From: Eunapius fragilis
Lineage: Eukaryota > Porifera > Demospongiae > Spongillida > Spongillidae
DNA: 64,000 bases
NCBI GenBank assembly: GCA_963681505.1
Contig: OY811973.1
Location: 7,294,673-7,358,672 of the forward strand
Direction of reading: 5' to 3'
Made by a program: the position numbers and the translations under genes. This document shows positions 1 to 64,000 of the stretch, piece by piece (position 1 is the first letter of the stretch; each line of letters starts with the position of its first letter). Under the pieces are notes generated by a model that had not been told where the DNA came from, did no database searches, and saw only the letters and a list, made by a program, of their open reading frames with translations.

Positions 1-721
1 TTTGCTGAAAACTGTAGCTCCAGCCAGCTGTGCTAAAGTTTCATCCACCTTAGGGAGAAGAAAGTTTTCACGCAGTACGTTTTCGTTCAACGGCGTCAAG
101 TCCACACAAATATGATCTGTGTTGTTGTCTTTCTTAGGAACTACGACCATCCCACAACACCACTCCGATGGACCTTCCACTTTAGTTATCACTCCCAGGC
201 TCTCCATTCTAGGCTAGCTCTTCTCTGACCTTTTATTGTAAGGGGAGGGGAACGTTTCTAGGGGTAGTGAGGGCATAAGGCTTGAAATAAGGTTTCAATT
301 TGATTGTGTATTCACCCCCAAGAGTTCTCAGTCCCTGAAATAGATTTGGGAATTTTTGATAAATGTGCTGCTCATGCTGGTCAACTCCATCCAGTCTTGA
401 AACTTGCTGCAGAGCTGTCAGTGCTGGCAATCCGAGTAGGTTTCTCCTGAGTCCCTTCATGACAAACACTACCTGCTCGGACTGTAATCCATTATATACC
501 ATGTTGCTGGTGAACTGCCCCATTACTTCCAGTGGTTGTTGCCCCGGGCCGTAGAGGACTTTTGATGATTTTTGAAGCATTGCATGACAACTGAGACACT
601 TTAATGTTTCATCCGATATTGCAGTGACCTCTGCACCGGCATCAAGTTTAAAGTTCACCTTCATTTCACAAAGCAACACCCTAGCAAACCAGGCCTTCTC
701 CCCACCTCCTACAGTGTCCAT
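1..721 (-). pseudogene. Gypsy protease and N-terminal part of reverse transcriptase
   Basis: An open stretch at 721-233 holds a retropepsin-like segment (KLDAGAEVTAIS) and a LLGLPAL motif near its end. The catalytic triplet reads D-A-G rather than the usual D-T/S-G, so the enzyme would probably be inactive. A stop follows at 233 in the place where a lysine codon is expected, and a second disruption lies near 215. From about 200 to position 1 another frame reads the conserved start of reverse transcriptase (VVVPKKDNNT, then VDLTPLNENV and LPKVDETLAQL). The catalytic palm lies outside the window. Confidence 0.8.
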
Positions 722-754
722 AAACAGGTCTTCCTGTCTCTCTACTTGGTCCAG

Positions 755-1519
755 TCATTTCGAACGGCAGAAAACAGAAAAATGTCCTCTATTTTGACAA
801 CTGTAACAAACCACTCCTCTTGCTGGACACCTTTCTCGCTCATTGTGGTTATTCCCGCAGTTTGGACATCTTTCCCGTTTGCTTTGATCCTTTGGGATCC
901 TTCCTGTACCTCCTGTGGTTGATGCTGCCAATTCTCCAGATCGGGGTTGAACTAAACACAAGCCTCCTGACTCCAGGTTGCTACTTTTCAGAGTTTCTTG
1001 CTGGTCTTTAACAGCTTCTTTTTGACGGATTATTGTTTGCGCCTTCTCGAGGGTGAGCTCTGGATCACGTTGTAGACACTGAGATAAAGAGCTGTCCCTT
1101 ATTCCAACAACAAGCCGGTCGCGGATGAGTTCTAATTTCAGCACACCATATTGACAATTGTCGGCCAAGTTGTGTAGCGCAGCTATAAACTCGTCGGCTG
1201 TCTCTCCTTCACCTTGGTTTCTCTGGTTAAACCTGGCTCTCTCAAATATGACATTTTCGCACCTGGAAGAAATTGTCAAACTTCTCCAATACGTTGTCAT
1301 ACTTCGCCCTTTCCTGCAATGTTATACCCTTGAGGTCAAGACATCCTCAGCTCCTTCCCTTAGACAATAATGAAGAGTACTCACTTGTCTAACGTCATCC
1401 GTGTCTGAAAAGAGACCAGACGCGTATCTAAACTGTTTCAAGAGCCGCCTCCAGCGGGGCCACCCGTAAGGCTTTGAGAAGTCAATGGTTACGGGGGGTT
1501 GCAGACGTAGGATGAACAT
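755..1519 (-). pseudogene. Gypsy gag with CCHC zinc knuckle
   Basis: The capsid-like part starts at 1519 and the nucleocapsid part ends near 755 with two closely spaced cysteine clusters (CPNCGNNHN and CYSCQNRGHFSVFC), the second a standard CX2CX4HX4C knuckle. Between about 1322 and 1265 the reading leaves the frame and returns after roughly 20 codons, so two offsetting indels are present, with a stop at 1322. Gag would package element RNA in the cytoplasm; this copy cannot make the full protein without repair. The knuckle makes the assignment firm; the N-terminal boundary is less certain. Confidence 0.82.
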
Positions 1520-1642
1520 ATTCTGAAGTTCTACTCACCGCATGTAATAGCTACTGCCCAATATCGATCACAAGCACACCACGCATGTGCCTACAACAAA
1601 CATACACATAGTCCTAATTACATGAAACATGATAACACTACA

Positions 1643-2460
1643 ATTCCATCTGATGTGAATGTGAACAACAATCAGTGCATTGTTTAATTCCACATGTTGT
1701 CACCTCATTGATGCATGTGTATTGCACTGCTTTTCTTTACCCTCACCTCTCTTATGTAGGACACCCCACTCTATGTGGCAGCTCAAAATGGTCATACAGC
1801 TGTGGTGGAGATCCTTATAAAGGCAAGAGCTGATGTGAACAAAGTGAGTGATGTAGGGTGTGGTGAAGTACTAACAAGCAGAAGAAGAAGAGTTGATCCA
1901 AATACATTTTATTCATTGTCTTGCATCAATGCAAAATTAATGTTAGCTAGTAGTGCAGAAATATTTCTTCCATATGTCTAGTCCATGCCATGTACATGTA
2001 CATACTGGGGAAGTGGTCAACACATTAACAATTTCTCTTTCTTTTCATTATGTGAATCCCACTCATCCATCATCAGGGGGTAAGTTATGCATGTGGACAG
2101 TATTTGTATTGATGATTGAGTAGTTTGTATATAGAGTGGTCTAACAGTAGCAATGGGGAGGTGGTAACTGCATATAAATCATTCATCCGGTTCATTAATA
2201 ACAGGCTGCATAATTACATCGATCCTATATTTGTTCATGCAGTACATGTATGTGAGTAGTATATATTTATCTAAATGGACTTAGTGTTAAATTATACCTG
2301 AGTGTCATGTATACTTGGTAATAGCCTTTGTTTCTTTTCTGCATATGACATCTGTGAATTTCACTCATACATCATCAGTTTGTAAGTTATGCATGTGGAC
2401 AGGATTTGTATTGATAATTGAGTAGCTTTCATTTAGAGTGCTCAAAAGTATGTTAAAACA
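1643..2460 (+). repeat. Duplicated ankyrin exon-plus-intron block (copy at the first ankyrin gene)
   Basis: About 115 bp before the exon at 1760 (starting TTCCATCTGATGTGAATG) and several hundred bp after it (from GTGAGTGATGTAGGGTG on) recur at 53640-54770, 55930-56780 and, without the exon, near 57050 and 57830. Exon and flanking introns were therefore copied together. The two ankyrin genes at either end of the window are related through these blocks. Confidence 0.85.
1760..1843 (+). CDS. Ankyrin-repeat exon of the ankyrin / coiled-coil / kinase gene
   Basis: This 84-nt exon lies between a TATGTAG acceptor and a GTGAGTG donor and has phase 0 on both sides. It reads DTPLYVAAQNGHTAVVEIL and ends in ADVNK, the core of one ankyrin repeat: TPL turn, first helix with the AA..GH motif, second helix VVEILI. 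It is 28 codons long, five short of a full 33-residue repeat. The next exon found in phase is 8630-8734. Earlier exons must lie beyond the Gypsy insertion or the left edge of the window. Ankyrin repeats bind protein partners; the partner is unknown. Confidence 0.85.
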
Positions 2461-2531
2461 AAGAAACCAGTAAAAAAGATATGCTTAAGGATACGTATGT
2501 ACTGCTTTGACCATCACCAAGCCTGCAGATG

Positions 2532-2816
2532 ACAAGTAATAAAAACATTCTCTATACGAGAAGGTGGGTGGTGTATAAGAATAAAAGGTGATGGTGTGTA
2601 AAAAGCAAGGAAACATGGCTTCTGATTAAAAAGTAAAAGATGAAATAGACCTATATTAGCAGCATGTTGTCATATTTAAATATGCGTGCTAATATAGCTC
2701 TATTTCATTTTTCCTTTTCAATCAGAAGCCTTGTTCCCTTGCTTTTTACACCACCATCACCTTCGATTCCTATATACAACCAACCTTCTCGTATAGAGAG
2801 TGTTTTTATTACTTGT
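2532..2816. mobile_element. Long-hairpin foldback element, copy A
   Basis: The two halves are inverted copies of each other from ACAAGTAATAAAAACATTC at the left to the matching ACTTGT end at the right, with a loop of about 25 nt near 2670. The left arm carries the mini-hairpin TTCTC-TATAC-GAGAA; the right arm has TTCTC-GTATA-GAGAG, one pair lost. The internal arm (near TGAAATAGACCTATATTAGC) differs from other copies, while the outer ~110 bp are shared. It has no coding capacity. No clear target duplication was found. Confidence 0.88.
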
Positions 2817-4278
2817 TTCCTAAATTTTTCTGGTAGATTTGGCATTGTATTTAGTTCTTAAAACGTATAGACCCAGGTAGCAAAAACGTCAACTTGCGAG
2901 ATTATGACAGATTTATTTTTGAATCTGCAGTTTTGTTGAGCTGTATCATTAAAATATTACACTAGTTCCCAGACTATACTTCCATTGAGGACCAAAGGGT
3001 GATAAAGGTTAAAAGCATTGGCAAAAGCGAAGCCATATAATACATAGGATAAATGTACCCTATGTAAACTGGTCTCACGCTATTATCAGATAAACCACGC
3101 ACCACTATACATTATCGTAAGCAACTTTGGCATTTTACACACATTTCAAACAGCGCATATTACTATAAAGCGGAGAGAGACACAATATCTACCGCTGTAA
3201 CTATTACTGAAACTATTCCTTCCTTTTGCGATATACCATACATGCTCATAATTTATGGATCCAACACTGTAATGTACCATTGGTCCTTTCGGTAGCGTGC
3301 TTGACATGCACTCGTTTGGCAGATCTGGCAGCATCTGGATCTTTCATCTTTTAGATGCTCGAATGGAATCAGAATTGTCCTTGAGATTACATGGTAAAAC
3401 AATCAAATTTGATAACGCTGGTTATTTTATACTGGTACGTCATGAACATTGTGATAGCTGATGTAATGTGCTATTTTTAGATCAACACCAAATAAGGAAC
3501 TACTCGCTTTAGTTAATTGCCCAATCGGTTAGGCTTCTAACAGTCACCTGAAGATAACCTGCAGACGCATCCTGAAGTGATTGGTACACTTGGCGTGCTT
3601 TACAAACGTTCCTGTCGTGACTTATGCTATCCCGAAGGAAGAAGAAGAAGACGGCGACGACGATGATGGCGATGACGGAGAAATTTTAGGTAGGACTGGG
3701 TACGGACAATGGGGACAAGTATTATTGTTCTCTAAAAGTACACCGTCTTGTGGCACAGATCCAACGCAGAACTGCTCTCCTATTTGATATCGCTCCATTG
3801 CCACTAAGAACCTAGTGACCTGGCTCTTGGCCGTCCCGCTAGATGCGAGTGACGTTTTTAAATGACATTTATGATACTGCAGGATTCCTATATGGAACCT
3901 ACTCACATTTGAATTTTTCTATGTATTTTATTTCAATGTATGTCTCTCCTAACTATATTTGGATCAATTCACTTATGTTACAAATGAGAACATAACATAG
4001 ATATGCAAGGCAAATATACATTTAAGGTAAACCACCTTTCATGATCCAGTAACTGAGGTCCCTTACTGATTGATGCTTCAAATGCTTTTGCTACCATAAC
4101 CTGGAAACTCTGCTAAATATCCAACACCTCTGCCCATCTTAGCTACTGTTATTATCAATACTTATTGTGATAATCCTATTGATGGAGGAGATGACACAGC
4201 TCATGTCAACCCACTCACCATGGCAATGTATGCTGATCCAGCATGTTCTCAGTTCTAGTTTCGATTCACAACTGATTC
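2817..4278. other. Intron sequence without recognised exon
   Basis: This is AT-rich DNA inside the ankyrin-kinase gene. Small ORFs on both strands show no family signature. The only repeat relation noticed is a weak one at 3571-3900, listed separately. Confidence 0.5.
3571..3900. repeat. Possible diverged copy of dispersed repeat R
   Basis: The order of features matches the complement of repeat R (see 49290-50455): a short TTATGCTATCCC box, a purine-rich stretch coding acidic residues (GAAGAAGAAGAAG followed by GACGATGATG), then GGACTGGGTACG and a segment coding like the R copies. Sequence identity outside these blocks is low. This is an inference from shared order. Confidence 0.35.
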
Positions 4279-4415
4279 CAGGCCCGTAACCAGAGGGGGT
4301 TCGTAACTAAAATAGCTAGTAAAATCAGAAACCTATAAAATACCTCGTATAATCAGATTCTACTAGCTATTTTACGGGTTCCCTTGGTTACGAACCTCCT
4401 CTGACTACGGACCTG
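4279..4415. mobile_element. Palindromic 137-bp transposon with CAGGCCCGTA ends
   Basis: It begins CAGGCCCGTAACCAGAGGGG, and its right end is the near-complement; the centre also folds back. A 5-bp direct repeat GATTC flanks it (4274-4278 and 4416-4420). The copy at 38490-38607 has the same ends and its own 5-bp duplication (AGTAA). It is non-coding and depends on an enzyme supplied from elsewhere. The superfamily is not decided by these ends. Confidence 0.85.
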
Positions 4416-5472
4416 GATTCATGGCCTCCACAAAGCTGAAGGATGCCTGCAGCTTCTGCACAGTGGTTTAAGATGCAGACATTGGGTTAGGGCATGACTG
4501 TGATGTTTTTTTTTTTTGCATAATCTAACCAAATAGTCCAAAGTATCAGATTTAACTAAAATGATTGAAATTCAGTTTGACTCAAAATGTTGAAGCTAAA
4601 AACAGATGAAAATTTTGAGTTCCGACATCAACGTCTTTATACTAAACTACACATTTAATGGAACAAATGGGAGGAAGAATAAATATGTAGTTAGATAGCG
4701 TTTTCTCCTGCCTTTCGAAAGATACCAAGTTTATGTCTTTGGAATATATCATTTTTGCAATGAAAGACGGGAAAACGAGGAAACGTTTGATTGTACCGCC
4801 TAACTTCCCTCGGCGAGTACAAACGAGGGTCCAACGGAGAAGACAGAAAAAATAGATGCATGATGTTATCAGTTGGCCTCCCCAAACATGTGCCGACAAC
4901 GCCCCGCTTTCTATATAGGACCAGGGATATTAAATACATAGGCTGATATACGGCTGAATTACGGTATTCAAAATTTCTAGCTTGAGGGTTATTCTTAGAG
5001 TAGAGAAATCGCAGAAACGAAAAGCTACACTTGGTAAGTTGGTTTCTTTCTAATTAAGAGGCAAGTTTTACTAATGGGATCAGTCAAGCTTTACTTTTGA
5101 AAGTAATGTACAAGCCTGTTAAAGCGTTCGGGTCGCTTAAGCTCCGAGTAACGAAAACTCTTGAACAACTTCCCGTTCAACAGATCTGAAAACTTTGAAC
5201 TACACCCCTGAAACTCGTCCACTGGGATCAGCATCCAGGTCACATTCGTCCGATTCAACAGCAAACTCATCGCAGACATCCAATTCAGAATCCATGATAG
5301 GCGCAACGCGGATGGTTTTCCGGTACACGTAGATTACGGAACCGTTTCCAATCCATGTATTTAATATCCCTGATGGGACCCGTCACCGTCACAAAGACTT
5401 CAACAACATCGATACCGTTTATGTTTTTGCCAATAATTCCTAATAACGCTCGCGCGCGTAAACGTTCCACGT
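4416..5472. other. Intron stretch between the palindromic transposon and the Transib-like remnant
   Basis: No exon was recognised. Short minus-strand ORFs at 4642-4939 and 5091-5470 have no family signature. If the Transib-like element has a 5' terminal repeat it should lie here, but no CACWATG-type end facing inward was identified. Confidence 0.45.
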
Positions 5473-7739
5473 TTGCTGGCCATGACAGAAAAGCACAAAA
5501 TAACGAACTTGGAAGCTCACACCAGGTATGTTAAGAGGTTTAAGAGCAACACTGAAGCAGCAAGACAGTTTTTGGTTGACGAAGGGCTTAAAAAAGGTAA
5601 GAAACTCGAAAAGAAGTGGGCGTTCCGTTTTCTGTCGCTGCTATCCAAATGGATCAAGATGAATAAAGGAAATCCAGAAGGAGTGAAGCTAGGGCGTTTC
5701 AGAATTTCCAGGAAGAAGTGTTTTATCAAGCAATGTATAGTTCCAGTGCAGACGCTTGTGCATTAGTTGACACATGCATGTCAGGTGAAGGGTCCAGTGA
5801 GAGAGATAGCTTGGATGTTCCACAAGGTGAGAAAAAAAGTGTACTATCTCCATTAGATGTAGTTTGTCCACGTCAAAGAAACAGGAGAACGCAGGCATTG
5901 ATGTCTTTAATTCAGGAAGAAGCAGAAGAAAACAATATTACTCCATCTCAGTTATTAGGATACCTCATACACAAAGAGAACTATGTGAAAGATAGGCCTC
6001 TAGCTGCTGTTGGCGTGCAGTTATTCCACAAGGAATCTGTTGACAAAGAAATTAGCTTGGATGATGGTCTCTACATGCTGTCACAATACACACTTGGTCC
6101 ATACCAGCTACACAAGTCTGAGACAGGATCTTAAACTAGAAGTTGAGTTACCTACTCATTACAAACTCATGCAACACAAAAATGCTATTATGCCATGTAT
6201 TACACCATTATCTGGTGTACCAGGTGTCTGTATAAGCCTACAGAAATCAGTAATGATCCATTTTGAGGGACTGATCAAGTTACTTCAATTGCAACCAGAA
6301 ACATACTTGATGAAGGCAAAAAAGGCCTTGATGGATTTGGAAGGCATAGTGTGTACAACCAGCAAGGCCTAGGAAGTGTTAGGTCGCATAACATAATCAT
6401 TTGGATGTCTAGAACTGGTTATAGATTCATCAGATGTAGCTACGGGTAATCAACCTAGTACTAGTGCATGTAGCTCAGGTAGAAACAGTGTCTGTCTATG
6501 GAAGGAAGGTGCCCCAAGCAGTCCAGAGTCTGGGAGACCAATCCTTTTAGCAGTTAGAAAAGATAAGCTGGTTCCACCTGTTGATGCTGTGATTAGCAGC
6601 TTACAGTCAAATGGTGTTACAATAGCCATTGTAGGTCACGAATGCAGCATGAAAGTGAAGTTTATCCGAAGCATGAATGATGGTAAAATGCAGAAGTTAT
6701 TGTTGGGTACAGGTGCTTTCTGTGTGTTGTGTCTATACCCTGATGAGGATGCTATTCTTGCAGAGCTCATTGTTGAAGGATTTGAGATAGGAGAGGTAGA
6801 TGTTGAGTCATTGAGAGCCCTGTATGACGATTTGGAGGTGGATGGTGAGGTTCAGACGCTCAGAGCAGATTTATCATGGTCTAACACAAAACCCTATTAC
6901 AGCTTTCAGTGTGAATACATTTCCAATTCTGCATGCATTGTTACGTGGTCTGGATTATTGCCTGAAGTTGGTGTACAAGTTAAGTGCTGGGGTGGATGAA
7001 TGGAAGGAAGACAGCCAGACTAATGCAAAGGTAATGGTGGCAAAGAAATTCATTCAGGAGACAATCAAGGCCAAAACTGGACAAACCAGACCCAGTAGGG
7101 GCTGGAGGAACTATGACAACAGCAAACATGGCCAGACAACTATTATTTTATTCAGTGAAACGAAAGGTTTTGGTTGACTGTTCCTGTGAAGATCCAGGCA
7201 GATGGAAAATGTGATCAGAAGGTGTTTAACGAATTTATCACGAATTATTCTGTTATATTACACGCAATCTCTTCCAGAAGAAAGATTAATGCAGATTGTT
7301 TGGTACAGCTATGCAAGGAAACATCTCTAACTCTAGTGAGTCATTGGCCAACTTTCAAGTTCACACCAGACGCCAAGTGTTGGCACATTCTGCTGCACTC
7401 ATAACAGCAAATAAGTCAACAGGACTAGGTTCTTTGTCTGAGGAGCCATTGGAGCATAACAATAAGAACATTTCCAACTACAGTGAACCTCTCTCCCGTA
7501 TAATGACTCAACATGCCAACCTCTCTGATGTCCTAACTAGGTTGTGGGTTAAGTCGGATCTTATAATCAGGAGTGCTAGAAATATAACAGAATGCTCATT
7601 TTGTAGCAATGAGCATAATGTGCGTTCATGTCCTCAAAAGCAAGTACGAGAAAGTCTTTGCCTTTCTTCTGAGGAAAACCTCATTTCTTGCATCTTTTCT
7701 GAAGAAGAAACCACAACTGTGGTGAACAAATTTAGGTAG
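5473..7739 (+). pseudogene. Transib / RAG1-like transposase, broken by frameshifts and stops
   Basis: Consecutive pieces in shifting frames read as one transposase. The pieces are 5473-5700, 5700-6110, 6110-6325, a short piece with GLDGFGRHSVYNQ near 6325-6410, 6405-6850, 6850-7165, 7174-7370 and 7340-7739. Diagnostic parts are: DGFG, corresponding to the first catalytic Asp region (DGMGD in RAG1); SMNDGKMQKLLLGTGAFCVLC, of which the DGK...C..C part matches the Transib zinc-binding segment; LHALLRGLDY; and near the end GLGSLSEEPLEHNNKNI, matching the SEE..E..NK box that holds the last catalytic Glu. It would cut and paste DNA by the DDE mechanism. At least five frame changes make it inactive. 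It lies in an intron of the ankyrin-kinase gene, in the same orientation. Family assignment is by motif, and terminal repeats were not found. Confidence 0.78.
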
Positions 7740-8629
7740 CTAGGAGCTTATTGTGTAACATGTGATAACTTATACACCTATTTCCTTGAAGTGTTAATTG
7801 ATCTATTTTATTCATTTGCATCAGTTTGTGTTAAGGCTTGTATTGAAAGACTATAAAATGTTAAGAAAAAATCTTGAGAAAAATGATACTTCTTATATTT
7901 TGAATTCAGTGGTTTGATTATATCTATTAATATTAACGTATAATTTTAATGAACATTTTCACTACTATAATAGCAATATTAATAGATCCTAATTTGGAAA
8001 TCTGCATCACCCCTGGTTTTAAACCACTGTTCTGCAATGTCACAATAGATAGCCTGGCTCTTCTTAATATTCTGCATTCTACCTAGCAACTTAGTGGTTA
8101 GAGGCAGTACACCTCCTTTGGGGCTATTAGAGAGCTGTTGTAGAACTGGATGAATTTTCTAAGAGTAGATATCTGCTATGATGCTGGGAAGTAAACAGTG
8201 TTGTTACCAACAGAGAAACTCTCCAGGACTCATATGCTTCCCTTGTTTAATAAAAGTTGAAATATTTGATGAGGCAATGGTGGAACAATTATACATTTAG
8301 CTGCAATATTATGTATTTGTATGCATTCCCACCAGCCTGGAAGAGCAAATTTCCATTGCCCAATTGTTGCTGAATGCAATCTATCATCAGTGATCATAAT
8401 AATATTTACATACATAGAAGTAGAACAAAGAAAAATAAATAAATAAATTAATTAAATAAAATTTAGTCACTCCTGCATGTATGGAAGTCCTGCTCCGTCT
8501 TCTATCTCCATCCTTCTCCTCCACTTCACCCGACTCCCACGAATGCACAAATTTGTAGCACGAAGGATAGCAAACATCAGCCTTGTTACTATAACTTTAG
8601 AGATCTATATTTGTGTTATCTCTTCCCAG
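7740..8629. other. Intron stretch without recognised feature
   Basis: AT-rich, with an AAATAAATAAATTAATTAAAT run near 8435-8460. It may contain the 3' part of the Transib-like element, but no end was recognised. Confidence 0.4.
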
Positions 8630-8734
8630 CCTTGTGGTGGGTCCACTCCACTGCACATAGCTGCTGAGAAGGGTCACCATGAATTGGTGGCAGTCCTGGT
8701 GGCGTATAATGCTGACACTACCATAAAGAATAAG
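8630..8734 (+). CDS. Ankyrin-repeat exon (second found) of the kinase gene
   Basis: The 105-nt exon follows a TCTTCCCAG acceptor, ends before GTACTC and has phase 0 at both ends. It codes for PCGGSTPLHIAAEKGHHELV and continues to DTTIKNK, a full 33-residue ankyrin repeat with GGSTPLHIAA and GHHELVAVLV helices. It links in phase from the exon at 1760 and to the exon at 9121. The upstream open frame belongs to intron, because the ankyrin consensus starts exactly at the acceptor. Confidence 0.85.
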
Positions 8735-9120
8735 GTACTCTACATGTGTCATGCATGATGTATGTCATTCACAAGTATGCACAAGTGTGATGTAACTAGG
8801 CACTTCATGATGGATGGAATAGCAAATTAATTTTCACAATGTGTGCAATAACTTCATCACCATGGATGTACCTAATTTCTCCACTGCCTGTTTCTTACCT
8901 TTATTGATCTTTAATAATATGCATTACCACATTGATCACATGGATCAAAAGCACATAATGTGGAAATGGGCACAAATAGCATTATTCCATACATACCAGG
9001 TGGACATGCACAATGCATACATGGCACCACTGAGTACTATAGAAGTCATGGTCCTAATATGTACCATCACAAGTGAATGTTCATGTGCTACATATTAGGA
9101 TCAACTTGTATTTCATGTAG

Positions 9121-9189
9121 GATAAACAGACAGCCATTGATTTGATGGTAAATAATTATCGAAAAGAGCTTTCTCTATTATTTTCAAAG
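9121..9189 (+). CDS. C-terminal capping ankyrin exon of the kinase gene
   Basis: The 69-nt exon lies between TTCATGTAG and GTGAGTAAG, phase 0. It reads DKQTAIDLMVNNYRKELSLL and resembles the TAIDLA first helix of a final, shortened ankyrin repeat. It joins in phase to the coiled-coil/kinase exon at 13085 across a 3.9-kb intron. Confidence 0.78.
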
Positions 9190-9354
9190 GTGAGTAAGCA
9201 TGCCTGTATTGTTTATATTCATTATAAGAAGTACATGTACATTTGTTTGATATACAATATGTCAACTACATGAATGAAATTTATGCATGTCCTCCGCTTA
9301 TAAAACTGATAGTGAAGTATTTATATTTGAGACGATTCACGATAAAAATAACCT

Positions 9355-9530
9355 TCGTGTTTATTTATATAAAGTTATGAAAATGATTCACTTTAAAATT
9401 GCTACATCTCGGTAAACGCTACTGACTTCCTATTTTCAACACTTCATACTACATTGAAAAATACATTTTGGGATTTAGCATTACCTTTGTGCCAGTGTTG
9501 TAATGTCCGATGCCCCCTGGGGTTCATATC
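9355..9530 (-). repeat. Dispersed SINE-like repeat, minus copy
   Basis: The complement of this stretch matches 12480-12665: both contain CACTTTAAAAT.GCTACATCTC, a TACTGACT.CCTATT box and GCCAGTGTTG.AATGT.CGAT, and end at a TTGAATCC-like box. The two copies face each other in one intron. The box resembles an RNA polymerase III B box, but no good A box was seen, so tRNA origin is only a possibility. Confidence 0.55.
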
Positions 9531-9540
9531 CGCCATAGAA

Positions 9541-9729
9541 GTGTAAAATGCAAGGAAAAAAGTGTCTGTATTCGTAAGGGAAAATGTCATAGTCCTATAT
9601 TTAACACACGAACATAGTATATGCTACAAACGGGCTAAATATAGGACTATGACATTTTCACCATTGTTCCTTGCTTTTTAAATCCTATATCTCATCAGCT
9701 TCTCATAGAGAATGTTTTTAGTTACCTGT
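9541..9729. mobile_element. Long-hairpin foldback element, copy B (left end shortened)
   Basis: The inner arms GGGAAAATGTCATAGTCCTA and its complement face each other around a loop near 9625. The right arm runs on to the mini-hairpin TTCTC-ATA-GAGAA and a TTTTTAGTTACCTGT end; the outer left arm is missing. The inner arm sequence matches copy C, defining a subfamily. Confidence 0.82.
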
Positions 9730-10104
9730 ATATGTAGAGGGGTTATGTACCTATTGATTTGCTCTGTTTAATTTTACGCCATCCAATACAAAGATAGCTT
9801 TGCAAAGTCAGTACATATTTTCAGGTCATTTTGTGCCATTAACCCATTATGGTTGGCTTTCCGTTATTCCGAGTTTATGAATGTGCAGCTACTTCTCGTA
9901 CCACTCCCATTCTCCACCCATAAAAGTGCAGAACATAAAAACGATTGAGACTTCTCACTTCTTGCTTAAGCCAGTCTGATTCTTTTTCTATAGCACACAG
10001 AAGCAAAGATTGAGCAATCAAATTTCAGCTGCCATCGCCTTACTTGACGTGGTACATAGTAGTAGTTTGCACACACCATCATGACTCATAGAAATCATGT
10101 ACAA

Positions 10105-10543
10105 CTCACCCTATGGACCTCTCCTCAATGGTGATGGCTGTACCATTCACCCTATGGACCCCTCCCTCATTGTGACGGCTGTACCATTCACCCTATGGAC
10201 CCCTCCCTTCCCCATGGTGATGGCTGTACCACTCATCCTATGGACCCCTCCCCATGTTGATGGCTGTACCACTCACCCTATGGACCCCTCCCCATGTTGA
10301 TGTCTTTACCACTCACCCTATGGACCCCTCCCCATGGTGATGGCTGTACCACTCACCCTATGGACCCCTCCCCATGTTGATGGCTGTACCACTCACCCTA
10401 TGGACCCCTCCCCATGTTGATGTCTTTACCACTCACCTTATGGACCCCTCCCCATGTTGATGGCTGTACCACTCACCCTATGGACCCCTCCCCATGGTGA
10501 TGGCTGTACCACTCACCCTATGGACCCTTCCCTCCTCCCTGGT
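10105..10543. repeat. Minisatellite, unit about 40 bp
   Basis: About eleven tandem units contain ACTCACCCTATGGACCCCTC and GATGGCTGTACC. The first units are longer and more diverged, and a few carry GATGTCTTTACC instead. It lies in the last intron of the ankyrin-kinase gene. The plus-strand ORF running through it is a by-product of the repeat. Confidence 0.92.
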
Positions 10544-10547
10544 GATG

Positions 10548-11357
10548 GCACACACACACACGCAACACACACAACACATGCTTACCCCATACTTGTGTGG
10601 TCCTGTCCCATAGCCTCAACTACATGTTAGTGTCTTATAGCCTCCCCACTACATGTTTGCTACCACTACATGCCTGTGTATAGCCTCCACTACATGGATC
10701 TGTCTTATAACCTGGCAATTTTTGAGTCACATTAGGGATGGATTGGTGAGTGGGCCATAAATACTCTACATGTGTGTGCATGTGTGTGTGTATGTGTGTG
10801 TGTGTGTGCAAGCACAAAAATAATGTAACAGTCTTCCAATTCCTAAACGGTACCATTATTTATGAAAGGTGGTATAAGATTTAATTTTTTGTGATGTGCA
10901 GCTAGACTAGATATGTACTGCTACGTGTAGTATTGTTTTTAAAAATTTAGTTTCTCTATATGATGGATGTCTTTCATCTTGAGGTACATGGTAGTGACTG
11001 AATTTAACAGATGTAGGCCATTATATGTTCTAAGCATCTGTAGAAATGGAACGCACACACACGTGCACACACACACACACAACCTATGGGTAAATATGAA
11101 GCCATGTGTGTGAATACCCTAAGTAAACGCCCATTCTTTTAGGATAGGGTGGCAATAATATTCACTGCCACTATGTGAGCTTCAACTAGTATCCCAGTAA
11201 AAAGAGCAGGTCTGTGGCCTACACATCACAAAAAAAAAATTGCACAGCCTCCTAGAAAGTACCGTGTATAATCTATACACATAATGCACACATAAGCATA
11301 CACATATAAAACACACACACAAAGTACACACACACACATCCACACACACACACACAT

Positions 11358-11393
<36 letters not shown>

Positions 11394-11800
11394 CCTAAGC
11401 AACCCAGTGCTGTTGGATTACTGGTTCTGGTAAGGAATCTATCGCTGGAAGATTTACCAGTTACATATATGTTTATCTAGACCTTTGCCTAAGGGAAGTA
11501 GTGCATTTTTGAACACTAAAGTACCTCCCTATTTTGAGACACGCCATGCATGCATCCATGTACTAACTCTGGTTAGCCGAAAAATTTATTTTTAACATTC
11601 ATAATAGCTAAGCATCCTGTAATACTTAAGAGTGCTATCGAATGTAAATTCCAACTAAAAAGAAGGGTTGCTTTTCAGCCCAGAAGTGGCTTTAACTTCA
11701 CTACACAAACATGTACTGGAGGCTATAAGACACATACATCTAGTGAGAGATGCAGGATTATTTAGTGGAATTTAGGCATGTATGGTTTTGTGTGTGTGTA

Positions 11801-11846
<46 letters not shown>
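10548..11846. repeat. CA/TG microsatellite cluster
   Basis: Runs of (CA)n or (TG)n occur at about 10548-10580, 10770-10810, 11053-11085, 11310-11392 and 11790-11846. The longest pure tracts are at 11360-11390 and 11812-11844. They are intronic and non-coding. Confidence 0.95.
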
Positions 11847-11847
<1 letters not shown>

Positions 11848-12439
11848 ACATGTAGCTACAAGCTAAGGGGGTATGACATGGAGGTGAAGTTAACGCAGAA
11901 ATATAGTTAGTGGTTAGAACAACTGTGTGTGCAGAGCGTAAATCCCAACAATGCAGCAAAAAGAAAGGTTGCGTTTCAGCCCACTACCCACTATGGCTGA
12001 TATAGCGTTGTGGGCCAATCAATGGCCTTGCAAGGGTGTATACCGAAAGAGTTTCACCGAACCGACAGGCACAAAATTATTATACATGATGTTGCTTGTG
12101 CACGTAACTGCTAGTACGTACCGTGTTGAGTACGTAAGGAGATGGCAGCTCAGTTCCATTTAGATTGCTTACAATTGCTACTGTTCGCCGGATATAGTAG
12201 TTGGTCGACAAATAACGCGACATGAAGCAAGAAGTCACATTTATTTTATGGTTTACTATATGGGCGTCAAAAGGTATGGCACAAGAAGTTCTTGCATATT
12301 CAATGAGAGACATGATTTGTGTCTTGGAGTATTAACCGGAACCAGGTCGCAATAGGTGAATGATGCGAAATGATTGAGAAATGTGCAATTACTTTTCACA
12401 GCTGTATCTCCATAACGGATAATGTAAAAATTAACGGAC

Positions 12440-12665
12440 AGGTCAAATCAATAGGTACAGGATCCCGCTAGCAGAAAGATATGCTGGGTTTGAATCCCTA
12501 GGGGTATCGAACATTGCAACACTGGCTCGAACCAAATGCAAGACGCCAACATCTTTTTTACCATACAAAATGGTGTAGAATGATGTGTGGACAATAGGCA
12601 GTCAGTAATGTTTACGGTTCGGGAGATGTAGCGATTTTAAAGTGGACCAATTTTATAACTTTATA
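12440..12665 (+). repeat. Dispersed SINE-like repeat, plus copy
   Basis: This is the inverted partner of 9355-9530. It includes GGGTTTGAATCCC near 12487, AACATTGCAACACTGGCTCG, and ends with GGAGATGTAGCGATTTTAAA. See the minus copy for the comparison. Confidence 0.55.
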
Positions 12666-13084
12666 CATGTATATGGGATGGTGTCCAGCAAAATCACCCT
12701 TGTGGATAGTTTTTGGAAGTTTTCAAAGATTTTCATTTTCCATGGACTCCAAAGAGCTTCTATCAAATGGTCCTTATGCATCCTACATGTAAATTGGACT
12801 CAGTATCCATCATAACGTTATTAGGCACTGAATTTATAATTAGCCATACATTTCAATGCGAGCGTTACTTTTTTTTGCTTGTCCTGGATAGTTTGATAAA
12901 AAGCATCATAAAGGTGATGATTTTGCTGGACACTGTTCCGTATATTAATAGCCGTACAATATAACATAAAAATATGTACAAAGGATATTTTTTGTGAACT
13001 GTCCCATTCTGCCATCCTGAGGTTATGCACATTTTGCTGCATTTGTATGGAACATTAATAGCTGATTAATATTTCTTTCTCCAG

Positions 13085-14749
13085 ACATGTACTGGTGCAC
13101 AAGTTCAGAGCACCAAAATCTGCACTGTTGCTGAATTGAAATTGCTTACCACTCAAAAAAGAGTATCTGTTGCTGAAGAGCGAGCAATGACCGCTGAAAG
13201 AAGAGCCATTATTGCAGAAGAGAGAGCTGCCACTGCTGAGGAAATTGCATCTGTCCTTGAGAAGACAGCTGCTAGTGCTGAAGAGAGAGCCATTGGAGCA
13301 GAAAGGAGAGCTACTAGTAGTGAAGAAAGTAAAAGAGTTGCAGAAAGCAGAGCCACCATGCATGAAGAGAGAGCCATTTCAGCTGAGGCAAGAGCTGCAT
13401 CAGCTGAACAGAGAGCCACTGAAACTCTACAGAGAACCATTGCAGCTGAGGGCAAAGCAACATCAGCTGAACAGAGAGCCATGATAGCTGAAAAGGAGTG
13501 TGCTATCACAAAAGAACGATTGTCTGATGCTTTTAAACAAGTCACTGTGGCTGAAGAGAATGCCACAACAGCACAGAGGAGGGCCAGTATTGCAGAGGAC
13601 AGAGCTACTGTTTCCAATAAGAAAGCCATCACAGATGAGAAGCGAGCAAACGTAGCAGAAGAACGAGCTACTGCAGCAGAGAAGAGGGCCTCTGTAGCCG
13701 AGGAGAGGGCCAAAGTAGCAGAAATGGAGGTTACTGCTGCTGTCATGAAGGCAACAGCTGCTGATACCAGAGCAAAAGGTTTGGAAGAGAGAACCAATCA
13801 AGCTGAAGGTGCAGTGAAAACGTTGCAAGAAAGTGCACGCATATCTGATATCAGAATGGCAGAGCTTGTGCAATCAAATAGACCTCTGGAGGACAGGACC
13901 ACAAGAGCAGAGCAGCAGATCCAGGACCTGACCATGCAGTGCAGACAGCTACAAGAGCAGCTTGACAAAGCCACTACACCATCGTGGCTTGTAAAGAAAG
14001 ATGATATTGTTCTGATGGATAAAGAGCTAGGCAGAGGCGGATGGGGTGTAGTGAAGGTAGCAAGGTACTGTGGACTTGAAGTGGCTGCTAAGCTCCTTCA
14101 TGGTGCAATCCTATCTTCTCACAATGAGCAGCTGTTCAAGAGAGAAATGAATATATCGGCACTGGTACGTCATCCAAACATACTACTATTGATTGGAGCC
14201 ACTTTGGATCAGCCATGTGTCATCCTCACAGAGCTGATGCACACCTCTTTAAGGGCAGTCCTAGAGTATAAGGTGCTGAAAAAGGTAACCCTCTCCCATC
14301 AGCAAGTATCCACTATAGCCATTGATGTGGGTAGGGCCCTGAATTATCTGCATTTAATGAAACCAGATGCCATCATCCACAGAGATGTAAGCAGCAGCAA
14401 TGTGCTCCTTGATCCACTGGGAGGAGATATGTGGAAGGCCAAGTTGTCAGACTTTGGATCATCCAACTTTGCACGTCAGGTGACTACTGTGGGCCCTGGA
14501 AATTACAGCTATGCAGCTCCTGAGAGCTCTGATCCTTTCCTGCAATCTCCCAAAATGGATGTGTTTAGCTATGGCATTCTTCTGTTGGAAATGGCAAGTG
14601 GTCAGTTTCCAGAAGTGCAAAAGAGGCTAGATGTAATGAAAAGGCTCCAGTGGTCAGCAACGAAAACATTGATTGAGCAGTGTACAGCAAGGAGTCCAGG
14701 TGATCGTCCTAACATTGCTGATGTACTTATGAAACTTCCTATAGCTTAG
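13085..14749 (+). CDS. Coiled-coil plus TKL-type protein kinase exon, C-terminus of the ankyrin-kinase gene
   Basis: The last exon starts at the TTTCTCCAG acceptor in phase with the exon at 9121 and codes 554 residues to TAG at 14747-14749. Residues ~20-295 are a charged coiled coil of seven-residue units based on AEERA/AERRA. Residues ~300-554 form a kinase domain: glycine loop GRGGWGVV, VAAK lysine, catalytic loop HRDVSSSNVLL, metal-binding DFGSSN and APES, ending RSPGDRPNIADVL. All catalytic residues are present, so activity on Ser/Thr (or Tyr) is expected in the cytoplasm. The kinase resembles the tyrosine-kinase-like group; ankyrin plus coiled coil plus TKL kinase is an architecture known from sponges. 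The strong minus-strand ORFs here are shadows of the repeated AEERA codons. The protein's N-terminus is outside the window or unrecognised; at least 640 residues are accounted for. Confidence 0.9.
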   Translation, partial: TCTGAQVQSTKICTVAELKLLTTQKRVSVAEERAMTAERRAIIAEERAATAEEIASVLEKTAASAEERAIGAERRATSSEESKRVAESRATMHEERAISAEARAASAEQRATETLQRTIAAEGKATSAEQRAMIAEKECAITKERLSDAFKQVTVAEENATTAQRRASIAEDRATVSNKKAITDEKRANVAEERATAAEKRASVAEERAKVAEMEVTAAVMKATAADTRAKGLEERTNQAEGAVKTLQESARISDIRMAELVQSNRPLEDRTTRAEQQIQDLTMQCRQLQEQLDKATTPSWLVKKDDIVLMDKELGRGGWGVVKVARYCGLEVAAKLLHGAILSSHNEQLFKREMNISALVRHPNILLLIGATLDQPCVILTELMHTSLRAVLEYKVLKKVTLSHQQVSTIAIDVGRALNYLHLMKPDAIIHRDVSSSNVLLDPLGGDMWKAKLSDFGSSNFARQVTTVGPGNYSYAAPESSDPFLQSPKMDVFSYGILLLEMASGQFPEVQKRLDVMKRLQWSATKTLIEQCTARSPGDRPNIADVLMKLPIA

Positions 14750-17059
14750 TAGCATTGTTTTCTACGTTGTGACGGTAATGAAACAGAGTGGTATTGTCGT
14801 TTATTTGATATACTACTTGTGTAATATTAATTTTGAAGAGATAAGGATATCAAAATATAAGTCTTATTGCAGGTCATTGTAGCTTTCGTTGCCACAGACT
14901 GCCTGTACCCATTCCTATTTGTACTGCACATAGATATTGAATCAATGCATGCAAGGGTGCTATTCGTTCAAGGATAAATGAAGCCATGTTGGTCTTGATA
15001 TACAACAGCTCAGATCAGCCAGCCAGGTGGCCAGTTGGAAGATGTATACTACCTCATGGCCTAATTCACCATAGGTCTCCTTTAGTGATAGACAATTAAG
15101 CTTACTACCTGACATCATTGCACTGTATGTTCTGGTCTGCTGCTACTCCTGCAGACATATTCATTGCTGGGTCAATTTAGTGATTATTGAATTATAATTA
15201 ATCAATACCAAACCCACTTGGGCTGCACCAGTAGGAGATCCCCTCGCTCTATCCATTCTCCTGATTTGGACTGGTGTTGAATAAAGTGCCTTATGTAGGA
15301 AATAGTGATATGAAATTCACTCCCTCCCTCCCTCCCTCCCCACCCCCCCCCCCCCTTCTTTCACCTCTAGTCATATATCACCTTGACCTTGATGGACAAG
15401 CAATGAGTAATTCCTTGGTAGGCCACTTTGTAGAAGCCTCCACATGTTTGCACCCACCTCTTAGGAGTTGATCTCTGTGTATTTATGTTGATAATTCAAA
15501 GTCATGGTTTGTTATGGAGATGCTACGGATGTTGAGTTGGGGGCTTGTAGCACCCTGCCAAAAAAAATCCACAGAGTGTATTTAAGAGGCATGAGAGGGA
15601 TATTGTGAAGATTGCAGGGAGAAGGTAGCGCTGTGTGAACGAAGTTGGGTGAGAGATGTTTCATGTGAGCACTAAGGAAATTATAACGCTCAACGTGTGT
15701 GGGTGGAGCAACAGGCTATGCGTTCGAGGCGGAGGGCTAATGGAGGGATTAATATAAAAGCTAGCCTAGTAAAGAATATTACAGGAGTGCGAGTATTGGT
15801 AGGGATGGATGCGAGAGGAGAGGGGCAGAGGAGGTTGATGATGGTGCTGGTGGGGAATTAGATGTCATCTATAGGTCCAGAAGGAACACGTTTAGGCTTT
15901 TACATTGTCGCTTACATCATTTAACATGTGATGCGTTACATAGTAATGTCCGCAAATGCTAAATCTATGGTTGCACGCTACATAATTATGCACACCAACT
16001 TCGGTGCAGTGTAGCGTTTACTACATTTTAGATTTAAAAAAACACCGACACAAAGATCAATTCAAACTATCTGCTACATGGTTTGTAATGATTGATGTGG
16101 CATTAGCAAGGTACATTCAATGTAACCAGGTAAGGGGGAGCAGAGGGTTCTCAAACAATTGCCTTGGTTCGAGATTGAACTTGCAATGGCAAGCCATCTT
16201 ATATTCGAATGGTTAGTTCAAGACATGCTATGATGTCTTTAAGGAGGTGCTCACAGAAGCCTGCACTCCCTGCATGTGTTCATTTTCCTATATGACCTTT
16301 ATTTTTAATCTTGATCTCCTTGTTCTAACACAACAATGGCTGACTTCCCTGGTCAGTGGTAGAAGGAAAAAGTGGAGAATTTTTGATGTAATCGCTGTGT
16401 TTTTCAATACATCAGGAGATGGCTTTGAACTGCAGGAATATTGTGAGTAGCGGTCAATAGAGGATGAGCTTTTTACTATGACACTGCTGGTACCTCGACT
16501 ATGCATATATGAACCATCTGTTTTCTGTTTTTCCCCCTCTTCCTCCTCCTCCCTCTCTCCTACTTCCAGTGCACTGGTTGGCTCACTCCGTTTTACAACG
16601 ACACTGCTGGTACCTCGACTATGCCTAGAGGATCCATCCGGCAGTTTTCAGAATCTCACCCTCTTCCTCTTCCTCCCTCTCTCCTACTTCAAGCGTGCTT
16701 GCTGACTCACTCTGTTTTTCAAAGAAGCAAGCTGAGTATGAAGAAACCAGTTGTGGCTCCAAAGAGCATGGTGTTAAGTCATCTATCCCTCCTCCCTGAT
16801 CTAGAGTGCTGGCTGATTTTTCAAACGAGCTAGCTGGATATGAGGAAATGGGCTGTGGCGCTTGCAGACATGGTGAGGTGTCCTCCATCTTTGCTCACTC
16901 TCCAAGTGTGTCTCCCTCAGGACATGGTAGGTCTCGTGTCACACATATGGGATGTGATTCGTGCCAAAACTTCGCACACACCCACTTTTTCGAGCAATAA
17001 TTGCACGTCATACGTCATTGCACGCATACACACAGCACGAAACCTCTCTAAACTATCTA
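14750..17059. other. 3' flank of the kinase gene and intergenic DNA
   Basis: An AATAAA at about 15279 could serve polyadenylation. A (CTCC)n/C-run lies at 15319-15357. No other gene was recognised; short ORFs lack family signatures. A pyrimidine-rich tandem duplication is listed at 16478-16720. Confidence 0.5.
16478..16720. repeat. Tandem duplication, unit about 119 bp
   Basis: GACACTGCTGGTACCTCGAC occurs at 16480 and again 119 bp later, each followed by a CCCTCTTCCTC-rich pyrimidine tract and CTCCTACTTC. Two diverged units. Confidence 0.75.
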
Positions 17060-17190
17060 TGGCTAAATATAGGGCTATGACATTTTCCCTTACTATTACA
17101 GACCCTTGTCTCCTTCCTTTTTACACCACCTTTGCCTTCAAATCCAATATGCCACCAACTTTCTCATAGAGAATGTTTTTATTTACTTGT
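17060..17190. mobile_element. Long-hairpin foldback element, copy C (right half only)
   Basis: It starts in the loop motif GGCTAAATATAGG and runs through GACATTTTCCCTTA, CCTTTTTACACCACC and the mini-hairpin TTCTC-ATA-GAGAA to ATTTACTTGT. The left arm is absent, so this copy is a truncated half. It is the same subfamily as copy B. Confidence 0.85.
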
Positions 17191-17364
17191 TTCATTGATT
17201 TTTATTCATACCCGATTATGAGCCGTATAGCATGTTAAGTAATCCATCTTGATATGAGAGGGAGGTTGTAAAGGTACGACATACCTTTGAGTGACCTTAA
17301 CTCTTTTCGCCGAGCGAGATGCACGTTCAGGACTATGGCAGTATCGCTGTCTTTTCGCAGCCTG

Positions 17365-17530
17365 TTCCTTTTCAGGATCTGCTAGATACCTTGCACGTCG
17401 AGAGGTCCGTTCCTTTTCAGGATCTGCTCGATACCTTGCGCGTCGAGAGGTCCGTTTCTTTTCAGGCTCTGCTCGATAGTTTTCACGTTGAGAGGCCAGT
17501 TTCGTTTCAGGCTCTGCTTTGTAGTTCCGC
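17365..17530. repeat. 48-bp minisatellite, about 3.5 units
   Basis: The unit contains TTTTCAGGATCTGCTCGATA and CACGTCGAGAGGTCCG. Because 48 is divisible by three, the open frame (FQDLLDTLRVERSV repeats) persists. No start context or neighbouring exon supports a real protein. Confidence 0.85.
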
Positions 17531-17575
17531 TCGGGCTGAATCTAATACGTCGTCTCGAGTTTTGAGATACTGCCA

Positions 17576-17720
17576 CTCAGTGGCGTAGTGAAGAGGGGGC
17601 GGGGGGGAGGGGGGGGGGGGGGGGGGGGGACATATGTCCCCGGGCGCAGGGGTTTAGGGGCGCCAAAATAGACAATTTGCACAGATAATTATCGCGCTAA
17701 CGCGAACGGGCCCCCGGGCA
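17576..17720. mobile_element. Transposon end with CAGTGGCGTAG motif and long G run
   Basis: CAGTGGCGTAGTGAAGAGGG followed by a run of about 30 G, then CCCCGGGCGCAGGGG, resembles the GTGGCGTAG-type termini common to hAT and EnSpm elements of marine animals. The other end is not evident, so this is probably a fragment. Confidence 0.45.
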
Positions 17721-17875
17721 CATCTTGAATCAAACATCTGGACTCGATCTGCACGCAAACTTTTACATTTATTTCTTATCACCGACATTGAAGATACGGT
17801 ATCCAATCATCACCTCCATAATCTGTTGAATAAACCCACGACACATTGCAGTTCCAACGTGCAACTTTAGGTTAT

Positions 17876-17933
17876 CGCTCGCTGCCATTGTGAGCCTGTT
17901 ATGTTATGCACAGGCTCACAATGGCAGCGAGCG
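17876..17933. repeat. Perfect 24-bp inverted repeat with 10-nt loop
   Basis: The arms 17876-17899 (CGCTCGCTGCCATTGTGAGC onward) and 17910-17933 are exact complements around TATGTTATGC. GTTA occurs just outside both arms. It is too short for the foldback families in this window and could be a tiny insertion or a recent inverted duplication. Confidence 0.9.
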
Positions 17934-18084
17934 GTTAGCCATTATCGTACAGACAGGTACACATAGCGCCAGTCATAAGCCCAAGGGTAGTTTTGCGGGG
18001 GCGGATACTTCCCCGAACTAAATTTTAATGTACGTGCGACGGCATACGGTTGCTTGCGGGGGATTGATTGAGGGTTGATGAATG

Positions 18085-19194
18085 CAGGGTTGCCAACCCT
18101 CCCGGCTAAACCTTGAGTCTCCAGATTTTCAATTATATCTCCAGGTCTCAAGGGAAGCGGTCCGACTCTCAAGGTTTTCCCCCACTAATGCATGGGCGAT
18201 GCGCTAGGCCTATATCTTATTCTAGCGCTTTATAATAACTCTTTGCCGTAATCATATGCGGTATAATGGTACCAATTATAAGCAGTTTGCTGTAATTCCT
18301 CGTAACTTAACTATTGTCGATATAATTATTAATCTTTTGTTCTCGATTAGTACAAAAATATGGCAGAAAAACGCTCTACGTCTCCATCCGATTCAGAAAC
18401 AAGCGATTGTGACTGTGAACGAGGAATCCAACCGGGTCCATCGAAAACACGCAAGATAAAGTACAAGACTAAATTTTCAAAAAAATGGACATAGACCTGA
18501 CCCTTCATTGTTGGGGTACCTTAGGATATCTACGCCTTTTCGTGTACAGTGTGCTCTAGGAAAGTATCATGTCAATACCAGGGAGTACGTGATGTGAAAG
18601 ATGACATAAGCTGTAAAAATCATCAAATACTGGCTAAGGAATCACTGTTACAGCCTAAGCTTTCGTTTCCTTCTGTCGATCCACCTACGCAGAAGGTATA
18701 TATATAATAACTAAATACTTACTATAATGCATTCCTCCTAAGGTTATTCGAGCAGAAGGGAAGATGACAAACTTTTTAGTTCAGCATAACCAACCGTTAT
18801 CCATTGCTGATGATCTGGGACCGTTGTTTCGTAATATTTTCACAGACAGCCAAATTGCTAAAGCGTATGCAAGTGGCAGGACAAAAACCACCTGCTTAAT
18901 GCAATTGCTCCACACTTTACAAGTAAGCATTGTTGTACCGATTGTAATAATGCAATCCATTTACTTTTTCTATAGCTTTACTTGTGGAAGCAAATGCAAA
19001 ATGTTATGTGTTTTGTTTTTTCTTGTGCATTTTTAATTATTAGAAGTTCATTACTTGGCAATGGTATAAGTTATTTTCACTAGAGGATTGCATACAGTGC
19101 ATTAATATAGGACTTACATCGTCAGTCCCTCAATTTATGGATTGACCCGTATATAAAACTCCAGGTTTTTTATTTTGGCAGGTTGGCAACCCTG
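18085..19194 (+). mobile_element. hAT-like element nested in repeat R
   Basis: The ends are CAGGGTTGCCAACC (18085-18098) and its complement GGTTGGCAACCCTG (19181-19194). TGAATG flanks it on both sides (18079-18084, 19195-19200). The uninterrupted sequence is visible in another R copy near 26978 (GATGAATGTCATT), which supports these boundaries. A 6-bp duplication is short for hAT (usually 8). It carries the 5' part of a transposase-like gene only, so it is internally deleted. Confidence 0.78.
18360..18922 (+). pseudogene. N-terminal zinc-finger part of a hAT-like transposase
   Basis: Exon 1 (18360-18695) starts MAEKRSTSPSDSETSDCDC, then reads FIVGVP.DIYAFSCTVCSRK and DDISCKNHQILAKESL, a CX2C...H finger typical of BED-type fingers on hAT-like proteins. 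Exon 2 (18743-18922) reads FLVQHNQPLSIADDLGPLF and IFTDSQIAKAYASGRTKTTC, in phase after GTATAT...AG. Three stops (two near 18490-18500, one near 18518) break exon 1. The catalytic domain is missing. Similar finger-plus-FLVQHNLP proteins are common in sponges and cnidarians. Confidence 0.68.
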
Positions 19195-19639
19195 TGAATG
19201 TCATTAATAAAACTTCAGTAGCCTCTGGAGCGACAACGGAGAAACGGATCGCTTATTTCTTTATCGCGATGGAATGAGAGCACAACGACCTACAGTTCTA
19301 CGTTGGTTCCGTGTCATAAAACGGTGTGGTTATAGAGAAACAAACAATTTCCTGTTTCTCGTGCCCAGTCCTAAAATAATTCTTGGTCGTCGTCTTCATA
19401 GGAAGGTATAACTCGAGCTACGAACGGTTTTGGAGGACGGGAATAGTACCAATCGCTTCGAAATTTACCGGGACGTTATCCTTACATCTCATATAGACAC
19501 ATATATATCAAGTTCTGTTTAATAATGATAAATAATACATACCTATAGTAGGGTGCATTTAATTACCTTACTGCTGTATATTCGTGTATCTATACATTAT
19601 AAATACATTTTTATTAATATTTTTTTATTTATTTATTTT

Positions 19640-20860
19640 TAATTATTATTATGATGGCAAGCATATAAATACATGACACAGACACATGATATGCACAAAA
19701 CAAGTTGCTAGCCTACTAGCCTACTGAAGCTCAGGAGGAGGTATGGACCTGGACAGGATCGCGGTGGCATTGGCCCTGACAAGATTCATGTTCAACCTCC
19801 CATACAGCTCATGGATGACCACTGACTTCGACTTTCCCAATGATGTAGCCAAACGGGACCCAAGTTTAGAAAAGAAATCCCTAGCCGTCAAACCCCACGC
19901 CCCATAGGACTCCGCAACAACCGGGACACATACCCAACCCAAATCAGCACACTTGCCCGTGTTGGCTTTAAGCTTTCTCTCCTTGGTAGCCTTAGCTGCT
20001 GCACCAGCCGTCACTCCCGCTTCCAGAAGGGTGCGGAGAAGTGACGGATAGGTCCAGAGCCGCAGGCTTGCCCATGCACCAGTGAGGGATGAGGATGTCT
20101 GCTGGACGTGTGTTGCTGTGGTCGGGAGTAAGGTTATGGCCTACTTCTAAATGGACACTAAGATGGGCACGGTGACAGGACTCGGCCACAATGTCCCGAA
20201 GCCTGTTATGGCGATAGACAATATCCCCACCACGCTTGCATGTTGTGGCATGATGGCCAAGAGGATCGAGACTTTTTTCAGGACACAGTGCACATTGGGC
20301 ATCACCAGAAGTGTCTAAACCTAGCCACCACTTGACAGCAACTTGGAATTGTGATGGTTCAAGGTGGAGCCCCTGGCGCTCACATGGTGGCATTGATAAC
20401 CAGGAGGCTGCATGAGGTGACGAGATGGACAGCAAACGAGCCTTGTTTGCAACTGTAGAAGCTTCCACGAGGGAACTGAGAAGTTGGTTATCAAGCTTCT
20501 CTGATAACTTGCCCTGAGAGATAGCAGATGACAGGAAGTCCTCAAACTTAATGCTGTCCTCAGCAGGGACTAACCGATTAAACATGCCCACTGCATCAGA
20601 CAAATGTTGGGAAGAGTCTGGGGCTAATCCTGAGGAAGACAAAGAAGAAATAAAGGCAGTGCTTGCATGATGGGCAAGAGACCTTAAACCCAGGCCACCC
20701 CTGCTCAAGCTAAGTTGGGCCTGTTGCCAGGCAGCATCCGATGCATCAATGCCAGTAGATGATGAGAAACACTGGTGAATATCCTCATCAAACAATTGCA
20801 AAGCCTTAAACGAAAGGGATGGTGGGGTAGCACGAGCAATAATTTTTTTTTTCTCAACAA
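19640..20860 (-). pseudogene. Non-LTR retrotransposon, 3' part with restriction-like endonuclease, copy 1
   Basis: On the minus strand 20801-19992 and, after one frameshift near 20010, 20014-19721 read the C-terminal part of a non-LTR polyprotein. Landmarks are LSRGGLGLRSLAHHAS, VKWWLGLD, a CX2C...HX4C zinc cluster (CALCPEKSLDPLGHHATTC), and RPADIL plus GKPAALDLSVTSP, which fits a PD-(D/E)XK restriction-like nuclease core. Reverse transcriptase is absent, so the copy is 5'-truncated, normal for target-primed insertion. An AT-rich tail with TTATT units lies at 19600-19670. Three further copies are at 20870, 34900 and 38640. Confidence 0.8.
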
Positions 20861-20869
20861 ATTCTTATT

Positions 20870-21540
20870 ATTGAATACAAGATACAAGAGATACACAAAT
20901 GGGAATATAAATGCACGTACAGGATTATTATTTTTTTTTTTTTTCATGTAACATTGGCATTATTATTATTATTGTGATACAAGATACAATTATAGGACAT
21001 ACAAAACACACGAAAACATGACCAAAACTAAATAACACTTCAGAAATAATCTTGAGGGCAATATCTGGACATTATAGCACCTCACATTAGCCCTTAATAG
21101 GTTCAGATTGAGCCGGCCATACAGCTCTGATATAGAACGGCAGATTTGGGCCTTGATGATGTTATGGCTAGGCGAGAGGCTAGACTCGAAAATGACTCCA
21201 TAGCCTCTTTCCCCCATGCGCCATACGACTCAACCACAAGAGGGATACATAACCAACCTAACTCGCTGCAGCCTGCACTTCACATCGTTGGCCTCATGCT
21301 TTCTGAGCTCAGTGGCTTGCAGCTGCTCCAGCAGTTACTCCCGCTTCAGACATAATGTTTGAGTTCAGCGGAGAGGTAACTGATATGTCACAGGCTGCCG
21401 TTTTCCCCAGAGCCCAGTTGGAAATGAGGACATCTGCTGGACGAGAGTGGCTGTGATCTGGTGTAAGGTTGCAGCCAGCTTCTACTTGTACACTAAAGTG
21501 GGCTCGCCTACATGTTTCTGCCAATAATTTTAGGCACTCT
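20870..21540 (-). pseudogene. Non-LTR retrotransposon fragment, copy 2
   Basis: This copy lies directly upstream of copy 1 on the same strand. It reads AETCRRAHFSVQVEAG, then SRPADVLISNWALGKTAA with CDISVTSPL, and after frameshifts SISELYGRLNLNLLRAN near the end. The 3' side (20870-21000) holds two ATTATTATT tracts. It is shorter and more decayed than copy 1. Confidence 0.78.
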
Positions 21541-21619
21541 AACCTGCACTAAATTTATTGATGTTCCTTCAGTTTAGTTGTTAGTGAAGTTGTTTTAATA
21601 TTCTAAAACCCAAGGAATA

Positions 21620-21870
21620 AGATCATGCATGATCATGCAATGAATCTTTGCAAGAATCATGCATGAATCTTGCATTTTATCATGCATGGAACACGCATTA
21701 AATTCGTACCTTTCATGCATGAATCTTGCAAGGATTCATGCATGATCTTGCATGCATTATGCATGATGTGTGCATGATCATGCATGTTCCATGAATGTAT
21801 TATGCATGTTATATGGATGATCACGCATGTTGTTTGCATGCGTGTATCCCATGCACATGCATGTTCTGTG
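21620..21870. repeat. Left subterminal CATGCATG array
   Basis: There are roughly a dozen occurrences of ATGCATG or close variants in 250 bp, many in the 10-bp palindrome TCATGCATGA. In Spm-type elements such subterminal arrays bind the accessory protein TnpA; here that role is an inference. Confidence 0.8.
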
Positions 21871-21996
21871 CCCCACGTCTGGCTGATCAATTAATGCAGT
21901 TTTAATTTCGTAGTAGGAATACTAAATGCATAACAAGGAAAGTACTCAAGACAGATACTTAATTGCCGCAGTACAGCACATGTAATATGTTCCTCA

Positions 21997-23455
21997 TTAC
22001 TCTTGGCCCAGGTCGCCTATCTCAGTTTCACTGGAACAGCTGGTGGACTGTTCTTCATTGTCTTCAATGGTGCTAGTGTTATCATCCTCTTGTTCTGAGT
22101 GTTCCTGTTCTGAAATCTGTATCGACTTGAGCTGGTCAATTTTTTTTAAAATTCCTTGCTGCTTCACGACACTTCTGGTTACATTTCCTTTTCAAGATCT
22201 TTATATCTAAACTATTCGGACCAAAACGTTTGTTGACACAGTCTAAAAATGATAATATATTATTTTAAGTAATAGATGATCTCATACCAATAAGCCTCTT
22301 CATTTTTTCCTTAGGCAATGCTGGTTTTGAGCTTCTCTTTGATTGAAAAACCAGTGACTTGCTCAGCTCCTTTTTTGTAAACATTGCATCTAGTAGTCCT
22401 AGTGCAGTTGTATATGGTGTTTTAGTGTTTATTTGACTCAAGTCTATGCCATCTGATCCATCTTGACAAGGTTCCTATATTTTAGGAATTGCATAATTAT
22501 ATGAAAATGATTAACATCACTTGCATGCCTTCAATAAAATATTCTTTATTTCTTTTAGCTCATTTTCTATAGACTGTAATCTTGTTTCTAGAGGCTGGAA
22601 TTTAAATTAAATATGTCACTGCATGTGAACCAGATATTTAACATACTGCAGGAATTGAATGTCCAGTTTTTCTATATGGGTCGGGTTCAGGTGACCTGCC
22701 ATAATCTGCCTGTAGTTCCTGCACGTAATATAACCATGAAGTTTGTATTTTCTGATCATGTACATATACATGCAAATCTTACATGCAGCACAACAGTTAC
22801 CTTGGCCTTTTTGAGACTATTTCCAAGTACCCGGGCCCCAGACATTGAAGATGGACCTGGTTCTTCACTTTCACCTCGCAATTGCAATTTACTTGCCTGA
22901 CTTTCTGCCAATACATGATCTGCCTGCATGTAATAATATAAACATAAAGTTTGCATTCTATCAAGCACATGCAAATATCTTACTTGCAACACAGCTGTTC
23001 CCTTGGCTTTTTTAAGAACATCAGATACAGTTTTAAGTACCTTTTTGTTCAATCGGCACGACTTTTTCTTCCCAAATCCGGATGGTGAGTCTGCTTCTTC
23101 ACTTTCCCCACTCATTAGCAATCGACCTGCCTGACTTTGAACTACATGTAACACCTGATCCTCTGCTGGAGCTGCAGATTCCAATGCACACGCAGATAAG
23201 GATTTTGAACTCTTCCTTTTTTCTGAATAAAATAATACAAAATTATATGCACCAAAATGTCATACCGCAAAATGATACAAACTGAACGGGATATTCTTTT
23301 CCATGATCACTGAGCAAGAGATCAGCTCTTTCATTAAAATCATTTTTTGAAATTGGGATGAGGTTGGGCTTCAGTAGTGCGGCAATTTTAACTTTCTTGA
23401 ATTCGCCAGTTTGTGCACACTTCACTATAACAGTTCCTGATGTACAATACATCAA
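21997..23455 (-). CDS. BEN-domain protein with coiled coil, six exons
   Basis: Proposed exons, 5' to 3': 23455-23266, 23222-22984, 22923-22801, 22594-22529, 22474-22288 and 22242 on. Phases match throughout and give 303 residues to TGA at 22136-22138. The protein runs: a start region (CAQTGEFKKVKIAALLKPN), a basic KKRKSSKS stretch (nuclear signal), two similar segments from exons 2 and 3 (SQAGRLLMSGESEE and SQASKLQLRGESEE), a short coiled coil (LETRLQSIENELKEIKN), then a BEN domain (LLDAMFTKKELSKSLVF ... KPALPKEKMKRLI ... KILKRKCNQKCREAAR). BEN domains bind DNA and act in chromatin. One intron would use a GC donor. A run of eight A just before the stop suggests a slip: with one fewer A the frame stays open 44 more codons to TAA at 21997-21999. 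It is head to head with the transposase gene. Confidence 0.7.
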
Positions 23456-24378
23456 TACATCAGTATATGCATAAGTGCCTGTACCTGATTACATAGCATG
23501 CAAATTAAACAAGTGTGGCCGCCATGCATGGTGGCTGTTGCGGGTACTGCTCCGTTGCATCTAGCTATTGCATGCTATAACTAGCTGGCGGCCGCGAATA
23601 ATAATAATATTTACCTATACGGACTGTATAAAATGATCGTTGTACGTGTCATTGTTTTGGCGGGCACACGCACGGTGGAACTTTTTACAACGCATTATTT
23701 CGTCAACCAGCTGGCAGCTAGAGCGTAAAAATCGGACAATTCAGCTAGGTACATAACTATCTATCCATATATGGTGCAGATCAGCGCGTCACATATCATG
23801 TTTTTAAATAAATAAATAAATATATATATATACGCCTAGAGATGCAAACCTGTGTTAATTGGTGATTACATATTTGCATGTACTTGACATTCTGTGTGTA
23901 TACACTTGTACATTCACAGCTGAAGCCAGCGTTTGTCACACAACATAAAAGCCACAATGTATATTCATGTTTGTATTCTTGTACGTTATAACCACTAACT
24001 GTTTTCATCCAGTCGGTTAATTTCTTCAAGAGTTTCACGGAGCTTACTGCTGGGTTGTCGACAACGCTTCCCAAGTGTGGCCATTGGATCGTGATCGTGA
24101 GCACGTTTCTTTTTCAAGTGACTGCACGTGACACGGTAATTAAATTCATAGAAGTGAATTTCATCATGCATGGATGCCATTATTATTTTTTTCCCTGCAT
24201 GTAAAACTTCCAGCAATATCAGGACACACGCACGTTGATTAAAAGCTTGTGCTAGATGCATGCATACATTGACTGTGTACTAGATGCACTTTGGAATGAT
24301 ATATAACTAGGTGTATAATTATTAATTTAGCATGATATGGGTTACCATTTTTTTATTTTCAGTCTTTCATTGAAAGAG

Positions 24379-26949
24379 ATGTCTCGATCCAGAGGTCAGT
24401 ATAACCTATATTTAAGGAATTCCTACAAGAGGATACCTAAATCCACTGTATCAAGTAGGAGAAAAAAGCAGGAAGCTTTGAGGAGTTTTGTACGAATGCT
24501 AGTACAACTTTCTGCATATATATTGTCTATAGTGCCATGCATCAGCATAATGCATTTGGACAGCTACATCCAACACAAATGTAAACATTTAATGTTCATT
24601 GAATTGTTTATTATAATCATCAATTCCCCTACATTTATTATAACATTTATAGTGGTAAGTTACTTGATCAACATAAATGTGAATGATAATTTCATTTCAG
24701 CTTATTGCGTCAGAGCAGAGAATTTTTGCAGATATTGCTACATCAACTACAGGTGCAGCTGCTTCAGAGTTAGGTACATGTACCACTAATACCATTCTCA
24801 TTGTGAAATCTTAGTACTTGGTGCATTTGGAATTCGATGAGAATCCATCTGTAGAACTTCCTTTGACATCAGATGCACTTATAGCCCCTCCAAGTACTTC
24901 TTTTGATTCTCATGGTAGGTCATTGTATAGTATTTTTAAAATTAAATTCACATGCAACACTGCATGCCAAAAAAACTGCATCTTTCCATTGTACATTTAG
25001 TGGCTGCATCAGACTGTGGTATGAATTTTGATGCTGTATTTGATGATGTTCTCATTCCATTCAAGGTATAATATATAAGGTTACAGATTTCTATGCTACT
25101 CATAGTACTACATTATAGATTATCAAAGCATGGAGAGTGGCCCTGACTCACTTCAAGTTGATGCATCTGTAGACTACAAATGTTTACAGCAGCCTATTTA
25201 TGATCATGCCAGAGTTAGTGTACTAGGGGCATACTGTTCAATTATGCAGTATTCTATAGCAAATAAGGTGCCATATACAGCTATTGATGGGCTTCTTAAA
25301 CTTCTTCAAGTGTTGTGCCCCGAACCGAACCTACTTCCAAAGAGTTTTTACAAAGTTAAAAAGTTCTTTAAACAATTTAACACCAAGACAATTTTGAAAA
25401 AGGTTTGTTGTAAGTGTTCATCTATTGTTGAAGATAGTTTAAATGTTTGTGACAAATGTGGTACTCTACAAGGCAATGTTGGTCAGCTTGCACACATACC
25501 CATTAGCAAAGCTCTCCAAACCATTGTATCAAGTAAGTTATAATACCAGTTACACTATAAAGTTAATTATCCTTTTCATAGATCATTGGAATGAAATAAC
25601 AGTTCCTAATATCCATGACACAACAAATACCATCAGTGATATCTGGACAGCTGATGGTATTAAACAGCATGATATCTTTTTTTCTGCTAAGGGCAATCTT
25701 GGTCTAAGCATTTTTACAGATGGAGTTCCGCTTTTTAAATCATCATCAATGACCTTTTGGCCAGTTTATGGAGTGATACTGAATTTGCCACCATCAATTC
25801 GAAACAACCCAGCCAATATTATGCTGCTTGCATTATGGTGTGGTCCAATGAAACCTTCAATGCAACTATTGCATTAAATTCTTTGCATTCTAATGGGATT
25901 GAAATTCATACGCATGAAGGTCTAAAGGTAGTTCATATTAAAGTGCTGACCTGCATATGTGACACAATAGCTAAAGCCCCAGTAATGGGCATTAAACAAT
26001 TCAATGGCATCTGTGGATGTCCTGTGTGCATTCACCCTGGAAAACGTTTAAGAAATGGGTCACGTATTTATCTTCCAGACCATGAATATGCACTGCGAAC
26101 ACATGGGGAGATGTGTGAGATTGCAGTAGAGGTTAAACGCACTGGTGCATCTGAACAAGGTGTTTTGTGTACTTCATCACTATCACAACTTATTGGATTT
26201 AACCTCATTGATGGTATTCCTATTGATTACACGCATGCAGGTCCTGAAGGTATTATAAAGAGACTAATGAGCTGTTGGTTTGATAAGTCAAACCATATGA
26301 AAGCTTTTTATCTAGGAGCTGAATTGAATTCTATAGATTCTGTATTTATAAAATTGAAGCCACCACATGACTTTACCAGGGCTCCTCGAAGTATTTCAAA
26401 ACATAGAAAGTACTGGAAGGCATCTGAATTTCGAAACTGGGTACTATTTTACTCTCTTCCACTCCTTCTTAATAAACTTCCTCCACTTTACTATCATCAT
26501 TATGCTCTATTAGTATCTGCGATGCATTTACTTCTTCAGCAAGATTTAAATAGGAACGAGATTGATGCAGCTGAAGTAATGCTTAAAGATTTTTGTTCTC
26601 TCCTGCCTGAACTGTATGGGGAAGTGAACTGTACTATCAATGCTCATCTACTTCTGCATTTAACACACTATGTTCGGCTGTGGGGACCTTTATGGACACA
26701 TTCTGCATTTGGATTTGAAAACAAAAATGGAATTGTTAAGAACCTTTCACATTCAAAATACCAAGTTTTGAATCAAATAATTTTCAATGTTGAAGTTGAA
26801 CAAACATTGCAACTTGTGCACCATAAACTTGCTCAGTGTGAGGATAACATAACTATGAATTTCATTAATGAATGCAGTCATTTCATGCCATCTGATCTTG
26901 AAGAAGTAGAAAACATGTGTATTTTATTCCAATTTCCTTTCAATATCTG
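24379..26949 (+). pseudogene. EnSpm/TNP2-like transposase gene, nearly intact, one frameshift
   Basis: Exons near 24379-24489 (MSRSRGQYNLYLRNSY), 24701-24773, 24815-24913, 25000-25064, 25118-25535 and 25582-26949 are separated by short introns; some exact borders are unsure. The central exon has PIYDHARVSVLGAYC and a zinc-ribbon (CCKCSSIVEDS...CDKCG). The last has the catalytic-Asp box FTDGVPLFKSSSMTFWPVYG, then KQFNGICGCPVCIHPG, IDYTHAGPEGIIKRLM, FYSLPLLLNKLPPLYYHHYA and LWGPLWTHSAFGFE, all hallmarks of metazoan EnSpm transposases. One indel near 25865-25880 moves the reading from the ..MKPSMQLL frame to the LNSLHSNGIEIHTHEG frame. Without it the gene would read through. The stop lies at the start of repeat R, so the last few residues may not be native. 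Confidence 0.85.
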
Positions 26950-27320
26950 AACCTGCGTCAGCAGGTTCAATATAGGATTGATTGGAATGATGAATGTCAT
27001 TAAAAATTTTAAATCGCGTCGGGAGGGACAACGGAGAAACGGATCACTTATCTCGTTGCAGCAATCGAACGACAACACCAAGATCTACGTTTTCATGCTA
27101 GTTTCATGTCATTAAACTATGCGCTTCCAGACAAACAAAGAACCTGCTTCTCGTGCCCATTCCCAAAAAAATTGTTCGTCGTCGTCGTCGTCGTCGTCTT
27201 CCTTAGGAAGGTATAACTCGAGCTACGAACGGTTTTAAAGAACGACAATAGTACCAATCTCTTCAGAATTTACCGGCACGTTATCCTAGCATGTCATTTG
27301 GACAATATCACATCTAGAAA
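26945..27320 (+). repeat. Dispersed repeat R, copy 2
   Basis: It starts with the hairpin GAACCTGCGTCAGCAGGTTC, then AATATAGGATTGATTGGAAT, ACAACGGAGAAACGGATCAC, a (GTC)n run at 27178-27200, GGTATAACTCGAGCTACGAA and a GTTATCC end. It shares this order with copies at 18060 and 49290. It follows the transposase stop codon directly. Confidence 0.8.
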
Positions 27321-27444
27321 GAAACTACAGCGAGAAATACCCTATTTTGTTGCAAGTTCTATGGCCATCTAGCAAGTTCTAGCAAGTTCTTAATAAAATG
27401 TATAATTTTAGGGAGTAAAAAAAAAAGAAAAAAAAACTTATGAA

Positions 27445-27741
27445 ACAAGTAAATAAAAACATTCTCTAACGAGAAAGTTGGTGGGCATATAGGATTGACA
27501 ATGTTGGTGTAAAAAGCACGGAAACAAGTGTGACAGAAATGTTACTGGAAAATTGAAATAGGCCTATATTTAGCCCATTTTCTCAGGCGTGCGCTGCCTA
27601 AATGTGACTGGGCTAAATATAGGCCTATTTCAATTTTCCAGTAACATTTCTGTCACACTTGTTTCCGTGCTTTTTACACCAACATTGTCAATCCTATATG
27701 CCCACCAACTTTCTCGTTAGAGAATGTTTTTATTTACTTGT
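27445..27741. mobile_element. Long-hairpin foldback element, copy D
   Basis: A complete palindrome of 297 bp; both arms carry TTCTC-TAAC-GAGAA or its complement. The inner arm TGAAATAGGCCTATATTTAG is shared with copies E, F and G. The loop near 27590 contains GGCGTGCGCTGCC. The left flank AAAAAAACTTATGAA is also found at copies E and G. No coding capacity. Confidence 0.92.
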
Positions 27742-27749
27742 AGTACCAA

Positions 27750-27895
27750 TCATTACTGTCTGTTGCTGGTCCAGCTTGTAGAGACACCCTTCAGGTGTAC
27801 AAAGATGAGGACATTTTAGGTGCATGTGACTTGTTTGTTGAAGTCATTGATGGAGAATGTGAGACCATAATTTCAATCTCTAGTATAATTACGTG
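27750..27895 (+). pseudogene. Unrecognised exon fragment after foldback copy D
   Basis: An open stretch of 47 codons (SLLSVAGPACRDTLQVYKDE, then ILGACDLFVEVIDGECET) begins at the foldback end and stops at TGA 27893. Codon use looks coding-like, but no family was recognised. It may be a piece of the EnSpm-like element or of a host exon cut by the insertion. Confidence 0.3.
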
Positions 27896-28149
27896 AGCTG
27901 TATTAGTTCAGGTACATAATAAAACATATGCTATCAAGGAACCAAATAAGCATGAACATCATTAATGTTCAAAGTCTGAGCACAAGTTGAGTGTCTTGTT
28001 CGTATTGTACTACATGTATTGGTCTATTATCATGTCAATATCCATCACTTTCCTTCACTTACTTTAACAAAGGCAATCATCAGTTGCTAAAAGGCACATG
28101 TGGTACTTCTTAGATCTTTCTGCAAAGGCATATCCACATTTATCACCAT

Positions 28150-28350
28150 ATATGCTGGATAGTAAGGATCATGCATGTTCATGCATGTCTGAATAGCTGG
28201 CATCAAACATTCATAATCGATTATGAAAATTCCATTCAAGATTAGCATGCATGATCCATGCATGGTAATGCATGGCATCTAGCACCTTGAAAAGTAGCTC
28301 CATGCATACCATGCAACATCATGCATGAAACATGCATGACCATGCAAGAC
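28150..28350. repeat. Right subterminal CATGCATG array
   Basis: Repeated CATGCATG and TCATGCATGA-like motifs mirror the left array at 21620-21870. It lies just inside the right end of the EnSpm-like element. Confidence 0.78.
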
Positions 28351-28369
28351 ACTTTTCCTTGGGAAATGC

Positions 28370-28870
28370 CTTCGTATAATCAAAAGAAGAGATAAAAGCA
28401 ACGAGCGGAATACCTCCAAAAGGTAGACGAGAACAAAGCTAAAGACCGAGCGCTCTACAAGGCCAATCCCGGAAAAAAGAAGGCCTCTGTTAGCGACAGC
28501 TACAAGGCAGATCACGAAAAAGAGGCCTCTGTTCGCGACAGCTACAAGGCCGATCTCGAAAAGAAAATGGCCTCTGACAACTACAACGCACTAACTACCG
28601 CGAGGAGAACCGTGCTGCTAAAAGGCGGCGATATGAAGAGGACCTCGAGGAAAACCGCGCTGCTAACAGGCAGAAATACGAGGACAATTCAGCTGCCATT
28701 AAAGCATCTAAAAGGAGTCGGTATTGGAATGACCCCGCTGTCCGATTGGCTAAATGTGCTTCCGAGAGGACGCGGTACCGCAGGGGTCACAGAACTACCA
28801 CTACCACCCAAATGTATGTTATGGCATGTTGTATTAAAAAGCTGTGCATGCAACATTTGTACAGCTTAGT
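28370..28870 (+). pseudogene. Charged-repeat gene (unit K), locus 1, one exon, broken
   Basis: In shifting frames it codes two or three copies of a KASVRDSYKADPEKK-like 20-residue unit, then EEDLEENRAANRQKYEDNSA, AIKASKRSRYWNDPAVRLA and SERTRYRRGHRTTTTTQ, ending before a GTATGTT donor. A frameshift near 28390 and others around 28560-28620 break it. The same gene lies inverted at 47838-49138, where a second exon is present. Locus 1 lacks that exon: sequence jumps at CTTCCTTATACTTAT near 28957-28970, a deletion joined at a short CTTAT homology. Function unknown; the product would be highly charged and helical. Confidence 0.7.
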
Positions 28871-29332
28871 CGGGCCACGTTTGGTCGGGCTAAACCATTC
28901 ACTTCACATGTAAAGCAACTGTGTGTACACTAGTGTCTATTGTTTTAATCTGATAAGGCTTCCTTATACTTATCGATCTACACTGAGCCATGTAGTTCAC
29001 TCCCACACTATCCATCTATTGCATGTAGGCTACACCTCCATGTTTAGATGGGAGCATTTTTACTGGATCAAATTTGACCAATAGATTTTTAGCAAAACTG
29101 ACACGCATACACCCCTTCCCTCCCTGTCATTTATATGATGGAATTGGACCAATTGATTTTAGCACTGCAGTCTACACACGTGTTAAGGCTTTGCAAGGTA
29201 TAAAAGTCACTCACCCGCTGAATAGTGCACTTTGCAAAAAGAGGTAAAAATTTAATACTATGTTGATTTTAGGCTTTGCACTTTGCTTGAAAAAAGAAAG
29301 AGTTAATCATACTCTCTGTCATGTAGATGTAG

Positions 29333-29665
29333 ATGGCAGCTGAAGACCTCGGAGGTTTTTTCACCGAGGGATCGGAGGAGGAAGAGGATGACTACATTCA
29401 TCCCCCGACTCCTCTCCCCTTCACCCCGCCACCTCCTGAAGCACCGCTGCCCTCGCCACCACCACCACCACCAGTGCTGCCCCACCCACCACCACCAGCG
29501 CTGCCCCCACCACCAACACCAGTGCTTCCCTCCTGGCTTGCATGGCCACTGCCACCCTGGCCTGCCTGGCCAGAACAAGCATGGCAAGAAGGCTGGGGAG
29601 GAGGATGTCCCCGAAGAAAAAGAGGGTGCGGGCGAGGACACATCATCATATATTCAACTAAATAA
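29333..29665 (+). CDS. Small proline-rich protein of the MAAEDL family, copy 1
   Basis: This intronless ORF of 110 codons starts MAAEDLGGFFTEGSEEEED, has a proline-rich middle (PPPP and PLPSPPPPPP runs) and a basic-to-aromatic end. The copies at 46085 (+) and 46982 (-) share the first 10-20 residues and a conserved 5' flank (GCACTTTGCTTGAAAAAAG, then TGTAGATGTAG before the ATG). The three copies differ downstream by frameshifts, so which C-terminus is original is unclear; in another frame this copy ends EEDVPEEKEGAGEDTSS. It belongs to unit K, lying 3' of the charged-repeat exon. No known family recognised; it could be a transposon-encoded accessory protein. Confidence 0.5.
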   Translation: MAAEDLGGFFTEGSEEEEDDYIHPPTPLPFTPPPPEAPLPSPPPPPPVLPHPPPPALPPPPTPVLPSWLAWPLPPWPAWPEQAWQEGWGGGCPRRKRGCGRGHIIIYSTK

Positions 29666-29733
29666 TAAAAATAATTAAAGATGTTGGATTATTGACTGCG
29701 ATACTGCTGACAAGGCGAAAAAAAACTTATGAA

Positions 29734-30029
29734 ACAAGTAAATAAAAACATTCTCTAACGAGAGAGTTGTTGGTATATAGGATTGACCAATGATGGTGTA
29801 CAAAGCACGGAAACAAGAGTGACAGAAATTTTACTGGAAAATTGAAATAGGCCTATATTTAGCACACTCACAAAATAACAGCGCATGTCTGAGTAATGGG
29901 CTAAATATAGGCTTATTTCAATTTTCCAGTAAAATTTCTGTCACTCTTGTTTCCGTGCTTTGTACACCACCATTGGTCAATCCTATATACCAACAACTCT
30001 CTCGTTAGAGAATGTTTTTATTTACTTGT
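29734..30029. mobile_element. Long-hairpin foldback element, copy E
   Basis: Complete 296-bp palindrome with TTCTC-TAAC-GAGAG at the left and CTCTC-GTTA-GAGAA at the right, and a loop near 29880 with AACAGCGCATGTCTGAG. Its inner arm belongs to the copy D/F/G subfamily. Confidence 0.92.
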
Positions 30030-30339
30030 ATAGTACGCACGTGCACGTTTTTTTTTTTTTAAATAATACATGTAGCGCCCGGATACATGCCACAGTTAAT
30101 TACCACTACGTGTAGTGCCCAGTCCATACACATTTGATTACATCATGTATACTATTAGTACTTCGTATAAAGAGCGAAGTATGACCTATCCGAGACGAGT
30201 CGTGTCAGTGCAGTAAGCTTAACTATACGTGATTTGCAAGCACAACCCCCGATATATGTCATGTAGCCTCGAGACGTTTTGACCACGGCACAGAAGCGAG
30301 AATGCCAACGAATTCTAAAGCCATTGGTGAGATTTTCAT

Positions 30340-30620
30340 TTCCTAAAAGTGTTCCTATCCCGAGTTATACGTGGTCAAGGACAAGAAGAAGAAATACGTG
30401 GGACTGGGTACGCTATTGAAAAATAGTTTTGTTCTCTACAACCACGCGGTTTTGTGACATCAAACAAACACGAAACTGCTTGTTGATACCTTCTTGTACG
30501 ATGACGACAACAAGGTAAGCCATCCGCTCGTCGACGTCAGGAGTCTTGTTAGAAGCGGATCGCGTTTTTTAATGACTTCATAATCGGGGTCAAATCCTAT
30601 GTGAGAGTTACTAACGTAAC
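30340..30620. repeat. Possible diverged copy of dispersed repeat R
   Basis: It contains GAGTTATACGTGG, GGGACTGGGTACG, TTGTTCTCTACAACCACGCG and GACATCAAACAAAC in the same order as the R copy at 49340-49500 (GAGTTATACCTTCC, GGACTGGGCACG, TTTCTCTATAACCACTCCG, GACACGGAACC). Identity is modest. Confidence 0.4.
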
Positions 30621-30654
30621 TCTCGAGAGTTACTAACTCTCGATAACAACCTTA

Positions 30655-31890
30655 ACCCTCATTATTAGCACCTACACATACACCATTATTAGCACCTACA
30701 CATACACCCACTGTCCTCTTGACACCATTATTAGCACCTACACATACACCCACTGGCCTCTTGACACCATTATTAGCACCTACACAAACACCCACTGGCC
30801 TCTTGACACCATTATTAGTGTTATGACTGAATTGACCATGCATGCGCACGATGGTCCATGTTGCGTCATATATGTTGGGTATTTAATTGGTATGCTGAAA
30901 TGATGATCAGATTTTGTCAGTAACGAGAGTGATATAAATTGCGAGTCGTTACATTAGCATCTACACATACACCCAGAGGCCTCTTAACACCATCATTAGC
31001 ACCTACATGTACACATACATCCACTGGCCTCTTGACACCATTATTAGCACCTATACATACACCCACTGGCCTCTTGACACCATTATTGGCATCTACACAT
31101 ACACCCAGAGGCCTCTTAACACCATTATTAGCACCTACATGCACACATACACCCACTGGCCTCTTGACACCATTATTAGCACCTATACATACACCCACTG
31201 GCCTCTTGACACCATTATTAGCATCTACAAATACACCCAGAGGCCTCTTAACACCATCATTAGCACCTACATGTACACATACACCCACTGGCTCTTAACA
31301 CCATTATTAGCACCTACACATACACCCACTGGCCTCTTAACACCATTATTAGCATCTACACATACACCCAGAGGCCTCTTAACACCATCATTAGCACCTA
31401 CATGTACACATACACCCACTGGCCTCTTGACACCATTATTAGCACTTATACATACACCCACTGGCCTCTTGACACCATTATTGGCATCTACACATACACC
31501 CAGAGGCCTCTTAACACCATTATTAGCACCTACATGTACACATACACCCACTGGCCTCTTAATACCATTATTAGCACCTACACATACACCCACTGTCCTC
31601 TTAACACCATTATTAGCACCTACACATACACCCACTGGCCTCTTAACACCATTATTAGTACCTACACATACATCATTATAACACCATTATTAGCACCTCC
31701 ACATACACCATTATTAGCACCTACACATACACCATAATTAGCACCTAAAAATACACCCACTGGCCTCTTAACACCATTATTAGCACCTACATATACACCA
31801 ACTGGCCTCTTAACAACATCATTAGCACCTACATATGCACCCACTGGCCTCTTAACACCACTGTTAGCACCTACACATACACCCACTCAC
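30655..31890. repeat. 42-bp minisatellite with higher-order pattern
   Basis: Tandem units contain ACACCATTATTAGCACCTAC and ACACCCACTGGCCTCTT; 30655-30815 is a first block and 30950-31890 a longer one. Variants with CATCTACACATACACCCAGA alternate with units carrying an extra TGTACACA, giving super-units of about 170 bp. As 42 is a multiple of three, long ORFs appear on both strands (KRPVGVCVGANNGV). They lack starts, flanking exons or conserved relatives and are treated as non-coding. Confidence 0.93.
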
Positions 31891-32169
31891 ATGAAAAAGT
31901 TATAAATGTCCAGCCTGGATTTTTTTTGGCTGGTTTTTAACAAAAACCAATCCTAATAGCATAAAAACCATTCTGGATTGAACGTCCAGGGTGGGAATAA
32001 TGTAAAATCCATGTTGTTCTACCCTGGTTTTGTAACACAGATTAATACCTAGGCCTAAAGTTCAACTCGAGATAAGCGCAGTTCAATACATTTATAACTA
32101 GACAGATATACAGCCATCTTATTTTGTTAATAATGTTAATTAGCACCTAATATCCATTTTTTCACACAG

Positions 32170-32993
32170 TTGACGTACTGTCCCTTCAACATGTGGTCCA
32201 TTGCTACAAGGACACCCCAAGAGGCACTCCCACTGCTAGTGAGATGGCCACGTATGCACAGGCCATGTTCCAGCAGACAGAGGGAGACTTTGCAGACAAG
32301 GTAGCCATGAGCAGGGCTATAGAGATTACAACATCCTGGATACGTGATGTCTATGACAAGTGAGAGCAGCTGGATGAGCAAGTGGTGTCAGCTCAGACCT
32401 GTGATGTGTGTATGTGTGCTTTGTGTGCAGGTCACATGAAGGTTCATGTTCAGTTAGCATGTCAAGCTTCCAGATTGCAACCATCTGCATGTCTAATGGA
32501 CAACTGGACAGCAAGTATACATGTCATGGTCACCACACTTCAATGGATGGGCCCTCCCCTCCCCTCAAACCTATACAAGGTGATCTCACAGAGCAAAGAG
32601 GGGGGCACCTCTGCAGAGATAGCTGCCATTCTCCATGACCTGGTGCAGATACCTCTGAGCACCAGTGCACACAGAACTGTTCCTCCCGAATTATTGACAT
32701 GTGTACACAGGAGTGCATCAAGAAGGTGGGTCATGCGACATTCCTTGGTGCTCACCTGACCTCAGTGTAGGTCATGTGACATCCTGTGCTCACCTGACCT
32801 TAGTTGACTGTGTTGCCTTATGTTTCACATGATCTCCTTCACGTTGTCATGTGACCTGACATCTCGTATTGCCCCCTTGCAGTATGGCAGTGGGGGTAAG
32901 CTCCAGCTGGTGAAGTTCCTGCAGTGGGTCCAGACAGAATCAGAGCCATTGGCTTGGCTGCCAATTCTCAGCTGTACAGAGAACAAACTTCTG
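32170..32993 (+). CDS. Dystrophin/dystrobrevin-family EF-hand region (partial gene)
   Basis: Exons: 32170-32359 (VDVLSLQHVV ... ITTSWIRDVYD), 32431-32514 (SHEGSCSVSMSSFQIATICM), about 32568-32725 (NLYKVISQSKEGG ... AAILHDLVQIPLS ... PPELLTCVHRSASRR) and 32891-32993 (GGKLQLVKFLQWVQTESEPL, AWLPILSCTEN). Borders are good for exons 1-2 and 3-4; the acceptor of exon 3 is not resolved in phase, so an indel or an unusual site may lie there. The order WL..VYD, LSF, LLHDSIQIP, SVRSCF, FLDWM..EPQS..WLPVL of dystrophin is matched point by point. This region packs against the WW and ZZ domains to bind dystroglycan at the membrane, but neither domain was recognised nearby. It is probably a gene remnant or one with missing ends. 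The p53-like gene starts 340 bp downstream. Confidence 0.7.
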
Positions 32994-33298
32994 GTACTAC
33001 TTAAAATTTTACTTCATAATAACCCCTTAAGTCATTTTGCCGAATTTTAGTTTTAACCGAGTAGTCGAGAATCATATATCCTAGTAATTTTACGACTAGG
33101 GGGGTGCCTAGGCATAGTGGAGTCATTACCGCCCATGACACCAGCATTGTCATTTTCTTAGAATCCCTATTAGTTTATTGAGGAACCAGATTTAATATTC
33201 GCACGTTTTAACTGCGCGCACGCGTCAGCGCCTATTTTTAGAATCTGGGGGAAGACTCAAATCCCACCCACTTAAGTACCCCACAAACGAGACTGCCG

Positions 33299-33306
33299 TA
33301 TATAAA
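33299..33306 (+). promoter_or_regulatory. Candidate TATA box for the p53-like gene
   Basis: TATATAAA within CCGTATATAAACGG lies about 30 bp before the proposed start ATG at 33333. If used, the 5' leader would be only a few bases, so either the ATG is leaderless-like or the site is fortuitous. Confidence 0.35.
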
Positions 33307-33332
33307 CGGCCCCAATGTTGAATGTTGGAATC

Positions 33333-34876
33333 ATGAGCAAATATAATGGCTGGTATGTTCCTGCATTAATGCTACGTATGTATATAAGTCCCGACGCTCA
33401 CTTATTTACACAGCGAAGTGGTATGCTGACGATGATGTGGATTCATTGATACCCGAACTTGTGCCGGAGAACTCTGAACGGACCGATCTCGAGGACGTCG
33501 TAAGTGTGTTCTTCTCATAATGTAATGACAATGTTTACTCAAAACGTGGGGAGGGGAGGGGGAGGGAGGATAGTGTGTAAATTATACGTTGAACGTGCAA
33601 ATTATGTCTTTCTCACTTGACCATGATAGCATAGCAATATATATTTGCTGGTATTTCACTAACCATAATTGTCATTTTTAATCCTCCAGCTCCAACCATC
33701 AACATCAATATTCAGGTGGTTAATTTTTGTTGCTAACACAAAGTTCTCCAAATCTACATTTATCTGCCTATTGAGCATTTATACACATCTCCGAATCCCC
33801 TAATGCAGACCTCCAATTGATACTGATTATGGTTTTGAGGTGAATTTGACTTCATATGGTCGAAATACATCACCAAAGTCCAACAGTCACACAGTAAATG
33901 ACATTAACTTTAAAAACAGGATGTACATGATATTGTATCTTCTGCAGTACTCAAAGGATCTGAACAAACTGTATGTAAAGCAGTGTGATGACTTACCAAT
34001 ACAATTCAAATTCAAAGGTATGTATCGACACATGTCCTTGCATCGGGATTAATCACTTCATTGCACAGGGATCACAGATGGTCAAGTCTCAATTAGGGCC
34101 ACATGTTACTTCCTTGAGAACCAAACCATTCCTGTCCTCTGCTGTCAACGTCATCGTGACACTTCAAGACCAGAATGCATGGGATCAAATTTTTTTTTTA
34201 CAGTGCCACACCGCAGGGATGCATATATAACAGTAGACCAATCTGGTCACCTGTCTCTAACAGTTCCAGGTAAGGTTCCCCCCCCATGTCACTACATGGA
34301 GACCACACCTCTTTCTGTTCACATGCAGTCCATTCCTACCATGGAGATACAACTGTCATCACGTACAGCTATCCCTGTTATACATCTGATATAACAAAAG
34401 ATGGTGTGATTGAAACTCTTTTTAGTTTAGAGAGAGATAGGTATGCCTTAAGATGAAAGGTATGAAAGTAATAGAGTTTCTGTTTTGTAGCAAAGTACTT
34501 GCACAGTGTGCGACCCAAATTAGGGTTTGTTACTCTCCTGGAAGAGACAGATGCACTGAAGAGACAAAAGGAAAAGGTCCAATTGTTGGAAAAAAGAGGA
34601 GTCAGTTGTTATATAGCTAATTAGCTGCAATAGATGTATATCATCAATAATCGTTTCTACAGAGACCTCAGATGATAGTGAGGCATCGGAAGACCCTGCT
34701 GGCTCTAGTTTGGGCAGGACATCCCTCACCATTAATGTTTGTTGAATGTCAGTATTTATTATGTTGTTGCATTTCTCTGCCTTGCACCTCTTTAGGTATC
34801 TCCCATTCTCCACAATTTAATCAAAAAAATCGCCACACAATTAGAGGAGGAATTGCCTAGGCTTAAGTCTTTATAA
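33333..34876 (+). CDS. p53/p63/p73-family transcription factor, ten short exons
   Basis: Exons: 33333-33375, 33414-33499, 33690-33715, 33809-33893, 33948-34017, 34069-34269, 34329-34440, 34491-34576, 34663-34736 and 34796-34876 (TAA). All phases agree, giving about 287 residues with introns from 38 bp. The N-terminus is acidic (WYADDDVDSLIPELVPENSE), like an activation domain. The DNA-binding domain runs about residues 50-235: TDYGFEVNL, YSKDLNKLYVKQCDDLPIQF, VSIRATCYF, CCQRH, GHLSLTVP, GDTTVITYSYPC and the signature IRVCYSPGRDRCTEE. The Arg corresponding to human R273 and both Arg of GRDR are kept. Of the zinc ligands, the C..H pair and the first later Cys are present, but the fourth Cys is replaced by Asp, and the R248 region is lost. 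The tail (INVSPILHNLIKKIATQL) is short, without a full tetramer domain or SAM domain. The exon 8 donor (GTCCAA) is weak. Confidence 0.85.
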
Positions 34877-34899
34877 ACACAACTTATAAATATGTATTT

Positions 34900-35745
34900 T
34901 ATTTTTTTTACACGTGAATAATTTATAGGAAAATATTAAGAGAAATAACAGCATGCATGAATTATTAATAAATCATGCTACAGTTCAATAAACTTTAACA
35001 TGGGAGTCACCTGGAAAGGATTGCTGTCACATTTTCCCTCACCAGATGCAAGTTGAGCCTGCTATACAGTTCAGACAGCACAACTGACTTTGGTTTGCCC
35101 GATATGATGGCAAGAAGGGAGGCAAGCATCTTAAACGAGCCCATGGCTTCCTATCCCCAAGCACTGTAGGACTCCGTGACCAGAGGTACACAACACCAGC
35201 CCAAAGCATTGCATTTGGGGTCATTCTCAGTATACTTTTGCTCTTCAGTGGACAAGGCGGCTGGCTGCCCCAGCTGACAATCCCGCTACTGAAACGATTT
35301 TGGGGTTTAGCGATGATGTCACTGAAATATCAAAGGCAGCTGGTTTGCCAAGGGCCCAGTTGGGTAGCAAAATGTCTGCAGGGCGTGAATGGTCATGCTT
35401 AGATGTAAGATTGCTACCCATCTCCACGTTTATGCTCAAGTGGGCTCTACGGCAAGTCTCCACCAACACATTGCACAGCTGGTTGAGGCTGGTGACTACG
35501 TCTCCTCCTTTTTTGCACGTTGTAGCATGATGACCAAGGGGATCTATTGCACTGTTTGGGCATAGGGCACACAGGGAACCATTGGAGTGTCCAAACCAAG
35601 CCACCACTTGACTGCTACCTGGAATACCGAGGGCTCAAGATGAAGGCCGAGACCTTCAGAAGGGACTACAGTTAGCCAGCCATGAAGCAGCATGTGGTGA
35701 CGAGACAGACAACAAACGAGCCTTATCAGCAACAGAAGAAATGAT
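34900..35745 (-). pseudogene. Non-LTR retrotransposon fragment, copy 3
   Basis: Minus-strand pieces read ADKARLLSVS-like sequence, VAVKWWLGLD, CALCPNSAIDPLGHHATTC and SRPADILLPNWALGKPAA followed by FDISVTSSL, then YSRLNLHLV near 35045. Frames change at least twice (near 35600 and 35240). An AT-rich tail with TTATTAATAAATC lies at 34955-34975. It inserted just downstream of the p53-like gene, on the opposite strand. Confidence 0.8.
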
Positions 35746-35819
35746 CAGGATGTTATTGAACTGATGGATGTCAATCTTGCTCAAAATTAAAGTTGATTTT
35801 GATGGACTGTAGATGATTT

Positions 35820-36146
35820 ATACAAACCAACTGTAGACGAGCTAGGCCTTCACAGCCTCAGTTGTCCCAAGGGTTGAAGGCCGTTTACCTCGCCATGCTG
35901 CAATAAATAGCATCATTCATAGATCTTTGATGGCGGTTCGAATTCCATCAATCTTGGAGCCTGCAGGTCTATCACGCTCAGATGGCAAACGACTTGATGG
36001 CGTCAGGGAAGTCAGGACGTCCATGCACATCTCTGGGATATGACATGTCCTGACACTTTTGCAACCCCATATGAGCTACAGACAACATCAGAGGCAGGGG
36101 CTGTTGCAGCTCTGCCAAAGCTGCAACGGCCCCTGCCTCTGATGTT
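35820..36146 (+). pseudogene. Second type of non-LTR element, C-terminal nuclease fragment
   Basis: In changing frames the plus strand reads a LGLHSLSCPKG segment, MAVRIPSILEPAGLSRSDGK followed by RLDGV, and SEAGAVAAL. This matches the IP..LEP.GL.R.DGKRPDG and AGAVA.AE blocks at the C-terminus of many cnidarian and sponge reverse-transcriptase proteins. Stops and indels are frequent. The end of the fragment is turned into an inverted repeat (36084-36146). Confidence 0.62.
36084..36146. repeat. 28-bp inverted duplication with 7-nt loop
   Basis: Arms 36084-36111 (AACATCAGAGGCAGGGGCTG onward) and 36119-36146 are complementary with one mismatch around CTGCCAA. The left arm is native element coding (EAGAVAAL), so the right arm is a secondary inverted copy. 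Confidence 0.9.
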
Positions 36147-36199
36147 ACCCTTGATACAGTTCATTAATAATTCATGAACAAGGAGGATGGTGACACGAA

Positions 36200-36404
36200 T
36201 TTATAAAGTGGGGGTTGGTAGGATCCTACAACTCACAGTCCTGAATTTGTAAATGAAGAAGCCTATTTGCAAATTTAAGACTGTAATAGTTTGTAGGATC
36301 CTACCAACCTCCACTTTAACATACTGCCGGTACCTTGATTCCTTGCTTTTTGCACCACACATCCTACATACCTTTCTCTATAGAGAAGCTTTTGATTTAC
36401 TTGT
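36200..36404. mobile_element. Long-hairpin foldback element, copy J (left end missing)
   Basis: The inner arms AGTGGGGGTTGGTAGGATCC and complement (36207 and 36295 regions) enclose a loop near 36260. The right arm continues through CCTTGCTTTTTGCACCACAC to the mini-hairpin TTCTC-TATA-GAGAA and GATTTACTTGT. The inner arm is unlike the other copies. Confidence 0.8.
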
Positions 36405-37586
36405 TCCCCTAATTTTTATCTCTGCCAGGAATGTTCAGTCAATATAATATATGACTTAGTGTATTCGTTGCAATGCATAGGATGCTTAGATTTTTCTTAT
36501 CAGTATCGGATAATCTGAGTAGGCCTATATAGGCCACTTTTTAATTTCATTGATAGGCCTACCTTTGTTTTACAGATATCTTAAACTCAGAGTTCTCTTT
36601 GTTAACCAGCCGTTTTCTTTGGCTTGGTCACTTTTGCTGAATTAGAACCGCCTGTGTCTGCAGCTGTGTGCTGTGTAGCCTGGCAACAGAAAATGAAGAC
36701 GCGTGTGTGACGTCATATTGCATAGGGCTAGGCAACCGAGAATTTTCACCAATAATGAATTGCACCTGCTTGGATCATTTCACGGCATTTCATCATCAGC
36801 TAACAACAGGCCTTGTACACACTGACAAAGATTATTTATGAGGGCAAAAAAAATCTGTGTTCAAAATTTGTTGATACCATGTAGGCATCTACAATGGGGA
36901 TCTTCAATCTTGGAGTGGGTGGTTCAGGCTGGAGGAATTTTACCAGCATAAAATGATACATGTACATGCATGCACATGTCAACCTCGTTATAAATTGCAT
37001 ATTGTGATGTGGCAGTCAAATTAAAAGTGGCAATATTGAGGTCCACACAGTTATTAAAATCTGCGATATTGAAATCCTTCTCTACCAGTGTTTAGGGTAT
37101 CAATTTTAAATTATTTAAATAATTATGTGTTACCCATGGGGAACGTACATTTCCCAAGGGTAACATACACTTGCTGGCCTCTAACTCTCACAAGATATAA
37201 TAACTACCAACAAACCTTTCAAACCTGTGGCATTATTATCTGATCCCAACATCAACCTGTACTTAACTGATAGTGCTCCACACATTTCATGTTATAGTGA
37301 CTGGGGAACATGATTATTGCACAGATAGACATTAAGGGACCATTAAAGTCGGCTTCTAAAAACATGGATATGATACACTGTCATCGAGAAGAGATATCAG
37401 GAATTTCAATATACTAGCCATAATAGTTTTTCAGAGCATTTTCATCTACATATATATATATATACATGTACATATTTCTTGAACATGTGTTATATCATGT
37501 ACATGTACATGTAAATGCAGGTCTGTAATATTCCCTTGTTTATTCGATCACTGCCTATGATTATGTTTTTGGCTTTTTACTTCCAG
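36405..37586. other. Intergenic or intron DNA upstream of the lectin exon
   Basis: No exon or repeat of a known family was recognised. A TA microsatellite lies at 37450-37464, followed by repeated ACATGTACATGT near 37495-37512. Confidence 0.45.
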
Positions 37587-37910
37587 ACATACTGCAGTTC
37601 CATTTACATCACGAACAAGTTGAATGGTTGTGTATTGGAACTGAAAGATAACCCTGAAGATGGCCACCATGTTGTCATCAGTCGTAGGGGACTTCCCCCT
37701 TATGACATGCAACAGTGGTACCTGATTGACCAATCAGATGATGGTACATTTCTGATTGTCTCCAAACTAAATGAAAAAGTGCTGTCCTGTGAGAGTGGAG
37801 AGAAGCCTTCTAAGGACAGTGTACTATGGAAGAAGGATGGAGACCTTATAAGATCTGTCCCAAGAGAGAACTATGAGTTGGAGCATCTCTGGAGGTCACA
37901 GAGAACTTGG
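37587..37910 (+). CDS. Ricin-type beta-trefoil lectin exon
   Basis: After the TTTTTACTTCCAG acceptor the frame reads TYCSSIYITNKLNGCVLEL, then PPYDMQQWYLIDQSDDG and FLIVSKLNEKVLSCESG, LWKKDGDLIRS, up to a GTATGC donor after RSQRTW. The pattern (KLNG.VLD, then QQWY, repeated about 45 residues later) is that of ricin B-type carbohydrate-binding trefoils, about one and a half to two subdomains. Other exons were not identified, so start, end and full function are open. A start at an upstream ATG (37515) would add a hydrophobic stretch (MIMFLAFYF) that could act as a signal peptide if no intron is used. Confidence 0.6.
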
Positions 37911-37946
37911 GTATGCAGTAGTCCTCTGTGGGATGAAGAAGGATAA

Positions 37947-38489
37947 TTGACATGAGCCAGATGTTTGTTGAAAGGCCAGCTGTAAGTCCTTGCAGTGTCT
38001 ATTAATAGCGAGGTTATGATGTCTGCATGATTTGTCCTTACTTGCAATGGCTTCATATTAGAGCAATATACTCAAATGTTGCATATTAGATTGCCATTAT
38101 ATACACCAACACTGTATATTGACTTTAGTAAGTTACTTATGTCTATATAATTGAATGTGTTCTATCATTATTAATCAATTACATTTTGGTTTATCTACAT
38201 AATGCTTTGTGAAGGCTTAGAATAGCTTATATGTTCATGTAATTGCATTTTTGTTTATACCTCTTCATCAGGTGGCGTCTATATACATGAACATTTTTAT
38301 CAAGCTGAATATAACCTGTACACTGTAACATCACTGTACATGTTTAGGATTCCATTCCTGCGTCATATTTGCTGATTTTTTTTGTCATTTACGGGTATTG
38401 TATGTAGTATAATTCTATTTTCTACCACACATGCAACTATAATTGTTGAAGTGGTTCAGTTGCATTTATATAACACATCATTTAAGTAA
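37947..38489. other. AT-rich stretch without recognised feature
   Basis: No exon with family signature was seen; it may be intron or 3' flank of the lectin gene. Confidence 0.4.
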
Positions 38490-38607
38490 CAAGCCCGTAA
38501 CTAGAGGGGGTTCGTAACGGAAATCCGTAAAATTGCTAGTAAAATCTGATTTTACTAGCAATTTTACGGGTTTCCTTGGTTACGAACCCCCTCTGGGTAC
38601 GGGCCTG
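38490..38607. mobile_element. Palindromic 118-bp transposon with CAAGCCCGTA/TACGGGCCTG ends
   Basis: Second copy of the family at 4279-4415. It folds back almost completely (GAGGGGGTTCGTAAC ... GTTACGAACCCCCTC; CCGTAAAATTGCTAGTAAAA and complement). AGTAA flanks both sides (38485-38489 and 38608-38612), a 5-bp target duplication. Confidence 0.9.
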
Positions 38608-38639
38608 AGTAATATACTTGTTTAATACAATATTGCATT

Positions 38640-40140
38640 ATTATTTTAGCCAGCATTTTCATATTTCATCTTGAAACAGAAAGATATTTTTAAATGGTGA
38701 ATTACATGATGCTATCACTACACGCTCCAACGTTCCCAATTTTGTCATTCTTGGGTCACCAATTGGAGATAAAAGCTTTTGTGAAGACTTCGCATCATCA
38801 GCCATCAGGGCTTCCAATATCTTGCACCAGCAACTGCAGAAACTAGAGGATCCCCAGATTGCCCTAACTCTACTTCGCCAGTGTGCCGCCTTCTGCAAGC
38901 TCACGCACATTGCACGCACCACACCTCCAAATTTGATTCAATCCGCTCTCGCTACATTTGATGATAATGTCAGAGCTTGCTTCATGGAGTGCACGGCTAT
39001 TGACTTGTCACCTAACTACCCAGCCTGGAAGCAAGCCACGCTGAGCTTATCCCATGGCGGTTTGGGCCTTCGATCTATTTTCCTCCATTGCTCGGCTGCA
39101 TACATCCACTCTATTAGTGCCTCCTTCCCTGACCACATCAATTCACCATACCTCCTCAAGGCCATCAATATTTATAATGCCCTTGATTCTCCCGATGAAG
39201 CTCTTTCATCAACCTTTGACTCCATCCACACCAATCGACATGTTTTGTCACAGAATCTTGAAGACAAACAGTTTCAATCTCTCTTGCAATGCAGCACCCT
39301 GGCTGACCGAGCCCGACTTCTTTCCGTCTCATCCCCACATGCTAGCTCTTGGTTGCGTGTTACCCCATCACCAGCCTTAGGCTTGCATTTAACACCATCC
39401 GAATGTCAATTTGCCATCAAATGGTGGCTTGGTATTCAGCTATGTGAGCCTGGCTCTGTGTGTGCCCTTTGCCCAACCAAAGCCCTTGAGGCTCACCACG
39501 CCCTAACCTGCAAGAGGGGTAGTGATGTAATTGCGCGTCACAACCACCTTCGCGACACCTTGCATCACCTCTTCAAGAGAGCCTTATACATACCTAAGCT
39601 GGAAGCTGGCAGTGGTCTTGGCCATGACCAGAAACAATCTAGACCTGCAGACATACTAGTCAACAACTGGGGTATCAATGGCAAACCTGCTGCGTTCGAC
39701 TTATCTGTGTCGTCTCCGCTAAAACCTGACATAGTTTCCGAAGCGGGACACACAGCAGGCTCTGCAGCTTTTGCGACAGAACAGCGAAAGATACAAGCAA
39801 ATTCAGGGATCTGTGAAGAACTAGGCTGGAGTTGCATACCCCTTGTTGTTGAATCATTCGGGGCCTGGGGCCAACTAGCCTCTAACACATTCAAGAAACT
39901 TGCTTCGCGCCTTTCAGTCCAGGTTAACTCCTCCACTTCCACCACTCTGGACTGCATTTATTCCAGACTAAACCTTTTCCTTGTGCGCTAGAATGCCAGA
40001 GCATTTCTTGCAAGGGCAGGTCCCCGTGCTAAAGTCTCAGACCTCTACTTAGTTGGTTGACTCATACATAGTTACATAGTTTACTAGTTAAATACTTGTT
40101 TATCCCGTACGTTTAATAATAATTTTTATTAATGTTTAAT
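38640..40140 (+). mobile_element. Non-LTR retrotransposon, 5'-truncated copy 4
   Basis: The 5' side is cut within the end of the reverse-transcriptase domain (VPNFVILGSPIGD near 38732). The 3' side ends in an AATAATAATTTTTATTAATG tail near 40115-40135. This copy keeps one long open frame and is the youngest of the four in the window. Confidence 0.82.
38822..39991 (+). CDS. Non-LTR polyprotein C-terminal part with restriction-like endonuclease
   Basis: An uninterrupted frame of 389 codons, open upstream to about 38669. Landmarks: LSLSHGGLGLRSIFLHCSAA, IKWWLGIQL, zinc cluster CALCPTKALEAHHALTC, RHNHLRDTL, then RPADILVNNWGINGKPAAFD with LSVSSPL, the PD-(D/E)XK-like nuclease core, and IYSRLNLFLVR at the end. 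In these elements the nuclease nicks the target to prime reverse transcription. Copies 1-3 align along its whole length. The reverse transcriptase itself is missing, so it cannot move on its own. Confidence 0.78.
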   Translation: MHQQLQKLEDPQIALTLLRQCAAFCKLTHIARTTPPNLIQSALATFDDNVRACFMECTAIDLSPNYPAWKQATLSLSHGGLGLRSIFLHCSAAYIHSISASFPDHINSPYLLKAINIYNALDSPDEALSSTFDSIHTNRHVLSQNLEDKQFQSLLQCSTLADRARLLSVSSPHASSWLRVTPSPALGLHLTPSECQFAIKWWLGIQLCEPGSVCALCPTKALEAHHALTCKRGSDVIARHNHLRDTLHHLFKRALYIPKLEAGSGLGHDQKQSRPADILVNNWGINGKPAAFDLSVSSPLKPDIVSEAGHTAGSAAFATEQRKIQANSGICEELGWSCIPLVVESFGAWGQLASNTFKKLASRLSVQVNSSTSTTLDCIYSRLNLFLVR

Positions 40141-40369
40141 GGTGAATCTGGTGATAGAAACAGGGAGGATGGAAATATGTAAGCATGTAAGCATGCTTTA
40201 ACAGTACAAGAGTGGCAGAATAGAATATGAACAGTATACATGTAATTATTACACATGCTGTCCAAGGTAGCTAAGGTCATACACTAAGACGATAGGCTAC
40301 ATAGGGATACTTTACAAATGATGGGTAGAATGTTTGGTTCCTGGGGGCTTTAAAATTAATTGTCCCTTG

Positions 40370-40760
40370 TCCCACTAGGGGTGGTGTCCAGCGGTCTTAA
40401 ACATTATTGTCCCAGGGGGTAGTGGATGAAGTATAGTGTCCAGGGTAACTTAAATATTATTGTCCCTGGGGGTAGTGGATGATAGGTAAAAAGTATAGTG
40501 TCCAGGGTACCTTAAGGATTATTGTCCGGGGGGGGGAGGGGGGGTAGTCGATGATTGGTACAAAGAATAGTTTGTCCCAGGGGGTAGTGGATGATGGGAA
40601 CTATGTCCAGGGGTCTTAAACATTATTGTTCCAGGGGGTAGTGGATGAAGTATAGTGTCCAGGGTACCTTAAACAGTATTGTCCCAGGGGGTAGTGGATG
40701 TGTCCAGGGGTCGTAAACATTATTGTCCCAGGGGGTAGTGGATGATGGGGGGGGGGGGGG
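40370..40760. repeat. Irregular minisatellite rich in GGGGGTAGTGGATGA
   Basis: Units of about 45-75 bp contain ATTGTCCCAGGGGGTAGTGG, AAGTATAGTGTCCAGGGTAC and TTAAACATTATTGT in changing order. G runs occur at 40529-40544 and 40747-40763. Non-coding. Confidence 0.85.
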
Positions 40761-40781
40761 GGGTTTAAAACATTAAATAGG

Positions 40782-41160
40782 TTAATTGGACAAGAACTCA
40801 TAAGAACTGTAGATGTAGCATGCAACAGGGCAATTAGCTCTACTTACTGCCTAAACTTAAACGGTACAGCGGTCGAAAACCCCCACGCCCTGTTTATGCT
40901 AAGGCACTATACTTGTAATGACAAAAATCAAAGGCCTTGTTTTATTTCACAGTGGCTTTTGTTTGTGGCTTTCGTTACGTTGTTAGGAGTGCTTATCCAA
41001 CCCATATTCGACCCTGTACTGCCTAAACCTAAACGGTGCCCCCGCCCTGTTTATATTGAGGCAGTATCTGGAAAAAAAAAAAGCACTTACTTTAATGCAC
41101 GAGTAATTGCCTTGTGGCTATATCTATAGTTCTTATGAGTGCTTGTCCAATTAACCTATT
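40782..41160. mobile_element. Small element with inverted ends GGTTAATTGGACAAG
   Basis: AATAGGTTAATTGGACAAGA at 40782 is matched in inverse orientation near 41158-41128 (CTTGTCCAATTAACCTATT), with ACTCATAAGAACT also shared. A partial third copy of the end sits inside near 40985. CTGCCTAAAC.TAAACGGT occurs twice inside. It lies next to the Ngaro-like element. No coding capacity; no clear target duplication. Confidence 0.6.
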
Positions 41161-41175
41161 CGATCCTATACTGAC

Positions 41176-41280
41176 CTCCCTCCTCAACTTCACTATCACC
41201 CTTGACATGACACCATAACTTGTTCAGCGTCCATTGTGCACGATGCAGCACAAACACATATGTACACAAACTAGAAAGTA
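41176..41280 (-). repeat. Ngaro-like terminal repeat B (outer copy)
   Basis: CTCCCTCCTCAACTTCACTA ... TGACACCATAACTTGTTCAG ... GCAGCACAAACACA matches 41723-41830 with few differences. Confidence 0.88.
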
Positions 41281-41552
41281 CACAAAACACAACACAACAA
41301 CTTTATTTAGAGCAAGGTGCCAACAACACACCTTCTCAGGGAAAAAACCCCACATGGGAAAAAACCCCCTGTTGGGGGACAAAAACCCAAAAGGGGAGAA
41401 AAACCCGTGCCACACACAACATGACATAAATGTTCAGCTCTCTTCCATCCTCCTGCTCCATCTCACTTCTGTGTTGCACTTCTGGGGAACCTTATCAATG
41501 AAACATCTGCATCTGCTTGTAATGAGGATGAGCAACACTCCCCCATACCGTG

Positions 41553-41830
41553 AAAAAATCACCGTAACTGCCACAACCGTGCACAGATGCTTAGAATGAC
41601 TTTTAACCCCTGTTCACACCTCCTTATACTCACCCCCCACGAGGTGGCTCACGTGCTCTTACTACCGGATGGGAGCATAGTTTCTGTCTAATTCACTGCG
41701 TTCAACCGACAGAAACATATATCTCCCTCCTCAACTTCACTATCATCCTTGACATGACACCATAACTTGTTCAGCGTCCATTGTGCACGACGCAGCACAA
41801 ACACACATGTACACAAACTAGAACATACAA
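41553..41830 (-). repeat. Ngaro-like internal repeats A and B, adjoining
   Basis: 41553-41719 matches the outer repeat A at 45831-45994 (AAAATCACCGTAACTGCCAC ... CTACCGGATGGGAGCATAGT ... CCGACAGAAACAT). 41723-41830 matches the outer repeat B at 41176. Confidence 0.88.
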
Positions 41831-41876
41831 AGAACGGGCAAAATTTGTGATTGAACAAAACTACAACACCCCCAAA

Positions 41877-43094
41877 CTACACCCCAAGGCCTTTGGACAC
41901 TGTCAGCCTGCGCTCAACAGAGTCCTTTACATAGCCATCTTTGGCTGTCTCGGACCTCCAACGGCCATGGCGCTTAAACAATCTATCTGGCACCCCTGCA
42001 TGGCCTGCGGCTGTTGCTCCACCTGCCCGCAGACTGTGCATGCCAAACTGCATAGGGTCCATACCCAACTGCTCAATTTTAGCCAACAACAACTCCCTCA
42101 TGCGGGTGTAGCTTAGCCCACCGCCTCTCCTCAAACATTCACCTTTCCTAGTTGACACAATACCTCTAAATAGCTTATCGGCTGTATGACACAACCCTGC
42201 TATCTTGAAATACTTCTGCATCATACTAACTGGACATGTGGGAGTACCCGTTCTTGCTATAACCAGGGATGCACCCTCTCTAAATTGGTCTGTCTTACTC
42301 GAAACCACATTGATCACCATACCATGGTCATTAAAAGTCACATCCTTACATCCAAGTCTAGTCAATTCATCACACCTGAGAAAACCTGCGAAGGCCACAA
42401 GACAAATTGTCAATAATCTAACCTCTGTCTAGGATGGTGAAGGACCTGCAGCCTCTACCATGGCTTGCAACATCTCTACTGACACTGGCTCTTTGGGACA
42501 CTTAGGCTTAGCCAACAACCGCCTAAACCCCTCCATCACAGACTGCACTAATGGTGAGTCTGAAGGTGCCTGCATACCCGCTACCTTATGTAACCACGAC
42601 AATACATGCACCACCTCCTCTACAGCAGCCTTTGAATGCGAGGACTCACTGAGATGTTGCATATACAGAGCCAAATGAATATCCCTCACCGGGAAACTTG
42701 GCACCCCTTGCCTTGAGTCCGCCCACGCCTTCCACCTCCGATATGCACCAAGGTACTTCTTAGTGGTGCTGTCCGCCCTACTGCTCAGCACCACCGCTGG
42801 TAATTCCCTTGCCAAACGCTGCAGTTCAGGATCTTCCAGATTGCTCAGAAGTGGCCATACACCTGTAGAAAACACCTCTGCAATAAAAGATTTGTCCATT
42901 ACATGCCATCCATTGGGGAAAAGGGTAATCAGACCCAGGCCTCGCCCATCAATCTTGATTGATGCTGACCCACAATGTCTCTGCGCTGCCTGACCCCGTC
43001 TTCGCTGGTCACACTGACCCCAGACTGCCAGGTTCTCAATCCATTCTGGACAACTACGTCCTTGTTGTTTTCCATACCCGTCTGCGCCAGCCAC
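41877..43094 (-). pseudogene. Ngaro-like tyrosine recombinase
   Basis: The N-terminal SAM-like part (SRADSTTKKYLGAYRRWKAW, about 42870-42429) and the catalytic part (42413-41877) lie in two frames joined near 42420, so one frameshift is present. Catalytic residues visible: Arg in AGFLRCDELTRL, HSLRAGGATAA (HxxR), HGRW and the Tyr in KDGYVKDSV. The enzyme would join circular cDNA to the genome. The stretch 43094-42880 upstream holds the end of the preceding ORF and a GLGLITLFPNGWHVMD segment. Confidence 0.85.
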
Positions 43095-43192
43095 AACTTC
43101 GCTGGCCCCAGACTGCCAGATGGTTTATCATTGTCCACAACACGCTGCTCATCACATCTGGCCCCTCGTGCCAGAATGCACCACACCCCTTA

Positions 43193-45192
43193 TTAACTGA
43201 ACTGCAAACGTAGGGCAAATACTGCCGTGTTGGGGATCCCGCCCTCAAACAGCCCTGCTCCCGAACTGCCAGTGCAAAATGCGCCTACTTCCATGGGCAA
43301 TGGGTAGTACCCTACCACAAACGAGGCAAAGCCTTCACCGGAGGGACACAACAATGGCCAAAATGGTGCACTCTCCCAGCATGGCACCACTAATGTTCCT
43401 GAAGCACCGCATGCCTCAGCATGTCTAACCACCCTAGGTACAAGCCAAGGAGGAGGACACCACCAGTTGTTCTCACCACTCCAGTCTACTGTAAATGCAT
43501 CTATGGCCTCAGCTCTTGGGCATAAAAACCAGGAGTTAAAACGAGGCAACTGTGCATTCAAGTGACTTGCAAATCTGTCTACAGTGTGTGGCCCCCAAAG
43601 CAATTCTATTTGCTTAAACACCAATGGGTTAATAAACCAGTCATCACAATCTACTGTACGACTTAAGTAGTCTGCTATCTCATTCTGTTCTCTCGGAATC
43701 CATTCCGGCTCTATACATAACGCGTGACTCCTGCATAAAGTAAATATCTTTACTGCCTCAGCTTGGAGATGACCCTTACCACTGCCCACTGCCAATATAC
43801 GAACTACATTCTGATTGTCTGTAAACCAACGTATTCGTGTGTTCCTAAGCTTGCTAGCCATTGCCTCCAATACTCTCCCTACAGCTACCAGCTCCCTCCA
43901 CATTGAGCTTTGTTTAGCTTCTAACGTGGTCCATACACCATTCACAACCTGCATCCCATCTCCACTGTGTACCCACCATAACCAGTGCAACTAGCATCTG
44001 AGAAAACAATCCTAACTGCCCCGGGACTACGCCTTATAGGTTGAGAATTTACCTCATTTACAGATGCATACCAAAACTCCATTTCTGACCTTGCCTCCTC
44101 AGACAAAGGTAAAATCGAGCACCATGCTAACCTGGCCCCTAGCAGTGCATACATGCTCCTGGTCCTGAACCTTGAAACCAGACCCAACGTTAGACCCATT
44201 GAAATAATCTTTCCAATCACACTAGCTAAAACTCTGGCTTCCACTACTCCTGCCTCAAGACTAGTTTTCAGGTCAGCTCTAAGTGCGGAAACTTTATTAG
44301 GGGGAACTGATATGCACCCTTGCTCCATATTCACGACAAATCCTAACCACTGCACTGTGCTACATGGGACCCATGAGGATTTGGCTTCATTAACTACCAG
44401 ACCTGCCTGCCTGAGAGTGCTCTGCACCCATTGGCTGGCCACATTTGCCTCATGCAAACCTTTTACTGCAAAAATGCCATCATCTAAGTACAGCACTATC
44501 TTCAACCACTTTGCCCTCCAATACCGTACTAAGGGCCTCAACAGCTTAGTAAATGCATATGGGGCTGAAGCTAGACCAAATGGCAACACTGCAAATTAAT
44601 AATAAACCTCACCCCAACGAAAACCCAAGTACTGTCTATGATGCTTCACAATCTCAACATGATGGTAACCCGATTTAAGATCAAAAATAAACATCAGCTC
44701 ACCTTGGTCAAACAATGCCATAGCTACCCGCAAATCTTCATATTTAAATTTCTGTTTCCACAGATACTGATTCACATGCCGCAAATTCACCACCAACCGT
44801 TTTTTGCCGGACCCTGTTACTACAACTGACAGAGGACTACATACCATTGGCTTTTCTAATACTTTCTCAACATAGCCACCTGTAAACAGATCCTTAATAG
44901 CCCTATCAACAAATTCAGCATGCATTAATGCTGACTTTTGGTTATTCCGGTAATAACCAGGGGGCTCTTGCATCAAGGGAAGCACATAACCATTAGATAT
45001 GGTATCCATTACCCAGGGAGGAGCACATAACTCATCCCTCCAAAAATCACTACCCCCTTTTAATTTCCCCCTCACACAACAGTCCTCCGAAGTACCCGCT
45101 ACACCATGTGTTTCGCCCCTTATCTCACCTACTATTACCTCCACCACAGGTGTCACATTCTCCCTGTCAACACCTTGACACGTGCCCTGCAC
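43193..45192 (-). pseudogene. Ngaro-like reverse transcriptase and RNase H
   Basis: Reverse transcriptase: VVVTGSGKKRLVVNLRHVNQ, FDLKSGYHHVEI, VLPFGLASAPYAFTKLLRP and the catalytic YLDDG box. RNase H: SDASCTGYGGY, WRELVAV, FTDNQNVVRIL and PREQNEIADYLSR. One in-frame stop (TAA at 44596-44598) sits between GEVYY and FAVLPFG, and a frameshift near 43950 splits RT from RNase H. Otherwise open. Copies element RNA to DNA. Confidence 0.87.
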
Positions 45193-45827
45193 GTGTCCCC
45201 CCGCCCCCCCTCTCAGGTTCTAATAAAGGATACTCTGCTGCCACCGGCAGCCTCTTCGGACAGTCACGTCTCAAATGGCCCAACCTCACCACATTGAAAA
45301 CAAATTCCCGGAGCAAATAGTGGTTTGGCTGGCCCGGCCTTGTCCACCACCTTAGCCCTGCTGTCCGGAACCTGCGGAACACCTCGCTTCGCAACAAACG
45401 CTTCCTTCCGCTTCTTCGCCATCCTTTTCTCTGCGGCCTGCTCTGCCCTCTCAATCTTCTCGTCCTCTTCGTCATCCGCCAGATCGTCTTCCTCGTACTC
45501 CTCCACCATGGCCCAACCGTACTCCGAGCGATCGGCTAACTTCAGCAGCTTCTGTGGACGCGCGATTAGTTCCTTACCATCTTTCAGTGCGTTCTTCGCT
45601 TTTTCGACCACCTCCGAAGGACCAGCCCTTTGCAGCGCATCTTCCGCTTCTTCCAGGGCCCCTTCTACCTCCTCGTTGAACTTGTGCTGTGCCTCGTTCG
45701 CTTTCCTCTTGAAGCGATAGGAGTCCTTCCTTCCACCGCTCCTTCCCACCTTCCTTGCCATCTCTTCCTGGCTCTCCCGCAGCTTCTTAATCTCCTCAGT
45801 CAACGAGGCAATCGCTTCTTCCGCCAT
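45185..45827 (-). pseudogene. Ngaro-like gag-type ORF with zinc knuckle
   Basis: Starts MAEEAIASLTEEIKKLRES at 45827. The first 130 residues are charged and helical; a basic stretch (EKRMAKKRKEAF) precedes a single knuckle CFQCGEVGHLRRDC that is split by a one-base indel near 45275. Ends shortly after 45185. Coiled-coil plus knuckle fits a gag-like RNA-binding role. Confidence 0.75.
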
Positions 45828-45830
45828 TGC

Positions 45831-45994
45831 AAAATCACCGTAACTGCCACAACCGTGCACAGACGCTTAGAATGACTTTTAACCCCTGTTCACACCTCCT
45901 TATACTCACCCCCCACGAGGTGGCTCATGTGCTCTTACTACCGGATGGGAGCATAGTTTCTGTCTAATTCACTGCGTTTAACCGACAGAAACAT
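45831..45994 (-). repeat. Ngaro-like terminal repeat A (outer copy)
   Basis: Nearly identical to 41553-41719; ends with CCGACAGAAACAT before the flanking MAAEDL-unit sequence. Confidence 0.88.
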
Positions 45995-46084
45995 GTACAT
46001 ACTCTATGTGGATTCACGTGTAAAGGCTTTGCACTTTGCCTGAAAAAAGAAAATTTAATCATGTTCTCTGTCACGTACATGTAG

Positions 46085-46552
46085 ATGGCCGCAGAAGACC
46101 TAAGGTTTTTATTTCCAACGAGGGGTCGTCGTCGTCGGATGACTACATTCATCTCCGACTCCTCTCCCCTTCACCCAGCCACTCCCGCCACCACCACCGG
46201 TGCTGCCCCCACCGGCACTACCAGCAGCCCTGCCCCCACCACCATCACCAGTAGTGCTGCCCCCGCCACCACCACCAGCAGTGCTGCCCCCGCCACCATC
46301 ACCTGTAGCGCTGCCCCTGCCGGCACCACCAGCACTGCCCCCCCCCCCCCCCCCAACACAACCAGCAGTGCCAGTACAGCTTCCTTCCAGGCCTGCATGA
46401 CCACTGCAGCCCTAGCCCGCCTTGCCAGAACCAACATGGCGAGGAGGTCGGGGGGGAGGACGTCCCAGCGCCAGCAGAAGAAGAGGGCGCGGACGAGGAT
46501 ATACTATAATACACTCAACAAAATCTCACAAGTAAATAACAACATTCTCTAA
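46085..46552 (+). CDS. Small protein of the MAAEDL family, copy 2
   Basis: ORF of 155 codons starting MAAEDLRFLFPTRGRRRR; a frameshift relative to copy 1 turns the proline codons into Ala/Thr/Pro-rich repeats (TTTSSAAPATITCSAAPAG). The C-terminal 13 residues run into the foldback element. The 5' flank CACGTACATGTAG matches copies 1 and 3. Whether this frame or that of copy 1 is original is undecided; it may be a pseudogene. Confidence 0.4.
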   Translation: MAAEDLRFLFPTRGRRRRMTTFISDSSPLHPATPATTTGAAPTGTTSSPAPTTITSSAAPATTTSSAAPATITCSAAPAGTTSTAPPPPPNTTSSASTASFQACMTTAALARLARTNMARRSGGRTSQRQQKKRARTRIYYNTLNKISQVNNNIL

Positions 46553-46823
46553 CGAGAGAGTTGTTGGTATATAGGATTGACCAATGGTGGTGTAAAAAGC
46601 ATGGAAACAAGAGTGACAGAAATTTTACTGGAAATTTGAAATAGGCCTATATTTAGCCCATTATTCAGGCATGCGCTGTTATATTGTTAGTGTGCTAAAT
46701 ATAGGCCTATTTCAATTTTCCAGTAAAATTTCTGTCGCTCTTGTTTCCGTGCTTTTTAATCCACCATTGGTCAATCCTATATACCAACAACTCTCTCGTT
46801 AGAGAACGTTTTTATTTACTTGT
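46528..46823. mobile_element. Long-hairpin foldback element, copy F
   Basis: Complete 296-bp palindrome of the D/E/G subfamily. The loop near 46670 (CAGGCATGCGCTGTTA) is in inverse orientation to copy E, showing that the loop can flip. It ends ...TTTATTTACTTGT, followed by TTCATAAGTTTTTTTT, the complement of the flank seen left of D, E and G. Confidence 0.92.
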
Positions 46824-46981
46824 TTCATAAGTTTTTTTTTCATCCTGTCATAGCAGTATCGTAGTCAATAATCACTTGTCGTAAGAGCATATAGAATTTG
46901 GACGATCCCCTTTATCTATATATCTCTTAACGGCACTATAATAATTATTATTATAATTGTACAAATTAGTTGTATTGATTA

Positions 46982-47374
46982 TCATTTGTCCTCGCCCACG
47001 CCCTCGTCTCCTGTGGGGACGTCCTCCTCCCCGGCCTCCTCGCCATGCTGGGTTGGGCCAGGGTGGCAGGGACCATGCAGGCCAGGGAGGAAGCACTGCT
47101 GGTGGTACCGGCGGGAGCGTAGCTGGTGGTAGTGGGGGCAGCACGGGTGGTGGTGGCGGGAGTGCAGGCGGGAAAAGCGCAGCTGGCGGCCAGGGGAAAT
47201 CGCTGCTGGTGGGCTGCTGCTGGTGGTGGTGGGTCCATCGCTGCTGGTGGTGGTGGGGCAGCAGGGCTTCTTCTGGCGGGGTGAAGGGGAGAGGAGTTGG
47301 AGGATGAATGTAGTCATCCTCTCCCTCCTCCGACCCTCATTGGTGAAAAAACCTCTGAGGTCTTCAGCTGCCAT
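46982..47374 (-). CDS. Small protein of the MAAEDL family, copy 3
   Basis: ORF of 130 codons starting MAAEDLRGFFTNEGRRRER; middle rich in Ser/Thr/Pro/His, end GEEAGEEDVPTGDEGVGEDK, an acidic tail that copy 1 and copy 2 show in other frames. This suggests the original protein began MAAEDLRGFF and ended in the acidic tail. Shares 350 bp of 5' flank with locus 1 (28980-29330). Confidence 0.45.
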   Translation of the reverse strand: MAAEDLRGFFTNEGRRRERMTTFILQLLSPSPRQKKPCCPTTTSSDGPTTTSSSPPAAISPGRQLRFSRLHSRHHHPCCPHYHQLRSRRYHQQCFLPGLHGPCHPGPTQHGEEAGEEDVPTGDEGVGEDK

Positions 47375-48411
47375 CTACATGTACGTGATAGAGAGTATTT
47401 TTTTTTACCTTTTTCTTTTTTCAAGCAAGTCTACACGTGAATCCACATAGAGTATTACCTCTTTTTGCAAAGTGCACTATAATTCAGCTGGTGCATGACT
47501 GACTTTTATACCTGCAAAGCCTTAACACGTGTGCAGACTGTGCTATAATTCTACTGGTCCAATTCCATCATATTAACGGCATGTGCTAAAATTTTATTGG
47601 TCAAATTTGAAAATGCTCCAATCTAAACATGGAGGTGTAGACTACATGCATTAAAGATGGATAGTGTGGGAACTCAGGAAGTGAACTACATGACAGCATT
47701 TGATGCAGGGATAAGTGAACTACATGGCACCGAGTAGATTGATAAGGATTCAAGGGGTGCATGGTAACCTTATCTCTGTCCCCTATCTCCTCTGACACTA
47801 CACACCTACCATTGAGGTCTACTGGAATGGCCCCAAGTCATTTTGTGTAAGTGTACGAAGTATTTAAAAAGTAAGGTTCAGAGCCAGCAGTATGATACCT
47901 ATGCCCTACTAAAATATCATTTTCTCCTAATTTCATTGCATTTATATCACAGATAGTTTTTAGCAATGATCCTGCTTTTGCTCTTCGTACACTTGGTGCT
48001 TTAGAAACCAATGCCTCTGCCCCAATCTTACTTACAGCTGCACGGGCAGATCTAGTAACAACCTTTTGAGCTAGCAATGGATGAGACTTACAAAAGGCAT
48101 CATTTACTTCACTTAGAAGCTCACTATCCCTAAGAATAGCTTTTTCAAGACCACCATTATACTCCATTAGTGCATGAGATTTGGGTTCATACAAGGAGTA
48201 GGAAAAGGATATCTTCATTTCACCTAGTTTTCAGCCCTTGCAACTGCAATTATATTCATACAGTTGCAACATATTTACATGGCTAAGATAAGGATAAGGA
48301 AGCCTTTTTATACATCAGATTAAAACAATAGACACTACTGTACACACAGTTGAGTCACCATGCATGCTGTAAATGTGAAGTGAATGGTTTTGTGCAGATC
48401 CGTGCTGTACA

Positions 48412-48473
48412 TAGTCGGGCGGGCCCTACTACCGCGTTTGGTCAGGTAGTAGGATGACAAGCCCGCCCGATTA
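48412..48473. mobile_element. 62-bp Mutator-like mini-element
   Basis: Ends TAGTCGGGCGGGCCC and GCCCGCCCGATTA; TGCTGTACA is duplicated exactly on both sides (48403-48411 and 48474-48482), a 9-bp target duplication. It consists of little more than the two ends and shares them with 49504-50292. Inserted in the intron of the charged-repeat gene. Confidence 0.88.
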
Positions 48474-48714
48474 TGCTGTACAAATGTTACATGCACAGCT
48501 TTTTAATGTTAATACAACATGCCATAACATACCTTTGGGTGGTAGTGGTAGTTCTGTGACCCCTGCGGTACCGCGTCCTCTCGGCAGCACTTTTAGCCAA
48601 TCGGACAGCAGGGTCATTCCAATACTGACTCCTTTCAGATGCTTTAATGGCAGCTGAATTGTCCTCGTATTTCTGCCTTTTAGCAGTGCGGTTTCCCTTT
48701 TCATATGCCGCCTT

Positions 48715-48955
48715 TAAGCAGCATGGTTCTCCTCGAGGTCCTCTTCACGATCATATCGCCGCCTTTTAGCAGCACGGTTCTCCTCGAGGTCCTCTTCATA
48801 TCGCCGCCTTTTAGCAGCACGGTTCTCCTCGAGGTCCTCTTCATATCGCCGCCTTTTAGCAGCACGGTTCTCCTCGAGGTCCTCTTCATATCGCCGCCTT
48901 TTAGCAGCACGGTTCTCCTCGAGGTCCTCTTCATATCGCCGCCATTTAGCAGATC
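48715..48955 (-). repeat. 45-bp coding minisatellite (15-residue KRRRYEEDLEENRAA)
   Basis: Five units of CCTCGAGGTCCTCTTCATAT plus CGCCGCCTTTTAGCAGCACG on the plus strand, very similar to each other; one unit has an insertion (ACGATC) near 48747. At locus 1 the array is reduced to about two units, so it changes length quickly. Confidence 0.9.
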
Positions 48956-49503
48956 GCTTAGATTCAATAATGGCCTTGTAGCTGTCGTGTACAGAGACCT
49001 TCTTCTTTTCGGGATCGGCCTTGTAGCTGTCGCGTACAGAGGCCTTCTTCTTTTCAGGATTGGCCTGTAGAGCGCTCCGGCTTTAGCTTTGTTCTCGTCT
49101 TGCTTTTGGAGGTATTCCGCTCGTTGCTTAGATCTTTTCTATTTTTAGAAAAACAAGTTCACTAGCCAAAGTAACAACTAAACTGCGATATTATAGCACC
49201 AAATAAATTTAGTGCAGCTAGGTTAGAGTATTTATACTGCCTAAAATTATTAAGAAAAAATCTATTGTATATAATTATTAAATTGTATATGACATGTAAG
49301 GATAACGTGCCGGTAAATTTCGAAGCGATTGATACTATTGCCGTTCTTCAAATCCGTTATTAGCTCGAGTTATACCTTCCTAAGAAGAAGAATTAGAAGA
49401 CGACGACGACGACGACAAAGAATTATTATAAAGGACTGGGCACGAGAAACAGGAAATTGTTTGTTTCTCTATAACCACTCCGTTATATGACACGGAACCA
49501 ACG

Positions 49504-50292
49504 TAGTCGGGCGGGCCCTACCACCGCGTTTTGCCCGGGTGGTAGGGCGTCACGCCTATACCAAGATTTGTGCAGAACAGTTATGTAATATATGCTGTGA
49601 AATCATTATATTATATATACACAGTTACGTGATAATTATGTGGTTTACCACCACCGTACCAAAATGGCAGAAGCAGCCACAAGCCATGCATGTAGGGCAA
49701 ACGCGGTGGTAGGGCCCGCCCGACTAACTGCGTCCTTCAACCGCCCGAGATAAGGCACCGCGTGCTAGAAAGCTCCGCCCAGCTCGAGGTAATAGAGGTG
49801 GGGTGTCCTGCGGATCACGAGACCCACGCCGATCACAAGCTCAGTTTACCGAACCACGTCGTTCGTCCCGACCGCCTTTTTGGCGGTCAGCGTTTTGTCC
49901 GCCACGTGGCTAATAAGGCGACGTGGAAGCCATGGCACGTGCCTAGCGTCGAAATGCGCGACAGAATGGCAAAAACATCACTTCCTTCAACAAACGCTAT
50001 TGCTACATCGAGCTGTTCCATCTTCATAGTTGGGTAGCCCAATTCTTCAGCTGCCTTGGTAACACAATCGCTAATAAAACGTCTTCGCTCCATCAAACCG
50101 CTTACACACGTACCGGGTTAAAATTAAAAAGCCATAATTATCTCACATCAACCGCTAATTGGGTGATAATGAACCCACTTGAACGCTGCAATTCGATTGG
50201 AGCTGCAATGCCCATTGCAGCAGCACAAATCTTGGTATAGGCGTGACGCCCTACCACCCGGGCAAAACGCGGTGGTAGGGCCCGCCCGACTA
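49504..50292. mobile_element. Mutator-like element with 70-bp perfect inverted ends
   Basis: The 70-bp ends (49504-49573 and 50223-50292) start TAGTCGGGCGGGCCCTACCA and are identical. GAACCAACG is duplicated on both sides (49495-49503 and 50293-50301), a 9-bp duplication typical of Mutator-like elements. The empty site, GGAACCAACGTAGAACTG, can be read in repeat R copy 1 (complement of about 19285-19305). There is no transposase inside; the interior holds a RecQ-like gene fragment and a GACCGCC/GGCGGTC hairpin. Confidence 0.92.
49965..50096 (-). pseudogene. RecQ-like helicase gene fragment inside the Mutator-like element
   Basis: Minus strand from ATG at 50096: a short lead, AAEELGYPTMKMEQLD, then VAIAFVEGSDVFAIL. 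This matches the start of the RecQ helicase core (F...R..Q......L.G.DVFV.LPTG.GKS). The similarity stops right before where LPTGYGKS (the Walker A motif) should follow; the next codons are unrelated. It is therefore a captured 5' piece and cannot encode a helicase. Resembles the gene pieces carried by Pack-MULEs in plants. Confidence 0.62.
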
Positions 50293-50689
50293 GAACCAAC
50301 GTAGAACTGTAGATCGTTGTGCTCTCATTCCATCGCGATAAAGAGATAAGCGATCCGTTTCTCCGTTGTTCCTCCAGACGCTAGTTAAGTTTTATTAATG
50401 ACTTCATCAACCCTCAATCAATCCTATATTGAACCTGCTGCCGCAGGTTCAGCCTGGATTATTAAAGATTTGAATTATTGCGTACATTTGGTTATTGACT
50501 TCGATACTGCTATGACAGGGCGAAAAAAAAACTTATGAAACAAGTAAATAAAAACATTCTCTAACGAGAGAGTTGTTGGTATATAGGATTGACCAATGGT
50601 GGTGTAAAAAGCACGGAAACAAGAGTGACAGAAATTTTACTGGAAAAGGCCTATATCAGGAACTTACGGTAGTAGTTCCTATATTGGAA

Positions 50690-50870
50690 TTGACCCGGGT
50701 CGTGAAATCATTAAAAAAAACGCGACCCGCGTATAGCTCGCGTACCGAGAAACGGATAGGAATGGTTTTAAAGAGCGCCAAATATACCAATCGCTTCAGA
50801 ATCTCCTGGAAGAACATCTTCGAGTATCAGATGTATGAATAAAGCGTAAAACTGACATACGTAATCATTA
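50690..50870 (+). repeat. R-related fragment inside foldback copy G
   Basis: GTATAGCTCGCGTACCGAG, GAATGGTTTTAAAGAGCG and ACCAATCGCTTCAGAATCTC align with R (GTATAACTCGAGCTACGAAC, GGTTTTAAAGAACG, ACCAATCTCTTCAGAATTTA). Here the plus strand stays open (NGFKERQIYQSLQNLLEEHL), hinting that R descends from a coding sequence. Confidence 0.5.
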
Positions 50871-51116
50871 CGTAATGCGTAGTGTTAAAAAGAAGCGTTC
50901 CCATGGCGACATTTATGTATATTTAGAATTGTGCAAACAAGAGGAGAGCTAAACAACGAGACAACGAGTTAGAATTCTCCCGCGTTCCTTACAGTGATCC
51001 CAAACAAAAGCGGGCGTCTGCTCGTGACGGTTATTGAAGCGGAGTGGGGAGGGGGGGGGGGGGCACTTGCCAGTATTAATAAACGATAAAAAAATGATAA
51101 TAAAAAAATAGAGGAA

Positions 51117-51398
51117 ACAAGTAAAGAAAAACAAACAAGAAAGTTGGTGGGATATAGGAATTGGAGGCAATGGTGGTGTAAAAAGGAAGGGAACAAGGTT
51201 TTGAGAAAAGGGTAATGAGACAAAAATCCTATATTTAGCACGTGTAAATGTAATAGAACCAAAAGAAGTGCTAAACATAGGATTTTTGTCTCATTACCCT
51301 TTTCTCAAAACCTTGTTCCCTTCCTTTTTACACCACCATTACCTCCAATTCCTATATCCCACCACCTTTCTCGTTAGAGAATGTATTTCTTTACTTGT
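51117..51398. mobile_element. Long-hairpin foldback element, copy H, nested in copy G
   Basis: Complete palindrome of 282 bp with its own inner arm (GTAATGAGACAAAAATCCTA). The right arm has TTCTC-GTTA-GAGAA; the left arm has lost its mini-hairpin (AAAAACAAACAAGAAAGTTG). Its insertion into copy G shows successive activity of the family. Confidence 0.88.
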
Positions 51399-51564
51399 TT
51401 ACAACACAACATAACAGCGCATGCCTGAGTAATGGCTAAATATAGGCCTATTTCAATTTTCCAGTAAAATATCTGTCACTCTTGTTTCCGTGCTTTTTAC
51501 ACCACCATTCATCAATCCTATATACCAACAACTCTCTCGTTAGAGAATGTTTTAATTTACTTGT

Positions 51565-52947
51565 TGCAAAATAGGTCTCAGCGCACGCTGTACGCCCACA
51601 ACCGTACACATGTCCAAAAGGTTATTGGCGACTGTTACAAGTGTACAAGCGTACAAAGCGTACTATTAGAGACAAAACCTATCTAGTTCGATTTGTCTTA
51701 GTAAGCGCCACTCGACTATACGCAAAAATAGTGAATACGAGAAAGCTAACGTTTCCTAGACGCCCACAAAGACATCTAACACACGGAACGCTGGTCTAAT
51801 GAAAAACTCGCGTCAAAATACATTTCCAGTCAGAAGCACACGTTTCCTAATATCCGTACCTCTGAAGCAAGTCGCAGGACGCAAGCGAAAGCAGACAAAG
51901 ACTTGTGTTTTTTCAAAAAAGTTCCAGTAACCTGGTCGCTAAGAAAGTGTTAATTGATAACATTAAACAATCCGAAGGATTGTGAGTGCTAGAAGAAGAA
52001 ATTATGGCTTAGGGCACGGTAGTGGGGGGGGGGGGGGGGGGGGGCCGAAGGCCCGCTACACCCCTCAACTTTTCACCCCCTCTCCGAATCTGCCCTCAAA
52101 TTGCACCCGTTCCTCCCTCCCGCCGCTCTTCATTGAAACTTACTAACTCCCCTCTCCTTAATAAACGCCATCTTGGCTCCGTGAGGGCGCCTTCGGCGCC
52201 ACATTGTAGCTTCTACTTCTGTACATTGAGGGGCCGACGGGTGCACAATATGATGTATTGTATCACGTGATCCGTTTCCAATCCGTATGATATAACACGA
52301 CGAACTTGTCCGGGATAACGAAGTGAATGTCCGCTGTACAGGTATGTGTAATTTTTCTCGACAAAATATCAAAGGTGAGGGTGGAAATTTTAATTTCATG
52401 CGTTGGTATGTGGGAGATGCACGTAACCGTTTCATTCGTAGAACGTTTAGAAGCTGAAATTTATACATGCAGTTAAGGCAAGGGGCTAATATAACCTCCT
52501 AAGTTTTCCAGGCTTCCAGCAACCACATAATATACGCCGAAGCCTTCTACTCCCTGAAGAACTTCATGCATGACCTTAGTAGCACTGGCTTAGTTAGGTG
52601 TAGCCCGATCTCGCAAAGTTCATGCTACGCCCAACGATAGTATTTACTGGCTCGCTTTCGCCTGAGCACGTGATATAAAACTTCATGTAAAAACTATTGA
52701 ATTGATAACTAGTAGAGAATACACTTTCATAATGAGTAACGGTACCTCTTCCCCAGCCTTTCTACTACTTCTGTTGGTTCATTAATTGTTTGAACTCATC
52801 ATTATTAGATTAATCTAACTAACTTAGTAGATGTCAAGTGCTGGGCTGATATGATGTGACCATAAATTATATTAATGCTCTAATGATCATTGTTAGGATA
52901 TGTGTTATAGTACTTCATTTTCATATGTGTACATTTGTCCACTACAG
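51565..52947. other. Intergenic DNA upstream of the second ankyrin gene
   Basis: Contains a G run at 52023-52043 and CCTTCGGCGCC/CCGAAGGCCC GC-rich patches. A short candidate start (ATGAGTAACGG near 52731) could not be joined in phase to the first ankyrin exon. No other feature recognised. Confidence 0.4.
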
Positions 52948-55900
52948 CTAGTTGAAGCATGCAGGACTGGAGATGTGAGAGCTGTCCAACAGCTCCTGTC
53001 ACGTGGTGTTGGTGTGGATGTTGAGTATGACAGGGTGTGTACATGTGTATGTTGGGTATGGGGAGGTGTGTACATGTGTATGTTGAATATGGGGAGGTAA
53101 GTACATGTGTATGTTGGGTATGGGGAGGTATGTACATGTGTATGTTGAGTATGGGGAGGTATGTACATGTGTATGTTGAGTATGGGGAGGTGTGTACATG
53201 TGTATGTTGAGTATGGGGAGGTATGTACATGTGTATGTTGAGTATGGGGAGGTATGTACATGTGTATGTTGAGTATGGGAGGTATATACATGTGCATGTT
53301 GAGTATGGGGATCGAGGTACATGTATGTACATGTGAAAAGTTTTTGTATTGATGGTTTAGTAGTGTTATGCATGTAACCTTTTATACTACAGAAGGGCAG
53401 TTAGTAATATCATACATTTAATGCTATCATAAACATTTCAATGTCGGTCTTTTTACATAACTGAAGTTGTTTTCTTCAAAACAATCATGGCGCCTATTAC
53501 TGCAACCAGATCTTTGTTCATTGTTTAAACATATGATTGTGAAATAATAGTTGCTATCGTAAGGATATGATAGTCTGGCAGTATTAATGAGGCCAAAGAA
53601 TTGGTTTTGTCTCTTGCTAGTAGTTTCCATGCTCATTGCCACTAGATTTTGTTCCATCTGATGTGAATGTGAACAACAATCAGTGCATTGTTTAATTCCA
53701 CATGTTGTCACCTCATTGATGCATGTGTATTGCACTGCTTATCTTTACCCTCACCTCCCATATGTAGGAGACACCACTGTATAGGGCAGCTCAAAATGGT
53801 CATACAGCTGTGGTGGAGATCCTTGTAAAGGCAGGAGCTAATGTGAACAAAGTGAGTGATGTAGGATGTGGTGAAGTACTAACAAGCAGAAGAAGGGTTG
53901 ATCCAAATGCATTGTATTCATTGTCTTGTATCAATGCAATTTGTTAACTAAGTATGTCTTATCCATGCTATGTATATGTACATGGGTATAGGATTGAATA
54001 ATTTTTATGTAGAATGGTTTAGTGGTCTAAAAGTAGCAATGGGGAGGTGGTGACTGCATATCATTGAATATCAAGTTTTTTAAATCACAAACTACATGTA
54101 TGTATAACTATGTACATGCACAGTGCTTATATGCTATGCATATAAGGCCATATAAACACTTCTACCCTGGAAGGGCTTTCCTGCCTTCTGCCACACTCTT
54201 TGTCTGCTCCTCGCACATGTGTATTTGACTTCCTCACATCACCACCTGTATGAATATTGTTTCTTTACTGAATGCCATTTACTGCAATAGGTAGGCAATG
54301 ACCTGAGTACTCCCAGACCTATTACACTACCATTGACTTCCAATCCTCTAGGTCATTTAATATTCTTGTTTTTACATCTTAATTATTTATCTGTGTTTGC
54401 ACTTATCTCATTAAGTATGGGGCAGTTTGAAACCTCCATGGGGCACTTGTTAGATTTCCATTAATCAAACAGTACTTAAAACTATCCAGTTGGGGGGTTC
54501 ACATTGGTGGCTTCTACCCTGACCTAACAACTTTTATTACCTCGAAGAACATCTAATGAAGAGTACAACACTAGTTCATGTCTTGAAAATTTCTCTTTCT
54601 TTTCATTATGTGAATCCCACTCATCCATCATCAGTGCTTATGCATGTGGAAAGTATTTGTATTGAGGATTAGGTAGTTAGTATGTGGAGTGGTCTAAAAG
54701 TAGCATTGGTGAGGTGGGGACTATTCAATCTTTGGTGGTTTAATATTTAATGATAATGTGCTAAATATCCCTGAGGGGGAACATCCCCTGGGCAAGGGCC
54801 TCACTTCCATTCAACCATTTCTCTCAGCTTCAGTCACACCCAATCTAACACTATGTCCACTATTACAGTTTTGCCTTACTTCTGTGTCATACATGTAGCA
54901 GACTTGTGCCCACGTCTCGCACTCTGTCCACCTGTTATTTGCCGCCATTTTTCTTCTTCTTTTCGTTCTTCTTCCTTCCACCATCAAGAACTCGAGCTAG
55001 AAGCATTGTTCAAGAGTGCTAACAGCATCGATCATTTCAGCATGTATCCGGATATTATCTTTAGTATATATGACCCATTGGGCGAAATACAAAAGCAATT
55101 AGTAACTAATTCAGTATACACAGCTTGATATACAAACAATATTGTACCCAGGCCATACATCTACTACGTTATTCACCGACATATGGTAACCCACACCTAC
55201 ACTTTACGTTGGTTATTAATAGTCATCTGTTTGAAGAAATCAACAAGGCTAAAGCCCACAAGCAAAGCTAATCCCATAAAGAAGGTGTCCGCTACGACGC
55301 TGATCCAGGAAAGGACTATGCGCGTGACAGCTACGAGGCTGATCCAGGAAAGAAGGACTATGAGCATGACAGCTACGAGGCTGATCTGCTTCATCAGCCA
55401 TGTACATGTAAAAGTTAAAACTGTCTGATTTGCTAATACAAGACCCAGATGTCCAGTCCCAATAGATGACGCACTGCCATAGGGGTCTTACTTCAAAATT
55501 GTGTACATGCTATCTCATCTCATGAAGAAATTAAAATTGTATGAAATGCGTAATAAAAAAATTCTCTGTGAGAAAGTTGGTGTATAGGATTAATATTGGA
55601 AGGCAATAGTGGTCTAAAAAGCGAGGAAACAAGGGTCAAATTTAGAGGGAAAATGTAAACTCGCCCATTTGTAGGACATTATGTTTGTGTGCAGAATATA
55701 GGACTATTATATTATCTTCCCTTATTTTTAGACCCTTGTTTCCTCCCTTTTAACACCACTGTTGGCTTCTCCTATATGTTACCAACTTTCTCACAGAGAA
55801 TGTTTTTATTACCGGTTCTACAAGACTATTGTTTACATAGAGGATTACAAATCAATGGTCCCTTGGAACAGGCATAATGGAAGAGTCCAATATGACAGTT

Positions 55901-56166
55901 TGGGAGACCAAAGAATTGGTTTGTCCTCATGATTGTAGTTTCCATGCTCATTGCCACTAGATTTTATTCCATCTGATGTGAATGTGAACAACAATCAGTG
56001 CATTGTTTAATTCCATATGTTGTCACCTCATTGATGCATGTGTATTGCACTGCTTTTCATTACCCTCACCTCTCATATGTAGGACACACCACTGTATAGG
56101 GCAGCTCGTAATGGTCATACAGCTGTGGTGGAGATCCTTGTAAAGGCAGGAGCTGATGTGAACAAA
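52948..56166 (+). CDS. Second ankyrin-repeat gene, three exons recognised
   Basis: Exons 52948-53034 (LVEACRTGDVRAVQQLLSRG and VGVDVEYDR), 53768-53851 (ETPLYRAAQNGHTAVVEILV, ending ANVNK) and 56083-56166 (DTPLYRAARNGHTAVVEILV, ending ADVNK) lie between good AG and GT sites, all phase 0. The first is an N-terminal ankyrin cap, the others single repeats of 28 codons. The exon-intron blocks match that at 1760, so the gene is a relative of the ankyrin-kinase gene. No kinase or coiled-coil exon lies in the window; downstream exons may be beyond the Gypsy element or absent. Introns carry a minisatellite, foldback copy I and a charged-repeat fragment. Confidence 0.72.
53035..53320. repeat. 30-33 bp minisatellite next to the ankyrin exon
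   Basis: About nine units of TACATGTGTATGTTGAGTAT plus GGGGAGGTATG begin right at the exon's donor (GTGTGTACATG), so the splice site lies in the first unit. ORFs on the minus strand are repeat artefacts. Confidence 0.93.
55250..55400 (+). pseudogene. Charged-repeat gene (unit K) fragment, locus 3
   Basis: In one frame the plus strand reads DADPGKDYARDSYEADPGKK followed by DYEHDSYEAD, two to three 20-residue units like SYKADPEKKKASVRD of loci 1 and 2. Flanking exons are missing. It lies in an intron of the second ankyrin gene. Confidence 0.55.
55550..55812. mobile_element. Long-hairpin foldback element, copy I
   Basis: Outer arms match the family. Mini-hairpins are TTCTC-TGT-GAGAA (left) and TTCTC-ACA-GAGAA (right). 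The inner arms are diverged around a loop near 55675. Ends at TTTTTATTAC without the usual ACTTGT. Confidence 0.82.
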
Positions 56167-59155
56167 GTGAGTGTGTATGGTGTGGTGAAGTATTAACAAG
56201 GAGAAGAAGGGTTGATCCAAATGCATGTCTTGCATCAATGCAATATTAATGTTAAGAATATGTATAGTCAATGTACATGTGTTAATTTCTTTGTGGGACT
56301 GTCTTGGTGCTCAGTCCTTTTCAGCTGGACATAAGGGTCCATAATTAGACTATACCATAAACCAACAAAATCCATTGTGCCTTGATGCACCACCACCTCA
56401 TTATAATGGTGCTTTTTGAAGGAGCTGTAACACGTTCATTTTATCATCAAATGCCTGTTACACCATCACATTTAAATGGAGTATCGTCGTAGTAGTTACT
56501 ATACCATATGCGCACTCATCATATTGCAATCCAAGTTTTTATGCAAGGGAAATTCAAAAAACACTTGCCTACACATCGACAATTTCTCTTTCCTTTCATT
56601 ATGTGAGTTGCACTCATCCATCATATTATGCATGTGGATTGGGGATTGAATAATTCTTATGTAGAGTGGTTTAGTGGTCTAAAAGTAGCAATGGGGAGGT
56701 GATGACTGCATATCATTGAATATCAAATTTTTTGATACTACTTTATGTATAACTATGTACATGTAGTTGCATGCAGTTATGCTATTCAAGCCCATAACAC
56801 ACATCCTCTCAGTACTACCCTGGAGTGGCTTATCTCCTAGCACTCACCCTCCCACCACACTCCCTGTGCTTTGCATAGTTATCTGCCACACTTGCATATT
56901 TGTCTGTTTCTCACGCTTGTGTATTTGGTTCCTCACTAAACTTCCGCATTGTTTGCCGCATTGTTATCTATACAAAGTAATGTATACAGAAACACCATTC
57001 AGAACCACCATTCAGATCAGTCCAAATCTATGGATATCGATACATGAAAGCAGTAAGGTTGTGCTATGAACACCATGTAGGGTGTGGTGAAGTACTAATA
57101 AGATGAAGAAGCAAGGTTTATCCAAGTAGAATGTATCAAGGCAAAATTAAATGTTTACTAGTTGTGCTGATGTATTTATGTCTAGTCCATGCCATGTACA
57201 TGTACATGCTGGGGGTATACAACATTAAATATAGTGGTCAACACATTTAACATGTCTCTTTCTTTTCATTATGTGTATCCCACTCATCCATCATCAGTTG
57301 GTATGTTATGCATGTGGACAGTATTTGTATTGATGATTGAGTAATTTGTATATAGAGTGGTATAATAGTAGCAATGGGGAGGTGGTGACTATATATAATC
57401 ATTCATCAGGTTTATTTAATAACAGGCTGCATAATTACATCAATCCCATATTTGTTCATGCAATACATGTATGTGAGTAGTATATATTTATCCAAATGGA
57501 CTTACATGTAGTGTTAAATTATACCCGAGTGTCATGTAAACTTGTTAATAGCCTCTGTTTCTTTCATGCATATCACATATGTGAATTTCACTCATACATA
57601 ATCAGTGGGTAAGTTATGCATGTGGACAGTAATTGTATTGATGATTGAGTAGCTTTCATTTTGAGTGCTCAAAAAGTATGTTAAAACCAAGAAACCAGTA
57701 AAAAAAAATTGCTTTAATAAGGATAATGCACGCATGTACTGCTTTGACCATCACCAAGCCTGCAGATGATGATGTATTTCGGATATTGATACATGATAGC
57801 AGTAAGGTTGTGCTATGAACACCATGTAGGGTGTGGTGAAGTACTAATAAGATGAAGAAGAAGGGTATATCCAAGTAGAATGTATCAAGGCAAAATAAAT
57901 TGTTTACTAGAAGTGCTGAAGTGTTTATGTCTAGTCCATGCCATGTACATGTACATGCTGGAGTATACAACATTAAATTTAGTGGTCAACACATTTAAAA
58001 TTTTTCTTTCTTTTCATTATGTGTATCCCACTCATCCATCATCAGTTTGTAAGTTATGCATGTGGATAGTATTTGTATTGATGATTTAATATCTTTCATT
58101 TAGAGTGCTCAAAAAGTATGTTAAAACAAAGAAACCAGTAAAAAAAATTGCTTTAAGCATAATGTACGTATGTACTGCTTTGACCATCACCAAGCCTGCA
58201 GATGATGATAGAACAAATATGTGTAATCGTCATGTATTAATGTGCTAAAAATTTCTTTGTTTGACTGTCCTGTGTATAACCCCTGTTCAGCCGGACATTG
58301 GGGTCCATGTTTAGACTATACCATAAACCAACAAAATCCATTGTGCCTTGATGCACCACCACCTCATTATAATGGTGCTCTTTGATGGAGCTGTGCCACA
58401 TTCATTTTATCATTAAGTGCCTGTTACACCATCACATTTAAATGGAGTATCGTCGTAGTAGTTACTATTCCATATGTGCACTCATCAAAGTTACATTTTT
58501 ATGCTGTGGAAATACAAAAAACACTGGTCTACACATTGACAATTTCTCTTTCGTTTCATTATGTGAATCACACTCATCCATCATCAGGGGGTAAGTTATG
58601 CATGTGGATTGAGGATTGAATAACTTTTATATAGAGTGGTTTGTGGTGTAAAAATAGCAATGGGGAGGTGGTGACTGCATATCATTGAATATCAAGTTTT
58701 TAAGTATTACAAACTACTTTATTATGTATAACTATGTCATGCAATTATGCTATGCATATAAGCCCATAACACACATTCTCTCAGTACTACCCTGGAGAGG
58801 CTTATCTCCTAGCACTCACTGTCCCACCACACTCCCTGTGCCTTGCATAGTTATCTGCCACACTTGCGTATTTGTCTGTTCCTCACACTTGTGTATTTGG
58901 CTTCCTCGCTAAACTGCCTGTATGAACTTTTACTCATCTGTGTATGCCATTTGCCGCTCTTTGTCTCATTAAGAAATAAGTAGGCTATTCCCAGAGTCAA
59001 ACAACTCTGCTCCCATGCTTATTGCACTTCCGATCCTCTAGGTCATCTAATATTCTTGTTGTTGTTTACATACTTGTTCAATGAGCTAATTTTGCATGAG
59101 GTCTAAGTCTGGCCTGAATGGGAGTGCAGTATGGGGCAGTTTGAGACCTCCATGG

Positions 59156-59302
59156 TGTAGTGTCCGAGTCACTCGTTTAGGCCTCTACAAGAGAGGTGAA
59201 CATCTCGCTGCGTGACTGACTCAAAAAGTGATCATTGTCTCACGCGCATGCGCTCACATATTACAAATGACACACACATACACAATGTCCTGATATAATA
59301 CA
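59156..59302 (-). repeat. 3' LTR of Gypsy element 2
   Basis: 147 bp bounded by TGTA...TACA; in element orientation it begins TGTATTATATCAGGACATTG. Ends directly at the polypurine tract. Contains CGCGCATGCGC. Confidence 0.78.
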
Positions 59303-59316
59303 TTTCCCCCTCCCTA
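59303..59316 (-). other. Polypurine tract for plus-strand priming
   Basis: On the minus strand AGGGAGGGGGAAA lies immediately before the LTR, the standard position for second-strand priming. Confidence 0.75.
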
Positions 59317-59378
59317 AAGTTCAACCCCCTCTAATGTCCTAACATATTACATATACTACAGCATGAGTTTAATCACCA

Positions 59379-60676
59379 TTAATGACCATAATAGTCTGGA
59401 GGCTTCCTCACTCTTGTCGACCGACGCACTGGTGCTGAAATAGGCACTTGTGGCTGTGGTATATCATTGTCCTCTGCACTCGCTCCAGGATTACCAACAG
59501 TAGGTGGAATCGAGGGAGGTACTTCAGGGGGAGCTTGAACACAAGGCTCAGATGAAGATGAATCAGCAGTAGGAACAGCTTCTTCGTCAGAAGAACTTGG
59601 TGAAACCACAGGGGTACTTGACGGACCTGATGTAACGTCATTAGGGTTGTCCACATAGACATCATCACTAGCGTCTACTTGAGAGTTGTGGCGGGCCCTC
59701 AAATGGTCTATATGTCTGCGGACTACTCCACTTCCAATCTTAACAGTATAGGAGAGAGGCCCGGTAACAGCGACAATGACTCCTGGAATCCACTTCTTGG
59801 AAAAACGAAAATCCCGAACGTATACTAGGCCACCTTCAACAAACTTACGCTACTGATACCCCGGGTATCATGATCCTGCTTCTGTGCGGCTTGGCGAGAC
59901 TCCACTCAAACAGCAAGGTCAGGATGCAAAATGTCAAGTCGGGAACGAGGGCGACGACCCAGCAAAAGTTCAGCCAGTGACGAACCTGTGGTACTGTGAG
60001 GAGTCAATCGGTACTTAAACAAGAAACAAGATAGTTTTGTTTCAATAGATCCTAGCTTTTGGTGTAGAAGACCCTGTTTGAAAGTCTGAACGGCTCTTTC
60101 GGCTAAACCATTTGTCGAGGGATGATAGGGGGCAGACTTGACGTGGATTATACCATTCTGACTCGTAAACAATCTGAACTCTTCACTCATGAAAGCCGGC
60201 CCATTGTCTGTTACTATGTTCCGTGGTATCCCATGAATTGCAAATATGCTCTTCAAACGCTCAATAGTAGGTACTGCTGATATCGACTTCATAAGGTGAA
60301 CCTCGAGCCACTTTGAGTGGGCATCAATCAACACCAAAAACATATGTCCCATGAATGGCCCTGCAAAATCGATATGCAACCGAGACCAGGGTTCTTGGGG
60401 CCATTCCCATGGATGGATAGGAGCCACTGGTGGCAGGAATCGAGATGACTGACAAGTGTCGCATTGCTTGACTACGTCCTCTATCTCTTTATCCATATTG
60501 GGCCACCACACATATCCTCGAGCTAAGCCTTTCATCTTATTAATCCCTGGGTGCGATTCATGCAATTCTGACAAGACTTGTTGCCTGCCCTGTGGTGGAA
60601 TGATAACTCTAGCTCCCCACAACAAACAACCATCCAAAACACTCAACTCATTCTTTCTCTGCTGATAGGTGCTCAA
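59379..60676 (-). pseudogene. Gypsy integrase and C-terminal tail
   Basis: 60676-59906 carries the H2C2 zinc finger (HESHPGINKMKGLARGYVWW ... CDTCQ) and the DDE core (HIDFAGPF, VTDNGPAF, NGLAERAV). After breaks near 59905-59860 the reading continues through a chromodomain-free tail (FSKKWIPGVIVAVTGPLSY, IDHLRARHNSQ) to a Ser/Pro/Glu-rich end (RRSTRVRKPPDYYGH). The RKPP..Y end is common in this Gypsy group. All three catalytic acids are present, but frame breaks split the protein. Confidence 0.87.
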
Positions 60677-60684
60677 ACCATCAC

Positions 60685-61948
60685 CTAGATTTCCGCCAGG
60701 CCACCCACTCTTAACAAATCCTCGAACTCTCGACAGAACTGGGTCTCAGTCTGTCCAACCCCTACTTTGGCTAACCGTAATAGGAATGGTTGAGAGTAAG
60801 TCAAGCAAAGAAAGAACATCCCCAGGAGTGGATACGCAACTAATGGATTGTGGGCTGGGCAGACGGCTGAAGGCATCAGCATTGGCATGTTGAGCTCCAG
60901 ACTTGTATCTGATTGAGTATTGGTACGTGCTAAGTGCTAAAGCCCACCTCTGTATTCTAGATGAGGCCATAGGTGGTATACCCCTATGTTCTCCAAATAA
61001 ATAGATAAGTGGTTTATGGTCAGAAAAGATTGTAAAAGGACGACCATACAAGTACTGATGAAATTTGGAAACACCAAAGTATATAGCCAAAGCTTCCTTA
61101 TCCAATTAGGAATAACCCTTTTCAGCAGGTGACAAGGTACGTGAAACAAATCCTATAGGTCTCTCCGATCCATCCTCCATTTCGTGGGACAGTACTGCCC
61201 CTATCCCGTAGGGTGAAGCATCACACGCCAGGATTGGCTTGTGGCTATCATAATGCACCAAAAGAGCTAACGTCTTCAACATGTTTTTCACAGCAGCAAA
61301 CGCCTGCTCCTGTTCTGATGTCCAACTCCATTTCTGCTGTTTTATCAACAATTGGTACAAAGAGGACAGCTTGGAGGCAAGGTTTGGCAAAAACTTGGAA
61401 TAATAATTAAGCAGTCCCAAGAAAGATTTTAATTCTGTGATATTCTTGGGTGATTGTGCTTCGTTAATTGCCTGAACCTTTGCATCGGTAGGGTGCAACC
61501 CTTCTCTATCAATACGATGACCCAAATATTCTACAGACGAAGCCATGAATATACATTTTGCCTTTTTAAGCCGCAACCCACTTTCAGCAAGTTTACTTAG
61601 AACCTTGTCTAAAGTATGCAAGTGTTCCTCTATCGATGCACCCTTTACCAGAATGTCATCAACGTACACCACCGTGTGATCTATACCCTGTAGCACACAT
61701 TCCATGGCCCTCTGAAACATGGCTGGGGCCGATGCCACCCCAAAAGGTAATCGGTTGTACTCAAACAGACCTTTATGCGTGTTAATAGTAGTATATGCTT
61801 TCGAGGCATCATCTAATCTCATCTGTTGATATGCATTAGTCAAGTCAATTTTTGAGAATAAGCGGCCCCCTGACAAAGAAGCAAATAAGTCCTCTACTCG
61901 AGGAACAGGGTACGATTCCAATCTGGATGCCTGATTCACCGTTAGCTT
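60685..61948 (-). pseudogene. Gypsy reverse transcriptase and RNase H
   Basis: RT from KLTVNQ through FSKIDLTNAYQQM, LPFGVASAPAMFQR and the catalytic YVDD to LGLLNYYSKFLPNL; then the RNase H start ACDASPYGIGAVLSH and FSDHKPLIYLF, HANADAFSRLP. A single base change gives TAA where Gln is expected (KGYS-stop-LDKEALA, near 61108), and a frameshift lies near 60765. The missing start of RT is at 63369 and beyond, across the inserted transposon. Confidence 0.88.
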
Positions 61949-61952
61949 ATAG

Positions 61953-63364
61953 TGTCTATTTGCATCCGTGTGTACACCTGTACACATATTGGGTAATATG
62001 TGTACAGGGGAGCACAAATTACTTACCCTACCTTATCTTTGTAAGTAATCACATTTGTCATTCAAAAATCAATATATGAGTACACAACAGATAATTAATT
62101 GATGGTCACTAATAATTCAAATTATTTGATTGTTATCTGACGAATAAACCACATTAGAAAAACAAAGAAAACTGCGCATGCGACTGAGGTGTACGTGTAC
62201 GCAGAGTAAGAGGATGTGTTGACAGTGGAGGCACGAAGGCTGGAATAGTGGAGGTGCAAATGGTGGAGGTGCGAGTAGTGAAGGTGCAAATAGTGGGAGC
62301 GCGAATAGTGGAGGCGCGAGTAGAGGAGGTACGAGCACTGAAAGCTCGAATATTGGAGGCATAAATAGTGGAGGCGCGAATAGTGGAGGCGCAAATGGTG
62401 GAGGCACAAATGGTGGAGGCACAAATGATGGAGGCACAAATGGTGGAGGCGCGAATAGTGGAGGCGCAAGCACTGAAGGTGCAAATAGTGAAAGCGTGAG
62501 TAGTGGAGGCATGGTAGGGAATTCGAAGTGGCAGAGGAAGTGCAAGTAGAGGTAGAGGAAGTGCAAGTAAAGGTAGAGGAAGTGCAAGTAGAGGTAGAGG
62601 AAGTGCAAGTAGAGGTAGAGGAAGTGCAAGTAGAGGTAGAGGAAGTGCAAGTAGAGGTAGAGTAAGTGCAAGTAGGAGTGAAGGAGTAAAACCTCAAAAC
62701 CTAAAGCTGCAGTCTGCCCTGAGATGGTGGAGTGATACTAACATGATCATTTAGCATTGTTGCTGTTTTTTGATACACAAGTGATTGAATTTGCATGATT
62801 CTTTTGCAATGAACATCATTTTCCTACATAGGACTAATTTGTGTACACCTGTACACATTTTACTGCAAAACTTTCCTGATACAACTGCATGAATAATTTC
62901 ATATTACATAGTTACTATATCATGCCCTCTATCACTTTCAATACTCATTTGAAAACAGTATACTACTATAGTGAAGCAATGTAATATGTGTACAGGCGTA
63001 CACAAATTAGAGCATATGACTGTAAAAGTGATTACCAAAAAGAAACAGCATTTGTTTGATGTACATACAAAACAAACTATGTGGATAAAATTTGACTTAT
63101 TGAGAATGTTCCCATCATGTTTGTTTTAATCTCTAACATTTACAGTGTTCTGCAGTGCTATAGATAACAGGATTAAGAGTTGTTATTGCAATTAGCCAAA
63201 ATTAGCATATTCATGACACACTTAACCACAAGTTAACACCACCATAGGGGGTATAGATTTTCACAAGTTGTGTAAAATGACCACTGCTGGTATGAGATGT
63301 AATGCAGCAAAATGAAAGGAGTAATTTGTGTACCACTGTACACACTTTAGGATGCAAATAGACA
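61953..63364. mobile_element. 1412-bp DNA transposon inserted in the Gypsy reverse transcriptase
   Basis: Inverted ends TGTCTATTTGCATCC (61953-61967) and GGATGCAAATAGACA (63350-63364). ATAG is duplicated at both sides (61949-61952, 63365-63368); removing the element and one ATAG restores the RT frame through CGDYKLTV. Near-palindromes GTGTACACCTGTACAC or variants occur inside both ends and at about 62838 and 62990. There is no transposase ORF. A 4-bp duplication fits few superfamilies (for example Sola or Chapaev); the assignment is open. Confidence 0.9.
62220..62680. repeat. Two adjoining minisatellites in the inserted transposon
   Basis: 62220-62510: 15-16 bp units around AGTGGAGGCGCAAATGGTGG. 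62530-62670: 21-bp units GGTAGAGGAAGTGCAAGTAGA. The plus strand codes Gly/Ala/Asn/Ser then Gly/Arg/Ser/Ala repeats, but the first frame meets a stop where the second array starts and no start codon is evident. Minus-strand ORFs over it are repeat artefacts. Confidence 0.88.
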
Positions 63365-63368
63365 ATAG

Positions 63369-64000
63369 TCTCCACATATTCTAACTGTCCCATCCTCTTT
63401 CACTATTGGCACTATTGGTGCTGCCCAATCCGCAAAAGGCACAGGTCGAATCACCCCAGACGTCTCTAGACGTCTCAACTCCACCTCAATCTTATCCTTT
63501 AGGACATAAGGCACAGTACGGGCTTTATAAAACCTTGGACTAACCAGTGGATCAACTGAGAATTTAGCAAAAACTCCCTTCAAGGTTCCCAATTCATCCT
63601 GGAACAACACTCTATGCTTCTCCAACAGCTCTTCCAGGTTCTTATTCACCCGTACATTGTGAATCTCCCCCCAATCAATCTTAATAACTTGCAACCAATT
63701 CCGGCCCAATAAGTTTGGTCCCTTTGAATTCACTACTAGCAACGGTAAACTGGCTGTTTGAGACTTATATGATACCACCACTTCTGCCACTCCCGCAATA
63801 GATAACGGCTCTCCTGTATAGGTGCTTAATCGAGTTGCCGTAGGATGCAACGTTGGCACTCCCTTTTCACACGATCCCCAACAAATCCTCAAACATTCTT
63901 TTGCTGATTACAGTCATAGCAGCACCGGTATCTAGTTCCATATCAACTCTAGCCCCGTTAATCTCCATGGGTACTATGAATGGCTGCACTTTGGGCAAAC
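63369..64000 (-). pseudogene. Gypsy protease and start of reverse transcriptase
   Basis: Near 63960-63890 the minus strand reads VDMELDTGAAMTVIS, an intact D-T-G protease site. After a frameshift near 63870 it continues with GPNLLGRNWLQVIKIDW, LFQDELGTLKG, RFYKARTVPYVLKDKIEVEL and WAAPIVPIVKEDGTVRICGD, the start of RT, and ends at the inserted transposon. Confidence 0.87.

Follow-up and report, generated by a model that had tools for sequence, protein, structure and literature searches.

Positions 21609-28363 of the window, by which we mean the whole 64,000-nucleotide stretch of Eunapius fragilis DNA analyzed here, are occupied by a single complete transposon, a cut-and-paste DNA element of the animal TRC-like branch of CACTA/EnSpm that encodes both a TNP2-type transposase and a BEN-domain protein. 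Searching the genome returned eight complete copies, 97.9-100% identical and located at eight different sites, all of which carry the two genes and the same ends; because every complete copy holds both, the transposase gene and the BEN gene are part of one element, as the initial annotation of this locus had proposed, and none of the eight was found to end elsewhere or to lack the BEN gene. With a probability of roughly 65%, we read this as a two-protein TRC-like CACTA element whose BEN protein reads CATG arrays at the element ends, in a role resembling that of TnpA. No CACTA-type element with a BEN gene was found in the papers searched.

The element is delimited by 31-nt terminal arms, the left at 21609-21639 (+ strand) and the right at 28333-28363 (- strand), that are complementary to each other at 81%, which bears out the imperfect 31-bp inverted ends initially described. 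In all eight complete copies the left terminus begins with CCCAAGG and the right one finishes with CCTTGGG, the CACTA core being absent from the ends, and in one copy (L025) approximately 10 bases are missing just inside the left terminus. The element has been mobile recently, and all eight complete copies are flanked by a 2-bp target duplication (chance approximately 3e-10), whereas the 3-bp duplication that had been expected would find a match in only one of the eight. At the window site the duplication reads AA (21607-21608 and 28364-28365) and, taken alone, would also be compatible with 3 bp (AAA), the 2-bp length being set by the other seven copies and by the L024 insertion, where uninterrupted tandem-repeat units act as empty sites and agree with a 2-bp duplication.

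Animal TRC elements share with the element described here a Transposase_21 domain, CCC-starting termini, and 2-bp direct repeats at insertion, according to the available text on SmTRC1 of Schistosoma mansoni, in which such repeats are reported for 7 of 14 copies (PMC1636069). Compared with that text, a separate and divergently transcribed BEN gene and CATG subterminal arrays are described only here, and the SmTRC1 splice products beyond the transposase domain are stated there to show no detectable conservation. In the available portions of PMC2613891, maize Spm/En and soybean Tgmt resemble our element in their TNP2-type transposase, in terminal inverted repeats that are short and imperfect, in the motifs repeated inside both ends, and in having a second element protein, but they differ in their CACTA ends and 3-bp duplication, as opposed to CCC ends and 2 bp. 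Furthermore, the second protein of the plant elements is a TnpA-type splice product, whereas the BEN protein derives from its own gene on the opposite strand, a distinction drawn on strand and Pfam match. The earlier designation of this element as EnSpm-like applies at the level of the CACTA/EnSpm superfamily, on the basis of the tnp2 domain, while membership in the plant Spm/En type is ruled out by the differing ends and duplication length, which fit animal TRC elements instead.

Within the element, the two genes stand head to head and are divergent, with a short gap between them. The 5' and central part of the transposase gene lies at 24379-26945 on the + strand (first exons tentative; core at 25130-25531, 25581-25868, and 25883-26920), followed by the remaining 3' region and a short spacer at 27741-28149 (+). 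The gene is indeed of the TNP2 type, as originally claimed, given that Transposase_21 (tnp2, PF02992), with a cut-off of 28.6 bits, reaches 54.9 in the open copy L021 and either 57.7 or 56.9 in four copies. It is open in four of the eight complete copies and broken in the window copy by a 19-bp deletion (site at 25870-25871, +) that is common to this copy (L017), L018, L019, and L024. The tnp2 piece preceding the deletion in the window copy (25581-25868) scores 26.5 bits (E 4e-6), just below the cut-off, and the piece following it matches DUF4218 only, again below cut-off. A nested insertion of 795 bp (26946-27740, no strand assigned), containing a perfect 133-bp inverted repeat (27445-27577 and 27609-27741), is present in half of the complete copies (4/8) and absent from the other half, and 199 bp beside it have been lost in the window copy and L019. 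The sublineage with the broken transposase, which accounts for four of the eight copies including the one in the window, has probably been mobilized in trans, using transposase supplied by copies in which the gene is open. Within the family, pN/pS for the transposase is 0.57 (Fisher p 0.04).

The BEN gene is predicted at 22139-24180 on the - strand, with exon segments at 24001-24180, 23267-23434, 22984-23220, 22783-22923, about 22650-22723, 22526-22594, 22289-22474, and 22139-22240 (all -); splice sites were placed by eye, codons split by introns were left out of the segments listed, and the 22526/22474 junction was left provisional. Of the six-exon, head-to-head BEN gene initially described, the orientation and the BEN domain were retained, the latter on a borderline match, whereas the exon count gave way to eight segments. 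The domain (PF10523) lies C-terminally, spans two exons (22139-22429, -) separated by a 45-bp intron (22243-22287), and is the only Pfam match above cut-off in this second gene; its score after joining the two exons is a borderline 23.8 bits versus a cut-off of 23.2, and falls just below the latter (22.2 bits) with trailing residues added. It is preceded by a candidate coiled-coil segment (22526-22594, -), judged by eye. The predicted BEN exons of the window copy show no frame break, and the domain is free of stops and frameshifts in all eight complete copies; pN/pS for BEN within the family is 0.43 (Fisher p 0.03). A stop follows immediately after ...REAARN in five of the eight copies and comes a few residues later in the window copy and L019, while L020 reads on.

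Against solved structures, a profile built only from transposon BEN sequences gave BEND6 as the best match (E 0.27), phmmer found no BEN structure with the window BEN sequence, and no match at all with that of L042. Matches to the BEND3 and BANP structures came from a profile that also includes three BEN sequences from other genes of this genome, and are not specific to the transposon BEN; in the same profile, examined for the DNA-contacting residues of the last helix, the K and R of an NQKCR motif align with the K-C-R of BANP, which we take to be the published Lys314 and Arg316. An attempt to align the transposon BEN with NACC1 yielded no alignment, its base specificity could not be predicted from the solved BEN structures compared, and DUF4806, a BEN subtype, had no match anywhere, controls likewise.

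The palindromic arrays reported initially just inside both ends were recovered, and consist of CATG palindromes at 21624-21870 on the left, made of CATGCATG units, and at 28150-28350 on the right. In the window copy, in fact, CATGCATG occurs 7 times in the left 262 bp, 6 times in the right 214 bp (28150-28363), and twice in the 6279 bp between, versus means of 0.91, 0.35, and 0.32 (maxima 5, 2, and 2) in 200 dinucleotide shuffles each of the left, right, and interior sequence, counts that rule out a chance origin of the arrays. CATG itself is found 23 times in the first 270 bp of this copy, against a background of approximately 2, and 74 bp are missing from the right array in the window copy and L019.

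According to the reading that we favor, the BEN protein would bind the CATG palindromes that fill approximately 200-260 bp at each end, would cluster through its putative coiled coil, and would pair the two ends and aid cutting by the transposase, so that an unrelated domain would here do what TnpA does in maize Spm/En through subterminal repeats of its own. As described in the available text of PMC11472053 and PMC7764960, the BEN domain of NACC1/NAC1 selects palindromes with a CATG core, which is the unit of the arrays found here, and such a preference, together with the purifying selection on the BEN domain among older relatives and the different accessory gene and array motif of two further TNP2 families, shifts the evidence towards the BEN protein binding the array. 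NACC1/NAC1, unlike the transposon protein, is encoded by a host gene and has a BTB domain. The same sources indicate that BEN specificities differ, with BANP and BEND3 recognizing CGCG and Insv recognizing CCAATTGG, disagree with each other on NACC2, and report a NAC1 in-vitro motif that is said to mismatch the de novo ChIP motif.

Alternatively, the BEN protein might serve the element as a chromatin or transcription factor, controlling the promoter between the divergent genes or preventing silencing, while the transposase alone recognizes the ends. BEN proteins are described as working in transcription and chromatin, the two genes are divergent with little space between them, and TnpA is itself described, in the available text of PMC2613891, as also regulating Spm/En, so that both roles may coexist. 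We nonetheless hold this explanation to be unlikely on its own, as CATGCATG is found 6-8 times at the left end and 6 times at the right across the eight complete copies, versus 2-4 times in the interior, a distribution more in keeping with recognition of the ends than with control of the promoter alone.

A more doubtful explanation still is that the CATG arrays are bound by the transposase or by a host protein, and that the BEN gene serves another role, even though the tie between BEN protein and array is one that we infer, and CATG repeats are recognized by other DNA-binding proteins as well. In maize, the subterminal array is bound by TnpA, a separate accessory protein, based on the available text of PMC2613891. 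Moreover, two further TNP2 families found in this genome, L044 and L045 (one copy each), resemble the BEN element in their TNP2 transposase, head-to-head accessory gene, and candidate coiled coil (by eye), but their common accessory gene belongs to another family, unrelated to BEN, and their arrays are made of GTTAT/ATAAC, although their transposases differ too (25% identity to that of the BEN element, E 1e-28 and 5e-28, respectively). This motif, picked after inspecting L044, occurs 10 times in 211 bp in L044 and 11 times in 201 bp in L045, densities matched by none of 500 shuffles each, while the BEN element contains at most 2 per 200 bp; these arrays, accompanied by another accessory gene, raise our confidence in array reading by the BEN protein as the best explanation. 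ACATGT, the NAC1 site, occurs three times in the L044 array, and a search for the element ends of L044 and L045 did not locate them. Although no complete copy of the element lacks the BEN gene, both of the other TNP2 families read do lack it at that place, and the pairing is thereby restricted to the lineage described here. Elsewhere in the genome there are 14 BEN matches, as well as BEN open reading frames, those read being different genes; each of the 14 is more than 5 kb away from any of the 150 TNP2 matches listed, the shortest distance being 8.4 kb. Because this search scored single exons and missed the window's own BEN, it cannot show that BEN is absent from other TNP2 elements.

Older or partial matches to the element ends were found at 13 loci, six of which contain BEN pieces, with a transposase match absent from four of these six. 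Between the BEN domain of the window and that of L037, pS is 0.91 (silent sites saturated) and pN is 0.21 (protein conserved), and the corresponding values for L030 are 0.88 and 0.19; the L037 domain scores 20.5 bits, below the Pfam cut-off. Such saturated pS and low pN point to BEN as an old and selected part of the lineage, and, judged on these substitution estimates, show the domain to have been kept by purifying selection across the older relatives. Seven older loci are also CATG-rich (9-17 per 270 bp), which provides no independent support because the loci were found via similarity to the left array; two of them, L029 and L034, have no BEN match, and the right ends of the older relatives were looked for and not found. 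The idea that BEN is a passenger captured from the host and has no role in transposition, as the BEN matches elsewhere in the genome might suggest, is scarcely credible, and is rejected on the presence of BEN in all eight complete copies and in 6 of the 13 older or partial loci that have this type of end, and on the purifying selection between them.

In plant CACTA elements, the arrays and their presumed binding proteins both diverge and show little similarity, as far as the available text of PMC2613891 indicates. The BEN/CATG pairing bears on how the array-reading protein of CACTA elements comes to be replaced, and since the family of the proposed binder has known DNA targets in other proteins, the pairing of binder and array is directly testable. 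Whether, more generally, CACTA-type elements swap an accessory DNA-binding module together with the array it reads, with a NACC1-like, CATG-preferring BEN domain adopted here independently of plant TnpA, GTTAT/ATAAC and another protein used by sister families, and these elements being a possible source of many animal BEN genes, is in our view evenly balanced. The presence of a BEN gene in a transposon that moved recently also offers a possible route for the spread of BEN genes in animal genomes.

The element occupies window 21609-28363 between imperfect terminal inverted repeats of 31 nt (81%), and just inside both ends lie arrays of CATG palindromes. The unit CATGCATG occurs seven times in the left 262 bp (shuffle mean 0.91) and six times in the right 214 bp (0.35), with only two occurrences in the 6279-bp interior (0.32). 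Between the arrays a multi-exon minus-strand gene and a plus-strand gene stand head to head. Ends, arrays and gene arrangement, as claimed in the initial annotation, are thus all present in the window sequence, and the structure of the element is established.

When the two ends (262 and 214 bp) were used as separate queries against the genome (219 Mb, 24 contigs), which is eukaryotic to judge by its size and spliced genes, at least eight sites carried both, spaced 6.2-7.0 kb apart, the match counts for both ends being lower bounds. All eight complete copies have CCCAAGG...CCTTGGG termini and are 97.9-100% identical in pairwise comparison over aligned columns. That both genes belong to one element had been a conjecture; this paired-end search bears it out, as all eight copies align through the BEN (PF10523) region, and the BEN gene is an integral part of the element. 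A rearranged copy (L023) was found by its left end alone, contigs C19 and C20 hold one strong end apiece, and weaker left ends occur at additional sites. Target duplications of 3 bp had been expected; instead 2-bp flank repeats were found in 8/8 copies (AA, TG, TT, GT, CT, TT, AC, TA), and 3 bp is ruled out at seven of the eight sites. Two bases would agree at random in these flanks with a frequency of 0.064, which puts the probability of eight out of eight by chance at ~3e-10. One copy, L024, is inserted within a tandem repeat of 45-bp spacing, for which unbroken units flanking L024 itself, and comparable ones in the window, provide empty-site equivalents with a single AC; exact control sequences with both ACs kept, or with one further base dropped, had no match in this test. 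Tandem repeats encoding KADPEKK-like units are seen at window ~28480-28600, near 55328-55383 and in the L024 flanks, and the window copy and L024 are the two of the eight that are located next to or within such repeats. A 290-aa open frame on the minus strand at window 19992-20864 resembles the terminal portion of a reverse transcriptase from a retrotransposon, zinc ribbon included.

The label EnSpm-like stands at the level of the CACTA superfamily, in that an open copy of the transposase scores 54.9 bits against Transposase_21/tnp2 (PF02992; cut-off 28.6), with sub-threshold scores for DUF4218 and DUF1258; Spm itself is rejected on account of the CCC ends and 2-bp duplication. Animal TRC elements of the CACTA superfamily are described by DeMarco and colleagues as having CCC ends and 2-bp repeats (PMC1636069), both matched here, whereas plant CACTA elements are described with a CACTA core and 3-bp duplications (PMC2613891), and the element is therefore placed in the animal branch of the superfamily. 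CACTA-type elements that have 5'-CAC ends are likewise reported to be flanked by 2-bp duplications (PMC6004678).

The transposase gene is damaged in half of the complete copies. The window copy, L018, L019 and L024 have in common a 19-bp frame-breaking deletion and a nested insertion of 793-795 bp, and the window copy and L019 additionally lack 199 bp; the piece 5' of the deletion in the window copy scores 26.5 bits for tnp2 (cut-off 28.6). The remaining four copies (L020, L021, L022 and L025) have neither the deletion nor the insertion and keep an open frame of 608-648 aa over the tnp2 domain. In the window the nested insertion (26946-27740, 795 bp) contains a perfect 133-bp inverted repeat with arms 31 bp apart. 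The insertion is found in four of eight copies and so travelled with the element. Each of the eight copies has its own insertion site, flanked by a target duplication, which makes movement in trans the most likely history of the broken sublineage.

The BEN gene had been assigned six exons; our model, placed by eye, gives eight segments, in which the putative coiled-coil exon has no in-phase GT-AG join to the first exon of the BEN domain. When the last two BEN exons are joined over the intron, the Pfam BEN score is borderline, 23.8 bits (cut-off 23.2), or 22.2 with trailing residues, and a four-sequence profile of the transposon BEN and older relatives returned BEND6 as its top solved structure, a weak match (E 0.27). 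The intradomain intron measures 45 bp in the window copy and 54 bp in 6/8 copies. Exon 1 has frame-shifting indels in L018 and L025, exon 3 of L025 a 629-bp insertion, and 11 bp are missing at an exon boundary in L020-L022; in none of the eight copies is the BEN domain interrupted. Another BEN gene, at L039 (G000:C8:2155600-2163600, part ~3908-4233), has an intron at a similar intradomain place, as judged by eye, and is flanked by long ATC-type simple repeats. This type gave six equal-score matches on six contigs, with single exons below the Pfam cut-off and one piece at 23.4 bits. The 8 kb of L039 contain no match to the window-element transposase; L039 may be another mobile BEN-carrying unit.

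Within the family, changes in BEN segments (exon 5 excluded) amount to 17 nonsynonymous over 848 sites and 11 synonymous over 235 (pN/pS 0.43, Fisher p 0.03), and those in the transposase, tentative exons included, to 43/1623 and 21/453 (0.57, p 0.04), changes being taken as independent. Another 13 loci (L026-L038) were retrieved because their end matches were weaker or lacked a partner. Six of them (L028, L030, L031, L033, L037, L038) yielded BEN pieces 13-57 residues long and 49-85% identical, and the other seven (L026, L027, L029, L032, L034, L035, L036) no BEN match. Of those six, only L037 and L038 hold a transposase piece (54% identical). These two are the same older BEN element in opposite orientation, ~100 kb apart (G000:C7 near 8.07 and 7.98 Mb), and share a near-identical stretch of ~7.5 kb, flank included, so they were counted once. 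In a 64-codon comparison of the BEN domain, the window copy differs from L037 by pS 0.91 and pN 0.21, and from L030 by 0.88 and 0.19; L037 and L030 diverge little (0.08 and 0.05) and are therefore one lineage. With silent sites saturated while the protein is conserved, the domain has thus been kept by selection over a long time. CATG counts over the left 270 bp are 23 for the window copy vs 9-17 for seven older loci (background 2.0), a richness that is no independent support, because these loci were picked by likeness to the left array. A search for right ends of the older relatives found none.

What the BEN protein might do is suggested by maize Spm/En, in which, as described in PMC2613891, the putative transposase is of the tnp2 type, recognition of the subterminal repeats falls to TnpA, and both proteins are required. 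By analogy, the BEN protein would bind the CATG arrays. Human NAC1/NACC1 is reported to select the palindrome ACATGT through its BEN domain, the CATG core being needed (PMC7764960), a target like the palindromes of the arrays, and a NACC1 BEN crystal structure is described with contacts to the CAT bases (PMC11472053). The BEN fold alone does not explain the match, because BANP and BEND3 prefer CGCG (PMC11472053). A simple NAC1-like picture is further weakened by the difference between the NAC1 in-vitro motif and its de novo ChIP motif, noted in the NAC1 paper itself (PMC7764960), and by the differing descriptions of the NACC2 site in PMC11472053 and PMC7764960. K-C-R of BANP aligns with the K and R of an NQKCR motif in the transposon BEN; NACC1 gave no such alignment, and the comparison does not predict base specificity. 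Array binding by the BEN protein is the best explanation, though an inferred one. The papers searched contained no match for a BEN domain paired with EnSpm; BEN domain, CACTA and transposase were co-mentioned only in unrelated places, with BEN in the reference list, and titles and abstract openings on BEN domains and transposons described no such element. The breadth of BEN domains is the topic of Pan et al. 2023.

A TNP2 profile search, with 150 of 305 candidates scored, led to two further families, read in one copy each (L044 and L045), whose transposases are 25% identical to that of the window element (E 1e-28 and 5e-28) and 36% to each other. Each has a head-to-head accessory gene on the minus strand (L044:1900-3119; L045:1-1003) with a coiled-coil-like segment, as judged by eye, and the two proteins share a C-terminal region (32% identity, E 2e-6). 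Neither gene resembles the BEN gene (best E 1.1) or has a Pfam match above cut-off. Transposases regularly lacking BEN, a prospect raised in the initial annotation, are thus not seen within the family, where 8/8 complete copies carry it; both other TNP2 families read do without a BEN-like accessory. GTTAT/ATAAC words, picked from L044 and afterwards sought in L045, number 10 in 211 bp of the L044 left array and 11 in 201 bp downstream of the L045 transposase, each count reached by 0/500 shuffles, vs at most two per 200 bp in the BEN element. Conversely, CATG peaks at 18 per 200 bp in the BEN element vs 6 in L044 and 5 in L045, there away from the arrays; the NAC1 site ACATGT occurs three times within the L044 array. 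Among the three lineages read, a different accessory gene thus goes with a different array motif, but the transposases differ too, and the ends of both comparison families are provisional. DUF4616 matches the L045 accessory protein weakly and below threshold (19.3 bits, cut-off 27), and that of L044 not at all. If this match is real, a transposon accessory gene could be the source of a DUF4616 gene.
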